Made by a program: the position numbers and the translations under genes | Shown here: positions 1 to 64,000 of the stretch, piece by piece | How the letters are laid out: every line of letters starts with the position of its first letter | Numbering within the stretch: the first letter of the stretch is position 1 | NCBI RefSeq assembly: GCF_002727185.1 | Contig: NZ_NIZW01000001.1 | Span: 558,001-622,000 of the forward strand | DNA length: 64,000 nucleotides | Origin: Rhodopirellula bahusiensis | Lineage (GTDB): Bacteria > Planctomycetota > Planctomycetia > Pirellulales > Pirellulaceae | Direction: 5' to 3' | The notes under the pieces: generated by a model | What the model was told of the DNA's origin: nothing | The model's input: the letters and a program-made list of their open reading frames with translations, nothing else | Databases searched by the model: none

Positions 1-1
1 G

Positions 2-1858
2 AGCGACGGTGAGTCGTTTCAAGGAAGCTGGATGGGGATCAAAGAAGACCAATGGCTGTTTTCAGTTGGCGAAGAAGAACGTCTCGTCGCAGCCGACCAA
101 ATCATGGTCATGGACTTCCTCCACGCCGCCTCGAAAAATCCTCCCGAAGAGCTATCCACCATCGATCAGTTGCAAATCAGAACCTTTGATGGGATGCGTC
201 TGAGTGGCCGTTTGGAACGAATCGACGATCAGTCCTTGCATGTCGTTGCAGCGGCGACACAAACCAAAGTTGCGATCCCAACTTCTAGCATCGACACGAT
301 CGACTTCCAGTCATCGCAACCGTTGGTGCCGTCGCAACGGGGACTGATGCGATTGGAACTGGACGGCACACGGCTTCACGGGCGTTTGCTCGATGCTGAA
401 CCGGACAGTCAGCCAACGGCACTCCGGTTCGAAACATCGGGCGCAGCACCAGTTGTCATGCGTCCCAACATCGAAGGAAAACTGACACTGCGTCCCAAAG
501 TGGAAACCACCAAATCCGCGACCGAACTTCGCATCGAGAGGCTGCAAAAGATTCGACAGGCAGCCCAAAAGCAAAACAATCTGCAACGCGCCGCCGTCCG
601 ACGCGCACCCGTCCAGCAAGCAAAAAAGCCTGGCATCTGGAACGTGTTCAGCAAAGTCTTCGACCCTAAAGAGAACGCGAAGGCGATTGCGGGAAGACCA
701 ATCTATCTGAAAACCGGCGAAGTCATCCCGGGCAGAGTGATTTCCATTGACGAAAATGAAGTCACCTTTGAATCCGGGATGACTCAGAAAACAAAGCTAC
801 CGAGAGAACAGATCCGTGCGATTCATCTGAGTTCGATCGGGAGCGAACCGGTCATCGACACGCAAGAACGCGAACGTTTGCTCACCGTTCCTCGCAATCG
901 AAAAAACAGCCCACCAACCCACCTCTTGATCGCTGACAATGGCGACATGATGCGTTGTCGACTGGTGTCACTCACCAAAGAAAACGCCGAGGTCGAATCA
1001 CGTCTAGAAACCATCACGATCCCTCGAAAAGTCATCTCAAAGATCATCTGGTTGAAACCGCCGATCGACACGGATGAGTCAACCAAAGCAACCGGCGAGG
1101 AGGCAGACGAAGAACTTGGAAACAAGAAAGCAGACGTCGATTCGGACAAATTGACGGTGCAAGGCAAGCTTCTCGATGGCAATCGATTGTCATTGGTTCC
1201 CGAGAGCGTTATCAATCAAACGATGATTGGCGAAAACTTTTTCCTCGGCCCGATTCGTCTGCCACTTGCGAACTGCGAGGAACTGTATCTCGGCAAACGC
1301 GACGATCTCGATAACCCCGATGATCCGCACGCGATTTGGCAACTGGTGAATGCTCCCGAACCCATCATCGGTGACTCGGGCGGTGGCGACGATTCGATGG
1401 CGGGCACACGATCCCCGCTGGTTGGCCAGAAAGCTCCTGACTTCAAACTCAAAACCTTGGATGGCGAACCGTTCCGCATCGCCGATCAAACTGGTCGAAC
1501 GCTGGTTTTGGATTTCTGGGCCACCTGGTGCGGTCCGTGCATGCAAGCCATGCCGGTGATCGAAGATGCGGTTGCCGAGTTTGATCCCGAGCAAGTCAGA
1601 TTGGTCGCGGTCAATTTGCAAGAAAGTGCCGACGACGTCCGCAACACACTCGACCGAATCGGAGTCAGCCCCGAAGTCGTGCTGGACATCGACGGTGTCG
1701 CGGCAGGACGCTACCAAGCCAACGCGATTCCTCAGACGGTCGTGATCGACGCAGAAGGCACCGTGACGCGAGTCTTCGTCGGCGGCGGATCGAAGCTGGG
1801 CGAACAATTGGCCGACGCCATTCGTGAAACGCTGGGTGAACCCGCGAAACAAAACTGA
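2..1858 (+). CDS. Secreted beta-module repeat protein with C-terminal thioredoxin-like (TlpA/redoxin) domain, 5' end outside window
   Basis: The reading frame is open to the left edge, reading SDGESFQGSW before the first in-window ATG at 32, so the true start lies upstream. The C-terminal ~140 residues form a TlpA/AhpC-type thioredoxin fold: a GQKAPDFKLKTLDG entry, the redox motif WCGPC (Cys codons at 1529 and 1538), and the cis-Pro segment AIPQTVVID. This suggests a thiol-disulfide oxidoreductase acting outside the cytoplasm. The long N-terminal part contains about four or five copies of a ~45-residue beta-rich unit: a DG or TGE turn, then GRL/GRV, a DxxxLxV strand, and an IPxxxIxxI end. A similar unit occurs in the protein at 18285-19319. 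The function of these units is unknown; the thioredoxin assignment is firm, the substrate is not. Confidence 0.8.
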   Translation, partial: SDGESFQGSWMGIKEDQWLFSVGEEERLVAADQIMVMDFLHAASKNPPEELSTIDQLQIRTFDGMRLSGRLERIDDQSLHVVAAATQTKVAIPTSSIDTIDFQSSQPLVPSQRGLMRLELDGTRLHGRLLDAEPDSQPTALRFETSGAAPVVMRPNIEGKLTLRPKVETTKSATELRIERLQKIRQAAQKQNNLQRAAVRRAPVQQAKKPGIWNVFSKVFDPKENAKAIAGRPIYLKTGEVIPGRVISIDENEVTFESGMTQKTKLPREQIRAIHLSSIGSEPVIDTQERERLLTVPRNRKNSPPTHLLIADNGDMMRCRLVSLTKENAEVESRLETITIPRKVISKIIWLKPPIDTDESTKATGEEADEELGNKKADVDSDKLTVQGKLLDGNRLSLVPESVINQTMIGENFFLGPIRLPLANCEELYLGKRDDLDNPDDPHAIWQLVNAPEPIIGDSGGGDDSMAGTRSPLVGQKAPDFKLKTLDGEPFRIADQTGRTLVLDFWATWCGPCMQAMPVIEDAVAEFDPEQVRLVAVNLQESADDVRNTLDRIGVSPEVVLDIDGVAAGRYQANAIPQTVVIDAEGTVTRVFVGGGSKLGEQLADAIRETLGEPAKQN

Positions 1859-2003
1859 ATCTAAAAAAACTTTTCGACAGGCGTGAGATTCTCGCTCGGT
1901 GGAGGACTGTTCTTCTTAGACGACACGTTTCGTTCACAGCGCCGCTCGAAAAGGAGCCACGTGACGGAGCAGGTGCAGCTTTTCTTTTCGGCGGTCCCCA
2001 GCC

Positions 2004-2585
2004 ATGCATTCTCCCGAAACACGACCGAGCTTGATCGTTCGATTGGGCGGTGCGGCAGACCAATCGGCTTGGTGGTCGTTTGTGGAAACCTACGAACCGT
2101 TTCTCAAGCACCTGGTCGCTCGGCATGGAACGCCCCCGTCGCACGTCGCCGACGTCACGCAGCAAGTCCTGATCTCGATCGCACGCAGCATTGATGGGTT
2201 CTCTGACGACGGCAAAGAAGCCTCGTTCCGGCGTTGGGTCCACCAGGTCTCCCGCAACGTCGTCATCAAGTACATGGCTCGCCAGCGGAAACAAATCACT
2301 GGCCTGGGCGGCACAGACGCACTGTTGCAACTCGACCAACAGCCCGCCATCGATGATCCCGCGTTGGAGGATCAGTACCAACATGAATTGATTGTTTGGG
2401 CCGCCGAGAAAGTCCGCTCCGAATTTGCCCCGACAAGCTGGCAAGCGTTTTGGGGCACGATGATCGAAGGCCGACCGGTCGCTGAGATCGCCGGAGAACT
2501 GAACGTTTCCGCGGGTAGCATTTACATGTCCCGTTCCCGCATTTTGCGTCGCATTCGATTGGTTCTCGACGAGGTGATGCAGTGA
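2004..2585 (+). CDS. ECF-type RNA polymerase sigma factor
   Basis: This 193-residue protein has the two helical parts of an extracytoplasmic-function sigma factor. Region 2 is seen around YEPFLKHLVARHG and FRRWVHQVSRNVV. Region 4 is a helix-turn-helix, EIAGELNVSAGSIYMSRSR, near the C terminus. It should direct RNA polymerase to a dedicated promoter set. The ATG at 2004 is the only in-frame start nearby, but no strong ribosome binding site precedes it. Its stop codon overlaps the GTG start of the kinase gene by four bases (GTGA), so the two are probably translated together. Planctomycete genomes are known to carry many sigma factors linked to Ser/Thr kinases; the targets of this one cannot be read from the window. 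Confidence 0.9.
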   Translation: MHSPETRPSLIVRLGGAADQSAWWSFVETYEPFLKHLVARHGTPPSHVADVTQQVLISIARSIDGFSDDGKEASFRRWVHQVSRNVVIKYMARQRKQITGLGGTDALLQLDQQPAIDDPALEDQYQHELIVWAAEKVRSEFAPTSWQAFWGTMIEGRPVAEIAGELNVSAGSIYMSRSRILRRIRLVLDEVMQ

Positions 2586-4048
2586 ACGCTTGGCACCCCA
2601 GCGACGATGTCTTGCGATTGGTGCTCGACGAACACGCCGATGCAAAGACGGACGAAGACGTCACCTCCCACCTCGATGAATGCGAGCTTTGCCAAACCAG
2701 AATCGAACAATTCGCTGAGTCCTCCCACGCGATTCGCGAATCACTCCGGCGTGAAACCATGTCGGGCAGCCTCGCGCTCGACACACCCAAGTTGGCCGCA
2801 CCCAGCGAAACGGCTTGGTTGGCCGATTTCGCGGTATCGTTTCTGCAGCCAACCGATCAGCCCGATGCGATTGGCAAACTCGGTGAGTTCGAAGTCCAAT
2901 CCGTGATCGGGCACGGCGGAATGGGAATTGTGCTGAAGGGTTTTCAACCGGAACTGAATCGTCCGGTGGCTATCAAAGTCATGTCGCCGCATTTGGCCTC
3001 GATCGGAACGGCTCGCAAACGTTTTCTTCGCGAGGCACAGGCGACCGCGGCGATCGTGCATCCCAATGTGATGCCGATTTTGTCCGTCAGTGAATCGGCC
3101 ACCCTGCCCTACTTGGTCATGCCGTATGTGGCTTGCCGGACACTGCAACAACGAATCGACACCGAGGGTCCGCTGCCGATCACCGATGTGCTGCGAATCG
3201 GTATCCAAGTCGCCGCGGCGCTTGCCGCCGCCCACCGGCAAGGATTGGTGCATCGCGACGTGAAGCCCGCCAACATCCTGATCGAACCTGCCGTCGACCG
3301 AACGATGTTGACCGACTTTGGTCTGGCCCGGGCCGCCGATGATGTGACCGTCACACGCTCCGGTGTGATCGCGGGAACGCCGCAGTACATGTCACCTGAA
3401 CAAGCCCGTGGTGAATCGGTCGATGCTCGCAGCGATCTGTTTGCACTGGGATGTGTTCTGTACGCGATGGCCGCGGGACGCCCGCCCTTTCGTTCGGAAA
3501 CCAGTTACGGAATTCTGCGCCGGATCACAGATCATCCTCATCGTCCGATGCGGGAAAGCCAAGCGAGCGTTCCGGTTTGGATGGACCACTTGGTCGATCA
3601 ATTGCTTCGCAAGGACGCAAGAAATCGAGTCAGCAGCGCCGAAGAAACGCAGCGTTTGCTGGAAGCCTGCTTGGCCCACGTGCAACAACCCAGCATCCCT
3701 CTTCCGAGCGAAGTGATGGCATCGAAAAGACCCCACATCCGTCTCGCGATTTTACTGACGGTTCTGCTTCTGGTTACCGTTCCATTGATCGCCACCAATG
3801 TCTGGAACCGATCGAGAACGCCCCGACCGAATGTCGTCAAGACGCGACCGGCTAGCAATCCTTCCGCGTCCCAACCCGAGCCCGTCGCTCCCGATTTTGC
3901 CTTCGCGGGACCGATCACCGAATCGGTGTGGGACGAACCGACAAAGAACGAAACCACCTCGCTGGCCGAGATCGATTCCCAACTGGAACTCATCCAGAAG
4001 CAGATCGAATCGCTGCAAAAAAGCCTCGATGTCAATGAGCAACCATGA
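2582..4048 (+). CDS. Membrane Ser/Thr protein kinase with N-terminal zinc anti-sigma-like motif
   Basis: The 488-residue protein starts with a HxxxCxxC motif (H30, C34, C37), as in zinc-binding anti-sigma factors. A complete Hanks-type kinase domain follows: glycine loop GHGGMGIV near 109, catalytic lysine K132 in VAIKVM, HRDVK at 224-228, DFG at 245-247, and the activation segment GTPQYMSPEQ. One membrane helix lies at about 386-408, followed by a short outer segment ending in a predicted coiled coil (LAEIDSQLELIQKQIESLQK). The start is GTG at 2582, inside the stop of the sigma gene. The layout suggests the kinase domain is cytoplasmic, binds the co-encoded sigma factor through the zinc motif and controls it in response to an outside cue sensed by the tail. 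The kinase call is certain; the sigma coupling is inferred from overlap and motif. Confidence 0.92.
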   Translation: MNAWHPSDDVLRLVLDEHADAKTDEDVTSHLDECELCQTRIEQFAESSHAIRESLRRETMSGSLALDTPKLAAPSETAWLADFAVSFLQPTDQPDAIGKLGEFEVQSVIGHGGMGIVLKGFQPELNRPVAIKVMSPHLASIGTARKRFLREAQATAAIVHPNVMPILSVSESATLPYLVMPYVACRTLQQRIDTEGPLPITDVLRIGIQVAAALAAAHRQGLVHRDVKPANILIEPAVDRTMLTDFGLARAADDVTVTRSGVIAGTPQYMSPEQARGESVDARSDLFALGCVLYAMAAGRPPFRSETSYGILRRITDHPHRPMRESQASVPVWMDHLVDQLLRKDARNRVSSAEETQRLLEACLAHVQQPSIPLPSEVMASKRPHIRLAILLTVLLLVTVPLIATNVWNRSRTPRPNVVKTRPASNPSASQPEPVAPDFAFAGPITESVWDEPTKNETTSLAEIDSQLELIQKQIESLQKSLDVNEQP

Positions 4049-4187
4049 ATGCTTCGTCCCCGCTTCAGAGGATTGAGCGAAGAGGCCGTGCAGTTTTGAA
4101 ATGCCGTTCTCGTAACATCCAGCAAACCCCGCCCGCGCAGGAGGCGGTGCAGATTTCAAGTTGTTGTTTTGCAAAGCGTTTCTCATC

Positions 4188-4206
4188 ACCCTCCCCTTGG
4201 GAGGGT
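4188..4206. repeat. Palindrome ACCCTCCC-CTT-GGGAGGGT
   Basis: Eight-base perfect stem (4188-4195 with 4199-4206) around a three-base loop. The same stem recurs at 4275-4293 with loop AAA. Confidence 0.85.
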
Positions 4207-4274
4207 CGAGCGAAGCGAGGGGAGGGCTCAGCATTGGATCCAGCGCGTAACCCTCCCCGGCCCGAAGCGGTCCG

Positions 4275-4293
4275 ACCCTCCCAAAGGGAGGGT
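4275..4293. repeat. Palindrome ACCCTCCC-AAA-GGGAGGGT
   Basis: Second copy of the stem seen at 4188-4206, with a different three-base loop. It lies about 70 bases downstream of the first copy. Confidence 0.85.
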
Positions 4294-4355
4294 GAAGTAA
4301 AACTACACGACCTCGCAGTTCTGTCCCACGCCCCAAAGGGGCAGCTCTACGATAG

Positions 4356-4374
4356 CCCCAGGCATCGCCTGGGG
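4356..4374. repeat. Palindrome CCCCAGGC-ATC-GCCTGGGG
   Basis: Eight-base perfect stem with a three-base loop. It has the same layout as the element at 4486-4504 but a different stem sequence. Confidence 0.85.
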
Positions 4375-4398
4375 TTTCGTTACGAACGCTCCAACGCG

Positions 4399-4462
4399 AG
4401 CCCCAACGGGGCGGCCCAAACAGAGAGTCCCTCAAAAACGCTAGGACCGCCCCGTTGGGGCT
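4399..4462. repeat. Long inverted repeat, 16-base arms
   Basis: The arm AGCCCCAACGGGGCGG (4399-4414) is perfectly complementary to CCGCCCCGTTGGGGCT (4447-4462), with 32 bases between them. Each arm also has its own smaller CCCC/GGGG symmetry. A related GCCCCCGTTGGGGC lies at about 4518-4531. Confidence 0.85.
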
Positions 4463-4485
4463 TTGCAATCTTGTTCCCTCCGCAA

Positions 4486-4504
4486 CCCAGGGCGTCGCCC
4501 TGGG
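4486..4504. repeat. Palindrome CCCAGGGC-GTC-GCCCTGGG
   Basis: Eight-base perfect stem with a three-base loop, part of the same repeat cluster. Confidence 0.85.
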
Positions 4505-4658
4505 CTGTTATAGGGCTGCCCCCGTTGGGGCGAAGTCGTGGAACAGAACTTGCGCGGTCCAGAACGGTGTCACCCCTCAAGTGTTGACCGTCCAGGCAAT
4601 GCACGCCGCCTCCCATCCCCGGCCCTCACCCTCGCGTAAGCCTGAACGGCGTCGCTCG

Positions 4659-4689
4659 ACCTCTCCCCATCCTTCGTTTCGGGAGAGGT
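4659..4689. repeat. Inverted repeat ACCTCTCCC / GGGAGAGGT
   Basis: Nine-base perfect arms (4659-4667 and 4681-4689) separated by 13 bases. Confidence 0.8.
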
Positions 4690-4753
4690 GCACCGGGCCG
4701 ATACCCACAAAGGATCTGCCCCATGAAGAACGAAAAACAGTCCCATCACCATC

Positions 4754-4770
4754 GCCAGGTGAGACCTGGC
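4754..4770. repeat. GCCAGGT-n3-ACCTGGC repeat, copy 1
   Basis: Seven-base arms around a three-base loop. Two further copies lie at 5964-5980 and 6065-6081, on the other side of the next gene. This copy ends 17 bases before the start codon at 4788. Confidence 0.85.
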
Positions 4771-4787
4771 CTACTCGGAGAATTCTC

Positions 4788-5945
4788 ATGTGCACACGAC
4801 TGAGTCTGCTGTTTGCGGTTGTCTTCTCATTGATGCTTGGTATCGCCATGCCCGCTCGATCGCTCCAGGCGCAGGGAGACATGATGATGGGCGACATGGG
4901 AATGGACAGCATGATGGGAGGAATGGCCTCTCCGTCACCTTCCAGCCTCCCTCTCAAAATCACAATCCTTCTCGGTCCCGACTATGACTTCGAGACCAAA
5001 CCCTTCATGACAGTCCAAGACGTCCTGAAGTGTTTTCCAAACTACGAGTACAGTAGAGGAAGGGGAGGCATGACACCTCCCACCATCCAATATCGCAATC
5101 CCACCTCGGGGTTGATCGACTTGGACATGAAACTCTCGATCCCCGACAAGCCCGAGCGGCATGTCATCGCTCGTATGCCGGAGGGTTTGAAAGAAGAAGA
5201 CGTCGAATCTTGGAAACGCAAGATTCGCCTGAAAGCATTGCGATTTGGTTTGAACCGCGTGACATTCCTGCCCAGTGACTTCAGCATTCCCAAAGACCAA
5301 AGCAGCATGTGGTTGCAGGTCCCGGTTGGAAGCCAGACGGCCTTGAAATCCAACATGGAACAACACATCGCGATCGCGTTGGACCTAGCCGAGTCCTCCG
5401 AGACCAACGGCCGACGCCCCCGCATTGACTTGTTCTTTTCAAAAGAACTCGCCAACCAAGATCCATTCGCACCAACCTCTCAAAAATACGATCCATTTGC
5501 TCCCGCCACCGTCGACCCGTTTGGCGGGTCCCCGCCCAAGAAGACTGCCTCACCGCAGAGATCAGATCCATTTGGGGCCGGAACGGGAGCCGATCCGTTT
5601 GCCGCTCCACCGGCAAACAAGCTTGCTTCGATCCCAAACGTTGTCGAGAAGACTCAGAGAATACGCCAACAGATCGCCGAAGAGCTCAAGAGTTTGAGTG
5701 AAGCAAGCGACAACGAAGCAACTGACATAGCAGAATCAAAAGTCAAAGACCGGATCAAGGCGATGTTCATCGAACTTGAAAGGGAGCAGATCCGAATGAA
5801 ACAACTGCACATTCAGCAACTGGAAAAGCAGTTGCAACAAATCAGTGAATCCATCGAAGAACTCAGTCGCCCCAAATCCATCGAACAACGAGTTCAAAAG
5901 CAACTGGAATTGATCGACAAGAGCGTGCAAGACACCCAGAAATGA
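4788..5945 (+). CDS. Secreted hypothetical protein with DPF repeats and C-terminal coiled coil
   Basis: The ATG at 4788 is chosen because it is preceded by GGAG at 4777-4780 and opens a clear signal peptide (MCTRLSLLFAVVFSLMLGIA, cleavage probably near SLQAQG). That gives 385 residues. The frame continues upstream but through palindromic repeats. After the signal comes a Met/Gly-rich patch (MMMGDMGMDSMMGGM), a folded central region of about 170 residues, five DPF tripeptides in a Pro/Ala-rich linker (about residues 225-280), and a long charged coiled coil to the end. No family was recognised. It follows the sigma/kinase pair on the same strand, and the kinase also ends in an outer coiled coil, so a link is possible but unproven. 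Repeats on both sides make a separate promoter likely. Confidence 0.7.
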   Translation: MCTRLSLLFAVVFSLMLGIAMPARSLQAQGDMMMGDMGMDSMMGGMASPSPSSLPLKITILLGPDYDFETKPFMTVQDVLKCFPNYEYSRGRGGMTPPTIQYRNPTSGLIDLDMKLSIPDKPERHVIARMPEGLKEEDVESWKRKIRLKALRFGLNRVTFLPSDFSIPKDQSSMWLQVPVGSQTALKSNMEQHIAIALDLAESSETNGRRPRIDLFFSKELANQDPFAPTSQKYDPFAPATVDPFGGSPPKKTASPQRSDPFGAGTGADPFAAPPANKLASIPNVVEKTQRIRQQIAEELKSLSEASDNEATDIAESKVKDRIKAMFIELEREQIRMKQLHIQQLEKQLQQISESIEELSRPKSIEQRVQKQLELIDKSVQDTQK

Positions 5946-5947
5946 CC

Positions 5948-5980
5948 GTAGCCGGATTCGTAGGCCAGGTTGTACCTGGC
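5948..5980. repeat. GTAGCCGGATTCG plus GCCAGGT-n3-ACCTGGC repeat, copy 2
   Basis: The 13-base motif at 5948-5960 recurs exactly at 6097-6109. The palindrome at 5964-5980 is the second GCCAGGT copy. The unit starts two bases after the stop codon of the upstream gene. Confidence 0.85.
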
Positions 5981-6064
5981 TACCCCAATCGATGCTTTGG
6001 AACAAAGCGAGACGTGTGATTCAACGTCGCTCGCGAGCGTATCGCGGGCTGGCGTTTTACCATC

Positions 6065-6109
6065 GCCAGGTGGAACCTGGCCTACGCAGCAACGATGTAG
6101 CCGGATTCG
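6065..6109. repeat. GCCAGGT-n3-ACCTGGC plus GTAGCCGGATTCG repeat, copy 3
   Basis: Third palindrome at 6065-6081, with the 13-base motif again at 6097-6109. Here the palindrome comes before the motif, the reverse of copy 2, so the two parts are modular. Confidence 0.85.
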
Positions 6110-6132
6110 CCAAGAATTCGGTGGGTGACACC

Positions 6133-7485
6133 TTAAACCGTGGGCAACTTCCATGGGGCACGGTACTCGTAGTGCAACATCTCGTTGGCGGCTTCGTCGT
6201 TGGTGAACTGCTCCGCCTTTGCATCCCAATCCAATCGCTTGCCCAGCGTTTGTGAAATATTCGCGAGGTGACAGAACGTGGTGCTGCGGTGACCAATCTC
6301 AATGTCGGCGTGACATCGTTCGCGCGAAACCATGCAGTCCAGGAAGTTGCGAGCGTGATTGACGGTCAGCACGTGATTGTTCGAAACCTCCGAACGTGTC
6401 TCCGGTTTGGCAAAGTCTTCTTGCTTCGAAAACTGGCCGCGTCGTTCAGGAAGAATCTCGTACTGGCGTTCAGAAACGTACGCCGTGCCCTTGGTGCCAC
6501 GCAGCTCGATTTCGCCTGACGCGAGCGTTGGGTTCATGCTGGTTTCGTATTGTCCAAAGACCGCCAATCGCCCCGATGCGAATTGGAATGTCACTTCCAT
6601 CGTGTCCGGGATCGTGCGGTCATCGTCGACACCAAAACGTCCGCCCATCGCACAAACGCTGGACGGTGCCTCTTCGCCCAGGCACCAACGAATCGCGTCG
6701 AGGTAATGCACTCCCCAGTTCCCCATTTGCGAACTGTAGTCCTGCCACCAACGAAATTTGTACGGAGCAATGTTGTCTTGATAGGGTTGCTCGGCCCGCG
6801 GCCCCACCCACATGTCCCAGTCTAAATGAGCAGGTGGCTTCGACGTGGGAAGCTTGCCGATGCCGCCGGGTGCCATGTTGCTGAGCCGATAGGCACGTGA
6901 CACGCAGACTTTGCCCAACAGATCATCCTGCACCCGCCCGGCCAACTCGTGATACAGCGGACTGCTGCGGCGATGCGTGCCGACCTGCGTGACTCGGTTG
7001 AACTTTCGAGCCGCGTTGACCATGGCTCGGCCTTCGACGATCGTCGCCGAAAGTGGTTTCTCGACATAGACGTCCTTGCCGGCTTGGCAAGCTGAGATCA
7101 TCTGCAACGCGTGCCAATGATCAGGGCTGGCGATGACCACCGCATCGACTTCAGAACGCTCCAGCAATTCGCGGTAGTCGCCGGTTTCATAGACGCCGCT
7201 TCCAGCCGTTTCGCCGGCCTTTTTCGCAGCCACCGCCAAAGCATTGGAATCCACGTCGCACACGGCGACGGGCTGGCAATCCTCGTGTTCGGCGAATGCT
7301 TTCATCAATTGGCTGCCGCGATTAGCGACACCGATGAACCCCAGACCGACGCGGTCGTTGGCCCCTGCTGCTCGAGCACGCGACAAAGCCGTTCCGGCGG
7401 ACAGCACAAACGTCGTCGCGGCAGTTTTTTGAAATCGACGACGCGAGACCGATTGTGACTCGGGAGTGGGGCGGGATTTTGGCAT
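6133..7485 (-). CDS. Tat-exported Gfo/Idh/MocA family oxidoreductase
   Basis: The 450-residue protein opens with a twin-arginine signal (SRRRFQK at 14-20, then a hydrophobic stretch to about residue 40). An NAD(P)-binding Rossmann fold follows (VGLGFIGVANRG) and then the family motif EKPLS, which carries the catalytic-region lysine. The C-terminal part fits the usual Gfo/Idh/MocA substrate domain. A GAGG ribosome binding site lies just upstream of the ATG at 7485. Such exported enzymes are expanded in planctomycetes and are thought to oxidise or rearrange sugars outside the cytoplasm, some acting as GH109-like glycosidases. The exact substrate cannot be named. No operon partner is obvious: the gene is convergent with the upstream secreted protein and divergent from the M13 peptidase. 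Confidence 0.92.
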   Translation of the reverse strand: MPKSRPTPESQSVSRRRFQKTAATTFVLSAGTALSRARAAGANDRVGLGFIGVANRGSQLMKAFAEHEDCQPVAVCDVDSNALAVAAKKAGETAGSGVYETGDYRELLERSEVDAVVIASPDHWHALQMISACQAGKDVYVEKPLSATIVEGRAMVNAARKFNRVTQVGTHRRSSPLYHELAGRVQDDLLGKVCVSRAYRLSNMAPGGIGKLPTSKPPAHLDWDMWVGPRAEQPYQDNIAPYKFRWWQDYSSQMGNWGVHYLDAIRWCLGEEAPSSVCAMGGRFGVDDDRTIPDTMEVTFQFASGRLAVFGQYETSMNPTLASGEIELRGTKGTAYVSERQYEILPERRGQFSKQEDFAKPETRSEVSNNHVLTVNHARNFLDCMVSRERCHADIEIGHRSTTFCHLANISQTLGKRLDWDAKAEQFTNDEAANEMLHYEYRAPWKLPTV

Positions 7486-7724
7486 AATTTCCTCGCAGTG
7501 GGGACGAAAGGCGGGAGCGCGGGCGGGTCCGACATCTTACCCGGCCGAGACGCGTGAGTGTCGCATTTCGGCACCTGACACCAACCCGGATTTGTGGGAC
7601 GATGCCCCGGGTGCTGCACCTCACGAACCGGCATTTTCCCGGAATCGTATGGGTCGTTGCCCGCCCACTTTGCTCCCTCAAATTGATTCCCTTCAATCGA
7701 CTCGTTTCGACAAAAGGATTGCTC

Positions 7725-9842
7725 GTGACCACTCGTTTGCCTCAACCATCCACAACCCGATTCTGCCGCGGCAATCGCCTCCAATGCCGCATCGGAATCG
7801 CCCTGGCTGGTCTTACCACCCTGGTGCCCCTCATGCTGCCATCCGCGGTCTCAGCGGAAGCACCCAGCAAGGCCGCCACAAAGTCGGCCTCCAAGGTTTC
7901 CGGCATCGATCAATCGTTGTTCAGTGCAACCGTGGAACCCGGCGAAAATTTCTATCTGCACGCCAATGAAGAATGGCTGGAGAACACGCCGATCCCGTCG
8001 GACAAATCCAACTACGGAATCTTCACGGTTCTGGATGATGCCACTCGTTCCCAAGTCCGATCGTTGATCGAGAAATCGGCTGAGGAGAAAGCCGAAAAGG
8101 GAACGCCAGCACAGAAGGTCGGCGACCTTTACCGCAGCGTGTTGGATCTTGAGAAACGCAATTCACTTGGGCTAAAACCCATTCAACCTGTTCTGGATGT
8201 CGTCGACGGACTGGCATCCAAAGACGACCTGGGCAGCACGATCGGCCGATTGTCTCGTTTGGGTGTGGACGCTCCCTTTGGTGCTTACGTCAGCGTCGAT
8301 GCCAAGGCCAGCGACACCTACACGGTGTACCTATCGCAGTCCGGTTTGTCGCTGCCCGACCGAGATTACTACCTCGAAGACGACCCGCAATACGTTTCCG
8401 CTCGCGAAGCGTTGCAGGTCTACGTCAAAGACATGTTGGTCGCCCTTTCGGTTGAATCAGCCGATGAATTGGCTGAGCAAGTCGTCGCCATCGAAACAGC
8501 ACTCGCAAAGAACCAGTGGACCAAGACCGAAAATCGCGATCCAGAAAAGACCTACAACAAACTCACGCTCGGTGAAGTCGACAAGACCATCGAAGGCTTC
8601 AATGTTCCCGCGATGACCAAGGCGATTGGCCTGACCGAGCAAGACGCCTTTGTCGTGCGGCAGCCGAGCTACTTGAAATCGCTGACCGAAGTCTTCGCTG
8701 ATCACGATCTCAAGGCGTGGAAGGCTTACTTCCAATTCCACTCCATCGACGCCTACGCGTCCGTGTTGACCGAAGACCTGGAAAAACGCCACTTCGAATT
8801 CCACGACAAAACCATCTCGGGAATCGACGAACAACAACCAATGTGGAAACGCGCGGTTGATTTGACCGGCAGCGTGCTGGGTGAAGTTGTCGGCCAATTG
8901 TACGTCGAGAAACACTTCGCTCCCGAAGCCAAGCGTCGCATGAACGAATTGGTCGAAAACCTCAAACGAGCCTTTGCCGAACGCATCGAGTCTCGCGAAT
9001 GGATGAGCGAAGGCACCAAGAAACAAGCTCTCACGAAGCTTGGCAAGTTCCACACCAAGATCGGATATCCCGATGAATGGAAGGACTACACCAAACTCGA
9101 AATCACCGACGAGTCACCCGCGACCAATTTGATCGCCGCGTCGATTTTTGAAACGGAACGTCAACTCGCCAAGTTGGGTGGACCGATTGATCGCAACGAA
9201 TGGCACATGACGCCGCAAACGATCAATGCTTACTACAACCCAACGATGAACGAGATCGTTTTCCCGGCCGCCATCCTGCAACCGCCATTTTTCAACTTGG
9301 CCGCCGACGACGCGGTCAACTACGGCGGGATCGGCGCGGTCATCGGCCACGAGCTTTCTCACGGCTTTGATGACAAGGGCAGCAAGTACGACGGAGACGG
9401 AAACCTTGTGAATTGGTGGACACCAACCGATCGCGAAGAATTTGAAAAGCGAGCTTCGGGCTTGGTCAACCAGTACAGCGACTTCAAACCGTTCGAAGAT
9501 ATGAACGTCAACGGCGAGCTGACACTGGGCGAAAACATCGGCGACCTGGGTGGCTTGAGCGTCGCCTACGAGGCCTATCGTCTGTCACTCGAGGGCGAAT
9601 CGGCCAAGGTCATCGACAATTTGACCGGCGATCAACGATTCTTCCTCGGTTGGGCTCAGATTTGGCGTCGGCTGTATCGCGAACCAGAATTGCGGAAACG
9701 TTTGATCACGGACCCGCACAGTCCCAGCGAATACCGAGTCAACGGAATCGTCCGAAACATGGACGCTTGGTACGAAGCCTTCCGGATCGACGAAACCGAT
9801 CCGTTGTTCATCGCTCCGGAAGAACGCATTCGGATCTGGTAG
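7725..9842 (+). CDS. M13 family zinc metallopeptidase (neprilysin/PepO type)
   Basis: The GTG at 7725 is preferred: AAAAGGA sits seven bases upstream, and it opens a signal peptide ending near PSAVSAEA. The frame extends further upstream without a plausible signal. The 705-residue product has the hallmark zinc site HELSH (542-546), the third ligand and partner residues in ENIGD (603-607), and the conserved segment NAYYNPTMNEIVFPAAILQ. M13 enzymes cleave short peptides; this one should act in the periplasm or at the surface. Its length matches bacterial PepO-like members. A GGGCAATTGCCC palindrome (9842-9853) overlaps the last base of the stop codon. No functional partner lies next to it. Confidence 0.93.
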   Translation: MTTRLPQPSTTRFCRGNRLQCRIGIALAGLTTLVPLMLPSAVSAEAPSKAATKSASKVSGIDQSLFSATVEPGENFYLHANEEWLENTPIPSDKSNYGIFTVLDDATRSQVRSLIEKSAEEKAEKGTPAQKVGDLYRSVLDLEKRNSLGLKPIQPVLDVVDGLASKDDLGSTIGRLSRLGVDAPFGAYVSVDAKASDTYTVYLSQSGLSLPDRDYYLEDDPQYVSAREALQVYVKDMLVALSVESADELAEQVVAIETALAKNQWTKTENRDPEKTYNKLTLGEVDKTIEGFNVPAMTKAIGLTEQDAFVVRQPSYLKSLTEVFADHDLKAWKAYFQFHSIDAYASVLTEDLEKRHFEFHDKTISGIDEQQPMWKRAVDLTGSVLGEVVGQLYVEKHFAPEAKRRMNELVENLKRAFAERIESREWMSEGTKKQALTKLGKFHTKIGYPDEWKDYTKLEITDESPATNLIAASIFETERQLAKLGGPIDRNEWHMTPQTINAYYNPTMNEIVFPAAILQPPFFNLAADDAVNYGGIGAVIGHELSHGFDDKGSKYDGDGNLVNWWTPTDREEFEKRASGLVNQYSDFKPFEDMNVNGELTLGENIGDLGGLSVAYEAYRLSLEGESAKVIDNLTGDQRFFLGWAQIWRRLYREPELRKRLITDPHSPSEYRVNGIVRNMDAWYEAFRIDETDPLFIAPEERIRIW

Positions 9843-10083
9843 GGCAATTGCCCCGCGGTTGGCTCGCGAATGATCTTTGTGAGCCGCCGCAAACGGGCGA
9901 CGAACCAGCCATTCTGCTTCGTCCGCCCATCTTAACAATCCTTTTGGGCAATCGGCCTCCGATTTGCCGCGGGGTGCTTGCCCCATGGGTGAGCTCTCGA
10001 TTCAACTCACCTTGACCAGTAAATTCCCGTGGGGATACCCTCTGCGGTTTGAATTGCAACCATTTTGTTTTTTGGACCCAACG

Positions 10084-12471
10084 ATGAGCAGCAGCCCGTT
10101 CGAGATTTTTCGACGCAACCTTAAGCCACTGATGGTCTTGTTGACTTTGTTGGCATTGTTCGCGTTCGTCGTCTTGCCTGCGCTGGACACTTACTTGCGG
10201 CGCGGAGGCGGAGGCAATTCAGACCCCGTCGCAGCCGAGTATGACGGGATCACGCTCACGCAAAGCCGCGTCGCTCGCACGACCCAGCAACACCGTGCCG
10301 TTGTGGGTTTCTTGAGCGATTTGGGCCAAGAAACAATGCGTCGCGGTGGCGTTCCACAGGTTCCGGGTTTCCAATTCGACCAGGAATCTGGCCAGATCCA
10401 ATCGATCGGCATCGACGCCAATCCGAGCGAAGAAGCCACCATCAACTCGATGCGATTCTACAGCGAAGCCAAAAAAGCTGGCTTCCAACTGGACGATACA
10501 TCCGTCCGAAACTGGCTCAGCCGTTACACCGATGGATTGCTCAGCGACAACGAAATCAGTTCGATGCTGATGCAATTCACGAAGAACCAAATGGGCCCGA
10601 TCCAACTGTACGAGCAGTTGCGGATGCATTTGCTCGCCGATCTGTACCAACGAAGTGCCATGGTCGGGCTGATGAACGGTCGCATGCCCGTTTCAACGCC
10701 GCTTGCTCAATGGCGTAACTTTTTGAAAACCAATCAATCGGCAACCATCAACGCCTACGGTGTTTTGGTCGAAGAATACATTGATCAAACCGATGATTCG
10801 CCCTCTCAGTCGCAAATCACCGAAGTTTACGAAGCTGGCAAAGATTTGCTGGCCTACCCCGACGACCAAGACCCTGAGCCGAAATTCCGCCGCCCTGACT
10901 CGGCCAAAATCGAGTATCTCGTCGCAGATTTGAACGATTTTGTTGAACGCGAAAAAGCAAAACTGAGCGAAGAACAAATCCGCGTTGAATACGAGCGTCG
11001 ATTGGCCGGCGGTGATTTTCAATTGCCCGTCGAAGAGGCCGAGGAAGCCACCGCGGAACTCGAAGCGATGGAAGCCGAAACCGCCGCTGCGGCAGAGCGA
11101 AAAGCCGCCGAGGAAGAAACTCCCGAAGCAGAAACCGAAGAACCTGCCGCGGAAGAGATGACGGAGGAAACCACCGAAACGGAAACGGAAACCGAACCTG
11201 CTAGCGAAGAAACCAGCGAAACACCCGCTGAAGAAAGCCCTTCCGAGGAAACACCAGCTGAAGAAACTTCAGCGGAAGAAGCCGCTGAGGACGCCGGCGA
11301 ACCAGCGACCGAAGACAGTTCGATGATTCGCTCGCGTGACGAAGCCGTTCAACTGGTCGCATTGCAGGAAGATGATGCTGACGAAGCAGACACTGCCGAA
11401 GACGACGCTGCTGAAACAACTGAAGAGGCCGGCAACGACGAAATGGAACTGGGCGACGGGTTGGATCTCGACGATGAACCCGCCGAGACCAAACCACAAC
11501 CGTTTGATGACGTCCGTGACCAAATCGCGACCGAAATGGTTTCCGAGACCGCCCGCAATCAGTTCGACCAGACCATCACCAAGATGTATGGTTTGATGCG
11601 AGACTACTTCAGCGAAATGGCCGTTCACGAAGGCAACGTTGCCGTGGGCGTTTCAGACGAAAGCGACGCCCCTGAACGTCCGGACCTGAAAGCCATCGCT
11701 GAAGAAAATGGCCTGGGCTACAACACAACTGGCTTGGTCAATCGCATCTCGATCAGTGAAGATCCCATTGGTGAGTCCTACGGTTTGGGCCAATCACTCC
11801 AACGTCGTGGTGCTCCCTACTACGCGATGATGTTTGGCGCCGCGATGCAAGATGGATCGAGCATTCCATCTCAGCCCGAGTTCTCGCCCCAACGTTCGGT
11901 CGACTTGGAAAACGCAAAGACATACATCTCGTGGAAGACCGAAGACATCGAAGCTTACACGCCCGAATTGGACGAAGTTCGCGACGAAGTCATCATGGCG
12001 ATCCGCACCCAAGAAGCTCGTAGCTTGGCAAAGAAAGCTGCTGAAGACATCGCAGAATTGGTCGGCCAAGGCAAAGAGCTGACCGAAGTTGTCCCGGAAG
12101 GCAAAGAAGCCAACATCCACACCGGATTGGGTCCGTTCAGCTGGCTCAACATGGTCGGCATGATGCAAACTTCGCTGGGCAACGTTCCCGAACTGAATTC
12201 GGTCGGAAGCGATTTCATGCAATCGGTTTTCACCACCGAAGTCGGCAACGTCAAAGTCACGCCTAACGCACCTCAGTCGGTTTACTATGTGGTTCAACCC
12301 ACCGAGTTCCAACCTGAGATCGAGCAATTGCGTGAGCAATTCAGCCAACCGCAACAGCGGTTCATGGCTCAGCTCATGGGCGACGACGGAGCGACCAACA
12401 TCGTTCGCGGATTCTTTGAGACCGTGAATGAGCGAACTGGTTTCGAGATCAAACTGGGCGAAGATCGCTAA
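10084..12471 (+). CDS. SurA/PpiD-like membrane-anchored protein with acidic low-complexity insert
   Basis: The ATG at 10084 starts a short cytoplasmic tail followed by one membrane helix (MVLLTLLALFAFVVLPALDT), giving 795 residues facing the periplasm. The first ~230 residues after the helix (AAEYDGITLTQSRVART onward) resemble the N-terminal chaperone part of SurA/PpiD folding factors. From about nucleotide 11026 to 11330 the protein becomes a run of Glu, Thr, Ala and Pro, with a second Asp/Glu-rich run at about 11366-11500. The C-terminal third is again ordinary folded sequence. A clear parvulin catalytic signature was not identified. It may be an envelope chaperone of the PpiD kind, but prolyl isomerase activity is unproven. 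Confidence 0.65.
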   Translation: MSSSPFEIFRRNLKPLMVLLTLLALFAFVVLPALDTYLRRGGGGNSDPVAAEYDGITLTQSRVARTTQQHRAVVGFLSDLGQETMRRGGVPQVPGFQFDQESGQIQSIGIDANPSEEATINSMRFYSEAKKAGFQLDDTSVRNWLSRYTDGLLSDNEISSMLMQFTKNQMGPIQLYEQLRMHLLADLYQRSAMVGLMNGRMPVSTPLAQWRNFLKTNQSATINAYGVLVEEYIDQTDDSPSQSQITEVYEAGKDLLAYPDDQDPEPKFRRPDSAKIEYLVADLNDFVEREKAKLSEEQIRVEYERRLAGGDFQLPVEEAEEATAELEAMEAETAAAAERKAAEEETPEAETEEPAAEEMTEETTETETETEPASEETSETPAEESPSEETPAEETSAEEAAEDAGEPATEDSSMIRSRDEAVQLVALQEDDADEADTAEDDAAETTEEAGNDEMELGDGLDLDDEPAETKPQPFDDVRDQIATEMVSETARNQFDQTITKMYGLMRDYFSEMAVHEGNVAVGVSDESDAPERPDLKAIAEENGLGYNTTGLVNRISISEDPIGESYGLGQSLQRRGAPYYAMMFGAAMQDGSSIPSQPEFSPQRSVDLENAKTYISWKTEDIEAYTPELDEVRDEVIMAIRTQEARSLAKKAAEDIAELVGQGKELTEVVPEGKEANIHTGLGPFSWLNMVGMMQTSLGNVPELNSVGSDFMQSVFTTEVGNVKVTPNAPQSVYYVVQPTEFQPEIEQLREQFSQPQQRFMAQLMGDDGATNIVRGFFETVNERTGFEIKLGEDR

Positions 12472-12501
12472 ATCAGAAATCGGCATCCCGCCGACTCCTA
12501 A

Positions 12502-12529
12502 CGCAGAACAGTTCCTGAACTGTTCTGCG
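12502..12529. repeat. Perfect 13-base palindrome between convergent genes
   Basis: CGCAGAACAGTTC (12502-12514) and GAACTGTTCTGCG (12517-12529) flank two bases. It lies between two genes that end facing each other and could work as a bidirectional terminator, though no T-run follows. The core GAACAGTT/AACTGTTC recurs at 24537-24558. Confidence 0.8.
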
Positions 12530-12557
12530 ATGTTTGGCCTAAGAGGCGGCGTCGATT

Positions 12558-15020
12558 CTAAGCTCGCTGCTGGCGAGCCAATCGGTCACCTCGCCGGTTG
12601 AACCATGCGTACAGAAGTGCGGCAAGAATTGATGCAACCACTCCCACGGCAGCGAAGGTTCCGATCCAGCTGACGCCGATGGGATCCTTTGATGCCGAAG
12701 TTCGATCGGCCCAGCGGCCCGCAATCAACAATGGGGCAAACTGCTTCCCGCCGTGCGAAGCCATGAAGTCGGACTCATAGCTCCACAACCGATAGAAGAA
12801 ACCCTCCACGCGAACGGGTTTGGATATCGTTCGCGACAGAGCCTTCTCGTCGGCGAGGAACGCGGGCAACTCGGCGGCAACCAGCGTCACCGGATAACGA
12901 TTTTCCATCGTGACCACGCCGCCATCTTCCGTCGCGATTTTCAGTTGCACGTTGCCGAGATCCCCAATCGCGTCGATCTGATAGTAGTGATCGCTACCAA
13001 CTTCGCGAGCCCGGTCGTCCAATTCGACCGAGACGCGAGTCCATCGCACGGTCTCGACATCGATTCCGATCCATTGGCCCATCCACTTCTCGGGCTCCTT
13101 CAACAGATCCGTGGGACTGACCTCGACCACGGCCGCACGCATGGCAGCCGCAATCGGACCCAGAGGTTCTTCGTTCGCCGGCATCGACCCCGCTCGATCC
13201 GCAGCACCGATGATCGAAAAGAAAACCTCCGAATCGGCATCCATCAGTGGCCGCCGACTGAGTGCCGTGATCTCGGGCAATCGAGTGATATCGACGTCCA
13301 TTTCACTGAGCACTTGCCATCCGAGCGACTCAGGTTGGGCGGGACGCCAACGCAGATTCCCGGCCACGGCGATGGCAACGGCCGGCGGTTCACTGCCATC
13401 ATGAAGAGACACACCAACACCCGATAACTGATCGCCCACGGCCACCTGCTTCGGCAGCGGCGCAGCAACGACCAGCATCGGCGAACCAGCTTCATCAACC
13501 AGCGACAGTTCCACCAACTGACGCATCCCCAAGAATTCAGTCAACTCATCTGGAACGGCCACAAACTGAAACGACTCGATCGTTCCTTCGATGTCGATCG
13601 CATCGCCGATTGAAATGGGCGACTCGCTCGCTTCAGGCAAACGCTGATCCAGGGTCGCCGCCGAAAGCCGCTTCAACCGGAATACCAACTTGGCCTGTTC
13701 ATCTCTCGCCGCGTTGCCGTTGCTTCCTGTTCGCATCCGATTGCGAAGCCGCTCCAACCGCTCGACATCGAACCCCGACAGGATGTCCAATAAAGACGAA
13801 TCGCTTGCCGAACTGCTGGTCTCTTCCGCTTGATCAACTGTTTCCACTTGCGGTGCGACGCCCCAAACCTGGTTCATCGTCAACGAAGAAAACCCTAGCG
13901 TCAAAGCGATCAGGACTGGCAACGTGACATTGTCATGCTGACGCCTCGCTCGCAGACGCCGATGCGAAACCGCCGAACGCCACATCACCAAGGATCCAGT
14001 GGCGACACCAATCAACGTCGATATCAAAACAATCATCCCGATCGACAGAGAACGCTTCTTTGCAACCGGTCTCACTCCGGAACCATTCGCCGTTGTGGAT
14101 TGAATCGCGGAACCGACGACGGCGTTGCCGTTGGATCGAACTGCTTGAACGTGACCGACCACGACGGGAGTGAGTTCCGCTCCATCGGCTGATTGATACG
14201 ACAGCCGTTTCAAAAATTCGCCTTCGACAACGATCGTCGGCAACGGCGATGTCACATCAACCGAACCACTCGAACTCAGATCGCTGACCAAGTCCGGCAC
14301 CAATTCGCGAATTCCTTTGGGCAACTGAGGAACAATGACCAGCCAAGGCCGCTGGCTGCCGTCTTCGGGTTGCAACCAACAATCCCAGTAGCGATCGATT
14401 CCCCATTGGTTCGTGCTCGCCTGGACTGACACGAGTCGCACCAATTTCCCGGTCGCTCGAACCGTTCGGCCTCGGTAGACATCCGGTTGCTGCAGCAAAG
14501 GCAACAAACTGGTTTCCAATACGGACTCAAACGGCGGCTCGTCGGACCACGCCGCAGATGAGCGGTGCAGCGCCAACGTGGCGCACAAAGCGGGCTGGTC
14601 CGCAGCCCGCCAAACGGTTCCGTCGTCGACCTGAGCGATCAGCGACTCCTGCTCCATTCGGGTGGGAGTACGTTCGCCGTCTTCGAGCGTTTGGTCTTCT
14701 GAAAGGATCTGATCCGCGATGGCGGCTTGAACAGTCTCCCACTCCGATCGCACCCCGTCGGTGGACGATTCGTCGGCCCGGGACTCTTTCGCGATGGTTT
14801 CTTGGACCGAATGCGAGGCCGTCTCGGCTTGAACCGCGACCATCGTTTCGGGAAAGAAGATCGCATACACCCCAGGACGCGCCGCTTGCCTCATCACCAT
14901 CAGGACCAATACCAACGCCAGCATCAATCGAAACAGCCGCCGGTAAGTTTGGGTGGTAAGTCCACCACGCCGGCGTCGACGGTAGAGATTGTCACGATTG
15001 ATTTCGTTGGGGATACGCAT
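12558..15020 (-). CDS. Hypothetical membrane protein made of two similar halves
   Basis: The start at 15020 (MRIPNEINRDN) gives about 820 residues; an ATG at 15056 is also in frame. A basic patch RRRRRGG precedes the first membrane helix. Two further hydrophobic segments lie mid-protein (MIVLISTLIGVATGSLVMW and VTLPVLIALTLGFSSLTM), and one is at the C terminus (VSWIGTFAAVGVVASILAAL). Two outer regions share a pattern: a PxxxGxxV strand set and a VVEGEFLKRLSYQS / VRVEGFFYRLWSYES segment, each followed by a membrane helix and an Arg-rich end. This suggests duplication and fusion of a single-pass protein. No known family or function was recognised. It is divergent from the repeat protein at 15170. 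Confidence 0.75.
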   Translation of the reverse strand: MRIPNEINRDNLYRRRRRGGLTTQTYRRLFRLMLALVLVLMVMRQAARPGVYAIFFPETMVAVQAETASHSVQETIAKESRADESSTDGVRSEWETVQAAIADQILSEDQTLEDGERTPTRMEQESLIAQVDDGTVWRAADQPALCATLALHRSSAAWSDEPPFESVLETSLLPLLQQPDVYRGRTVRATGKLVRLVSVQASTNQWGIDRYWDCWLQPEDGSQRPWLVIVPQLPKGIRELVPDLVSDLSSSGSVDVTSPLPTIVVEGEFLKRLSYQSADGAELTPVVVGHVQAVRSNGNAVVGSAIQSTTANGSGVRPVAKKRSLSIGMIVLISTLIGVATGSLVMWRSAVSHRRLRARRQHDNVTLPVLIALTLGFSSLTMNQVWGVAPQVETVDQAEETSSSASDSSLLDILSGFDVERLERLRNRMRTGSNGNAARDEQAKLVFRLKRLSAATLDQRLPEASESPISIGDAIDIEGTIESFQFVAVPDELTEFLGMRQLVELSLVDEAGSPMLVVAAPLPKQVAVGDQLSGVGVSLHDGSEPPAVAIAVAGNLRWRPAQPESLGWQVLSEMDVDITRLPEITALSRRPLMDADSEVFFSIIGAADRAGSMPANEEPLGPIAAAMRAAVVEVSPTDLLKEPEKWMGQWIGIDVETVRWTRVSVELDDRAREVGSDHYYQIDAIGDLGNVQLKIATEDGGVVTMENRYPVTLVAAELPAFLADEKALSRTISKPVRVEGFFYRLWSYESDFMASHGGKQFAPLLIAGRWADRTSASKDPIGVSWIGTFAAVGVVASILAALLYAWFNRRGDRLARQQRA

Positions 15021-15169
15021 GGTCACGCTTTGGATTCGTGGACACATCGGCCGCAAAAGGTTGCTCCCGGTACTTTCGCACTTTAATCTAGTCCTTTGCG
15101 ATGCAACACAACCGCACGGGTCGCGGCACCACCATCCGAAGCTCTTCTCTCATCTCGTCTGCACCCACT

Positions 15170-18100
15170 ATGCCAGCACCGACTCCATCGTCTCGTCGCC
15201 GATCTCGACTAGCCATCCGGGTCGCCGCGACGATGATCTTCAGTTCATTTTTGTACTCATCGACCGACGTTGCCGCGGAAGGTGAACCCGCCGAAGAATT
15301 TTTGAAACGTCTTCGTGCGGCCGGCTACTACGACATGGCGGACGCCTATCTCGATCGACTGCAAAAAACGCCTGGTGTGGCCCCGAGTTTTCTCTCAGCG
15401 ATCCCGCTGGAAAAAGCGCAAACATCCATCGATGCCGCCATCGCATCTCGCAGCAGAAACCAGCAAGACCAGGCATTTGAAAAGGCCGAAGCAGAACTAC
15501 AGGCCTATGTGGATGCAAATTCATCTCACGAACGAGCCAGCGAAGCGCGCTCGATGCTCGGCAAACTGCAAATGGTCCGCGCCGCCCAGCACATGAGCGG
15601 CGAATTGGATTCGGCCAAACGATCCAAAGCCCGAGAGACTTACGCGAAAGCTGCCAAGACGTTTGAAAACATTCAGGCGGATCTCAAGACCAAACTGGAA
15701 GGTATGCAGGGCGCGAAGATCGACCCCGTCAAAGATCCTGAGAAAGCGTCGCTGCGAGACCAGTATCGGTTCGAGTATTTGATAGCTCGCCAGAATACCG
15801 GCGAAGCCCAAATGATGGGCGCGAAGACGTTTGAAGATCCATCCAAGGACGGCCAAGGCTTGCTCGAAAAAGCACTCGCTGAGATGGTGGAGCTCAGCGA
15901 GAAATACGAGAAGTACATCATTGGTGCTTCCGCTTTTCACAAACGAGGTGACATCGAACGCTTGCTCGGCCGAAAGGACAAAGCGATCGAGAGCTACACT
16001 CGAATGCTGGAACAGCAGGATGCGGATCCTCTTCGCGAACCCAAAATCGGTGCCACCATTGGACTGATCAAACTCGCGCTTGCCGAAGACCCACCAAACT
16101 ACAAAGACGCGATCAAACAAGGCGAGGAGTTTGAGAAGACTCTGCGACCGAACGAGAAGCGGTTGCCGATCACGCAAGAATTGAGAATCGAACTCGCCAA
16201 GGCATTTGTTGCCAAGAGCAAAGACGAAAAGGACACCAAACCCAACGAACGCAAACGGGCGACCAGCGATGCGAGGCAACTCTTGTTGTCAGCACGCAAG
16301 GTCGATGGTCCTCACACTGAGGAAACGAAAGCTCTTCTGGCTGACCTCGGAGTGCAATCCAGCGACGAAACGGTCGAACTTCCCACGGCCGACGATCCAG
16401 CCAACTTTGACGAAGCGTTCAAGTCGGCCAATCAATTGGTGCAAACATCTCAGTTGCTCAACGACCAACTGCGAAAGCTGCAGTCTGACAAAGCCCCCGC
16501 CGATCAAATCAAGGAAGTCGAAGCCTCTCTCATCAATGCTCGTCAAACAGGCGTAATCATTCTGCGTCGCGGTTTGTCGATGATCGATTCCGAGTCCGAC
16601 ACCATGCAGGTCAACGAAGCCCGCAAGTTCTTGACTTACCTGCTTCAGCAAGAAGATTATTTTCGTGACAGCTTTGTGTCCGGCCGTTTCCTGGCACAGA
16701 ACGCACCCGGCACTGACGCCGGATTGGTGGGCGGAGTCCTGGCGTTGGGGTCAGCTCAGAAACTGATCACGCAGTCCGGCGATCGCGAAGCGGAGTACTG
16801 GCTCAAAGAACTGCAATCCGTCGGAGACTACTTGATCCGAATCTGGCCTGACGATCCCAAGGCCGCCGCCGCACAAGACATCATGGTGCGATTGGCACTG
16901 AGCAACGACGACTTTGATGCCAGTCGTAAACTGATCGACGAGATGGCCGATGGACCACAGAAGTTCATGCTGGCTCGTCTGCTTGGCCAAACTCTGTGGA
17001 ACGATTCCATTCGGCTGCTCTCGGAAGAGAAACCCGATGAATCGAAGTCGCAAATGAAGGCGGCAGCGAAGGAACTGCAAAAAGGGCTCGACGGAATCTC
17101 AGGTGGCTTGGTTTCGACGGAAGCGTTTCAAGCCGCACTCACGCTGGCCAAAATACACGTCCGAACGGATGCACCCGCCAAAGCGGTCAAGACACTCGAC
17201 CATCCCAAGTACGGTCCCGTTAAGAATCGATCCAAGATGGATCAACCATCCGCCTCGATGATCTCCGATTTGTATCGGACCGAGCTTCAAGCGGTCGTCG
17301 GGCTGATGACGACCAGCAACGACGGGACTGACAAATTGCTGGACCGCGCCGCGGGCGCGATCGATGAACTTCGTTCGAACTCGCAGGGAGCCGATGGCGA
17401 AAAACGGTTGGTCAGCACATTCGTGTCACTGGCAAATGACATCCGCCAACAACTCGACACAGCACCTCCGGCCAAAAAAGCCAAACTGGTCGATGCGTTC
17501 CAAGTTTTCTTGACTCGCATCGCTGATTCGACGGATGACAAAGCGACTTTGCAGTGGGTTGGTCAAACGCTGATGGAACTGGGCGAGGCGAGCATGACGC
17601 CTGGCAAGAAGAAAGCCGATGGACAGGCTGCTGCGTTGCTGAAATCCGCTGCGGACACTTTCACCAATTTGAAAGACCCATCGGAAGACGGACTTGCCAA
17701 CCGGTTCTTGCTAGGCAAGACGCAACGTCTTCGCGGCGAGTACTCGAGCGCACTGAATGAACTCGAAAGCGTTCTGAAGCAGAAGTCGATGATGCTGGAC
17801 GCACAGAAGGAAGCGGCGCTCACCTATGAACAATGGGCCAGTGAACTCGACCCAAAATTCGCTGGCCGAGCCTACAAGTCCGCTCTCAGCGGCGGTCGCC
17901 CCGGACCTGACAAGAAGAACACAATTTGGGGATGGGGCCGGATCAGTCAACTCACCCAGCGCAACGAACAATTCCGCGAAATCTTCTTTGAGTCTCGCTA
18001 CCACGTTGCCCTATGTCGCTACTTGCGCGGCAAAGCGATGAACAGCGATGCGATCATCGAACAATCCATTCGGGACATCACTGGGCTGGTTGTCCTGTAT

Positions 18101-18196
18101 CCAGAAATGGGTGGCGAAGAGCAGAAGCGAAAATTCAACGCGTTGCTGAAACAAATTCAACAAGCCGCCGGCCAACCCGCCACTGGTTTGAAGTAA
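15170..18196 (+). CDS. Large secreted helical repeat (TPR-like) protein
   Basis: The ATG at 15170 gives an Arg-rich n-region and hydrophobic core (RLAIRVAATMIFSSFLYSS) typical of a signal peptide, and about 1008 residues. A start at 15101 is possible but adds sequence without signal character. The rest is nearly all alpha-helical with repeated patterns such as AGYYDMADAYLDRL and KRGDIERLLGRKDKAIESYTRML, as in TPR proteins that act as scaffolds for protein complexes. It lies 88 bases before another TPR protein on the same strand, with one terminator after the second gene, so the two are probably one operon. The binding partner is unknown. Confidence 0.75.
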   Translation: MPAPTPSSRRRSRLAIRVAATMIFSSFLYSSTDVAAEGEPAEEFLKRLRAAGYYDMADAYLDRLQKTPGVAPSFLSAIPLEKAQTSIDAAIASRSRNQQDQAFEKAEAELQAYVDANSSHERASEARSMLGKLQMVRAAQHMSGELDSAKRSKARETYAKAAKTFENIQADLKTKLEGMQGAKIDPVKDPEKASLRDQYRFEYLIARQNTGEAQMMGAKTFEDPSKDGQGLLEKALAEMVELSEKYEKYIIGASAFHKRGDIERLLGRKDKAIESYTRMLEQQDADPLREPKIGATIGLIKLALAEDPPNYKDAIKQGEEFEKTLRPNEKRLPITQELRIELAKAFVAKSKDEKDTKPNERKRATSDARQLLLSARKVDGPHTEETKALLADLGVQSSDETVELPTADDPANFDEAFKSANQLVQTSQLLNDQLRKLQSDKAPADQIKEVEASLINARQTGVIILRRGLSMIDSESDTMQVNEARKFLTYLLQQEDYFRDSFVSGRFLAQNAPGTDAGLVGGVLALGSAQKLITQSGDREAEYWLKELQSVGDYLIRIWPDDPKAAAAQDIMVRLALSNDDFDASRKLIDEMADGPQKFMLARLLGQTLWNDSIRLLSEEKPDESKSQMKAAAKELQKGLDGISGGLVSTEAFQAALTLAKIHVRTDAPAKAVKTLDHPKYGPVKNRSKMDQPSASMISDLYRTELQAVVGLMTTSNDGTDKLLDRAAGAIDELRSNSQGADGEKRLVSTFVSLANDIRQQLDTAPPAKKAKLVDAFQVFLTRIADSTDDKATLQWVGQTLMELGEASMTPGKKKADGQAAALLKSAADTFTNLKDPSEDGLANRFLLGKTQRLRGEYSSALNELESVLKQKSMMLDAQKEAALTYEQWASELDPKFAGRAYKSALSGGRPGPDKKNTIWGWGRISQLTQRNEQFREIFFESRYHVALCRYLRGKAMNSDAIIEQSIRDITGLVVLYPEMGGEEQKRKFNALLKQIQQAAGQPATGLK

Positions 18197-18284
18197 ACCC
18201 GTCACCCCAACCATCTTTCGCGACCCAGCGTTCGCGATCCCACCGCATTCACAACCTGCATTCACTCTTCAAGCACTGACCTTC

Positions 18285-19319
18285 ATGATTGCCAACGCTC
18301 GTCTTTCGATTCGCTGTAGTGCCGCATTGTTCGGGTTGCTGATCGCTTCTCCCGTCTGGGCTCAAACCGACCGTCTGTACCCAAGCGGCAGCGACGTTGT
18401 TCTGGGAAAGATCAAATCCATCAGCAAAAACGGCATCGTGATGACGGTGTCCGGCAAGGACCAAACGTTCAATGCGGGTGCAATTGAAAAAGTCCTCTTC
18501 CAAGGCGACCCCAGCGAACTGACACAGGGACGCGAATTCGCATTGGACAACCAATTCGATCAAGCAATCGCGGAACTCAAATCAGTTGATACGGGGAAGC
18601 TCAATCGCGAACCGCAGAAAGTGGACTTCGCTTACTACGTGATGTACTGCCAAGCCCGACAAGCCTTGTCGGGCAATGGCGACTTGCGAGCCTCAGCAAC
18701 CGCCGCACTCAACTTCATCAAGCAAAACACGGACTCGTTCCATTTCTATGACACCGCGAAGCTGCTCGGCGACTTGGCGGTCGAGTTGGGCTCCTACGAC
18801 CAAGCCTCCAAGTACTACGGGTCCCTCCGAAACGCTCCGTCGGCTGAGACAAAGATTGAATCGCTGTATCTGAATGCTTTGGTGAAGTTGGCGCAGAACA
18901 ACGACGCCGACGCCGCGAGTGACCTGCAAAAAATCGTGAACATCGGCGTTCAATCGCCCGAAGGTGCACGCCTGCAAACTCTCGCCAAAGCCGCCCTTGC
19001 CATCGCGACAGCAAAGCAAGGAAAGGGACAAGAGGCGCTCGACATGGTCAACGAGCTCATCGCGAAATTGAATCCGATCGACACGGAAACAGCCGCCGAG
19101 ATCTACAACGCTCAAGGAGCCAGCTACGCGGCGATGGGCGACAACGAAGGTGCCTTGCTCGCCTACCTCCACACACAGTTGATGTTCTCGACTCATCCTG
19201 GCCCTCACTCGGAAGCCCTCAAGCAACTTGCCGACCTGTGGACCAAAGTCGGCAAACCCGACCGCGCCGCCGAAGCCCGCTCCGAACTGCAACAACGCTA
19301 CCCCGGCCTGAGCGGCTGA
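18285..19319 (+). CDS. Secreted TPR-like protein with N-terminal beta module
   Basis: The 344-residue product begins with a signal peptide ending at PVWAQ. Next is a ~45-residue beta-rich unit (DVVLGKIKSISKNGIVMTV, ending in an AIEKVLF strand) similar to the repeated units of the thioredoxin protein at the left edge. The remainder is helical TPR-like sequence, including TAAEIYNAQGASYAAMGDNE and a C-terminal KPDRAAEARSELQQRYPG. It is probably a periplasmic scaffold working with the upstream large TPR protein, with which it shares strand and close spacing. A clear terminator lies about 60 bases after its stop. Confidence 0.78.
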   Translation: MIANARLSIRCSAALFGLLIASPVWAQTDRLYPSGSDVVLGKIKSISKNGIVMTVSGKDQTFNAGAIEKVLFQGDPSELTQGREFALDNQFDQAIAELKSVDTGKLNREPQKVDFAYYVMYCQARQALSGNGDLRASATAALNFIKQNTDSFHFYDTAKLLGDLAVELGSYDQASKYYGSLRNAPSAETKIESLYLNALVKLAQNNDADAASDLQKIVNIGVQSPEGARLQTLAKAALAIATAKQGKGQEALDMVNELIAKLNPIDTETAAEIYNAQGASYAAMGDNEGALLAYLHTQLMFSTHPGPHSEALKQLADLWTKVGKPDRAAEARSELQQRYPGLSG

Positions 19320-19376
19320 TCAAAGCTAAGCATCGCCAGCAACGTGCTGCACACAGCTCGAAGCTGAATTCACGCC

Positions 19377-19405
19377 AAGCCACCGCTCCACCGCGGTGGC
19401 TTTTT
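19377..19405 (+). terminator. Intrinsic terminator after the TPR gene pair
   Basis: A ten-base perfect stem (AAGCCACCGC, 19377-19386, with GCGGTGGCTT, 19393-19402), a six-base loop and a run of five T. It ends the transcript of 18285-19319. Confidence 0.85.
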
Positions 19406-19900
19406 CGTGTCCATGCGGAGGGATGTCACTGTCACGAAAAGCCGATCTTTGCCGGACAAGAGAAAGGTCCAGACAATCTACACCGTGCAATCTATCGAGT
19501 GACGCTCTATCTCACCTGCATTCGTTGCCTATCCTCGCACCTGAGTTAAAACCGCCAGACGGCACGCATAAAAGACGCATTCGCACTTTTCGAGAAAATG
19601 ATTTGCGACGCGATCTCGGTGGAGCGGCACGCCTGAACACCCGTTTTAGCCGCTTCCACGCATCATTCACTCAAAATCGGCTCGCCAGGCTCGATAAACG
19701 CTCAAACTTCCCATCACGCTCAAAATTTTTTTGCTGGTGGACGAAAGACGCACCGCCACTACAAAATTTCTTAGGGAAACGCCTTCCCCCTTAGCGAATG
19801 AAGCCGCAAATCGCTCTTTTCACGGTGTGCGCAGGGACTAGTTTGAATCGCAAAGGCGGTTCGTTGGTCAGCTTTTCCTCATCTCATTCTCGGCAGATTC
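19406..19900. other. Intergenic region with no gene seen
   Basis: About 495 bases between a terminator and the small lipoprotein gene. It is locally AT-rich (for example around 19720-19740). A frame of about 130 codons exists here but has no ribosome binding site, family resemblance or signal and is not called. The region probably carries the promoter for the surface genes that follow. Confidence 0.5.
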
Positions 19901-20074
19901 ATGCAAGCTCCCATTCTTCGACTCGCTGTACTTCTTGTTGCTCTCAGCACACTCGCTGGCTGTGGCGGCAGCGGCGATGGAACCACCTACCTTCCGGTGG
20001 AGCCTCCGACCGAGGAAGAGCGAGCCGCTGCGGATGCCTACACCAAGCAGATGACAGAACGACCAGGAAACTGA
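19901..20074 (+). CDS. Small 57-residue lipoprotein
   Basis: ATG at 19901 to TGA at 20072-20074. The product starts [20 protein letters not shown] and continues with Cys21, so LAGC is a good lipobox and the mature lipoprotein is about 37 residues. It is short, Gly/Ser-rich after the cysteine and acidic ([19 protein letters not shown]). It lies 80 bases upstream of the DUF1559 gene on the same strand. Tiny lipoproteins next to DUF1559 genes are common in planctomycetes, which supports it being real. Its role is unknown; it may anchor or assist the DUF1559 protein. Confidence 0.75.
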
Positions 20075-20154
20075 CCCTCCTCGATTCGATTCCTGACTTC
20101 GGTAAGCAGGGTCGAATCTCGTCGCATTCTCATTTTCTTTCCAAGAGGTATCAG

Positions 20155-21363
20155 ATGACCTTTTCCCGGCCACCGATTGCACACAGATTGTCGAGAGGTT
20201 TCACGCTCGTCGAACTTCTCGTCGTGATTGCAATCATCGGTGTCTTAGTCGGCTTGTTGCTCCCGGCCGTCCAGTCCGCTCGCGAGGCGGCTCGACGAAT
20301 GAGTTGCAGCAACAACTTCAAACAGATCGGACTCGGACTTCACAACTACGAGTCCGCATACAACCGCTTGCCAATGAATGCTGGCGGAACGAAATCAGGC
20401 GGCTCCGGCCCCAACAACTCACTTTGGTTGAGCTGGACCATCGGCGTGCTTCCGTTCATTGAACAACAAGGTTTGTGGGAGCAGATCAGCAATCCCTACG
20501 GCTTTGAACGAGACCGAGTCACACCAATCACTCCTCCCTACCCTTCGATGGGACCTCCACCATGGGAGGAGTTCTATGCACCTTGGTTGACCCAGGTTCA
20601 AACGTATCGCTGCCCCAGCGACCCGGCTCAAATCGTTGCCGGCAAGGTTGCCTTCAGCAACTACGCCGCCTGTGCTGGCGATGCAATCAAAGAACAGCAT
20701 CACTCCGGTATCTGGCACGATGGACGCACTGGATCGGAAGGCGGCTGGTCTTCGTGGTCGGTGGAGAACGTCGGGCGTTGGGGCCGAGGAGCATTTCACG
20801 CTCGGCACTTCACTCGTTTTCGCGATTTCCAAGATGGATTGAGCAACACGATCATGTGTGGTGAAAACGCTGCGGACATCGGACAACAGCGTGAGGTCAT
20901 CACCACTTGCTTGATCGATGGTGATGTCGAACGCCGTTCACCCAACTATTACGAGACCTCCGGTGCGTTGGATCCCGACCGACCTGGTTACTGGGCCGAG
21001 TCCGCCACGTTGGACAACAACCTGAATCACGGTCGTGGTCGTCGTTGGTCCGATGGCCGTCCTCAGTCGTCGGTGATCGTGACCATCCGTCCGCCAAACA
21101 GTTACAACGTGGTCGAAAACCACGGCAGTCGTGGTTTGCTGAGTGCATCCAGTCGACACGCCGGCGGTGTCCACGTGCTGATGGGTGACGGTGCGGTGAA
21201 GTTCATCACTGAATCGATTGATTCCGGTGACCAAACTCATGTGCCATACGGCGAGCCCAATCCGGGATCCACGGACCTGGGCGCTGGTCGCGCAAGCCCA
21301 TACGGTGTTTGGGGAGCTCTCGGCACCAAGGCATCTCGTGAAGTCATTAGCGAAGAATTCTAA
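20155..21363 (+). CDS. DUF1559 protein with prepilin-type N terminus
   Basis: The ATG at 20155 has AGAGG upstream and starts a class III prepilin leader. Cleavage is expected after Gly15 (RLSRG), leaving [20 protein letters not shown] with the conserved Glu at position 5 of the mature protein. The 402-residue product then matches the DUF1559 pattern ([25 protein letters not shown]). It ends with the H-x9-DG motif (His335, in [13 protein letters not shown]). Such proteins are among the most expanded families in planctomycetes and are thought to be processed by a prepilin peptidase and assembled at the cell surface. It is flanked by a small lipoprotein before and a CRTAC1-like lipoprotein after, with a terminator between it and the latter. 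Confidence 0.95.
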
Positions 21364-21402
21364 GTTCGCTCTCAAAGTAGATCGATGACTCGCTTGAATT
21401 TT

Positions 21403-21450
21403 AAAGGATGCATTGCCCCTGCTTCGGTGGTGACAATGCATCCTTTTTTT
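21403..21450 (+). terminator. Intrinsic terminator of the DUF1559 gene
   Basis: A 13-base perfect stem (AAAGGATGCATTG, 21403-21415, with CAATGCATCCTTT, 21434-21446) followed by a T-run to 21450. The right arm contains an in-frame ATG (21436) of the next gene; its place in the hairpin argues against use as a start. Confidence 0.88.
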
Positions 21451-21462
21451 GTGCTCTTTCGA

Positions 21463-24400
21463 ATGAGTTTTCAACGTTGTTGTTTGTTGAGCTGTTTCGT
21501 GATGGCGATCTTGGGCTGCTCTCACGAATCCAGTTCTGATTTGGCGACAAACGATACAACGATCCAGCCCGACACCTCGACCAAACAAACACTCAGTCAG
21601 AATGATCGTTCCAAAAAGACGACTGCAACGTTGACTCTCGAAGATGATCTGGACCAAGCCGCGAACCTGATCGCTGCCAAGCGTTTGGCCGAGGCACAAA
21701 GCTTGCTCAAACGATGCTTCGTCACCGACCCGGAAAATCTTCGAGCACTTGAACTCAGCGGTGATCTGCTTTGGGTCGGCAACCAACCCGACGAAGCCAT
21801 CGCAATGTACCGGTCGATGCTGGACCTTCCGTCCGATGCTCCTCGGCCTCTCTACAGCAAGACCATCGACGCTTGCCTGCAAAATGGCCGTCCGTTCACC
21901 GCGGTCGAAATTCTGAAGCAAGCCATCGACGCTTACCCCAAACACACACAATTTCACTATGACATCGCCGGAATTTCAGCGGCGATCGGTGTGGTGGATG
22001 AATCAATCCCGTCGCTCAAGACATTGATCCGGCACGGACTGGAGGATGTCGAAACCCTCGTCATCGCGTCCAACCCCGACCGAGTCAAACCGGACTGGGA
22101 GTATCTGTATGAGCTCGTCCGTCGTTATCCGGGGAGCGAAGAATTGCAACTCGGTTTGGCATCGATCGACTTTTCCAACCTTCGCTACGGTGATGCCGCT
22201 GAAAAACTTGAGTTGTTGCTTGATCGCCAACCGAACTTCGACAAAGCTCGGCTGCTGCACGGAAGGTGCTTGGTCGAAATGAACGACGGAGAAAAACTGC
22301 AGGAATGGCTCACGAAACTGCCCGATCACCTTCGAGACAATGCGATGTATTGGTACGTCGCGGGCCGCTGGGCACAAAGCCAACAAAACTACCCGCAAGC
22401 CTGCCACGCCTTTTGGTCGGCATTGAATCACGACCCCACGCACTTTCGTGCGATGACGGATTTGCACCAATCCCTACTGCAAACCGATCGCACCGAAGAA
22501 GCGAGGAAAGTTGCGGAAGTGGTCGAACTGGAAACACAACTTCGAAGCCAGCTCGATGACTTCTTCGCCGCCGAACAAAATTCGCAGCGCATCTCACTTG
22601 CGGTGGCTGAAACGCTTCAGCAACTTGGGCGGCAATGGGAAGCAGACGCTTGGGCCCGGATGGGCGTCAAGATGACGAACGAACCCATTGCGAATTCGGT
22701 TGCGAAGCTGAAGGCCATTCGGGATCGACTCACTGTCAAAACGCCTTGGCAGAAGCCGTCGATGAATCTCGCAAGCAGCATCGATCTTTCTACCATGCCG
22801 ACGCTGGAATGGGAGTTCAGCAACACGCAGAACAGGTCGATCAAGCAGCGTTCCCAACGGCCACCGGTGTTGGCTAATCAAGCTATCAAAATGGGTTACG
22901 AGCACACATCCATCCCTGGGCTAGAAATTGGGAAGCATGGATTCTGGATCTACCAAGCCCTCGGTGGTGGCATCTCGATCGTCGACTTCGACTTAGATGG
23001 TTGGCCTGATTTGGCTTCCGCGGTCTTGGATGGGAAACCGCTAAAGCGTGAGTCGTCGCCCAATGAACTGCACCGAAACCTGAACGGCAAGTTCGTTTCC
23101 TGTTGTTCCGAGGCCGGGTACAACGACATTGGTTTTGGACAAGGGATCGCGGTTGGCGATGTCAACGGCGATGGTTTCCCTGATCTTTACGATTCCAACA
23201 TCGGCGAAAGCCGGTACTACCAGAACAACGGCGATGGCACCTTCACCGACCTGACGGAACAGCTCGGTATCTCGGGAAGCCGTTGGGCCACGTCGGTCGT
23301 GATCGCGGATTTTGATTCCGACGGGAACGCTGACATTTTTGAAACGTGCTACTGCGGCGGGACCGATCCCTACACCGAGCACTGTGGTGGCGACAGCGAA
23401 GTGGTGACGTGTTCGCCGCTCAAATTCGATGCCGAATCAGATGTGCTGTGGCGTGGACAAGCCACACTCGGTGTCACCAACTCGAGTGATCAACTGGGCC
23501 CGGTCGCCGCCCCCGGTCGCGGGCTGGGGTTGGTGACCGGGTTTCTTGACGAAGCCCCGGGACTGGATTGCTACGTCGCCAATGACATGTCCGCGAATCA
23601 TTTGTGGTCCGCATCCAGCAGCAACTCCAAAAAGCTACTGAGAGAACAAGGCACCATTCGCGGCTTGGGGCTGAGCGGAATTTCGAAGGCTCAGGCCTCG
23701 ATGGGTATCGCGGCGGCGGACCCGGATCACGATGGCGACATCGACTTTTATGTCACTCACTTCACGACCGACTACAACACATTCTACGAACAAGTCGCTC
23801 CGGGTAGCTGGGTCGACCGGACCGTGCAAAAAGGCTTGCTCGATCCAACAATGCGCTTGCTTGGGTTCGGAACCCAGTGGGTCGACCTCGGCAACCGAAA
23901 CTCGCTGCAACTTTTTGTGGCCAACGGACACGTCAACCAAGTCGAACAGTCAGCTGAAGCGTTTCGAATGCCTCCGCAATTATTCGATCAAGACGCTGAC
24001 GGACGCTGGAACCAGCTTGATGCGGATCAGATGGGTCAGTACTTTCAATCCAGTCATCTCGGCCGAGCAGTCGCGATCGCCGACCTGAACCGTGATCACC
24101 GAAACGATCTGGCCGTCTCGCACGTCGACACTCCCAATGCGTTGTTAATCAACGAATCTCCCGATGTTGGCTCGGCGATTCGTTTCTATCTAAAAGCCAC
24201 TCAATCGCACCGCGACGCGATCGGAGCAAAGGTTTCGTTGACACTCAATGGTCATGAGCACGTTTATCAACTGCTGGCTGGGAACGGATTCATGTGTGCT
24301 AACGAGTGCTGCCTTCACGTGGGCTTAGGTGACGAAGCCATCGCAACCAATGTCACGGTGACATGGCCTTCTGGCAAAACGCAGCCCCTTGGAAATCTCG

Positions 24401-24504
24401 ACGCCGATCGCGACTACCTGCTCATTGAAGACCAATCGGCCTTCGAGATTGCAGACCAAGTGGCACACGGTGCCGCCCCGGTAGGGGCCGTCGAAACGGA
24501 ATGA
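21463..24504 (+). CDS. CRTAC1-like lipoprotein: TPR region, FG-GAP/VCBS repeats, ASPIC/UnbV domain (copy 1)
   Basis: The start at 21463 is preferred. It gives a compact lipoprotein signal ending AILGC (Cys19), whereas upstream ATGs at 21385 and 21436 precede or lie in a terminator hairpin. The 1013-residue product has an N-terminal helical TPR region, then FG-GAP/VCBS beta-propeller repeats with Ca-binding-like loops (DLDLDGWPDL, GDVNGDGFPDL, ADFDSDGNADIF, DPDHDGDIDF). It ends with an ASPIC/UnbV domain (QLLAGNGFMCANECC and VTWPSGKTQPLGNL). These proteins are surface-exposed and probably bind proteins or glycans. A paralogue of the same layout is at 38861-41977. Confidence 0.9.
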   Translation: MSFQRCCLLSCFVMAILGCSHESSSDLATNDTTIQPDTSTKQTLSQNDRSKKTTATLTLEDDLDQAANLIAAKRLAEAQSLLKRCFVTDPENLRALELSGDLLWVGNQPDEAIAMYRSMLDLPSDAPRPLYSKTIDACLQNGRPFTAVEILKQAIDAYPKHTQFHYDIAGISAAIGVVDESIPSLKTLIRHGLEDVETLVIASNPDRVKPDWEYLYELVRRYPGSEELQLGLASIDFSNLRYGDAAEKLELLLDRQPNFDKARLLHGRCLVEMNDGEKLQEWLTKLPDHLRDNAMYWYVAGRWAQSQQNYPQACHAFWSALNHDPTHFRAMTDLHQSLLQTDRTEEARKVAEVVELETQLRSQLDDFFAAEQNSQRISLAVAETLQQLGRQWEADAWARMGVKMTNEPIANSVAKLKAIRDRLTVKTPWQKPSMNLASSIDLSTMPTLEWEFSNTQNRSIKQRSQRPPVLANQAIKMGYEHTSIPGLEIGKHGFWIYQALGGGISIVDFDLDGWPDLASAVLDGKPLKRESSPNELHRNLNGKFVSCCSEAGYNDIGFGQGIAVGDVNGDGFPDLYDSNIGESRYYQNNGDGTFTDLTEQLGISGSRWATSVVIADFDSDGNADIFETCYCGGTDPYTEHCGGDSEVVTCSPLKFDAESDVLWRGQATLGVTNSSDQLGPVAAPGRGLGLVTGFLDEAPGLDCYVANDMSANHLWSASSSNSKKLLREQGTIRGLGLSGISKAQASMGIAAADPDHDGDIDFYVTHFTTDYNTFYEQVAPGSWVDRTVQKGLLDPTMRLLGFGTQWVDLGNRNSLQLFVANGHVNQVEQSAEAFRMPPQLFDQDADGRWNQLDADQMGQYFQSSHLGRAVAIADLNRDHRNDLAVSHVDTPNALLINESPDVGSAIRFYLKATQSHRDAIGAKVSLTLNGHEHVYQLLAGNGFMCANECCLHVGLGDEAIATNVTVTWPSGKTQPLGNLDADRDYLLIEDQSAFEIADQVAHGAAPVGAVETE

Positions 24505-24536
24505 GATGAGGCTCGGCGGTTGAGGGTTGCCCGACG

Positions 24537-24558
24537 GAACAGTTGAGGACAACTGTTC
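24537..24558. repeat. Palindrome GAACAGTTG-AGGA-CAACTGTTC
   Basis: Nine-base perfect stem, four-base loop, between two convergent genes. Its core matches the palindrome at 12502-12529, which occupies the same kind of site. Confidence 0.8.
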
Positions 24559-24581
24559 TACTCTGACTCCGCTCATCCACC

Positions 24582-24884
24582 TCACAATCGTCCCGTCTTA
24601 TATCGATCCGCGAGCGAATCCAGATCGGAAGCCGTCCACCAGCGTCCTGTGACGGACGCAATCAACATCTGCAGGCCGAACAGCGAATAAAACAATGCGA
24701 AACAGAAGTTCCCCCAGTTCAATGGGAGCGCATTGGCGACAGCAAGCCGAATCGTAAGCACGCCCAAAATCGCAGCGAGGATACGAAAGGGCCACCGAGT
24801 CGACTGAGAGTCCGGAGCACCCCACGGTTCTGCATTGACGCGTTGGCTGCTGGTTGAATCAAACGGATCTTCGTTGTTATGCAT
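24582..24884 (-). CDS. Small hypothetical membrane protein
   Basis: A 100-residue product: a polar N terminus, then two hydrophobic segments (FRILAAILGVLTIRLAVANAL and FCFALFYSLFGLQMLIASVTG) with a short loop between, and a charged C-terminal tail. No family recognised. It follows the DUF1501 gene on the same strand with a 52-base gap, so it may be the last gene of that operon. It is convergent with the CRTAC1-like gene. The coding call rests on the membrane-protein composition. Confidence 0.6.
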   Translation of the reverse strand: MHNNEDPFDSTSSQRVNAEPWGAPDSQSTRWPFRILAAILGVLTIRLAVANALPLNWGNFCFALFYSLFGLQMLIASVTGRWWTASDLDSLADRYKTGRL

Positions 24885-24936
24885 GGGTCCGAATCCGATG
24901 TGTCTTCAAAAACTCTTTCTCGCAAGGCAAATCATC

Positions 24937-26405
24937 TCACGCGAACATGTCCGTCACGATTCGTGAGGGCTGGGTCACGTTGGACAATCGTTGCGGCAGG
25001 CCCTGGCTCATGTAGGTCAACTTGTGGTGATCGATGCCCAGCAGATGCTGAAGGGTCGCGTGCAAGTCGTGAGGCGAAACCTTGTTCTCGACCGCCTCAT
25101 AACCGATGTCGTCGGTGTGCCCGATCGAAACGCCGGGTTTGATTCCGCCGCCCGCAAACCACATCGTGAAAGCGCCGGGATTGTGGTCGCGACCAATCAA
25201 CTTCATCTCGCGACCGCCGCGATTCTCTCGCATCGGCGTTCGTCCAAACTCACCGCCCCAGACAACCAGCGTGTCTTCCAACAGGCCACGTTGATCCAAA
25301 TCTTTCAGCAGCGCCGTCATCGGTTGGTCGACTTCACGGCAACGATCGTGGAACCCTTTGTTGATCGCTTCGTTGGCTCCGGCACCGTGTGAGTCCCAAC
25401 CCCAGTGGAAAAGTTGAATGAAACGCACGTCGCGTTCCGCCAACCGGCGAGCGAGCAAGCAGTTGTTCGCGAATGATTCCTCACCGGGTTTGGTGCCGTA
25501 CATTGCATGAACGTCGGCGGTTTCCTGACTCAGATCAAATGCTTCAGTCGCACTGGTCTGCATCCGGAACGCCATTTCATACTGAGAAATTCGCGTCAGA
25601 ACCTCGGCGTCGCCGGTTTGCTCAAACGTTTCTCGATTGAGCTTCGCCAGGGTATCCAGAGCACGTCGTCGCTGGATGCGACTGACGCCTTCCGGGTTAG
25701 AAAGGTACAAGACTGGGTCGCCTTTGCTGCGGCACTGGACACCTTGATGCACGGAAGGCAGAAAGCCCGATCCCCAAACGCTCTTCCCGGCGGACGGTGT
25801 TTTTCCGCCGGAGACCAAGACAACAAACCCGGGCAGGTTCTGGTTCTCACTGCCGAGGCCATACATCGTCCATGCACCAAAGGACGCCGAACCAAGATTC
25901 TGACTGCCGGTGTGCAACAGCAACTGTGCCGGTGCGTGATTGAACTGGGTCGTGTGCATCGATTTGACGAAGCAGACTTTGTCGACGACCGATTGGAAGT
26001 GCGGCAAACGATCGGAAACCCAAGCCCCACTTTCACCATGCTGGGCGAATGGAAACTGCGGTCCCAGCATTTTGGGCACGCCCTGAATGAACGCGAAACG
26101 CTTTCCTTCCAAGAAGCTGGCCGGCGTGTCTTTCCCATCCAGTTGCTGCAAATCGGGTTTGTAGTCAAACAATTCCAACTGGCTCGGTCCACCCGCCATG
26201 TGCAGGAAGATCACACGTTTGGCTTTGGGTGGAAAGTGCGGTGCCAACCTCGGTGCTGCGTCACTGGATTGCGCGGCATCACCGTGGACCGGATTGGCTT
26301 GACTGCCCAACCACATCCCAGCCAAACCAAGCGAACAGTTTTGCAAAAAATGGCGCCGCGTTTGCCATTGCAACAAACCAAGACGCGCGGAGTCGTTGAG
26401 AGGAT

Positions 26406-26409
<4 letters not shown>
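24937..26409 (-). CDS. DUF1501 protein (exported, sulfatase-like fold)
   Basis: The 490-residue protein has a Tat-like signal (TRRHFLQNCSLGLAGMWLG). Family hallmarks follow: KAKRVIFLHMAGGPSQLELFDYKP near the N terminus, VVWGGEFGRTP and GRDHNPGAFTMWFAGGG near the C terminus. DUF1501 proteins belong to the alkaline-phosphatase/sulfatase-like superfamily and occur almost always next to a PSCyt/DUF1553 gene in planctomycetes, as here. The start ATG overlaps the stop of the upstream gene (ATGA, 26406-26409), so the two are translated together. Substrate unknown; export to the periplasm is likely. Confidence 0.93.
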
Positions 26410-29531
<3,122 letters not shown>

Positions 29532-29887
29532 GGAGGGAGTTGAGGCGGGTTTCTGGGCGGAATCAGAACGTCTGTATTATAGCGGCGTTGGGGATTCTTT
29601 CAGGAGAACTCGTTCGTTTCACGGAAACGCCCGTGAAACCGCACAAACAGCTGCAAAACCGAAAAAGGCACAGCCCTGGCAAGGCAGGCGATTCCAGTTG
29701 GCTTTTCCGAAAGCGTTGAACGTAACGATTTTTCTGATTTTGATGTTTTTAGATGCAGGATCTCAACAATCTGGGTCGATACGAGTGGTGAGCCGGTGAT
29801 TCTCGACCGACGGCGCGACCGACATGCATTTGTCGGTCAGCCCAACGGGGTCGAGCCTCACCTCCCCCCCGACTCCAGCATTGATGG
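29532..29887. promoter_or_regulatory. Divergent intergenic region between PSCyt and BBP7 genes
   Basis: About 356 bases between two genes reading away from each other, so promoters for both should lie here. It includes an AT-rich part (about 29715-29760) and a perfect eight-base hairpin GACCGACA-TGCATT-TGTCGGTC (29817-29838) about 50 bases before the BBP7 start. No precise promoter can be assigned. Confidence 0.45.
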
Positions 29888-31537
29888 GTGACGCCCGTGT
29901 CGCAACGTCTGTTTAACTTCTGTGTCTTTGGGACGCTTGCCGTGATGGCAGCCCCACTGCATGCACAAACCAATTCAACTCGGTCGAGCCAATCGGGCTC
30001 GGTTCGCAACGCGAGCTATATAGAGCAGAACGCTCGAGCATCGTGGCAGCCAGTCCGAGACCTTTCGCAAAAAACGACCTCGCAATCGACCAACGCGAAT
30101 CGCCCGCAGTCGGCGAATGTTCGCTTGGTAGACCACACGTCATCCTTGCCTTCTCCGCCCATGCCTCCTTCGATCAACCCGATCATTGAAGAAGGCCCAA
30201 TCACTCATTCGATGCCACTGGACGGCCAGGTCATCTACGACCCGATGCTGGACGGCGGTTGCGACTCCATGCCAATGGGCAGCTGCGGATGCGGCAACCA
30301 TGGGTGCGATGGCGGTTGCGGTTCGCTCAGCTACGGCGGATGCGACGGCATCGGTTGCGGTGGCGGCGTTTGTCACAACGGCGACCCGATGTGCGGCGAA
30401 TACAACGATTGCGACGCGATGCGACCATGCATGACGCTTTGCTTCCCTCAGGACGGTTGGTTCTCGGCTGAGTACCTGTTGTGGTGGCAAGATGGCATGG
30501 CATTGCCACCGTTGGTGTCCACCGATGTGCTGCCATCGCAACGTTTCCCGAATGATCCGGGTCGTGTTCTGTACGGCGGCCAAGATGTCTTGACCGACAA
30601 CATGGACGGACTGCGTCTGAAGTTCGGATTCTGGTTGGACAAGTGCCACACCTGGGGCATTGGAGCGGAAGGTTTCGGAATCGGGGAAGAAACCGACAGC
30701 TATCGTGCCAGTGGTGCTGACTCGCAATTCTTGGGTCGCCCATTCATCAACGTTGCCAACGGCAGTGTCGAAGACCAACAACAAGTTGCCTTCCCCAATC
30801 AACTCGCGGGAACCGTGGCCGTTGATGTCGACAGTCGCTTGCGAGGCTGGGGAATCAACCTGCGTCACCTACGCCGCAGCGAAACCAGCTGCAGCCAAGG
30901 CGTCTTCTGCGGTTGCCCAGAACACACCTGCGAACGATTTGAATACCTGGTCGGATTCCGCCAAGTCGAACTGCGTGAAGGCGTTCGAATCACGGAAGAC
31001 CTCGCCAGCATCCCAACCGCTCCTGACACCACCGTGTTGCAGTACGACATCTTCGATGACTTCCGCACTCGCAACCAATTCAACGGCTTGGACTTGGGTT
31101 GGATGTACAAACGAACCCGAGGCTACTGGACGTTCGACGCTTTGATTCGATTGGGCGTTGGCAACACTCGTCAACGAGTCACGATCGACGGTGAAACATC
31201 CATCGATGGTGGAGCGGCTGAAAAAGGCGGCTTGCTTGCTCAGAACTCCAACATCGGCGAATACAGCCGCGACGAGTTCTCAGTTCTGCCACAGCTCGAC
31301 CTGACGCTGGGTTACCAAGTCACCGAACAACTGCGAGCCACCTTCGGATACACGTTCCTTTACTGGTCCAACGTGGTGCGACCTGGCGATCACATCGACC
31401 GCCGCGTCGACACGGCTCAATTGCCCAATGGCACGACGCCAGCAACGCCAGTTCTGGCTGATTACCCCGCCTTCGAATTCGACAACACCGACTACTGGGC
31501 CCAAGGCATCAGCTTCGGTGGCGAGTACCGCTGGTAG
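29888..31537 (+). CDS. BBP7 family outer-membrane beta-barrel protein with Cys/Gly-rich insert
   Basis: The start is GTG, at 29888 or 29897. A signal peptide follows (LFNFCVFGTLAVMAAPLHAQ). A disordered N-terminal region leads to a segment with 12 cysteines in about 64 residues (roughly nucleotides 30258-30444), rich in Gly and Asp. The barrel part starts at WFSAEYLLWWQDGMALPPL, a BBP7 signature, and alternates beta-strand pattern to the C terminus (YWAQGISFGGEYRW, ending in an aromatic residue as outer-membrane barrels do). It is one of two BBP7 proteins flanking the DUF11 adhesin. Likely an outer-membrane barrel; what it transports or binds is unknown. Confidence 0.85.
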   Translation: MTPVSQRLFNFCVFGTLAVMAAPLHAQTNSTRSSQSGSVRNASYIEQNARASWQPVRDLSQKTTSQSTNANRPQSANVRLVDHTSSLPSPPMPPSINPIIEEGPITHSMPLDGQVIYDPMLDGGCDSMPMGSCGCGNHGCDGGCGSLSYGGCDGIGCGGGVCHNGDPMCGEYNDCDAMRPCMTLCFPQDGWFSAEYLLWWQDGMALPPLVSTDVLPSQRFPNDPGRVLYGGQDVLTDNMDGLRLKFGFWLDKCHTWGIGAEGFGIGEETDSYRASGADSQFLGRPFINVANGSVEDQQQVAFPNQLAGTVAVDVDSRLRGWGINLRHLRRSETSCSQGVFCGCPEHTCERFEYLVGFRQVELREGVRITEDLASIPTAPDTTVLQYDIFDDFRTRNQFNGLDLGWMYKRTRGYWTFDALIRLGVGNTRQRVTIDGETSIDGGAAEKGGLLAQNSNIGEYSRDEFSVLPQLDLTLGYQVTEQLRATFGYTFLYWSNVVRPGDHIDRRVDTAQLPNGTTPATPVLADYPAFEFDNTDYWAQGISFGGEYRW

Positions 31538-31841
31538 GTCTGACACACGGAGGCTTGGCAAGGCCTGCTGATTCGACCGGAAATTCTAAATGGGTTGCCG
31601 GGACGAACAATTCGAAAATTTCAGCTGACTCGCAATGAATCGGCTGACGCGAAGAAAGCAAACATGCCGATTACACCGAAACCGAGGGATTCGGAGCGGT
31701 GAAGGATGAAACCATTCTCCGAGTGAGAGCATCCAACCATCGCCCAGCAACGAGCCAGTCGCGTCATCCCCATTGATTTCGCGTGGCGGGCTTCGAAGAC
31801 GCAGGCTCCCCAACTAGACAACAGTATCCAGGGAATTGGAC
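31538..31841. other. Intergenic region, nothing recognised
   Basis: About 304 bases between the first BBP7 gene and the DUF11 protein. No strong terminator, repeat or gene was seen. It probably holds the promoter of the large surface protein. Confidence 0.4.
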
Positions 31842-34800
31842 ATGATCTTCCAACGCATGATCGACCGTCTGACCGGTCAAAACCGTCGCACCAACCAAGC
31901 GGATCAAGCGAAATCCAGTCGTCGTGGTCGCCGAGGACGACGCCGTCTGAAATTGGAATCCCTGCAAAAACGTGAACTGATGGCAAGCGATTTGGCCGCC
32001 ATCAGCGGCATCGCCTACATCGACAGCGATGGCAGCGGAACGATGGATGGGGGTGAACCCGCCATCGAAGGTGCGTTGATCACCTTGTACCGCGATGCCA
32101 ACAGCAACGGAACACTGGAAATCGGCACCGACGTGGTCGAGGGCACCGTCACAACGGTCGCGGATGGAGCGTACCGCTTCACCAACCTGGATGGTTCCGA
32201 TGCGAGCGGCACAACAGCCACCGGTGTGTACTTCCTGACGCAAGAAGACGCGCCGGGTGGGGCCGACCTCAGCGGTTTGGTTTTCCCTGATACCGCAACA
32301 TTGACCATCACCGATGACACCGGTGTGACCGCAGCGACCATCGATGCATTCTCGATCGATCAACCTTCACAACCAATCACCGAAACGGTTGCCGGCAGCA
32401 CCACCACCAGCAGCAGTGGTGCATTGACCTCCGGTGGTGATGTGATCGGTGACGAACGAGACGTGGAGATTTTCATCGACGCGAGAACCAGCGGCGATAG
32501 CCAGTTCTCGATCGTCACAGGTTCCAACGAACTCGTCTTCAGCAATGGTGGCGACGTCACGGCAACTCTGCTGGTGCAATATGACGGCGTGGATGCCGAT
32601 GGTGGTGGATTGGCGCTTGATCACACCGGACTGAGCAGTGCCGACCTTTCGAACTCGGATTCAGCCGCCGGAATCGTGCTGTCGGTTCGCAGCGACCAGG
32701 TCGTGACCGATGGTATCGAAGTTCGGGTTTACACTGACGCGGCCAACTTCTCGACGGCCACACTCAGCTTGCCCAGCAACATCGCCGGACCTGCCCAAGA
32801 ATTGTTTGTGCCCTTCAGTGCTTTCTCGGATGTAGGTACGGGAGCCGATTTTGGCGACGTTGGTGCCATCGAAGTCTTTGTCGATGCAGTCGGCAGCAAC
32901 GGCGGTGCGGGTGCATCGAGTTTGGACCTGTTCGTTTCTGTTTTGGAATCACAAAGCAGCAATGAGAACGTGCTGAACTTGGCCAGTATACAGCCGATGG
33001 AATTGGGCGGTGAAGTCTTCATCGACGACGGCGGCGGAACCAACCAAACCAATCAAAACAACGGCACACGTGACGCTGGCGAACCCGATTTCCCCAACCC
33101 CGGTGCGGGCAATGAAATCGTGGTGGAACTCTACGCTTTGAGCGGACCAACTGACACGGTCGACGCTGGCGACACTCCGATCGCGACGACCACGGTCGCC
33201 GGTGGAGCCACCTCGGGTGCCTACACCTTCACCACGCTGACCAGCGGCGATCCACTTGGTCCTGGCACCTACGCAGTTGTGATTCCCGAATCAGAATTCG
33301 CAACCGGCCAACCGCTCTTTGGACACTCCGGCAGTGGCACCGCCGCCGCGGACACTGACCTGAATGCCAACGACGATAACGACGGCACCTACGTCGATGG
33401 AATCGGCTTGGTCAGCGGCGCGATCACCCTGGAAGTCAACGGAGAACCCACCGCTGACGGAACCGACAACAACACCAACTCAACCGTCGACTTCGGTGTG
33501 GTTCCCAACACCGACTTGCGAATCACTAAATCATTGGTGACCGCATCATCGAACTTGATCGCGGGCGGTACTGCGGTCTTCGACTTGGTGATTGAAAACT
33601 TGGGTCCATTGGATGCCACCGATGTCAGCGTGGATGACTTCATCCCCGATGGCCTGACCTTCGATCGAATCGAAGACAGTGGCGGCGGGGCAGTTGCCAC
33701 CACCACGACGACCGAAGTGGGTGGTGCCGGCCGCGAGATCCGAACGTTCAGCGTCGGAGCCTTGGCCGCATCTGGATCGGTCACCTACCGAGTCTTCACC
33801 GACATCGACACCGATGTTTCAGCGGACCCTGAAAATGAAGCTCACGTCAGTGGTTTCCAAGTCGAAGTCGACAACGACCCGACCAACCCAGATGACTCCG
33901 ATCCACTGTTGAACAACGTTTCGTTAGCGAACGCGGATGTTCCAATCGCGACGTTGAGCGTGACCAAAACGGACAACTTGGCGACCGTCACGGCGGGTAA
34001 CCAACTGACCTATCAAATCACGGTCACCAACACCAGTACCGACAACGCAATCAACGTGACCGCACTGGACACGCTGCCAACGGGAGTGACGTTTGTTTCG
34101 GCAAGCTTCACTGACGGTTCGGGTTCGGTCAGCGAAGTGACCGCAGGCCCTGACATCGGCAAGATTCAGATGGTGCTGGGCGATTTGGCAGCCGGCGAAG
34201 ACGAAACGATCGAGATCATTGTCACGGTCGATGCAACAATCGCCGACGGTGATTCGCCACTGGACAACTCGGTCACCGCAACGGCCGACAACGCACCCGA
34301 TGTAACAACCAATGACACAACCGACGTTGTCCGCGAAGTCGATGTGACGGTCGCGAAAACGGTCATCGAAACTCGGATTCCCGATGATCGCACCGATGGC
34401 GATGACGCTGATGACATCATCGACAGCACTTCACCATTCCAGGTTGTCGCGGGCGGTTTTGTCACCTACCAAGTCGTGGTTTCCAACTCGGGACCATCGG
34501 AAGCTCGAGGCGTTGAAGTCGTCGATGTCTTGGACGCTGGATTGACACTGGTGGCCGGCAGCTTCGACGCAGGGACATCCGGAATCACTGTGGTTCAAAC
34601 CGGTCAAACACTGACCTTCACGGTTCCTGACTTGGACCCCAGCGAGTCGCTGACCTTTGAATTTGAAGTCGGCATCGGCTCGGATGAACTCGACGTGATC
34701 GCCAACACGGCGACGGTCAGCACGACCGATCCTGAATCGGATTCCAACAACAACACCTCGACGGTCAACATCGATCCAGAAGCCCGGATCGACCTGATCT

Positions 34801-36401
34801 TAGAAAAGACGGCTGGCGAAACCACCGTGGTTCCTGGTGCCGACACTGTGACCTACACGTTCACGGTATCGCACGATGACGACAGCATCTCCGATGCGAT
34901 CGACTCTCGCATCACTGACACGCTGCCTGCCGGATTATCCAACGTTGTGATCACGGCGGCTGGTTCATCCACTTCGAACTTCAACACCACCACTCGTTTG
35001 CTGGAAGTCGAATACGCTTCGATTCCCGTCGGAACGACTCAGACCTTCACGGTCACCGCCGATGTCGATCCAACCGTGACAACGGACTTGGTCAACTCGG
35101 CTGCCGTTGCCGTCCCCGGTGTGACCGAACTGGACAGCACCAATAACACCGACACCGTGACCGTTGGCGTGACTCCTGAGTTCGACCTGACGATTGCCAA
35201 AACCGTCCAAGGCGGTGCCACCACATTCGGTCCAGATGACACGGTGACGTTCAACATCGTTGTCTCGCACGACACCGATGACGATGGCACCGAAGCAGAC
35301 AACGGTGAAAGCCCATCGACGGCGACGGGTGCCATTGTCACCGATACACTGCCGGCCGGATTGACATTCGCATCCGCCACATCAGGCGGTGCCGCGGTCA
35401 CACCGACCAGCACCACCAATGGCGTAATCGTGTTCCCTGAATTCGATCTTGCTCCTGGCACGACTCGAACGCTGACCATCACCGCAACGGTCGATGATGA
35501 TGCGTCAGGTTCGATCACGAACAACGTCTCGCTGGCAACCGATACCGGCGAAACGCAGACCGACAACAACTCAGCATCTGTCCCTGTCACAGTAGTTCCC
35601 GAAGCCAACGTGCGAGTCACAAAAACGGTGGACGTGACCACGGCTCAAACCGGTAGCGAACTGACCTACACGGTCATCGTCTTCAACGACGGTCCGTCAC
35701 CAGCAGACGCCGTCACCGCGGTTGACACGCTGCCAGCAGGACTGACGTTCGTCAGCGGCACGGGACCAAGCGGAGCCTTGTCCGCAGCCGGTCAGACAGT
35801 CACCGTCAACGGTGGAACGATCGCCTCGGGCAGTTCATTCCAGTTCACGATCGTTGCTTCGATCAACGACGGTGTGACGGCTGACCAAGTCAACAGCGTT
35901 TCAGTTTCTACCTCAACCGCAGAAACCAACTCGACCGACAACACGGCTTCGGCCACCACGGCGATAGACCAGGCGATCAACGAGATCTCCGGCAACGTGT
36001 ACCGCGACGCCAATAGCAATGGTGTCCGCGACGCGGGTGAGGTCGGCTACGAAGGCGTTCAGTTGCAACTGACCGGTACCCTGTCCGATGGCAGCACTTT
36101 CACTCCCGTGACCGTGACCACGGATGCCAACGGCGAATACCTGTTCGAGGACCTGCTGCCTGGCAAGTACCAAGTGACTCGGTTGTCCTTGCCAAGTGGC
36201 ACAAGTGACGGGCCCGAATTCCCCAGCACATCCGAAGGCACCTTGGGCAACGGTGAAAGCATCGACGACATTGATGTCGGTGGCACCAACCCGACCGTTG
36301 TGGCGTTGACCGACTTCACAGTTGTCGACAACAGCAAACGCAGCTTCCTGGCATCGTTCATGCAAACGCCAGGCATTCAGAATCGTCCAACGGATCGTTG
36401 A
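31842..36401 (+). CDS. Large extracellular protein: planctomycete extracellular signal, SdrD-like B modules, six DUF11 repeats
   Basis: ATG at 31842; TTG at 31836 is in frame and not excluded. The Arg-rich N terminus ending RRLKLESLQKRELMASD is the planctomycete extracellular (Planc_extracel-type) targeting motif. The ~1519 residues then hold SdrD B-like modules (GIAYIDSDGSGTMDGGEPAI; GGEVFIDDGGG), followed by six DUF11 units starting with patterns such as LRITKSLV, LSVTKTDN, VTVAKTVI, LILEKTAG, LTIAKTVQ and VRVTKTVD, most containing TLPAGLTF-like strands. A last SdrD-like module (GNVYRDANSNGVRDAGEVGY) is near the C terminus. Very acidic and rich in Thr, Asp and Gly, as in surface adhesins or stalks. 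It sits between two BBP7 barrel genes and is followed by a terminator. Confidence 0.9.
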   Translation: MIFQRMIDRLTGQNRRTNQADQAKSSRRGRRGRRRLKLESLQKRELMASDLAAISGIAYIDSDGSGTMDGGEPAIEGALITLYRDANSNGTLEIGTDVVEGTVTTVADGAYRFTNLDGSDASGTTATGVYFLTQEDAPGGADLSGLVFPDTATLTITDDTGVTAATIDAFSIDQPSQPITETVAGSTTTSSSGALTSGGDVIGDERDVEIFIDARTSGDSQFSIVTGSNELVFSNGGDVTATLLVQYDGVDADGGGLALDHTGLSSADLSNSDSAAGIVLSVRSDQVVTDGIEVRVYTDAANFSTATLSLPSNIAGPAQELFVPFSAFSDVGTGADFGDVGAIEVFVDAVGSNGGAGASSLDLFVSVLESQSSNENVLNLASIQPMELGGEVFIDDGGGTNQTNQNNGTRDAGEPDFPNPGAGNEIVVELYALSGPTDTVDAGDTPIATTTVAGGATSGAYTFTTLTSGDPLGPGTYAVVIPESEFATGQPLFGHSGSGTAAADTDLNANDDNDGTYVDGIGLVSGAITLEVNGEPTADGTDNNTNSTVDFGVVPNTDLRITKSLVTASSNLIAGGTAVFDLVIENLGPLDATDVSVDDFIPDGLTFDRIEDSGGGAVATTTTTEVGGAGREIRTFSVGALAASGSVTYRVFTDIDTDVSADPENEAHVSGFQVEVDNDPTNPDDSDPLLNNVSLANADVPIATLSVTKTDNLATVTAGNQLTYQITVTNTSTDNAINVTALDTLPTGVTFVSASFTDGSGSVSEVTAGPDIGKIQMVLGDLAAGEDETIEIIVTVDATIADGDSPLDNSVTATADNAPDVTTNDTTDVVREVDVTVAKTVIETRIPDDRTDGDDADDIIDSTSPFQVVAGGFVTYQVVVSNSGPSEARGVEVVDVLDAGLTLVAGSFDAGTSGITVVQTGQTLTFTVPDLDPSESLTFEFEVGIGSDELDVIANTATVSTTDPESDSNNNTSTVNIDPEARIDLILEKTAGETTVVPGADTVTYTFTVSHDDDSISDAIDSRITDTLPAGLSNVVITAAGSSTSNFNTTTRLLEVEYASIPVGTTQTFTVTADVDPTVTTDLVNSAAVAVPGVTELDSTNNTDTVTVGVTPEFDLTIAKTVQGGATTFGPDDTVTFNIVVSHDTDDDGTEADNGESPSTATGAIVTDTLPAGLTFASATSGGAAVTPTSTTNGVIVFPEFDLAPGTTRTLTITATVDDDASGSITNNVSLATDTGETQTDNNSASVPVTVVPEANVRVTKTVDVTTAQTGSELTYTVIVFNDGPSPADAVTAVDTLPAGLTFVSGTGPSGALSAAGQTVTVNGGTIASGSSFQFTIVASINDGVTADQVNSVSVSTSTAETNSTDNTASATTAIDQAINEISGNVYRDANSNGVRDAGEVGYEGVQLQLTGTLSDGSTFTPVTVTTDANGEYLFEDLLPGKYQVTRLSLPSGTSDGPEFPSTSEGTLGNGESIDDIDVGGTNPTVVALTDFTVVDNSKRSFLASFMQTPGIQNRPTDR

Positions 36402-36487
36402 TCCATTGGACTGAGAAGAACTCGCGACAACAAATCGATGCCGGGCAACGGGGAGCCGGTGGAACGCTCGGATCGATTTCGTGAGTC

Positions 36488-36526
36488 AAGCCCGGCCTTT
36501 TTCGGGGGGAAAAGGTCGGGCTTTTT
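36488..36526 (+). terminator. Intrinsic terminator after the DUF11 surface protein
   Basis: A 14-base stem (AAGCCCGGCCTTTT, 36488-36501, with AAAAGGTCGGGCTT, 36510-36523, one G-T wobble), eight-base loop, and T-run to 36526. Confidence 0.87.
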
Positions 36527-36772
36527 CATGCGCTGACGAGTAGGAGAGCGGATGGTCACCGGAACCATGTCCAGAGTCGAGTCGATGTTTCGCCACTCGC
36601 CCGCAGGCCAGCTAACTTGTCCCGCATCAACGCGAACCGGTTTCACGCATCGCGGACAGGCCACCAGGCAACTCGGACCGCGTTTGGTATTGACGCGATG
36701 GACTTAGATTGACGATCCGTTCGGTTGGACACGCCAAAATCTTGAGCGAATCCGATCTAGAACGGAAAAATA
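36527..36772. other. Intergenic region upstream of the second BBP7 gene
   Basis: About 246 bases after the terminator. No gene or repeat seen; presumably the promoter region of the second BBP7 gene. Confidence 0.4.
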
Positions 36773-38131
36773 ATGCCAGCCCCGACCAATCAAACTACCG
36801 CTAGACTTGCTTCTCGCTCTCTCAGCCCTCGATTCTCTTGCCTCGCATTTGTTGCTGCATTAGTTTTGCTGCTGATTTCGGTTTGTGAAACTCAAAACGC
36901 GAGCGGTCAACAGTACGCGGTCGTTCCGGTCAATGGAAATGCAATCGATCCGTACGCCACCGCGGCCTACAACAGTGGCTCCCAAGGTGGCGGTTTTCTC
37001 GCGGGTTTCCCGAGTCAACAATTTCCGTCCAATCTGTTTGTGACCGAGGTCGCGGCTCAGGATCGTTTTTGGCTTCGCACCGACTACATCCGTTGGTGGG
37101 CCGATGGCATGGAGACTCCCGCTTTGGCGACGACCAGCCCCAATGGCACCGCTCAAAGCGATGCGGGCGTCCTAGGATTGGCGAACACCCAAACCCTGTA
37201 TGGAGGTGAGATCAACGACGAAAGCACCAATGGAATTCGATTCCGCGGTGGCTTCTTTGTCACGCCCACCTCAGCGTTTGGAATTGAAGGAGAATACTTC
37301 CGAATCGGATCCAACGAATCAGGGTTCAGCCGCAACGGTGGCACTCAAATCCTGGCTCGCCCCTTCTATCGAACCGACACCGACATCGAGACCTCTCAGC
37401 TGATCAACTATCCTGGTGTGGTTGATGGCAGCCTGTCGATTGGCGCCAGCTCCAAACTCAATTCCTACTTGGTCAACGGACGCGTCGCATTGTGCCCCAC
37501 GTGCGGCGGAAACTGTGTGGCTTGCCGCAATACCGACCGAGTCGACTGGCTGATCGGATATCGACACATCGAACTGGATGAAGCCCTGACCTTTTCCGAA
37601 ACGCTCGACTCTCAGCTCACCGCGGCCCCCGGCACGATCGTTCTGAACGAAGCGTTTCGGACCAGCAACGAATTCGACGGGTTGCAACTGGGAGTGGTTT
37701 ACCAAGCCAACTTGAAACGAATTTGGCTCGAGAGCCTCTTGCGAGTCGCGGTCGGCACAAACAAGCAAACCGTTTCGATCAACGGGAACACGACCATCAC
37801 CGAATCCGGAGTAACGGACAACTACACCGGAGGACTCTACGCCCAACGAGACAACTCGGGGACATTCAGTCGCGACGAGTTCACGATGGTTCCCGAAGTC
37901 GGATTCACACTTGGTGTTCACCTCACCAGTTGCCTGGACGCGACGGTCGGCTACTCCCTGCTCTATCTTCCAAACGTCGTTCGCCCCGGTGACCAAATCG
38001 ATCGCGACGTTGATCCCGATCTGCTGGCACCACCCGGTGTCGTGACGTCGCCGTCACGTCCCGAATTTCGGTTCATCCAAAACGACTATGTGGCTCATGG
38101 GTTAAGTTTTGGCGGACAGCTTCGATTTTAA
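36773..38131 (+). CDS. BBP7 family outer-membrane beta-barrel protein (second copy)
   Basis: A 452-residue product with a signal peptide (FVAALVLLLISVCETQNASG). The barrel resembles the protein at 29888-31537: FWLRTDYIRWWADGMETPAL corresponds to the BBP7 entry there, and NVVRPGDQIDRDVDPDLL to NVVRPGDHIDRRVDTAQL. It ends in a strand with a terminal aromatic residue (GLSFGGQLRF). It lacks the long Cys/Gly-rich insert of its paralogue but keeps a small CPTCGGNCVAC cluster in the barrel. Likely an outer-membrane barrel linked to the same surface system. Confidence 0.87.
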   Translation: MPAPTNQTTARLASRSLSPRFSCLAFVAALVLLLISVCETQNASGQQYAVVPVNGNAIDPYATAAYNSGSQGGGFLAGFPSQQFPSNLFVTEVAAQDRFWLRTDYIRWWADGMETPALATTSPNGTAQSDAGVLGLANTQTLYGGEINDESTNGIRFRGGFFVTPTSAFGIEGEYFRIGSNESGFSRNGGTQILARPFYRTDTDIETSQLINYPGVVDGSLSIGASSKLNSYLVNGRVALCPTCGGNCVACRNTDRVDWLIGYRHIELDEALTFSETLDSQLTAAPGTIVLNEAFRTSNEFDGLQLGVVYQANLKRIWLESLLRVAVGTNKQTVSINGNTTITESGVTDNYTGGLYAQRDNSGTFSRDEFTMVPEVGFTLGVHLTSCLDATVGYSLLYLPNVVRPGDQIDRDVDPDLLAPPGVVTSPSRPEFRFIQNDYVAHGLSFGGQLRF

Positions 38132-38162
38132 CACACCGGATCGAGAAGCCCCGTATCAACAG

Positions 38163-38753
38163 ATGCTCGGGCTCTCTTCGCCCTGGGCGGTCGTTGACAT
38201 TCATCTGGACCACGAAGTCCAGGAGATCCGCGTGTATGTCGAACACACTCGTGGTGCGAAGTTCTGTTGCTGAGAATGCGAGCCTGAATGTCCTTGCCAC
38301 GACCATGCTGAGGAGCGTCGTTGGAGACACCTCGATTCGTGTCAGTTCAAGACAGTACTGATTGCGAAAACGCCGCGAGTGAAGTGCCCGACACATGGTA
38401 CGAAGAATGCCAAGTTGCCATGGCCCGAAAAGAACATTCAGTTCACGATGTTATTTGAGCGATTTGCAATCGACGTGCTCTTGGGCGCTCAAACAGTTCA
38501 AGTAGCCAAAGGAATTCTACAATCCAGCTGGGATGAAACATGGCACATCCTGAAGAAGATTGCCAAAACCATCCAGGAACGATTGCCCAACGTTGTGATC
38601 TACTGCATGCACGGAATCACCAATGCCGTCGCGGAAGGCATGAACAGCAAGATCATGTCCATCAAGCGTCGGGTAGGCGGCTACCGAGATCGAGAGAATT
38701 TCAAAACGGCAATTTACTTCTACTATGGTGGACTCGATCTCTACCCACGATAA
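38163..38753 (+). pseudogene. ISL3-family transposase remnant
   Basis: Translating this frame gives the N-terminal part of an ISL3 transposase (SSPWAVVDIHLDHEVQEIRV, then a zinc-finger region and HAEERRWRHLDSCQF) and its C-terminal end (ITNAVAEGMNSKIMSIKRRV, YFYYGGLDLYPR). A TGA at 38271-38273 interrupts the zinc finger. The text jumps from SWDETWHILKKI almost directly to the C-terminal region, so roughly 200 codons of the catalytic core, including most of the acidic residues, are missing. The element is dead. No clear terminal inverted repeats were found. Only the part after 38379 is an open frame. Confidence 0.85.
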
Positions 38754-38860
38754 ACCCGGATGGCGTTTTTTTTGGTTTCGGCATTTGACGCGAACTCCCT
38801 TGCCCCGTTCTGCTGTAGTTTTATTCAGGAATCCATTTGCAACACGTTTTTCGAATCCTC

Positions 38861-41800
38861 ATGAAATCCGGCGGCAGCCTCCTTTTCGTCTTTGTGCTTC
38901 TTTGGCTGCCTGGTTGCCAACCAAGCGATCAAACCAACGCTTCGCAAACCAATTCGGGCCGCGAAACGGGTGATACGACGGCTGCATCCAATGGACTTTC
39001 GGGCGACACCTCCACGGGAAAGAACCCAGGCAGCTCACAGCAGATTCGGCAGCAAATCTCCGCCGCCGTCGCCGCCCGCGACCCTCAGTTGCTGAGATCC
39101 GTTTCGCGACGGGCGATGCTCGCCTCCGGCGATGACTCAGGCGTCTACGAGACACTCGGCAACGCGTGGAACACACTGGGCGAAACCGACGATGCAATCA
39201 AGATGTTCGATGCGGCAATCGAATTGGCAGATGTTCCGTCGGCAGATCTGTTCGAAAAGACCGGCCACGCCTACATGTCGGTAGGAAGAACCTTCGATAC
39301 GATCGAATTGATGAAACGCTGTGTCGAGCTGCATCCGAAAGACTCCGAGCGCAGGGTCTCTTTGCTCGGGTTGATGATGAGCCAAGGCCTCGATCGCGAA
39401 GCGGTGGTGCACCTGCGCTACCTGATCCAAAGGGGACAAGCCGGGGTTTCCGAACTTGTGATTGCGAGTGACTTGTCACGTCCGCAGGCCGACAACGAAA
39501 TGTGTCGCCAAGCATTGAAATTGAACCCGTCGGATCTGCGACCTCAATATGCGATGACGCGATTCGATGCGTACCATCATCGATGGGACGTGGTGCACGA
39601 ACAATTGCAACCTGTGGTCTCGGCGCATCCAAAATTCGTCCCGGCATGGGCATTCCTGACCCGTGCAGCGGTTGAACTGAATGACCTGGACACTTTGCAG
39701 CAAATTGCTGCTCAGGAATTCCCAAAAGGCTACGAGGAACATCCGCAGGTTTGGTTGGCGAGAGGTGTTTGGGCCGATCGAATCGGTGACGTCTCGCTCG
39801 CCGCCGCTGCATACTCGGAAGCCGTTCGGCTCGCGCCAAACCACCATGAAGCACTGACCAAGCTGACCGCCGCGTTGGCGAGATCAGGCGATCTCGAGAT
39901 TAGCCAAACGGTGGCGGAACGCGCGGGACAGGTCAACGAACTAAGAGAAGCCGTCGATGGTTTTCTAAGCTGGCGGCGAAACTCGCAACGTCTCGCGGTT
40001 GTGATTGCTGAAAAACTGCAGCAACTTGGCCGTCAATGGGAAGCTGTCGTCTGGCTGCGAACTGCTTTCTCATTGCCGCAAGACCCGGTCGAGAACATCA
40101 AGCCAGCGTACATGGCAGCCAGGAGCAATTTGACCGGCCAAACACCTTGGCAGACATTCGACTCACAGTGGAAATTTGACAAATCAGCAACAAGCCAAAA
40201 GTTTGCAAAGATCAAAGAGCAGGGTTGGTTCAACCAAACATCCACAACCGATCCTTCGACAAAAGCATCCTCAGGAGGATCGCCACGGAAATCTCCGACT
40301 CGAAGCATCAGCGACCGCAAGTATCGAATGATCGATGAAGCCGCTGCGAGAGGACTATCACACACGGTTGGAATGAAACGCCCATCAGCAAAAGATGGGC
40401 TGTGGCTGTGGCAATCAGGACTGGGTGGCGCCGGGGTGCTGGATCTCGACTTGGATGGCTGGCCCGATCTTCACTTAACAGCATCCGGCGGCGGACAGCC
40501 AGGAAAACGTGAAAGCCAACCCAATACGACCGCTCGAAACTTGGCTGGGAATTTTGTCGACGTCTCGAGAGAAAGCGGCCTGGCAGACACGGGATTCACT
40601 CAGGGTGTCAGCATCGGCGACTTCGATGCGGATGGATTCCCCGATTGTGTGATCGCGAACATCGGCATCAACACACTGTACAGAAACAACGGCGATGGCA
40701 CGTTCACCGATGTCACTCGGTGGATGTTTGACGATCCAGATGCAGCAATGACATCGGACGGAAACGCACGAACCGAAGTCGGAACGGACTCTCGCAATAC
40801 ATGGACATCATCCGCCGCGATGGCAGACATTGACCAAGACGGATTGACGGACCTGATCGAGGTCAACTATTGCGGCGGTCGTGCGCCGTATCAACAACGA
40901 TGCCTGGATGGAAAGATCGACGCGTATCGATCCTGTCAGCCGAATTCACTGCCGACAGAGCGGGACCGGGTTTATCGCAACCGGGGCCTTCTCGCACCGA
41001 CGCCTCTGTTTGAGGACCAAACTGATTCCTGGTTCTCCGACAGCGACCCGGGTCGAGGATTGGGGATTCTCGTCGGACAGATTGATGGAACCGAAGGGTT
41101 GGATCTCTACGTTTCAAACGACATGACGGCCAATCATTTCTGGCGTTTCGACTCCGTCACCAAGACATTGAATGAACAAGCCACCATTCGCGGCGTTGCG
41201 TTCAACCATCAGTCCGCCGCCGAAGCCTCCATGGGAATCGCGGCAACGGACGCGGATGGTGACCTGGATCTTGATCTGCTTGTTACCCACTTCACCGACG
41301 AATCCAACACCTTCTACGAACAAATTCGAGACGGGCTCTTTCAGGACACGACGGATTCCGTGCAACTCGGTGACTCCAGCCAAGACATGCTCGGATTCGG
41401 AACTCAATTTGTCGACTTGGATGGTGATTCGATCGATGAATTGCTGGTCGCAAACGGTCACATCGATGACTTCTCTCACAAGGGCCTGCAGTATGAAATG
41501 CCGGCCCAGCTCTTCGCCCTGGACAAGGGCAACAAATGGCAATGGGTTCGCGATTCGGCCACCGGACCATACTTCGAAGAGCCACGCATGGGACGAGCAA
41601 TGGCGACGCTGGATGCCAACCGAGACGGTCAAACTGACTTGGTCGTCACCGACTTGTTTCGCCCCACGGCGCTGCTAGTCAATCAAACGCCTCGCGTATC
41701 CGAGATCATGACCGTGCGAGTCGTCGGCGTCGAATCAGAACGAGATGCGGTCGGGACAACCGTTTTGGTGACCAGCAGCAACGGCACCCAAATGCGACAA

Positions 41801-41977
41801 CGAATGGCGGGATCGGGTTACCAATGCTCAAACGAACCGATCCTAACGTTCGCGATTCCAGAAAAGGATTCAGAGGTCTCCATTGAAGTTCAATGGCCGA
41901 GAGGTCTCACGCAGAACATCACCGTTGCGTTGCCTCAGCGAGAACTTTTGTTGGTTGAGCCGTCTGACGACAACTGA
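38861..41977 (+). CDS. CRTAC1-like lipoprotein: TPR region, FG-GAP/VCBS repeats, ASPIC/UnbV domain (copy 2)
   Basis: The ATG at 38861 gives a lipoprotein signal MKSGGSLLFVFVLLWLPG followed by Cys; a TTG at 38837 is also in frame. The 1038-residue product repeats the layout of 21463-24504: TPR-like N-terminal half, FG-GAP loops (DLDLDGWPDL, GDFDADGFPD, ADIDQDGLTDL, DADGDLDLD), conserved patches (EVNYCGG, YVSNDMTANHFW, EASMGIAATDADGD), and a C-terminal ASPIC/UnbV domain (RMAGSGYQCSNEP, VQWPRGLTQNITV). Probably a surface protein binding glycans or proteins. It lies just after the transposase remnant, without a DUF1559 neighbour. Confidence 0.9.
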   Translation: MKSGGSLLFVFVLLWLPGCQPSDQTNASQTNSGRETGDTTAASNGLSGDTSTGKNPGSSQQIRQQISAAVAARDPQLLRSVSRRAMLASGDDSGVYETLGNAWNTLGETDDAIKMFDAAIELADVPSADLFEKTGHAYMSVGRTFDTIELMKRCVELHPKDSERRVSLLGLMMSQGLDREAVVHLRYLIQRGQAGVSELVIASDLSRPQADNEMCRQALKLNPSDLRPQYAMTRFDAYHHRWDVVHEQLQPVVSAHPKFVPAWAFLTRAAVELNDLDTLQQIAAQEFPKGYEEHPQVWLARGVWADRIGDVSLAAAAYSEAVRLAPNHHEALTKLTAALARSGDLEISQTVAERAGQVNELREAVDGFLSWRRNSQRLAVVIAEKLQQLGRQWEAVVWLRTAFSLPQDPVENIKPAYMAARSNLTGQTPWQTFDSQWKFDKSATSQKFAKIKEQGWFNQTSTTDPSTKASSGGSPRKSPTRSISDRKYRMIDEAAARGLSHTVGMKRPSAKDGLWLWQSGLGGAGVLDLDLDGWPDLHLTASGGGQPGKRESQPNTTARNLAGNFVDVSRESGLADTGFTQGVSIGDFDADGFPDCVIANIGINTLYRNNGDGTFTDVTRWMFDDPDAAMTSDGNARTEVGTDSRNTWTSSAAMADIDQDGLTDLIEVNYCGGRAPYQQRCLDGKIDAYRSCQPNSLPTERDRVYRNRGLLAPTPLFEDQTDSWFSDSDPGRGLGILVGQIDGTEGLDLYVSNDMTANHFWRFDSVTKTLNEQATIRGVAFNHQSAAEASMGIAATDADGDLDLDLLVTHFTDESNTFYEQIRDGLFQDTTDSVQLGDSSQDMLGFGTQFVDLDGDSIDELLVANGHIDDFSHKGLQYEMPAQLFALDKGNKWQWVRDSATGPYFEEPRMGRAMATLDANRDGQTDLVVTDLFRPTALLVNQTPRVSEIMTVRVVGVESERDAVGTTVLVTSSNGTQMRQRMAGSGYQCSNEPILTFAIPEKDSEVSIEVQWPRGLTQNITVALPQRELLLVEPSDDN

Positions 41978-42028
41978 TTCGCAACTCACTTGCGTCGCAA
42001 CGGAAAATCCTTTCCAACGATTCTTCCA

Positions 42029-43822
42029 TCACTCCCATTGGTCCGCACTCAGCTCCATCCAACGCTCTTCGGCTTCGCCCAACTCGGATTCGATCTCTTT
42101 CATCTGATCGTGCAAACGAACCGCTTCGTCTGGATCGGTTTCAGTCAACAGTTGCTTGTTCAGATCCTTTTTCTCGTCGTCCAGTTTGGCGATTTTTCGC
42201 TCGAGATTCTTGACCTCTTTTTCGCGTTTCCGCTGGTCCTTCTGATCTTGTCGTGAATCACCGCTGCTCTTAGATGCTCCCGTCTTCGGAGCAACTCCTG
42301 CCGCCTTCGCGTTCGCGTTGCGAACCCGCTCGCCTTCGTCAATTTCTTTCTCGACGGCTTCGCAGTAGGTCTCATAGCTGCCGAAGTAGTTGCGAACCCG
42401 GCGGTCCCTGACTTCGATGACGTTGGTTGCCACTTCGGCCATGAAGTGACGATCGTGGCTGGTGAAGATCACAGTGCCTTTGTAGAGCTTCAAAGCATCC
42501 GCGAGAGCCTCAACGGTTTCCACGTCCAAGTGGTTACCGGGCTCATCAAGCACCAAGACATTCGCGGTACCGAGCAACAGACTCGCCATGCATACACGAG
42601 CACGCTCGCCACCGGAGAGGACTTTGATTTTCTTTTGAATGTGCTCATCGCGAAACAACAGTGCGCCCGCCATCGCCAACACGTCTTGGCGAGTTGTTTC
42701 GGGATCCGAAGCGTACTCCAGATGTTCCAGGATCGTTTGGCGCTCATCCAAGGTCGTGTAGACGTGCTGGGCGTAGGTCCCGATCTCGATTCCGTGGCCC
42801 CATTTCATCGAGCCTTCGATGGGGTCGAGCGAGTGGACCAGCGTCCGCAGCATCGTCGTTTTCCCTTGACCGTTGTCTCCCACGATCGCGGCGCGTTGGC
42901 CATGTTCGATTTCCAACGAGATGTCTTCGGCGACAACGTGTCCTGGGTAGCCGATCGCTAGCCCTTCGCATCGGACGGCCGTTCCTTGTCGAGGCTGAAC
43001 ACGCGGCGCGCGGATGTTGACCGTTGGTTCATCACCCACAATCTCCGTCGTCTGCAATCGCTCGAGTTGCTTCGCTTTGCTGCGAGCTTGACTGGCCGTG
43101 GAAGCATTGGCTCGGTTTTTGTCGATGAAACGCTGCAGCTGTTTTTGCTTGGCAACCACCGTCGCGTTGACGCGTTTTTCGTGCTCGCGTCGTTCCTCGC
43201 GATATTCGAGAAATTCCTGGATCTTCCCGGGAAACATTGTCAGTTGCCCGCGGGAAAGTTCGAGCGTCTGGCTGCAGGTCGCCTTCAAAAACGCCCGGTC
43301 GTGACTGACGATCAACGCGGCTTTGCCGAAGTCCCGCAAGAAGTGCTCCAGCAGAATCTGGGTACGCAAATCCAAGAAGTTCGTCGGTTCATCCAGCATC
43401 AGCAAATTAGGATCGTGCAGCAACAACGCCGCCAGTTTGACGCGAGTTTGCCAACCGCCCGAGAGAGCCTTCACGGGCCCCTCCAAATAATCCCCTTTCA
43501 GCTCGAATTGGCCAGCCACTTGGCCGCATCGCCAATCAGGTTCGCCGCTGTCTCGCATCAGAAAATCGAGTGCCGATTCACCCTCTTTAAAGGGATCGTG
43601 CTGACGCAGATAGCCAATCCGCAGGTTCGGATGGTGAATCACCTCGCCCTTTTCGACCTCTTCTTCGCCAAGCAAGATTCGCAGCAACGTTGATTTCCCG
43701 GCTCCGTTTCGTCCCACGAAGCCAACCTTGACGTCATCGACCAACGATGTGTTGGCCCCGTCGAGCAAGACTTGGTCGCCGAACCGTTTCTCGGCGTCTC
43801 GGAGCTGAATTAAAACGGCCAT
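42029..43822 (-). CDS. ABC-F family ATP-binding protein (Uup-like)
   Basis: The start at 43822 (MAVLIQLRDAEKRFGDQVLL) fits the family; the longer frame adds an unlike leader. The 597 residues hold two ABC ATPase domains without membrane segments: Walker A GRNGAGKST and GDNGQGKTT, signatures LSGGWQTRVKLA and LSGGERARVCMA, Walker B LLMLDEPTNFLD and VLVLDEPGNHLD. The linker between them and the C-terminal coiled coil (EKEVKNLERKIAKLDDEKKD) match Uup-type ABC-F proteins. These act on the ribosome or nucleic acids rather than in transport. It is divergent from sucA with about 270 bases between. Confidence 0.93.
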   Translation of the reverse strand: MAVLIQLRDAEKRFGDQVLLDGANTSLVDDVKVGFVGRNGAGKSTLLRILLGEEEVEKGEVIHHPNLRIGYLRQHDPFKEGESALDFLMRDSGEPDWRCGQVAGQFELKGDYLEGPVKALSGGWQTRVKLAALLLHDPNLLMLDEPTNFLDLRTQILLEHFLRDFGKAALIVSHDRAFLKATCSQTLELSRGQLTMFPGKIQEFLEYREERREHEKRVNATVVAKQKQLQRFIDKNRANASTASQARSKAKQLERLQTTEIVGDEPTVNIRAPRVQPRQGTAVRCEGLAIGYPGHVVAEDISLEIEHGQRAAIVGDNGQGKTTMLRTLVHSLDPIEGSMKWGHGIEIGTYAQHVYTTLDERQTILEHLEYASDPETTRQDVLAMAGALLFRDEHIQKKIKVLSGGERARVCMASLLLGTANVLVLDEPGNHLDVETVEALADALKLYKGTVIFTSHDRHFMAEVATNVIEVRDRRVRNYFGSYETYCEAVEKEIDEGERVRNANAKAAGVAPKTGASKSSGDSRQDQKDQRKREKEVKNLERKIAKLDDEKKDLNKQLLTETDPDEAVRLHDQMKEIESELGEAEERWMELSADQWE

Positions 43823-44095
43823 TCTGAGTAAATTTCTAAAACTGAAAGAGTTGCAAACGAAAGACAAGCGGTCGGAAAAAACGTTCCCAAATCCACCTCG
43901 TCGCGTCAAACGTACCGATAACCGAGGAAAAGTTCACCCGGTCGTCCTACCCACCCCGGGATCGGTTCCGTACAGTAGACTCAGGCGCGGCAACGGCACC
44001 CCGATTGGAAGCGTGCTTTTGACGCTTCTCCCACCTTCCACGTTTCCTTTCCTCCTTTGCGAGCCGCTTGGCGATGGCGGTTCGTTGCGGGACTC

Positions 44096-46966
44096 ATGAA
44101 TAGCTATTCGTTGGACTACATCGACGATCTGTACGTGCAATACGTGCGTGATCCGTCGAGCGTTTCGGAAACTTGGCGTCAATACTTTGAGCAGTTCCTG
44201 GTAGGGGCCGGCGCGCGTGTCACCGCTCCTCCTGCTGCCACCCAAACGAGTGCGCAGACTGGCTCCGTCTCCAATGGGACGACGTCGGGAGCACGCTCCG
44301 TGGTGGCTCCCGCATTTGCCTCGGGCCAACCCGGCAGCTCCGCGGACACTTCCGAGCGTCCAGGTTCCACCGGCGATCAAAACGTTGATCAGGCCCTCTG
44401 GTTGGCTCGAATTCAAGACCGCGTGGACCAACTCGTTCGCGAATACCGTGTCCGCGGTCACTTGGTTGCCACCCTGGACCCGCTGGGATTGTTCGAACAC
44501 ACCTGTCCCGAACTGTCGCCACGAAGCCACGGGCTGAGCAAGCAGGATCTCGCTCGTCCTTTTGATAGCAGCATTCTGGAAAACGTTTCGGGCAGCACGC
44601 TCGATGTCATCCTGAACAAGCTGCAGTCCACCTATTGCCGCAGCATCGGTGCGCAGTTCATGCACATCGACAATCGCAACATTCGTGATTGGCTGCAGCG
44701 TCGGATGGAAACAACAGAAAACCGCTTGGATCTGTCACACGAAGTTCAACGCCGGATCTACACCCGACTGGCTGACGCGACGATCTTCGAAGAATTTGTC
44801 CGTCGGAAATTTGTCGGTGCCAAAACATTCTCGCTCGAGGGTGCCGAAAGCCTGATCCCTTTGATTGACCTGGCGCTTGAAAAAGCCGGCCAGCATCAAG
44901 TCAAAGAAGTCGTCATGGCGATGGCACACCGCGGTCGCCTCAATGTGATGGCGAACATCCTGAAAAAACGGGCGATGAATATCTTCTGGTCGTTCGATGA
45001 CCCGACGCCCGAACTCAGTCGTGGCGGCGGCGACGTCCGCTATCACCTCGGATACAGCAGCGACTGGAAAACCGCGTCGGGTGACCGTCTGCACATTTCG
45101 CTGTGCTTCAACCCCAGCCACTTGGAATACGTCAACACGGTCGCTCTCGGCCGGACTCGTTGCAAGCAAGACAATCGCGGCGACGATGACCGACAGGATG
45201 TCATGACCGTCCTGATTCACGGCGACGCTGCTTTCGCCGGTGAAGGGGTCGTCCAAGAAACACTGAACCTCAGCGAACTGAAGGGCTACCGCACCGGCGG
45301 AACCCTGCACGTCGTCATCAACAACCAAGTCGGTTTCACCACCGAACCAGACGAAGGCCGCAGCACGACGTATGCGACCGACGTGGCCAAGATGCTGCAG
45401 ATCCCGATTTTCCACGTCAACGGCGAAGATCCCGAGGCGGTTGCTCAAGTCGTATCGCTGGCAATGGACTTCCGCAAGGAATTCCATCGCGACGTGGTCA
45501 TCGATTTGTACGCCTACCGCCGCTGGGGTCACAACGAAGGCGACGAACCTCGCTTCACACAGCCTCAGATGTACGCCGAAATCGACCGTCGTCCCGGCGT
45601 CCGGCAACAGTATCTCAATCGCCTGCTGAAGCTTGGGAAAATCACCGAAGCAGAAGCGGATGAAATCAGTCGCGATCGAACTGAAAAGCTTGAAAGCGAA
45701 TTCGAAGCCAGCAAGCACGAATCGTTCGTCCCTGACACGCAAACGTTGGCCGCGAATTGGCTGGAGTACTTCGGTGGCCCTGAACCGGCCGATGAAGTCG
45801 ACACGACGATGCCGGTCAAACGTCTGAGCGAGTTGATCGACTCGCTGACTCGTTTGCCCGAGGGTTTCTCGCCGCACAAAAAACTCAAACGGCCCATGCA
45901 GCAACGCCGAGAAATGGCGGGCGGCGAACGTCCGCTGGATTGGGCCACCGCGGAAGCCGCTGCGTTTGCATCGCTGCTGGATGCGGGACACCCGATCCGC
46001 TTGACCGGTCAAGATTGCGAGCGTGGAACATTCAGCCACCGCCACGCGGTCCTGCATGACATGCGAGACGGAGCCGAATATTGCCCGCTCAAGAATCTGC
46101 ACGACAACCAAGCTCGCTTGGAGCTTTTCAACAGTCCACTCAGCGAAGCTGGTGTGCTCGGCTTTGAATACGGTTACTCACTGGACTGCCCCAGCGGCTT
46201 GTGCATGTGGGAGGCCCAATTCGGTGACTTCTGGAACGCTGCTCAGGTGATCGTGGACCAGTTCATCGCCAGCGCCGAAGACAAATGGAATCGCTTGTCC
46301 GGTTTGGTCATGTTGCTGCCGCACGGCTTCGAAGGCCAAGGCCCCGAGCACTGCAGTGCTCGCGTCGAACGCTTCTTGGCCATGGCAGCTGAGGACAACA
46401 TCCAAATCTGCCAACCGACCACGCCGGCTCAATACTTCCATTTGCTCCGCCGGCAAGTCATCCGCAAATGGCGCAAGCCGTTGATCGTGCTGACGCCCAA
46501 GAGCCTGCTGCGTCACGCGGAAGTGACCAGCCCGCTGGACGTCGTCGCGGAAGGCAGCTTCCGCAAGATTTTGCCCGATCGCAAGGTGCCACTCGAAGGT
46601 GCCAAACGACTGGTGCTGTGCACTGGCAAAGTCTACTACGACCTGCTCCAAGAACGCACGGACAAGAACATCGAGGGAGTTCCGATCATGCGTCTGGAAC
46701 AACTCTACCCGTTGTCTCCCGATGAAATTTTTGCTGCGTTTGAAGGCCTCGCCGAAGGATCGGAGATTCGTTGGGTACAAGAAGAACCCGAGAACATGGG
46801 CGCGTGGCCGTACTTGAAACTCAAGATCGGCGATGAACTCAACAAGCGTTTCCGGTTCACCAAAGCCACGCGTGCGGAATCGGCCAGCCCCAGCACCGGG
46901 TCAATGGCGGCTCACAAATTGGAACAAATCGATCTGCTCAAAGCCGCCTTCGAAGGCATCAACTGA
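44096..46966 (+). CDS. sucA: 2-oxoglutarate dehydrogenase E1 component
   Basis: The ATG at 44096 (MNSYSLDYIDDLYVQYVRDP) starts the usual N-terminal E1o segment; the frame extends 13 codons further but with an unlike leader. The 956 residues contain a Pro/Ser/Thr linker and then the thiamine-diphosphate-dependent core: HRGRLNVMANILKKR, NPSHLEYVNTVALGRTR and GDAAFAGEGVVQETLNLSEL. The transketolase-like C-terminal domain is present (WEAQFGDFWNAAQVIVDQFI, LPHGFEGQGPEHCSARVERF). It decarboxylates 2-oxoglutarate in the TCA cycle as part of the E1-E2-E3 complex. No E2 (sucB) gene lies in the window. It is divergent from the ABC-F gene. Confidence 0.96.
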   Translation: MNSYSLDYIDDLYVQYVRDPSSVSETWRQYFEQFLVGAGARVTAPPAATQTSAQTGSVSNGTTSGARSVVAPAFASGQPGSSADTSERPGSTGDQNVDQALWLARIQDRVDQLVREYRVRGHLVATLDPLGLFEHTCPELSPRSHGLSKQDLARPFDSSILENVSGSTLDVILNKLQSTYCRSIGAQFMHIDNRNIRDWLQRRMETTENRLDLSHEVQRRIYTRLADATIFEEFVRRKFVGAKTFSLEGAESLIPLIDLALEKAGQHQVKEVVMAMAHRGRLNVMANILKKRAMNIFWSFDDPTPELSRGGGDVRYHLGYSSDWKTASGDRLHISLCFNPSHLEYVNTVALGRTRCKQDNRGDDDRQDVMTVLIHGDAAFAGEGVVQETLNLSELKGYRTGGTLHVVINNQVGFTTEPDEGRSTTYATDVAKMLQIPIFHVNGEDPEAVAQVVSLAMDFRKEFHRDVVIDLYAYRRWGHNEGDEPRFTQPQMYAEIDRRPGVRQQYLNRLLKLGKITEAEADEISRDRTEKLESEFEASKHESFVPDTQTLAANWLEYFGGPEPADEVDTTMPVKRLSELIDSLTRLPEGFSPHKKLKRPMQQRREMAGGERPLDWATAEAAAFASLLDAGHPIRLTGQDCERGTFSHRHAVLHDMRDGAEYCPLKNLHDNQARLELFNSPLSEAGVLGFEYGYSLDCPSGLCMWEAQFGDFWNAAQVIVDQFIASAEDKWNRLSGLVMLLPHGFEGQGPEHCSARVERFLAMAAEDNIQICQPTTPAQYFHLLRRQVIRKWRKPLIVLTPKSLLRHAEVTSPLDVVAEGSFRKILPDRKVPLEGAKRLVLCTGKVYYDLLQERTDKNIEGVPIMRLEQLYPLSPDEIFAAFEGLAEGSEIRWVQEEPENMGAWPYLKLKIGDELNKRFRFTKATRAESASPSTGSMAAHKLEQIDLLKAAFEGIN

Positions 46967-47019
46967 GCGTGCAATCGCTCAGTCGGCCGTTGCGGGAAGA
47001 CCAAAAAAAACGCTGACGT

Positions 47020-47853
47020 CTATCCCGACGGCGTCACGTTGGCTGGCTGTTTTGAAGGCCACTTACGTTGCCTGCCTTTGCTAAACCGCTTCAAGGCGAG
47101 CTGCATCAACGTGACCGTTACCAGGGACGCGCTGGGAGCAACGAACAGGATCTGAGAAGCAAACCGGCTCGAATGATGCTGGCCGACAAGCTGACGCCAA
47201 ACGTCATCTGCCAGCGTCCACCCCGCCTGCGACTGACTGTGCAAAAACGCACCGAGAAGAAAGACGCCAAACAATATACCCAGCCTCTTCGACCATGATT
47301 TCATCATCACGAGGTAGTTGGCGATTAACGCGGGGACGCCCGCAGGGGTCGTGTAACTCGCGATGGAAACAAGTTCACGATTGAGCCCCGAGACACGAAT
47401 CAATGTGATCAACGCCGCGACGATGGCGGTAAAAATCAACAGCCACCGGATCGAGACGCTGGGCTTGCGAGATTTCGATGGACGAATTCGCCAGGGAGGT
47501 GTGGCAGACCAACGAAAATTTGCAGCCTGAATGGCACAAACAACCATCGCTGGAATGACCATCCCAATCTCGAATCCCGACTGGAAACCAAAGATCACGA
47601 CACCCCAACAGATACAAACGCTCGCAACGCACCAATGAGGCCATCTAGCTCCAGGCGAGAGCAAAATGGCGGCCATTGTTGGCAACATCACAAACAGCGA
47701 AATGAACAGCCACCAATCGGCCGCGGACTCTCCATCGAAACCGGTTGTCGCTTCAAGCACAAGATACAGCAGTAACTGTGCCGTCATCACAACCAAAGGC
47801 ACGACCCACCAACTGCGACCAAGAGCAAACGCGTTGTTGGACTTGTTCAGCAC
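47020..47853 (-). CDS. Hypothetical multi-pass membrane protein
   Basis: GTG start at 47853; 277 residues. Hydrophobic stretches include WWVVPLVVMTAQLLLYLVL, WWLFISLFVMLPTMAAILL, CVASVCICWGVVIFGFQ, MVIPAMVVCAIQAANF, LLIFTAIVAALITLIRV and LGILFGVFLLGAFL, so about six membrane helices are likely. The C-terminal tail is basic. No family recognised. It ends close to and facing sucA. A weak hairpin and a run of eight A on the plus strand (47003-47010, T on its own strand) follow its stop and may terminate it. Confidence 0.65.
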   Translation of the reverse strand: MLNKSNNAFALGRSWWVVPLVVMTAQLLLYLVLEATTGFDGESAADWWLFISLFVMLPTMAAILLSPGARWPHWCVASVCICWGVVIFGFQSGFEIGMVIPAMVVCAIQAANFRWSATPPWRIRPSKSRKPSVSIRWLLIFTAIVAALITLIRVSGLNRELVSIASYTTPAGVPALIANYLVMMKSWSKRLGILFGVFLLGAFLHSQSQAGWTLADDVWRQLVGQHHSSRFASQILFVAPSASLVTVTLMQLALKRFSKGRQRKWPSKQPANVTPSG

Positions 47854-47906
47854 GACTCATTCACTCGCCAGATTGAGACATCAGATCAAGGGGTGAACAA
47901 CCAATG

Positions 47907-48944
47907 CTACCACGCCGAGTCGTACAGTTTTGCAACCAACTCGTCGGTCCATGCCGTGCCGTCGGACTGGGTGTACCCGTGGTGACCTCCCGTGGGCATG
48001 GTCAAGACGCGAGTTGATTCGTGCACTCGGTCGCGTAGCGCAACGAACGAATCCACTGGAACCAACGGGTCATCGGCTGCGGTGACGATTAACGCGGGAA
48101 CATCGATTCGCTCCACGACCGAATGAGCCGAAGACTCCGCGTAGTAGGTTCGCTCATCAGGAAATCCCGCCATCGGAGCGGTGATCCGGCGATCAAATTC
48201 GCGAAGTGTCTTTGGAGCCCGACCGTCCAATAGGCTGCCCAGTTCTTCTCTCATCTGCAACGTTGACTTAGCCCGCCGAAGCAACTGTGTGATGAAGTAG
48301 TGGTTGTAAAACCGTAGAGACCAGGACTCCATCCGGTCACTGCACGCTTGCAAATCAATCGGCGGTGCGATCGCAAGAATTGGACCGACTCGATCCCAAT
48401 GCGAAGGTCTGGCGTCCAACCCCGCACCGATTCGTCCCGCCGCACGCAGCAATTGGTTCCCGCCCAAGGACGTTCCCACCGCTCCGATCGGGGCAGCTTG
48501 ATCGCCGGTCAAACCGGCAATCCGCTCAATGGCGGCCAAGACATCTTCGCTTCGTCCCGCATGCGTGATGCCACGACAAAACGCGACTGATTCGCCACAC
48601 CCTCGCATGTCCAACCGGAACACGCGGATGCCGAGCGCCAGCAACCTTCGCTTGAATCGGACCATGTAATCCGCGGCGTGGCAGCCACAAATCCCGTGCA
48701 GCAGCAACACGCTTCCTCGGGGAGCACCCATCCATGATTCGGGAGTATCATCGTGCAGAATCAACGTGTCGTTATCAGACACTGGCAAACGATGCTTTTC
48801 TGATTTGACGCCGCTCGATAGCTTTTGCCATTCATTGACCGTCATGGTCGGCCGTGGCGCAAGCAACGTTTGCAGGTGCCCACCCCGGCGCCATCGATGT
48901 GGCACAAAGCTCGGCGGTTCGAACCGATGCACTGAAAACGTCAT
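47907..48944 (-). CDS. Alpha/beta hydrolase of the YheT type
   Basis: The start at 48944 (MTFSVHRFEPPSFVPHRWRR) is preferred; the longer frame runs through the opposite-strand thpR gene. The 345-residue product matches YheT/embryogenesis-associated hydrolases: FVPHRWRRGGHLQTLLAPRP, oxyanion region VLLLHGICGCHAADYM, nucleophile elbow GTSLGGNQLL with the serine, and the C-terminal acid and His in TAADDPLVPVDSF and PTGGHHGY. Such enzymes are esterase-like with few defined substrates. Its start lies only 18 bases from the thpR start on the other strand, so the promoters must overlap. Confidence 0.87.
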   Translation of the reverse strand: MTFSVHRFEPPSFVPHRWRRGGHLQTLLAPRPTMTVNEWQKLSSGVKSEKHRLPVSDNDTLILHDDTPESWMGAPRGSVLLLHGICGCHAADYMVRFKRRLLALGIRVFRLDMRGCGESVAFCRGITHAGRSEDVLAAIERIAGLTGDQAAPIGAVGTSLGGNQLLRAAGRIGAGLDARPSHWDRVGPILAIAPPIDLQACSDRMESWSLRFYNHYFITQLLRRAKSTLQMREELGSLLDGRAPKTLREFDRRITAPMAGFPDERTYYAESSAHSVVERIDVPALIVTAADDPLVPVDSFVALRDRVHESTRVLTMPTGGHHGYTQSDGTAWTDELVAKLYDSAW

Positions 48945-48962
48945 CTCGTTAAACTTTCGCTC

Positions 48963-49532
48963 ATGAAAACCATTCGCACCTTTTTGGCCATCCCGTTGCC
49001 TTCTGATCTCGCCCGCACAGCATCGCGTTGGATGGCGGAAACCAAAAGCCCAGGAGACGGAATCAAATGGGTTCCCGACGAGAATCTCCACCTTACGCTG
49101 AAATTCCTGGGCGAAGTTGACAACGTCGAAACACCGGCCGTCTGCAACACGCTGCAGGACGCTTGCGAAGACCTGGAACCCTTTGGGTTGGTGCTTGAGG
49201 GTGCCTCCGGAATCCCCGATTTGGAACGCCCTCGGGTACTGACGGTGGCCGTCGATGATTTCACATCCAAACTGACCCATTTGGTCGCGGATCTTGAAAA
49301 ACGATTCGCTGCACTCGGATACAAACCCGAACCCCGAGATTACCGGCCTCACCTGACTGTGGGACGAACGCGAAGCGGAACCCGTCGTGCCAACTCAGAC
49401 GTCATTAATCGCTGGCGAAAATTTGAAGAGGATGAAATCGGCGAATTCAACGTCCGAGAAATTCATGTTGTCGGCAGCTTCCTTGAGAAACAGGGGCCGA
49501 CCTACAACGTGCTCGGACGAGTCCAACTATGA
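48963..49532 (+). CDS. thpR: RNA 2',3'-cyclic phosphodiesterase
   Basis: 189 residues, the normal length for this family. The two HxTx catalytic motifs are clear: HLTL in NLHLTLKFLGEV and HLTV in YRPHLTVGRTR. ThpR/LigT enzymes open 2',3'-cyclic phosphates on RNA ends in RNA repair and tRNA processing. The start at 48963 (MKTIRTFLAIPLPSDLAR) matches the family N terminus. Its stop overlaps the tsaD start by four bases (ATGA), so the two are translated together. It is divergent from the YheT hydrolase. Confidence 0.93.
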   Translation: MKTIRTFLAIPLPSDLARTASRWMAETKSPGDGIKWVPDENLHLTLKFLGEVDNVETPAVCNTLQDACEDLEPFGLVLEGASGIPDLERPRVLTVAVDDFTSKLTHLVADLEKRFAALGYKPEPRDYRPHLTVGRTRSGTRRANSDVINRWRKFEEDEIGEFNVREIHVVGSFLEKQGPTYNVLGRVQL

Positions 49533-50605
49533 CGTCGGACGCCGCACCTGAACTGCTGCTTTCGATCGAATCCACCTGCGATGAAACCGCAGCAGCAGTG
49601 ATTCGCCGTGACGGCACGGTCCTTGGGCAATGCATCGCCACCCAAGAAACGCTGCACGAACAGTTTGGCGGGGTCGTTCCTGAGATCGCCGCCCGAGCCC
49701 ACCTGGAACGCATCCTGCCGGTGATCGACACGGCGCTGAAGCAAGCCGATGTATGTGGCGAAGATCTCACCGCGATCGCGGTGGCCGATCGACCTGGGTT
49801 GGCTGGATCGCTGCTGGTCGGTGTCGTTGCTGCCAAAACGCTCGCCTTGGCTTGGAGCAAACCGCTCATCGCGCTCAATCACCTGCACGCCCACTTGTAC
49901 GCGTGCCAGTTGATCGACGGGGCACCCGCGAATATCTATCCGGCGATCGGCCTGATCGTTTCCGGTGGCCACACCAGCCTTTATGTTTGCCACACCGCCA
50001 TCGAACTGGAATACCTCGGCGGAACAATTGATGACGCCGCCGGCGAAGCCTTCGACAAAGTCGCCGCGATGCTGTCGCTGCCATTCCCCGGCGGCGTCGA
50101 AGTCGCCAAGCTCGCGTCCGAAGGAAACGACAAGACCTACTCCTTTCCTCGCTCGATGATCCACGACCCGGGCGATGACTTCTCCTTCAGCGGCCTGAAG
50201 ACCGCGGTTCGGTACGCGATCGCTGGTCCCGGACGCCAGGACTTTTCTACGCTGGAGATTTCAGATCAAGTCAAAAGAGACGTTTGCGCCTCGTTTGAAG
50301 CAGCTGTAGTAGATGTTTTGGTTTCTAAGTGCCGCCGAGCGATCAAGCGGCACAAGAATCGCAACAAATCAAATGCAAACGAAGCCAATCGGCTGATCGT
50401 CGGCGGCGGCGTGGCAGCCAACCAACGTCTGCGACGCGACCTACAAGCGGCGGCCGATCAAGATGGTTTTGAGCTTTGGATCGCCCCGCCGCACCTGTGC
50501 ACTGACAACGCGGTCATGGGCGCGATCGCGTGGAAGAAGTTCGAAGCCGAACAATTCGCGTCGCTTGACTTGGACATCACCCCCGGACTGCAACGAGGCT
50601 TCTGA
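49529..50605 (+). CDS. tsaD: tRNA N6-threonylcarbamoyladenosine synthase component TsaD
   Basis: 358 residues, close to the usual ~340. The N-terminal LLSIESTCDETAAAVI and the metal-binding NHLHAHLYAC (two His) are diagnostic. The nucleotide-binding segments VSGGHTSLYVC, GEAFDKVAAMLSLPFPGG and LIVGGGVAANQRLRRDL follow. TsaD transfers threonylcarbamoyl to A37 of tRNAs reading ANN codons. It is coupled to thpR by an ATGA overlap, giving a small RNA-modification/processing operon. The essential gene is intact. A DUF4112 gene follows after about 40 bases. Confidence 0.96.
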   Translation: MTSDAAPELLLSIESTCDETAAAVIRRDGTVLGQCIATQETLHEQFGGVVPEIAARAHLERILPVIDTALKQADVCGEDLTAIAVADRPGLAGSLLVGVVAAKTLALAWSKPLIALNHLHAHLYACQLIDGAPANIYPAIGLIVSGGHTSLYVCHTAIELEYLGGTIDDAAGEAFDKVAAMLSLPFPGGVEVAKLASEGNDKTYSFPRSMIHDPGDDFSFSGLKTAVRYAIAGPGRQDFSTLEISDQVKRDVCASFEAAVVDVLVSKCRRAIKRHKNRNKSNANEANRLIVGGGVAANQRLRRDLQAAADQDGFELWIAPPHLCTDNAVMGAIAWKKFEAEQFASLDLDITPGLQRGF

Positions 50606-50644
50606 CGACGCAGACCAACCATTATCTCGAGACCATTCGCACCT

Positions 50645-51154
50645 ATGAAATCTGCTTCTCAATCGCTCACCGGTGAATCAGCGGTGCTGACCGAACTGCA
50701 ACTCGGCCACAAATCGCTGCGATGGGTCGATCGCTACAGCCGATTGCTGGACACGCGATTCCGGATCCCTGGGACAAAGGTGCGTTTCGGATTGGACTTC
50801 ATCCTTGGACTCGTTCCTGGAGCCGGCGATGCGATCAGCATGGGCCTTTCCGGAATCCTGATCGCAACCATGGCGAGAAATGGAGCCAGTCCGCGACTCG
50901 TACTGAGAATGCTGGGCAATGTGGGCCTGGACGCATTAGTCGGCACCATTCCCGTCTTGGGCAATATCTTTGACTTGTTCTACAAAGCCAACCATCGCAA
51001 TCTGCTTTTGTTGCGAGAGTACTACGTCGAAGACAAACACCGCGGCAGCGTTTGGCCGATCCTGATGGCGATCGTGATTTCGCTCATCATCCTGCTGGGA
51101 TTGATGGTGATGATCTTCGTGTGGTGCATCAACGCCATTGCGAATCTGTTCTAA
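50645..51154 (+). CDS. DUF4112 family membrane protein
   Basis: 169 residues with the DUF4112 pattern: RYSRLLDTRFRIPGTKVRFG, then LDFILGLVPGAGDAISMGLS and LGNVGLDALVGTIPVLGNIF, and a C-terminal membrane helix (LMAIVISLIILLGLMVMIFV). Function unknown; the family is small and membrane-bound. It follows tsaD by 39 bases on the same strand, so may be part of that operon. Its stop overlaps the stop of the convergent pgl gene. Confidence 0.9.
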   Translation: MKSASQSLTGESAVLTELQLGHKSLRWVDRYSRLLDTRFRIPGTKVRFGLDFILGLVPGAGDAISMGLSGILIATMARNGASPRLVLRMLGNVGLDALVGTIPVLGNIFDLFYKANHRNLLLLREYYVEDKHRGSVWPILMAIVISLIILLGLMVMIFVWCINAIANLF

Positions 51155-51852
51155 GAAATCGCCACTGCATCTCGTGTGACAAACCAAGTCGGCGATTCAA
51201 TCAATCGCGATGGGAACAATCCCGCGGGCAAGTCGCTAGCGGAACTACGAACACTGGCGAGTGCCTGACGCTTGTTCGATCCACCGATCAAGAACCAACG
51301 CTGCCGAGCGGAGTTGATCGCGGGCGAGGTCAACGTGTAGCGGTAGGTTTCCATCTTCGGCACCCAGTTTTCCACGAACCAGCGATCGTTCTGTTCAATC
51401 GCCTTGGTTTCAGGAAACAATGATGCCGTATGCGCGTCGTCGCCCATTCCCAAAAGAGCCAGATCCCAGGTCGGGACGTCGGATCCCGCGAAGGTTTCTC
51501 GCAGAGTCTTCTCGTAAGCTTCCGCCGTGGCCGCTGGGTTGTCAGGGTCCACAGGCACCGGGAAAGCACGCAACGAATCGGCTGGCAAATGAGACAGCAA
51601 TGCTTCGCGAACCATGCGGTAGTTGCTGTCCAGATTGTCTTCGGTGACGTTGCGTTCGTCGCCCCAGTAGAACTCGATGTTTTGCCACGGCAACGCTTTC
51701 GTCGCCAACAGTTCATACAGACGTTTGGGGGTGGATCCGCCGGACAAGGTCACTCGGAAAACGCCTCGCTCATCAATGGCTTCTTTCGCAGCTTTGCAAA
51801 AAGCGTCCGCGGCGGCGTTGGAAAGCTCATCCAAAGATTCAAAAATTTGCAC
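51151..51852 (-). CDS. pgl: 6-phosphogluconolactonase
   Basis: 233 residues, the standard length. Family motifs are seen: FRVTLSGGSTPKRLYELLA near the N terminus, IEFYWGDERNVTEDNLDSNY, and DLALLGMGDDAHTASLFPET. It hydrolyses 6-phosphogluconolactone in the oxidative pentose phosphate pathway, in the cytoplasm. Other pathway genes are not in the window. Its last codons overlap those of the DUF4112 gene on the other strand. Confidence 0.94.
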   Translation of the reverse strand: MQIFESLDELSNAAADAFCKAAKEAIDERGVFRVTLSGGSTPKRLYELLATKALPWQNIEFYWGDERNVTEDNLDSNYRMVREALLSHLPADSLRAFPVPVDPDNPAATAEAYEKTLRETFAGSDVPTWDLALLGMGDDAHTASLFPETKAIEQNDRWFVENWVPKMETYRYTLTSPAINSARQRWFLIGGSNKRQALASVRSSASDLPAGLFPSRLIESPTWFVTRDAVAIS

Positions 51853-51914
51853 GTTGCATTCTCAATGTTGGGGAAATCAATACAGATCTAATTCGGCGAC
51901 GACGCCGACGCGAA

Positions 51915-52724
51915 TCACTCAAATGATTCGGCGTCGCTGGGAAAACTTGCTGCCTTCACTTCGTCGCAATACAACTTGGCCGCTTCTCGAATGCTGTTGC
52001 CGACATCGGCAAACAACCGAGTGAACTTGGGCGTGTAGCCTGACGTCAGCCCAAGGATATCGTGGGTCACCAACACTTGGCCAGAAACATCTCGCCCCGC
52101 GCCAATGCCAATCGTCGGAACGCTGACCGCATCAGTGATCGCGGCGGCGGCTTCGCTGGGAACGCATTCAATCAACACGGTGAACGCACCCGCGGCCTCG
52201 GCGGCTCTTGCATCCGCGACCAATCGCTCAATGTCGCGTTGCAATCGGTAGCCACCTTCCACGTGAATGTTCTGTGGACGAAGCCCGATGTGGGCCATCA
52301 CCGGGATCCCGGCCCCCACCATCGCCTGAATGCGTTCGGCTTGCTCGGCACCACCTTCCAACTTGACCGCATGGCACTGCGTTTCTTTTAGAACACGAGC
52401 CCCGCAACGGACGCTGTGCAGCAAATCGAGTTGGCCATCCGGGAAAGGCAAATCAACCACCACCATCGCGTGCTCCGCCGCCCGACCGACCATTTCCGCG
52501 TGGTAGATCATTTGATCCATCGTCACCGGCAGGGTCGTGGAATGGCCTTGGACAACCATCCCGACCGTGTCGCCGACCAACAAAACGTCGACGCCAGCTT
52601 CATCCAAAATTTTCGCGGTTGGAAAATCATACGCGGTCAGCATCGTGATTCGGTCGCCACGATCACGCATTCGCTGCAGCGTTCGGGTGGTGATTCGCGA
52701 TTTCTTCTTTTCCGGTTCCGTCAT
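51915..52724 (-). CDS. panB: 3-methyl-2-oxobutanoate hydroxymethyltransferase
   Basis: 269 residues, close to the usual 264. Conserved motifs: TMLTAYDFPTAKILDEAGVD, LLVGDTVGMVVQGHSTTLPV, KLEGGAEQ, GLRPQNIHVEGGY and DILGLTSGYTPKFT. It makes ketopantoate from 3-methyl-2-oxobutanoate and methylene-tetrahydrofolate, the first committed step of pantothenate and CoA synthesis. It lies between pgl and a sulfatase on the same strand; the short gaps allow an operon but no functional link is evident. Confidence 0.96.
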   Translation of the reverse strand: MTEPEKKKSRITTRTLQRMRDRGDRITMLTAYDFPTAKILDEAGVDVLLVGDTVGMVVQGHSTTLPVTMDQMIYHAEMVGRAAEHAMVVVDLPFPDGQLDLLHSVRCGARVLKETQCHAVKLEGGAEQAERIQAMVGAGIPVMAHIGLRPQNIHVEGGYRLQRDIERLVADARAAEAAGAFTVLIECVPSEAAAAITDAVSVPTIGIGAGRDVSGQVLVTHDILGLTSGYTPKFTRLFADVGNSIREAAKLYCDEVKAASFPSDAESFE

Positions 52725-52749
52725 TCTGTTCGCTTTTCGATGGGGTCGC

Positions 52750-54603
52750 TCATTCGGCGGGAACGCGATGCAGCATCATCAGCCGAATCTCCACGCCTCG
52801 AGGCTCACCATCCTCGCCCATGATTCTTGGGCAGGTCAATGAGAGGCGTCCGCTGCCCTCCGACAAATCGATCCGGCCGAGCGACAACTTCTCCCAGTGC
52901 TTCTCATCGCTCTCCGCCCGCGCCGATCGGTCTTTGTCCAAGTGAATCGGTCCCGAAGGATTCGCCACGGTCACCTCTGAGCCGATTGTCGCCGTCGAAT
53001 CACCTTGCCTCCATTCCAAATTCAGCTTTGTCCCCACCGCCGACTCGGGACAAGCGTAGTACAGCTCAACCTCGAATTGCCCCTTCGCCAGCACGTCAAC
53101 ATCCCACGTGATTGCATCGTCGGTGGAATGCCAATTGGTCATGTAGCTGCTGTTGGGAAACCGATTGCTGCGGCGAATCTCGCCAGTCGCCTGGGCATCG
53201 CGAGCCGGCAGCTGCGTCCAAGCGTGCTCGGGGTGCCCGACAGGAAACACCTGTTCCTCGGAATGATTCCGCCCACGAGGCTTTGTTTCCACCGCCCATT
53301 CTTCAAGAGCCCGTTTGAAACGAGCCGCTGCAACGGGCTTGGTCTTGGCAATGGATCGGGTCTCCCCCGGATCGGCCTCCAAATCAAACAGGTCGCCGTT
53401 TTGGTGATAGCGATATTGGTTTGATCGAACGCTGAGTTTTCCTTTCCAAGCGGTGAAGATCAAACGGCGTGCGGGCTCGGTTTGTGGGTCGACCAAAGCA
53501 TCCCGCAGCGAGATACCATCCAGCGGTCCAGCGATGCCTCCCACCTCCACGTCGCAAAGATCCGCCAGAGTCGGCAGCAAATCAATCGCTCCCGCGATTC
53601 CACCAACGGTTTGCCCCGCCTTGAGTTTGGCGGGGTATCGAATCAGACACGGGGAGCGCAACCCGCCTTCATGAACAGCGCCTTTGCGACCTCTTAACCC
53701 GCCGTTGAACCGAGACCCGTTGGGCCCGTTGTCACAAAAGAACACGACGATCGTGTTTTGAGATAGCGATAATCGCTCCAAGGCGTCAAGCAAGCGTCCA
53801 ATGTTGTCGTCAATATTCTCGCAAAGAGCGAGCGCTGCCCGCGTGTGCTGCACATCTTCCTTCTTTGCATTCTCTGGCCTCGGGTCGGGCACAATCTCCT
53901 TGCCTTCGAATTCTTTCCAATCTTCATTGGGAACCTGCATCGGTGAATGGGGTGTATTCAGCGGCAGATAAACCAGAAACGGGTTCTCACGAGGTTGTTC
54001 CATGAACTCGATCGCGTGCTGCGTGAGGTCATCCACGATGAAGCCATCTCCCTCCACAATTTCTCCGTTGTGTTCCAACATCGGCGAAAAATAGTTGCCC
54101 CAGTGCCCGCTACAGAAACCGTAGAACTCCTCAAATCCGCGAGCGTTGGGATGATACGGAGCCTGCATTCCTGAGTGCCATTTCCCAAACGCCGCCGTGG
54201 CATAGCCGGCGTCCTGGAACGCATCGCCAATGGTCCGCTCAGCGACGTCAAACCGCTCGCCTCCCGCCGAGGTGCTGAACACGCCCGTCCGAGTGTGATA
54301 GCGGCCCGTCAGAAACTCCGCTCGAGTCGGCGAGCAAACCGCACACACGTAGAAGTTTTTGATCTGCACGCCATCCCTAGCCAGCGAATCGATGTGCGGT
54401 GTTTGCAGGTTCGGATTGCCATGCAAACTGAGATCTCCCCAACCCTGGTCGTCGGTCAAAACAACCAGCACATTCGGTCGCGAATCAGCCTGAGCCTGTG
54501 CACAGGTCGCAACGCAAACGAAAACCGAAACCAACAACGACCAAACAAGATTTTTGCGAACGAGGGGAATGACGCGCACTATCGACCTTTGCACCAGTGA
54601 CAT
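52750..54603 (-). CDS. Secreted formylglycine-dependent sulfatase
   Basis: 617 residues with a signal peptide (NLVWSLLVSVFVCVATCAQA). The catalytic CSPTR motif, C90 converted to formylglycine, is in CAVCSPTRAEFLTGRYHTRT. Metal-binding acids are in LTDDQGWGDLS (D51, D52), and later patches (FGKWHSG, FFCDNGPNG) fit type I arylsulfatases. The last ~130 residues after the sulfatase core form a beta-rich domain of possible carbohydrate-binding type. Marine planctomycetes use many such enzymes on sulfated algal polysaccharides. It is divergent from the sugar-nucleotide gene pair at 54807, which could use the released sugars. Confidence 0.93.
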   Translation of the reverse strand: MSLVQRSIVRVIPLVRKNLVWSLLVSVFVCVATCAQAQADSRPNVLVVLTDDQGWGDLSLHGNPNLQTPHIDSLARDGVQIKNFYVCAVCSPTRAEFLTGRYHTRTGVFSTSAGGERFDVAERTIGDAFQDAGYATAAFGKWHSGMQAPYHPNARGFEEFYGFCSGHWGNYFSPMLEHNGEIVEGDGFIVDDLTQHAIEFMEQPRENPFLVYLPLNTPHSPMQVPNEDWKEFEGKEIVPDPRPENAKKEDVQHTRAALALCENIDDNIGRLLDALERLSLSQNTIVVFFCDNGPNGSRFNGGLRGRKGAVHEGGLRSPCLIRYPAKLKAGQTVGGIAGAIDLLPTLADLCDVEVGGIAGPLDGISLRDALVDPQTEPARRLIFTAWKGKLSVRSNQYRYHQNGDLFDLEADPGETRSIAKTKPVAAARFKRALEEWAVETKPRGRNHSEEQVFPVGHPEHAWTQLPARDAQATGEIRRSNRFPNSSYMTNWHSTDDAITWDVDVLAKGQFEVELYYACPESAVGTKLNLEWRQGDSTATIGSEVTVANPSGPIHLDKDRSARAESDEKHWEKLSLGRIDLSEGSGRLSLTCPRIMGEDGEPRGVEIRLMMLHRVPAE

Positions 54604-54806
54604 GGAACCGAACTCCGCAAAAGCAGAAGAACTGACACAGTCCTCCCAGACGGAACGCCAACAGGATAGCTGACCGGATTCACCGTGGGGGAATCTGCAC
54701 TTGGACCACTCGATATGTGCGATCCGGTGGCGGTCCTAGGCACCTCGACTATTCTGTGGGTCGACGCATCCAATCATGGCCTTTTCCTTTTCTCAAAGAT
54801 CGATCC

Positions 54807-55709
54807 ATGCGAGTTCGAAAAGCGGTCATCACCGCCGCGGCCCCCAACCAAAACACTCTCCCGCTGCAACGTTTGGTGGATGGTTCGGGCGAGGAAAAAA
54901 CAGCTCTACAGCTGATCGTCGAGGAAACGCTTTCGGCGGGCGTGGAAGAGATCTGCGTCGTGATCCAGCCTGGCGACGAGGACAACTACCGCAAAGCCGC
55001 TGGTGGCTCACTCGGCAACCTCCAATTCGTTCACCAGGAACGACCGCTGGGCTACGCCGACGCGATCCTGCGAGCCGAATCGTTTTGCGGCGACGACGCT
55101 TTCTTGCATTTGGTAGGCGACCACCTGTATTTGTCGGCAACAACCAAAAGCTGCGCGTCTCAATTGATCGAAATGGCCGAGCAACACGCCTGCCCGGTCT
55201 CTGCTGTCCAGTCCACTCGCGAACATCGCCTGCCGTACTTTGGCATCGTCGCGGGAGCCAGCGTGCCGCGATTCGATGGTTTGTATGACGTTCGCACAGT
55301 CGTCGAGAAACCAACCCCAACGCTCGCCGAACAATCGCTGATCACGCCGGGACTGCGAAGCGGATACTACCTCGGCTACTTCGGAATGCACGTCCTAACG
55401 CCCGCCGTCATGGAATGCTTGCACGAGGTCGTGGACGACAAGAGCATGGAACGCCCTTCCCTTTCCGATGCGATGGCCAAACTGCCTCACCGCGGAAAGT
55501 ACCTCGCGTATCAACTGCATGGGCGTCGCTACAACATTGGTGAACAGTACGGCGTTTTGATCGCTCAGTTGGCAATCGGACTGTCGGGACGCGATCGAGA
55601 CCTGTTGCTGACCGAGCTTGTCGAACTCCTTGCCACACGAGCGGAACAGCCAGTCACGGCGGGGATTGAACCATCGGCGGAATCATCCTCGACGGAAGGA
55701 TCCAACTGA
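54807..55709 (+). CDS. Nucleotidyltransferase-fold protein, GalU/RmlA-like, with altered signature
   Basis: The ATG at 54807 (MRVRKAVITAAAPNQNTLPL) gives 300 residues. The fold is that of GalU-like sugar-phosphate nucleotidyltransferases: IVEETLSAGVEEICVVIQPG, the RPLGYADAILRA loop, a HLVGDHLY segment in place of the usual GDD, and VEKPTP. However, the N-terminal signature normally reading GxGTRxLPxTKxxPK is here AAAPNQNTLPLQRLV, without the Gly-rich loop, Arg or first Lys. It may have lost catalysis or changed specificity. TGATG at 55707-55711 couples it to the kinase-nucleotidyltransferase fusion gene downstream, so a partner or regulatory role is possible. Confidence 0.78.
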   Translation: MRVRKAVITAAAPNQNTLPLQRLVDGSGEEKTALQLIVEETLSAGVEEICVVIQPGDEDNYRKAAGGSLGNLQFVHQERPLGYADAILRAESFCGDDAFLHLVGDHLYLSATTKSCASQLIEMAEQHACPVSAVQSTREHRLPYFGIVAGASVPRFDGLYDVRTVVEKPTPTLAEQSLITPGLRSGYYLGYFGMHVLTPAVMECLHEVVDDKSMERPSLSDAMAKLPHRGKYLAYQLHGRRYNIGEQYGVLIAQLAIGLSGRDRDLLLTELVELLATRAEQPVTAGIEPSAESSSTEGSN

Positions 55710-58700
55710 TGCCGGAACTACGCTCCATGAACTCGTTGATTGAAACGATCACCACCGATCAAGCCGACTTGCGAGACCGGTCGCTCGAATCGTTGGTGGA
55801 AAACGCCTCGCTGGCTGAGTTGCTCGACCACATCGAGGAACTGGATCGCTTTCGTCGCCAAGAAAAGAACCTTTATCAGCGTGTGCGAGCGTTGTTCTTT
55901 CTGTCAGCGATCTATCGCTACCACCTTCCTCCACGACTGGATCAATCCAAGTCAGGCAGCATTCCGTTCGAGGGCTACGAACATCTTCTCGGAAGACGTT
56001 TTCAAGAAGCGATTGATGACTTCCTCGAAGTCCAATCTGCCAATGGCCCCAGTGATTCGCTCTCCAGCGCTCTCGCGTCCGCTTACCACGAACTGGGTTT
56101 TCAAACGCTGGCCGATCAAGTCCGCCATAGCGTTCGCACCGTTCGCGGTAACCAGTGGATGTTCCGTTTGGGGCATGTCGCCGAACATCCACTCCGAATT
56201 CGCAAAGAGCTCCTGCCCACTGAAAACACCCCGCATGTCTCGCCAGTGTTGAAAGAAACCACGGCCGTGCGAATGGATGTCTCGCATTCGGCTTGGAGCG
56301 ATATTTTCTTTTTGGGAATGGATTACCCCGAAGGCGCACGAGTCATCAACGTTTCCGTCGACCTGGGTGTTCGCGGACGCGACAATGAGGTTCGGCCGCC
56401 AATCGAAACCTATTTGCGAGTGATTGATCAACCGGTGTTTCGCTTGGTCAGCGTCGACCTCAACGCCAGCGTCGAAGTCACGACGGTCGCTGAGATGTTC
56501 GATTTCGCCAGAGACTACCTGGGACTACTCAAAGCCGCCGTGATCGCGGCCGGCGTCGTTCCTCCGGGCTTGGAAGGCTGCGGGTCCGACATGGCCTCGC
56601 TGCTCGAACGCGTCGTCGGTCGTGGCAAAGGCTTGGAACTGGTCTCCAAGATCAACGACATTCCCAAAGGTTCACGACTCGCCGTTTCGACCAACTTGCT
56701 CGGTTCGCTGATCAGCAATTTGATGCGAGCAACCGGCCAGATTCAATCACTTCAAGGTGAGCTCACCGAACCCGATCGACGCCTGATCGCCGCTCGTGCG
56801 ATCCTCGGTGAATGGATCGGCGGTAGCGGAGGCGGATGGCAAGATTCCGGCGGAGTATGGCCCGGCATCAAACTCATCTGCGGCCAGACTTCCGGCGAGG
56901 AAGATCCCGAGTTCGGCATCAGCCGTGGGCGTCTGATGCCCGACCATGAAGTCCTCGGTGAAGATCGAATCAGCACCGACGCCCGACAAAAACTGCAAGA
57001 TTCGTTGGTCGTCGTGCACGGCGGGATGGCCCAAAACGTCGGTCCAATTTTAGAGATGGTCACCGAGCACTACCTCGTTCGTGGACGAGAACAATGGATC
57101 GGTCGCCAAGAGGCGATGACGATTTACGACGAAGTGGTCGACGCACTGCAACAGGGTGACATCCGTCGCCTCGGTTCGCTGACGACCAAGAACTTCGAAG
57201 GTCCGCTGCAGACCATCATTCCCTGGGCGACCAATCGGTTCACCGATGTGATGATCCAGCGTTGCCGTGAGCAGTACGGGGATCTGTTTTGGGGATTCTG
57301 GATGCTGGGTGGCATGTCCGGCGGCGGCATGGGTTTCATCTTTGACCCCACCATCAAACAAACTGCACAGGATTGGCTCAGTCAAGAAATGGTGTCGGTC
57401 AAACGGGAATTGGAAACCGCCCTGCCGTTCGCGATGGATCCGGTTGTCTACGATTTCCAAATCAACGACCACGGAACTTTCGCGGAGTTGCTGCCTGCCC
57501 AGTCCGCTGTTTTGCCACAGAAGTATTACGCTTTGATGATGCCCAAGTGGCTTCGCAAACCGCTGCGTGAATTGTCACCTCAAACCCGCGAAGAACTGGC
57601 CGGCATTTCGCGACGCTGCAGCGACCCGAACGACCGCGACGCCGACGCGGCATTGCTGCTTCGAAGCGTTCTGCCATCGGACAACCAAGCCGCTGGTAAG
57701 AAGAAGGACAATCCGAAAACAGACCATGATTCGCTTGCCGCGATTCTAAAACGAAGTGGGTTTGACCGGGCCCAACATGAACAGATCCGCGCTGACATGC
57801 GAGCAGGAAAGTTTGGTTTGGCTGCCAACCGACTTTCTCGTGACCTCAAAATCACCGACGTCGCTGAAACCCATGTCACCGACGCTCGTGATGGTTTGGA
57901 CGACCGCTTGGCGGACATCGGTTCCAAGGCCATTGCCGACGGACAAATCGGAGTCATCACGTTGGCGGCGGGTGTCGGAAGCCGCTGGACACAAGGCGCC
58001 GGCGTTTGCAAAGCCCTGCATCCGTTTCACCGGTTTGCCGGCAAGCATCGAAGCTTTCTCGAAATACACCTCGCGAAAAACCGGGCTGCCACGTCGCAAC
58101 ACGGCGGCGTGATCCCACACGTCATCACGACCAGCTGGATGACCGACGAAGCAATCCGCACCGTTTTGGATCGCACACGAAACTACGGCCACCATGGGCC
58201 GGTGCATGTCTCCAGCGGACGAAGTGTTGGATTGCGAATGGTTCCGATGGTTCGAGACCTGCATTTCCTTTGGGAAGAAACCGCTCAACAGGTCCTGGAC
58301 CAACAACAACAAAAGATGCGTGAAAGTGCCCGATCAGCGATCGCCAATTGGGCCGAGCAAACCGGGGAAGGTTCAGACTACACCGACAACGTCGCTGCAC
58401 AGTGCGTGCACCCAGTTGGACACTGGTACGAAGTCCCGAACCTGTTCCGAAATGGAACCCTGTCTCAGCTTCTTCGCGACCAACCATCACTTCGCTACCT
58501 GATGTTGCATAACATCGACACTCTGGGGGCCAACGTGGACCCGGCGTTGTTTGGTTTGCACATCGAATCCGGAGCCACGCTCAGCTACGAAGTCATCCCG
58601 CGCCGCCTGGAAGATCGGGGTGGCGGTCTGGCCCTGGTTGCTGGTCGCCCGAGACTGGTCGAAGGTCTCGCGATGCCCGACGAACGAATCGAGTTTGGGC

Positions 58701-59077
58701 TTAAGTATTACAACTCGATGACGACGTGGATCGACATTGATGCCTTGCTGGAATCGTTTGGCTTGGATCGCGACTCACTCAAAGATGCGTCTGCCGTTGA
58801 CACCGCGGTTCGCGAAATGGCCGCTCGCTTGCCGACTTACATCACGCTCAAAGAAGTCAAGAAACGTTGGGGTCACGCTCAAGAAGACGTGTTCCCAGTC
58901 GCCCAATTCGAAAAACTATGGGGCGACATGACGACGCTTTCGGACATCGACAGTCGGTTCATTGTGACCCCCATGCGTCGCGGTCAGCAACTCAAAGAAC
59001 CCAGCCAACTCGATGGCTGGAACCGAGACGGAGGCTCCGCCTACGTCGATGCCCTCTGCAAATGGAACGAGTCCTGA
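55709..59077 (+). CDS. Bifunctional-looking GHMP sugar kinase - UDPGP nucleotidyltransferase fusion
   Basis: 1122 residues. After a ~185-residue N-terminal region, residues ~187-560 look like a fucokinase-type GHMP kinase: VSHSAWSDIFFLG (191-203), GSRLAVSTNLLGS (321-333), GGSGGGWQDSGG (371-382) and GGMSGGGMGF (534-543). Residues ~745-1100 match UDPGP-family uridylyltransferases: LAAGVGSRW...K (752-768), NIDTLGANVDP (935-945), a GGGLALVAGRPRLVE patch, and YYNSMTTWIDIDAL near 1000. It should phosphorylate a sugar at C1 and join it to a nucleotide, probably UTP. The Fkp enzyme of Bacteroides has the opposite domain order. The UDPGP part is firm; the kinase part rests on motif matches; the sugar is unknown. 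Confidence 0.8.
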   Translation: MPELRSMNSLIETITTDQADLRDRSLESLVENASLAELLDHIEELDRFRRQEKNLYQRVRALFFLSAIYRYHLPPRLDQSKSGSIPFEGYEHLLGRRFQEAIDDFLEVQSANGPSDSLSSALASAYHELGFQTLADQVRHSVRTVRGNQWMFRLGHVAEHPLRIRKELLPTENTPHVSPVLKETTAVRMDVSHSAWSDIFFLGMDYPEGARVINVSVDLGVRGRDNEVRPPIETYLRVIDQPVFRLVSVDLNASVEVTTVAEMFDFARDYLGLLKAAVIAAGVVPPGLEGCGSDMASLLERVVGRGKGLELVSKINDIPKGSRLAVSTNLLGSLISNLMRATGQIQSLQGELTEPDRRLIAARAILGEWIGGSGGGWQDSGGVWPGIKLICGQTSGEEDPEFGISRGRLMPDHEVLGEDRISTDARQKLQDSLVVVHGGMAQNVGPILEMVTEHYLVRGREQWIGRQEAMTIYDEVVDALQQGDIRRLGSLTTKNFEGPLQTIIPWATNRFTDVMIQRCREQYGDLFWGFWMLGGMSGGGMGFIFDPTIKQTAQDWLSQEMVSVKRELETALPFAMDPVVYDFQINDHGTFAELLPAQSAVLPQKYYALMMPKWLRKPLRELSPQTREELAGISRRCSDPNDRDADAALLLRSVLPSDNQAAGKKKDNPKTDHDSLAAILKRSGFDRAQHEQIRADMRAGKFGLAANRLSRDLKITDVAETHVTDARDGLDDRLADIGSKAIADGQIGVITLAAGVGSRWTQGAGVCKALHPFHRFAGKHRSFLEIHLAKNRAATSQHGGVIPHVITTSWMTDEAIRTVLDRTRNYGHHGPVHVSSGRSVGLRMVPMVRDLHFLWEETAQQVLDQQQQKMRESARSAIANWAEQTGEGSDYTDNVAAQCVHPVGHWYEVPNLFRNGTLSQLLRDQPSLRYLMLHNIDTLGANVDPALFGLHIESGATLSYEVIPRRLEDRGGGLALVAGRPRLVEGLAMPDERIEFGLKYYNSMTTWIDIDALLESFGLDRDSLKDASAVDTAVREMAARLPTYITLKEVKKRWGHAQEDVFPVAQFEKLWGDMTTLSDIDSRFIVTPMRRGQQLKEPSQLDGWNRDGGSAYVDALCKWNES

Positions 59078-59112
59078 GTCTCTGAGTCTCTGTGGCCCTT
59101 TCCACTCCCGAA

Positions 59113-60018
59113 TCACCAATCCTCGGTAGGCTCACTCAACAGTGCGTCGCCGAGTAAGAACCATCCGATGACGCCGAGCAAAATCACTGCAAAAGCGACC
59201 GCGATAGAGACTCGCATGAACGTCGGTCGATTCTTCAGCCAAACGTCAGGGATCGAGATGCAAGTCGGCAACAGAAGGATCAACCCGTACAACCAAGCGG
59301 GATGCTCCTCATAGGTATAAAACCGACCGGTTGCCGTGGTGCTCGCCGCTAACAAGAGCACGGCTGGAAACAGCCTGCCGATGTTTGACTTGGACATCAA
59401 CGAAGCTGCGATGGCAAAAACGAACGTCGCCACCAAAGCACTCACCATCCACTCCGCCAAACCACCGTAAGCACTGGCGGCCAACAGCGTGGGCGCGACC
59501 AAACCAGCTAAAGCAACCCACAGCACCCAGGACGCTGCACCGTTTCGTCGCATTCGGTCCAACGACCAAATATTGATCAAGGTGGCCCCGGCAACGGACG
59601 CCATCCAAGGACGATGAAGCGGCAACATATCCGTCCAACCATCGCCGGTGGGCATGGTCCACATCGCCGTGGCGATCGATCCCAATCCCGCGACCAACCA
59701 CCAAAACCCAAAGTGATTCTTGGCGTCGATGGATGGATCTTTTGCAGGTGCCCAAGAACACCCCACAAGCAGCAGCGATGAAACAAAGATCGGTGCCAAG
59801 ACGATTTGCCAAGACTCGAGGGCCGACCAATCCAGTTCTTGCCTCGCTAGCATGCAGGCAGCCACTGCCGAGGACCAACCCAGCACCGCAAGCATCGCTG
59901 GCACGCGTTCCTGACCAACTGTCAGCTTGGATCGCTGAAACGCCCAAGCACCAATGACAAACGCCAGCGACAGGATCGCTGGCGTCATCACAGACCAAAG
60001 TAGAATTTGTGTTTCCAC
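59113..60018 (-). CDS. Hypothetical polytopic membrane protein
   Basis: GTG at 60018 is preferred because it starts four bases after the YceI stop; a longer frame from 60057 would overlap YceI. About 301 residues with many hydrophobic segments, such as MTPAILSLAFVIGAWAF, VPAMLAVLGWSSAVAACML, IVLAPIFVSSLLLVGCSW, FWWLVAGLGSIATAMWTM and VSIAVAFAVILLGVIGWFLL. Around nine helices are likely. No family recognised. It is close behind yceI and probably in its operon, so it may act in the envelope, but that is only context. Confidence 0.65.
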   Translation of the reverse strand: METQILLWSVMTPAILSLAFVIGAWAFQRSKLTVGQERVPAMLAVLGWSSAVAACMLARQELDWSALESWQIVLAPIFVSSLLLVGCSWAPAKDPSIDAKNHFGFWWLVAGLGSIATAMWTMPTGDGWTDMLPLHRPWMASVAGATLINIWSLDRMRRNGAASWVLWVALAGLVAPTLLAASAYGGLAEWMVSALVATFVFAIAASLMSKSNIGRLFPAVLLLAASTTATGRFYTYEEHPAWLYGLILLLPTCISIPDVWLKNRPTFMRVSIAVAFAVILLGVIGWFLLGDALLSEPTEDW

Positions 60019-60022
60019 GGTC

Positions 60023-60571
60023 TTATCGCTTGAAGACCAATAGAGTTTGGATGGCAACCTTGTCGTTGATCTTGCCCTTGCCGTAGGTCATGCCCCACTT
60101 GGTTCGATCGATGTCAAAGTTGGCAGCCAAGACCAGCATCTCTTCCGTCAACTTGGGCATCGACGGGATCGTGACCTCGACCGTTTTCCCAAGCATTGTC
60201 AGATTCCCGACAATGTTCACCGTGTCTTTCTTTGGGTCATGTGCGATCTTGGTCGACTCGAACGTGATCTTGGGGTGCTTGCGAACGTCAAAGAAGTCAG
60301 GGTTCTTCAAGTGGTTGGTCAACTTGTCATCGTCGGACCAAAGACTTGTCGCATCAATCTCAATCTTGAGCGAGCCCTTGCTGGGGTCCTCGACATTCAA
60401 CTTGACGTCCGCGGTGAACTTCTTGAAGCCACCATCATGCTTGCCATCCGGCTTCGCACCGACGAAAGAGATCTTCGACTTTTCCGTATCCAAAGTTGGT
60501 TGTTCCTCAGCGGAACCAACCACGGAAGAAACGCAAACCAGCGTCAACATCAAGGCAACACGTTGCAACAT
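60023..60571 (-). CDS. YceI family secreted protein
   Basis: The start at 60571 gives a signal peptide (MLQRVALMLTLVCVSSVVGS) and 182 residues; the frame extends 21 codons upstream without signal character. The mature part matches YceI/lipocalin-like proteins: LDTEKSKISFVGAK, DGKHDGGFKKFTADVKLN, FFDVRKHPKITFEST and GNLTMLGKTVEVT. Family members bind isoprenoid-like lipids in the periplasm. Followed within a few bases by a membrane protein gene on the same strand, so probably cotranscribed. Confidence 0.92.
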   Translation of the reverse strand: MLQRVALMLTLVCVSSVVGSAEEQPTLDTEKSKISFVGAKPDGKHDGGFKKFTADVKLNVEDPSKGSLKIEIDATSLWSDDDKLTNHLKNPDFFDVRKHPKITFESTKIAHDPKKDTVNIVGNLTMLGKTVEVTIPSMPKLTEEMLVLAANFDIDRTKWGMTYGKGKINDKVAIQTLLVFKR

Positions 60572-60841
60572 CTTGAACAAACCCTCGGAGGATGGGGACA
60601 AAGTGATCTCATGGAATCGAGACTCCAACGTCAATGTCCGGATCGCTTCGTCATCCGCCTATCGAAGGCGAAAACTCTGGCCGGACATTCTCGTTGCTCG
60701 TCGATCCCACAATTGTGGCACGCGTCCGACCGCCAAACAACAAACTGACCACCCCGCGAGAGGCAAATCAGCTTGTTTTTCGGGCAATGCACGGGAGATC
60801 ACCTCCGGCGCAACCGTCCCATTTACTCGGGCCAAATCGGC

Positions 60842-63487
60842 TTAACCAGAGAACACAAATCCTTCGCCATTGTGATCGATCTTGATCACCGTGCCTTCGG
60901 GATAGCTGTTCTTCAAAATTGCGGATGCAAGCGGGTTTTGAACCTCGCGCTGAATCACACGTTTGAGTGGCCGTGCTCCATACGCTGGGTCGTAGCCCAC
61001 TTCTGCGATTTCGTCGATCGCGGCATCCGAGATCTCGACGGACAAACCGTTGGCTGCCAATCGCGAACGAAGCTCCTCCAGTTGCAATTCAACGATCCGG
61101 CGGATCTGAGACTGTTGCAAAGGATGGAAGATCACCGTGTCGTCGATCCGGTTGAGAAACTCGGGCAAGAACCTCGCCTTCAATGCTTCCTCGACCGCCT
61201 GACGCATTTCGTCTTCCTCTCCACCTTCCTCGGTAACGCGTTGAATCACTTGGCTGCCAACGTTGCTGGTCATCACGACCACCGTATTGGTGAAGTTCAC
61301 CGTTCGTCCTTGACCATCCGTTAGTCGCCCATCATCGAGGACTTGCAACAAGATATTGAAGACATCCGGGTGAGCCTTCTCCATCTCATCGAGCAAGATC
61401 ACCGCATAAGGACGTCGCCGAACAGCCTCGGTCAACTTGCCGCCCTCTTCGTAGCCAACATAGCCGGGAGGGGCACCAATCAATCGAGACACACTGTGCC
61501 GTTCCATGAACTCACTCATATCAATGCGAACCATCGCGGACTCGTCATCAAACATGACTTCCGCGAGTGCCTTGCAAAGCTCGGTTTTGCCGACACCCGT
61601 GGGGCCCAAAAACAAGAACGAACCAATCGGTCGGTTGGGATCTTGCAAACCACTGCGACTGCGACGGACCGCGTCCGCAACTGCGGTGACAGCTTCGTCT
61701 TGACCAACGACGCGCTGATGCAAACGCTCTTCCATCACCAACAACTTGGCACGTTCGGTTTCCATCATTCGAGTCACAGGAACGCCCGTCCAAGTGCTAA
61801 CAACCTCGGCGATCTCTTCCTCGGTGACTTCCTTGCGAAGCAACCGACGTTTCTCATCCCCTGGATCTTCTTTGGACTGGTCCGCTGACTCATCACGCTG
61901 CTCGGCCTCATCAATTCGAGCCTGCAGTTCACGAAGCCTTGATTGCACCTGCAGCATCTCACTGTAGGCATCCTCGGGGCTTTCGCCACGGAGTTGCTTC
62001 TCCTTGGCGTCCGCGTCCAGTTGAGCGAAACGATGATGCAACTGATCCACCTCTTGGCGAACCGATTGAACGTCGTCCAAGCCCATCTTTTCGGCTTCCC
62101 ATTGCTCCTTCAAACTCGCCAATTCAGCCTTCGCGGATTCCATTTCTTCTTCCACGTCGACACGTTTGGCGACAGCAGAAGCCTCCTGTTCGTCCACCAA
62201 CTGACGATGCACCAATTCCAATTGACGCAGTCGTCGTTGCAAACGGTCGATCGGCTCAGGCACGCTCTCCTTTTCCATCGCCAAACGACTGGCGGCTTCA
62301 TCGATCAAGTCGATCGCCTTGTCCGGCAGAAACCGATCCGCGATGTAGCGATCTGAAAGGTTGGCAGCGGCAACCAAAGCACTGTCCGTGATCCGAACAC
62401 CATGGTGCGATTCATAACGAGGTTTCAAGCCTCGCAAGATCGCGATGGTGTCTTCCGCATTGGGTTCACCCACGAACACGGGCTGGAACCGGCGTTCGAG
62501 TGCAGCGTCCTTTTCGATGTGCTGGCGATACTCGTCCAACGTCGTGGCACCGATGCAACGCAAAGCACCGCGAGCCAACTCGGGCTTGAGCAAGTTCGCC
62601 GCGTCCGCCGAACCCTCGGCATTGCCCGCGCCGACAACCAGGTGCAATTCATCGATGAACAAAATCACTTTGCCGTCAGAATCCTTGACCTCGCGTAGCA
62701 CCGATTTCAAACGCTCTTCGAAGTCACCACGGAACTTGGCTCCCGCGACGAGGGCACCCATGTCGAGCGAGACGACCTTCTTGCCTTTGAGGCTTTGTGG
62801 GACGTCACCTTCAAAGATGCGAAGCGCCAACCCTTCCGCGATCGCCGTTTTACCGACGCCGGGTTGGCCAATCAGAACAGGGTTGTTCTTGGTTCGACGA
62901 GAGAGAACCTGGATCACGCGACGGATCTCGTTGTCACGCCCAATGACAGGATCCAACTTGCCGCTTTGAGCCAACTGGGTCAGGTCGATGCCAAACTTTT
63001 CAAGAGCTTGGTAGGTCGATTCCGCATTCGGATCGGTCACGCGAGCTGAACCGCGAATTTGACTCATTGCGGTGAGCAGATCGTTGTCCGACACGCCCAA
63101 CAATGACAACAGATTCTTGGCCTTGTTGTCGGTGCGAGCCAAACCGACAAGCAAATGCTCGGTGCTGACGTATTCGTCCTTCAAAGATTCAGCCGATGTC
63201 GCCGACGCCTCGAGCGCTGCTTGCAGCTTGGCAGAGACACGAGCCTGGCCCATGCCGGAAGCGTTGGGTAGCTTTTCCAGTTCGCTCGCCAGCAACGACT
63301 TCAGTTTGGAAACATCGACGTTGATCTTTTCCAGCAAGGGCGTTGCGATTCCATCTCGCTGATTCACAGCGGCGGAGAGAACATGCAGCGGATCAATTTC
63401 GGCGTTGCCGGCGGATGTGGCTTGAGCCTGCGCTTCGGCCACGACGTTTTGAGCTTGGGTCGTTAGTTTGTCGATTCGAAAAGCCAT
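60842..63487 (-). CDS. clpB: ClpB disaggregase chaperone
   Basis: The ATG at 63487 ([20 protein letters not shown]) has GGAG about ten bases upstream; a longer frame adds 18 codons. 881 residues, the normal size. Clp N-domain first, then two AAA+ ATPase modules with Walker [15 protein letters not shown] and [14 protein letters not shown], Walker B-type [13 protein letters not shown], and the coiled-coil middle domain (about LEKLKQ-like helices around ERRFQPV... to LREL). ClpB pulls apart protein aggregates with DnaK, whose gene end lies upstream on the same strand. Confidence 0.97.
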
Positions 63488-63604
63488 GGGAGTCTCCGAG
63501 CAGAGAAGTGGGTGGGAAAAGGAGGTGGGTCGCGAAAGCAATTTGAAAGGTCAGCGATACAATTCCCGCGCCGAACGGTATCACCAGAGACAAAACAACA
63601 GGCA

Positions 63605-63656
63605 TAAAAAAAGCGAGCGCCCGCCCGGCTGCGAAACAGCCGGGCGAGACTCGCCG
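63605..63656 (-). terminator. Intrinsic terminator after dnaK
   Basis: Reading the minus strand, a ten-base stem (CGCCCGGCTG / CAGCCGGGCG, plus positions 63637-63646 and 63622-63631), with outer GCGAG/CTCGC pairs, followed by seven T (63606-63612). It separates dnaK from clpB, so clpB likely has its own promoter in 63488-63605. Confidence 0.85.
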
Positions 63657-63711
63657 CTATCAAAAACGTGCGAGCCGAAAGGATGGAACCATCCGACTCG
63701 CATCGGTTAGG

Positions 63712-64000
63712 TCACTCTTTGACTTCGAACTCCGCGTCAATCGCGTCGTCATCGTCATTTCCGCCAGCAGTCGCACCAGCGGCGCCTTCTGCGTCAGCTC
63801 CTGCTTCGCCAGCAGCATCGGTCTTTTCGTACAAGACTTTGCTGAACGCTTGCGAGGCGGCTTCCAATTCGTCCGAGGCGGCTTTGATCTCGGCCAAGTC
63901 GTCGCCTTCAGCGGCTTTTTTGACCTTTTCGATCGCAGCGTTCATCGGAGCTTTGTCATCATCGGACAGCTTGTCGTCGTTCTCGCTCATCAACTTCTCA
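63712..64000 (-). CDS. dnaK: DnaK chaperone, C-terminal end (gene continues past window)
   Basis: The frame is open to the right edge (reading EKLMSENDDKLSDDDK), so this is the 3' part only. The helical-lid pattern (AAIEKVKKAAEGDDLAEIKA, SDELEAASQAFSKVLYEK) and the acidic C-terminal tail ending DDAIDAEFEVKE match Hsp70/DnaK. The tail has an Ala/Gly-rich stretch before the end. Hsp70 folds nascent and damaged proteins; here it sits upstream of clpB with a terminator between. Confidence 0.93.
   Translation of the reverse strand, partial: EKLMSENDDKLSDDDKAPMNAAIEKVKKAAEGDDLAEIKAASDELEAASQAFSKVLYEKTDAAGEAGADAEGAAGATAGGNDDDDAIDAEFEVKE

Follow-up and report, generated by a model that had tools for sequence, protein, structure and literature searches.

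What does a protein do in which a kinase module of the GHMP fold is followed, within one chain, by a nucleotidylyltransferase module of the UDPGP fold? In the window, i.e., the whole stretch of 64,000 nucleotides of Rhodopirellula bahusiensis DNA that was analyzed, such a fusion is encoded behind the gene of a GalU-fold protein:

54807..55709, + strand: partner gene, GalU-fold protein of 300 aa counted from ATG 54807 (the listed ORF starts from GTG 54717)
55709..59077, + strand: kinase-nucleotidylyltransferase fusion gene, 1122 aa (other possible start 55727)

The stop codon of the partner and the start codon of the fusion overlap by one base (TGATG); the partner had been missed in the first-pass annotation. 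The answer that we favor, and consider rather probable, is that the fusion is a bifunctional sugar-activating enzyme (kinase plus pyrophosphorylase), with the partner as a likely stabilizing or regulating subunit.

Gene Pair and Its Surroundings

The best protein match of the fusion is an entry named Rhodopirellula baltica (93% identity), and among the matches listed there are 120 related proteins with 66-93% identity. When one genome of each GTDB species was scanned, at least 563 relatives were obtained, a share of which may be FKPs (L-fucokinase/GDP-fucose pyrophosphorylases), as GSGGGWQD, one of the two search patterns, also occurs in FKPs; the best 80 of these relatives are all fusions, and the frame is open in 80/80 loci. 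A frameshift or a chimeric assembly as the origin of the fusion was rejected, given these open frames and the 120 listed relatives. According to ORF clustering, the partner is the only real neighbor widely common to the 80 loci; other clusters present in at least 10 loci (up to 74) are, in our collective rather than cluster-by-cluster reading, shadow ORFs of the fusion and the partner. Rarer neighbors, labeled from the ORF starts, are sulfatase-like (9), phosphoglycerate-kinase-like (8), and other ordinary genes.

In the window, a sulfatase gene (52750-54603, - strand; PF00884, 184 bits) is divergent from the pair, and directly 3' of the fusion lies a gene (59113-60057, - strand) for a protein of 314 aa, whose composition makes a membrane location probable and which matches no Pfam family over the cut-off. 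One promoter-like site was found within the fusion gene and none 5' of the pair, which says little in this phylum; a PHROGs scan gave no match.

Domain Architecture

The fusion is divided as follows:

55730..56248, + strand: N-terminal helical domain (residues ~8-180)
56246..57499, + strand: FKP-type GHMP kinase module (residues ~180-597)
57725..59074, + strand: UDPGP-type nucleotidylyltransferase module (residues 673-1122)

The first-pass annotation had proposed a GHMP kinase fused to a UDPGP nucleotidyltransferase; predicted models and profile matches confirmed both modules, and their order is, as stated there, the reverse of that in FKP, where the pyrophosphorylase precedes the kinase (PMC11982464). 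Of the checks suggested at that stage, the search of the C-terminal half against PF01704 (UDPGP) gave 39 bits at a gathering score of 22, in agreement with the UDPGP fold found in this module, and structure prediction yielded a GHMP fold for the kinase half, the model matching FKP, WcbL, galactokinase, and mevalonate kinase. The profile search of the kinase half was successful in part: NCBIfam NF009948 (FKP) matches residues 185-542 with 65.9 bits, but this partial match does not reach the cut-off of 721, and PF08544 (GHMP_kinases_C), with 13.8 bits, is below its cut-off of 21. Pfam gave no match of PF00288 at the fusion locus, and the fucose pyrophosphorylase domain PF07959 is absent from the Pfam matches of the fusion at E 1. 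In structure alignments to 9iit_A and 5yys_A, model residues 8-596 were placed on chain residues 485-949, with 433 and 450 residues aligned, respectively, vs 355 for the kinase part alone. Part of the N-terminal helical domain aligns with the BfFKP stretch just ahead of the kinase (chain from 485-488), a stretch that we take as the FKP linker.

Kinase Module

Residues of BfFKP involved in fucose binding and phosphoryl transfer were assigned in PMC11982464, and the matching Arg, Asp, and Asp are described as nearly invariant among FKPs (PMC12732313). BfFKP R592, W599, D601, E751, Q761, and D762 correspond to R188, W196, D198, E368, Q378, and D379 of the fusion, each found in 75/75 fusions of the family alignment, and the metal-binding serine S719 is kept as S327; the phosphoryl-transfer residues R188, E368, S327, and D379 are all retained. 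The equivalent of T602, which touches the C3-OH in BfFKP (PMC11982464), is changed to I199 in 75/75 fusions. The motifs of the module are:

56660..56701, + strand: rebuilt P-loop IPKGSRLAVSTNLL (residues 318-331; FKP form [IV]PKGSGLGTSSIL)
56828..56845, + strand: GGGWQD (residues 374-379; D379 is the catalytic-base equivalent, Q378 is sugar-binding)
57017..57034, + strand: HGGMAQ (residues 437-442), standing where FKP has YTGxTR
57302..57328, + strand: altered GHMP motif 3 MLGGMSGGG (residues 532-540)

GWQD is retained in 120/121 proteins, the remaining one having GWLD. The P-loop reads GSRLAVST without exception (75/75 alignment rows, 121/121 proteins), and the FKP motif GSGLGTSS was not found there; for comparison, five FKPs from genomes that also encode the fusion have GSG[LM]GTSS, and the sequences L020, L028, and L030 have GSGLGTSS, GSGLGGSS, and GSGLGASS, respectively. 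The arginine of YTGxTR, kept in 7/7 FKPs (L028 reads FTGQER), is replaced by Q442 in 73/75 fusions, and the lysine of FKP KLxGAGGGG by M532 in 75/75. As the sugar side is unchanged, the donor side rebuilt, and both are frozen, the donor side of the kinase is, judged from the sequences, remodeled rather than decayed. Hence, these are not the ordinary fucokinase-type GHMP motifs reported initially, and, with the phosphate-donor side rebuilt, ATP is no more than a putative donor.

The changes at the phosphate loop (glycine-rich in FKP), at the arginine of TR, and at the lysine of motif 3 could also be those of a pseudokinase, the GHMP module transferring no phosphate but sensing free sugar or sugar-1-phosphate and gating the UDPGP module, so that the protein would be a regulated pyrophosphorylase only. 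We regard this as unlikely, since the altered loop shows no drift but is the same in all proteins compared, and the residues for phosphoryl transfer are kept; we retain the reading of the fusion as kinase and pyrophosphorylase.

In five genomes of the window's family (L158-L162), the fusion is accompanied by a complete FKP (1008-1113 bits vs the cut-off of 721); the two are thus not simple replacements for each other, and a lineage distinct from FKP, in line with the separate enzyme suggested in the first pass, is supported. The possibility of a simple FKP with swapped domains was rejected, as PF07959 is lacking, the donor motifs differ, and true FKPs are co-resident in these five genomes. In G377, FKP and the fusion are ~9 kb apart.

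Pyrophosphorylase Module

The sites of the second module are:

57962..58012, + strand: nucleotide-binding loop and catalytic Lys LAAGVGSRWTQGAGVCK (residues 752-768)
58220..58222, + strand: residue 838 (Arg), aligned with Gln162 of Arabidopsis UGPase, which reads uridine
58508..58531, + strand: HNIDTLGA (residues 934-941) with metal-binding D937

UGPase residues binding the phosphates, metal, and sugar (PMC5832301; PMC10470519) correspond, in our pairing from alignments, to K768, H905, D937, E985, and K1096, all of them invariant; the catalytic Lys, His, Asp, and Lys of UDPGP (K768, H905, D937, and K1096) are present in 75/75 rows. The catalytic sets of both modules are conserved in the family alignment, for the UDPGP module in line with the intact motifs described initially.

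Residue 838, where UGPase, USPase, and UAGPase have their uridine-contacting Gln (PMC5832301; PMC5609113), is variable. In the 75-row alignment, it is Arg in 52, Lys in 10, Ala in 6, Gln in 3, Met in 2, and Tyr in 1, with one row outside these six letters; in 121 proteins the counts are Arg 92, Lys 21, Gln 6, Tyr 1, and Met 1. The register is anchored by the invariant R843, and hhalign and MAFFT agree on it. Short bacterial UDPGP proteins aligned at this position have Gln in 6/6 cases, L032 being gapped there. Such relatives of the C-terminal module occur in other planctomycetes (L021, L023-L027), their open frames being mostly 377-419 aa long (274 in L024, 513 in L027). As residue 838 varies and is mostly Arg or Lys, the nucleotide choice cannot be read off the fusion family, and the UDP-sugar product claimed earlier is unsupported as stated.

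The FKP-like sugar-site residues and the Arg or Lys in place of the uridine-reading Gln (62/75 rows, 113/121 proteins) would suit a route to GDP-L-fucose (or GDP-D-arabinose), in which a base-switched UDPGP module substitutes for the guanylyltransferase domain of FKP. We doubt this route, as it would be redundant in the five genomes with a complete FKP over the NCBIfam cut-off beside the fusion; moreover, Gln is kept in 3/75 members (6/121 proteins) and the remaining catalytic residues are UGP-like.

GalU-Fold Partner

A GalU fold was found in the partner, its score against the galU profile (85.2 bits) being below the cut-off of 326.8. The NTP-binding signature is eroded, with ITAAAPNQNTLPLQ where GalU has xxAAGxGTRxLPxT; the GxGTR signature is missing from the window's partner (AAAPNQN), and the second metal Asp is changed to Asn273 (counted from the ORF start at 54717), while the sugar-1-phosphate-side residues are retained. 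Across 71 partner rows (one without letters at this site), the T of GxGTR is replaced by Q in 63 and the R is kept in 32; eroded as well as catalytic-looking states occur among relatives. The partner in this lineage probably no longer catalyzes, and, as it keeps the sugar-phosphate site, it likely stabilizes or regulates the fusion.

The idea of an obligate partner was rejected: among eight fusion genomes, selected either for showing no partner next to the fusion or for the greatest divergence of the fusion, two have the partner and six (four of them 84-88% complete, two 90%) do not. In five genomes the partner is unlinked to the fusion, with flanking genes common to only some of these genomes. 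The full-length fusions that diverge most in the alignment, with 43-44% identity, are L012 and L013 (from G288 and G187). Upstream of L013 lies a diverged NTase (36%), in which the N-terminal signature is different again.

Proposed Mechanism

In the favored bifunctional enzyme, the first module, with its FKP-type GHMP fold, would bind a free sugar as in FKP and phosphorylate it at the anomeric carbon C1; the hydroxyls of this sugar may resemble those of L-fucose or D-arabinose. The sugar-1-phosphate would then pass to the UDPGP module and react there with a nucleoside triphosphate to yield an NDP-sugar, with release of pyrophosphate, and the partner may bind the sugar phosphate or the complex and tune it.

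A variant that we consider quite unlikely is that the kinase module works without ATP, taking the phosphate from a purine-free donor, most attractively the pyrophosphate made by the fused pyrophosphorylase; the net reaction would be sugar + NTP -> NDP-sugar + Pi. Such a donor would account for an untouched sugar side next to a nucleotide-phosphate side rebuilt around a new invariant arginine (R323), and for both modules sharing one chain in every member read.

Distribution and Significance

In the phylum sample, 52/294 genomes have a match of any kind with E of 1e-3 or lower, and 17/294, the source genome counted, have the fusion by our reading (best E 6e-151 or lower), the remaining matches being lone UDPGP or FKP-like proteins. 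In the family sample, 72/149 genomes have a match of any strength, and 57/149 have a strong match with E of at most 2.2e-98, a few of these being fragments at contig ends. L022 and L031, with weak kinase matches, have no frame with the GWQD pattern and were dropped. The best 80 of the at least 563 relatives, many of them from metagenome bins, bear in their records the labels Planctomycetota, Verrucomicrobiota, Kiritimatiellota, Lentisphaerota, Chloroflexota, Acidobacteriota, Armatimonadota, and, in one case, Nealsonbacteria.

The source genome gave no match to PF07959 at E 0.001 and none to galactokinase; it has two PF00288 matches, presumably IspE-like and RFAP-synthase-like by sequence, one GalT-family match, and seven other NTP_transferase matches. 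Replacement of galactokinase and uridylyltransferase by the fusion, converting galactose to UDP-galactose, is highly unlikely, as the sugar-site residues are FKP-like and galactokinase over the cut-off is commoner with the fusion (25/57 genomes) than without it (17/92; 149 family genomes, odds ratio 3.4, uncorrected for relatedness), the opposite of replacement.

In their source records, the relatives are mostly named 'UTP--glucose-1-phosphate uridylyltransferase', 'galactokinase/mevalonate kinase-like predicted kinase', or hypothetical. A conserved family of several phyla probably activates free sugars by a route not yet assigned, and the fusion enzyme could serve in nucleotide sugar synthesis. 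It would be a second solution to the kinase-pyrophosphorylase fusion, besides FKP, combining a GHMP kinase with a donor site that is rebuilt yet strictly kept and a GalU-fold companion, in which catalysis seems to be disappearing while the two genes are maintained as a pair.

Comparison with Known Systems

Among the open-access papers listed in literature searches, none describes a kinase-UDPGP fusion in its title or abstract beginning, and a text search of PMC10632474, devoted to gene essentiality in Planctopirus, gave no match for the enzyme names. FKP/Fkp of B. fragilis and Arabidopsis, like the fusion, combines a GHMP sugar 1-kinase of the same subgroup with a nucleotidylyltransferase, and shares the sugar-side and transfer residues and the helices ahead of the kinase; the fusion differs in the reversed order, the UDPGP fold instead of PF07959, and the rebuilt donor-side motifs. 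With the UDPGP enzymes UGPase, USPase, and UAGPase, its C-terminal module shares the fold and the catalytic Lys/His/Asp/Glu/Lys set, but it mostly lacks the uridine-reading Gln and sits behind a kinase; compared to the short bacterial UDPGP members, it has an insert between residues ~848 and 898. Unlike GalU and YngB, the window's partner has neither the GxGTR signature nor the second metal Asp, and falls below the galU cut-off. Plant arabinokinase and UDP-sugar pyrophosphorylase (USP) are members of the GHMP and UDPGP families, respectively. The former, a sugar 1-kinase, feeds the latter (PMC12281597); in contrast to the fusion, the plant proteins are separate, and the kinase specificity differs. 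Finally, the zebrafish glucuronokinase/putative UDP-GlcA pyrophosphorylase unites, as proposed for the fusion, a GHMP 1-kinase and a UTP-using nucleotidylyltransferase for free-sugar salvage in one chain, whereas the zebrafish chain starts with the nucleotidylyltransferase, which belongs to the bacterial GT-A type, and ends with the kinase (PMC3938481).
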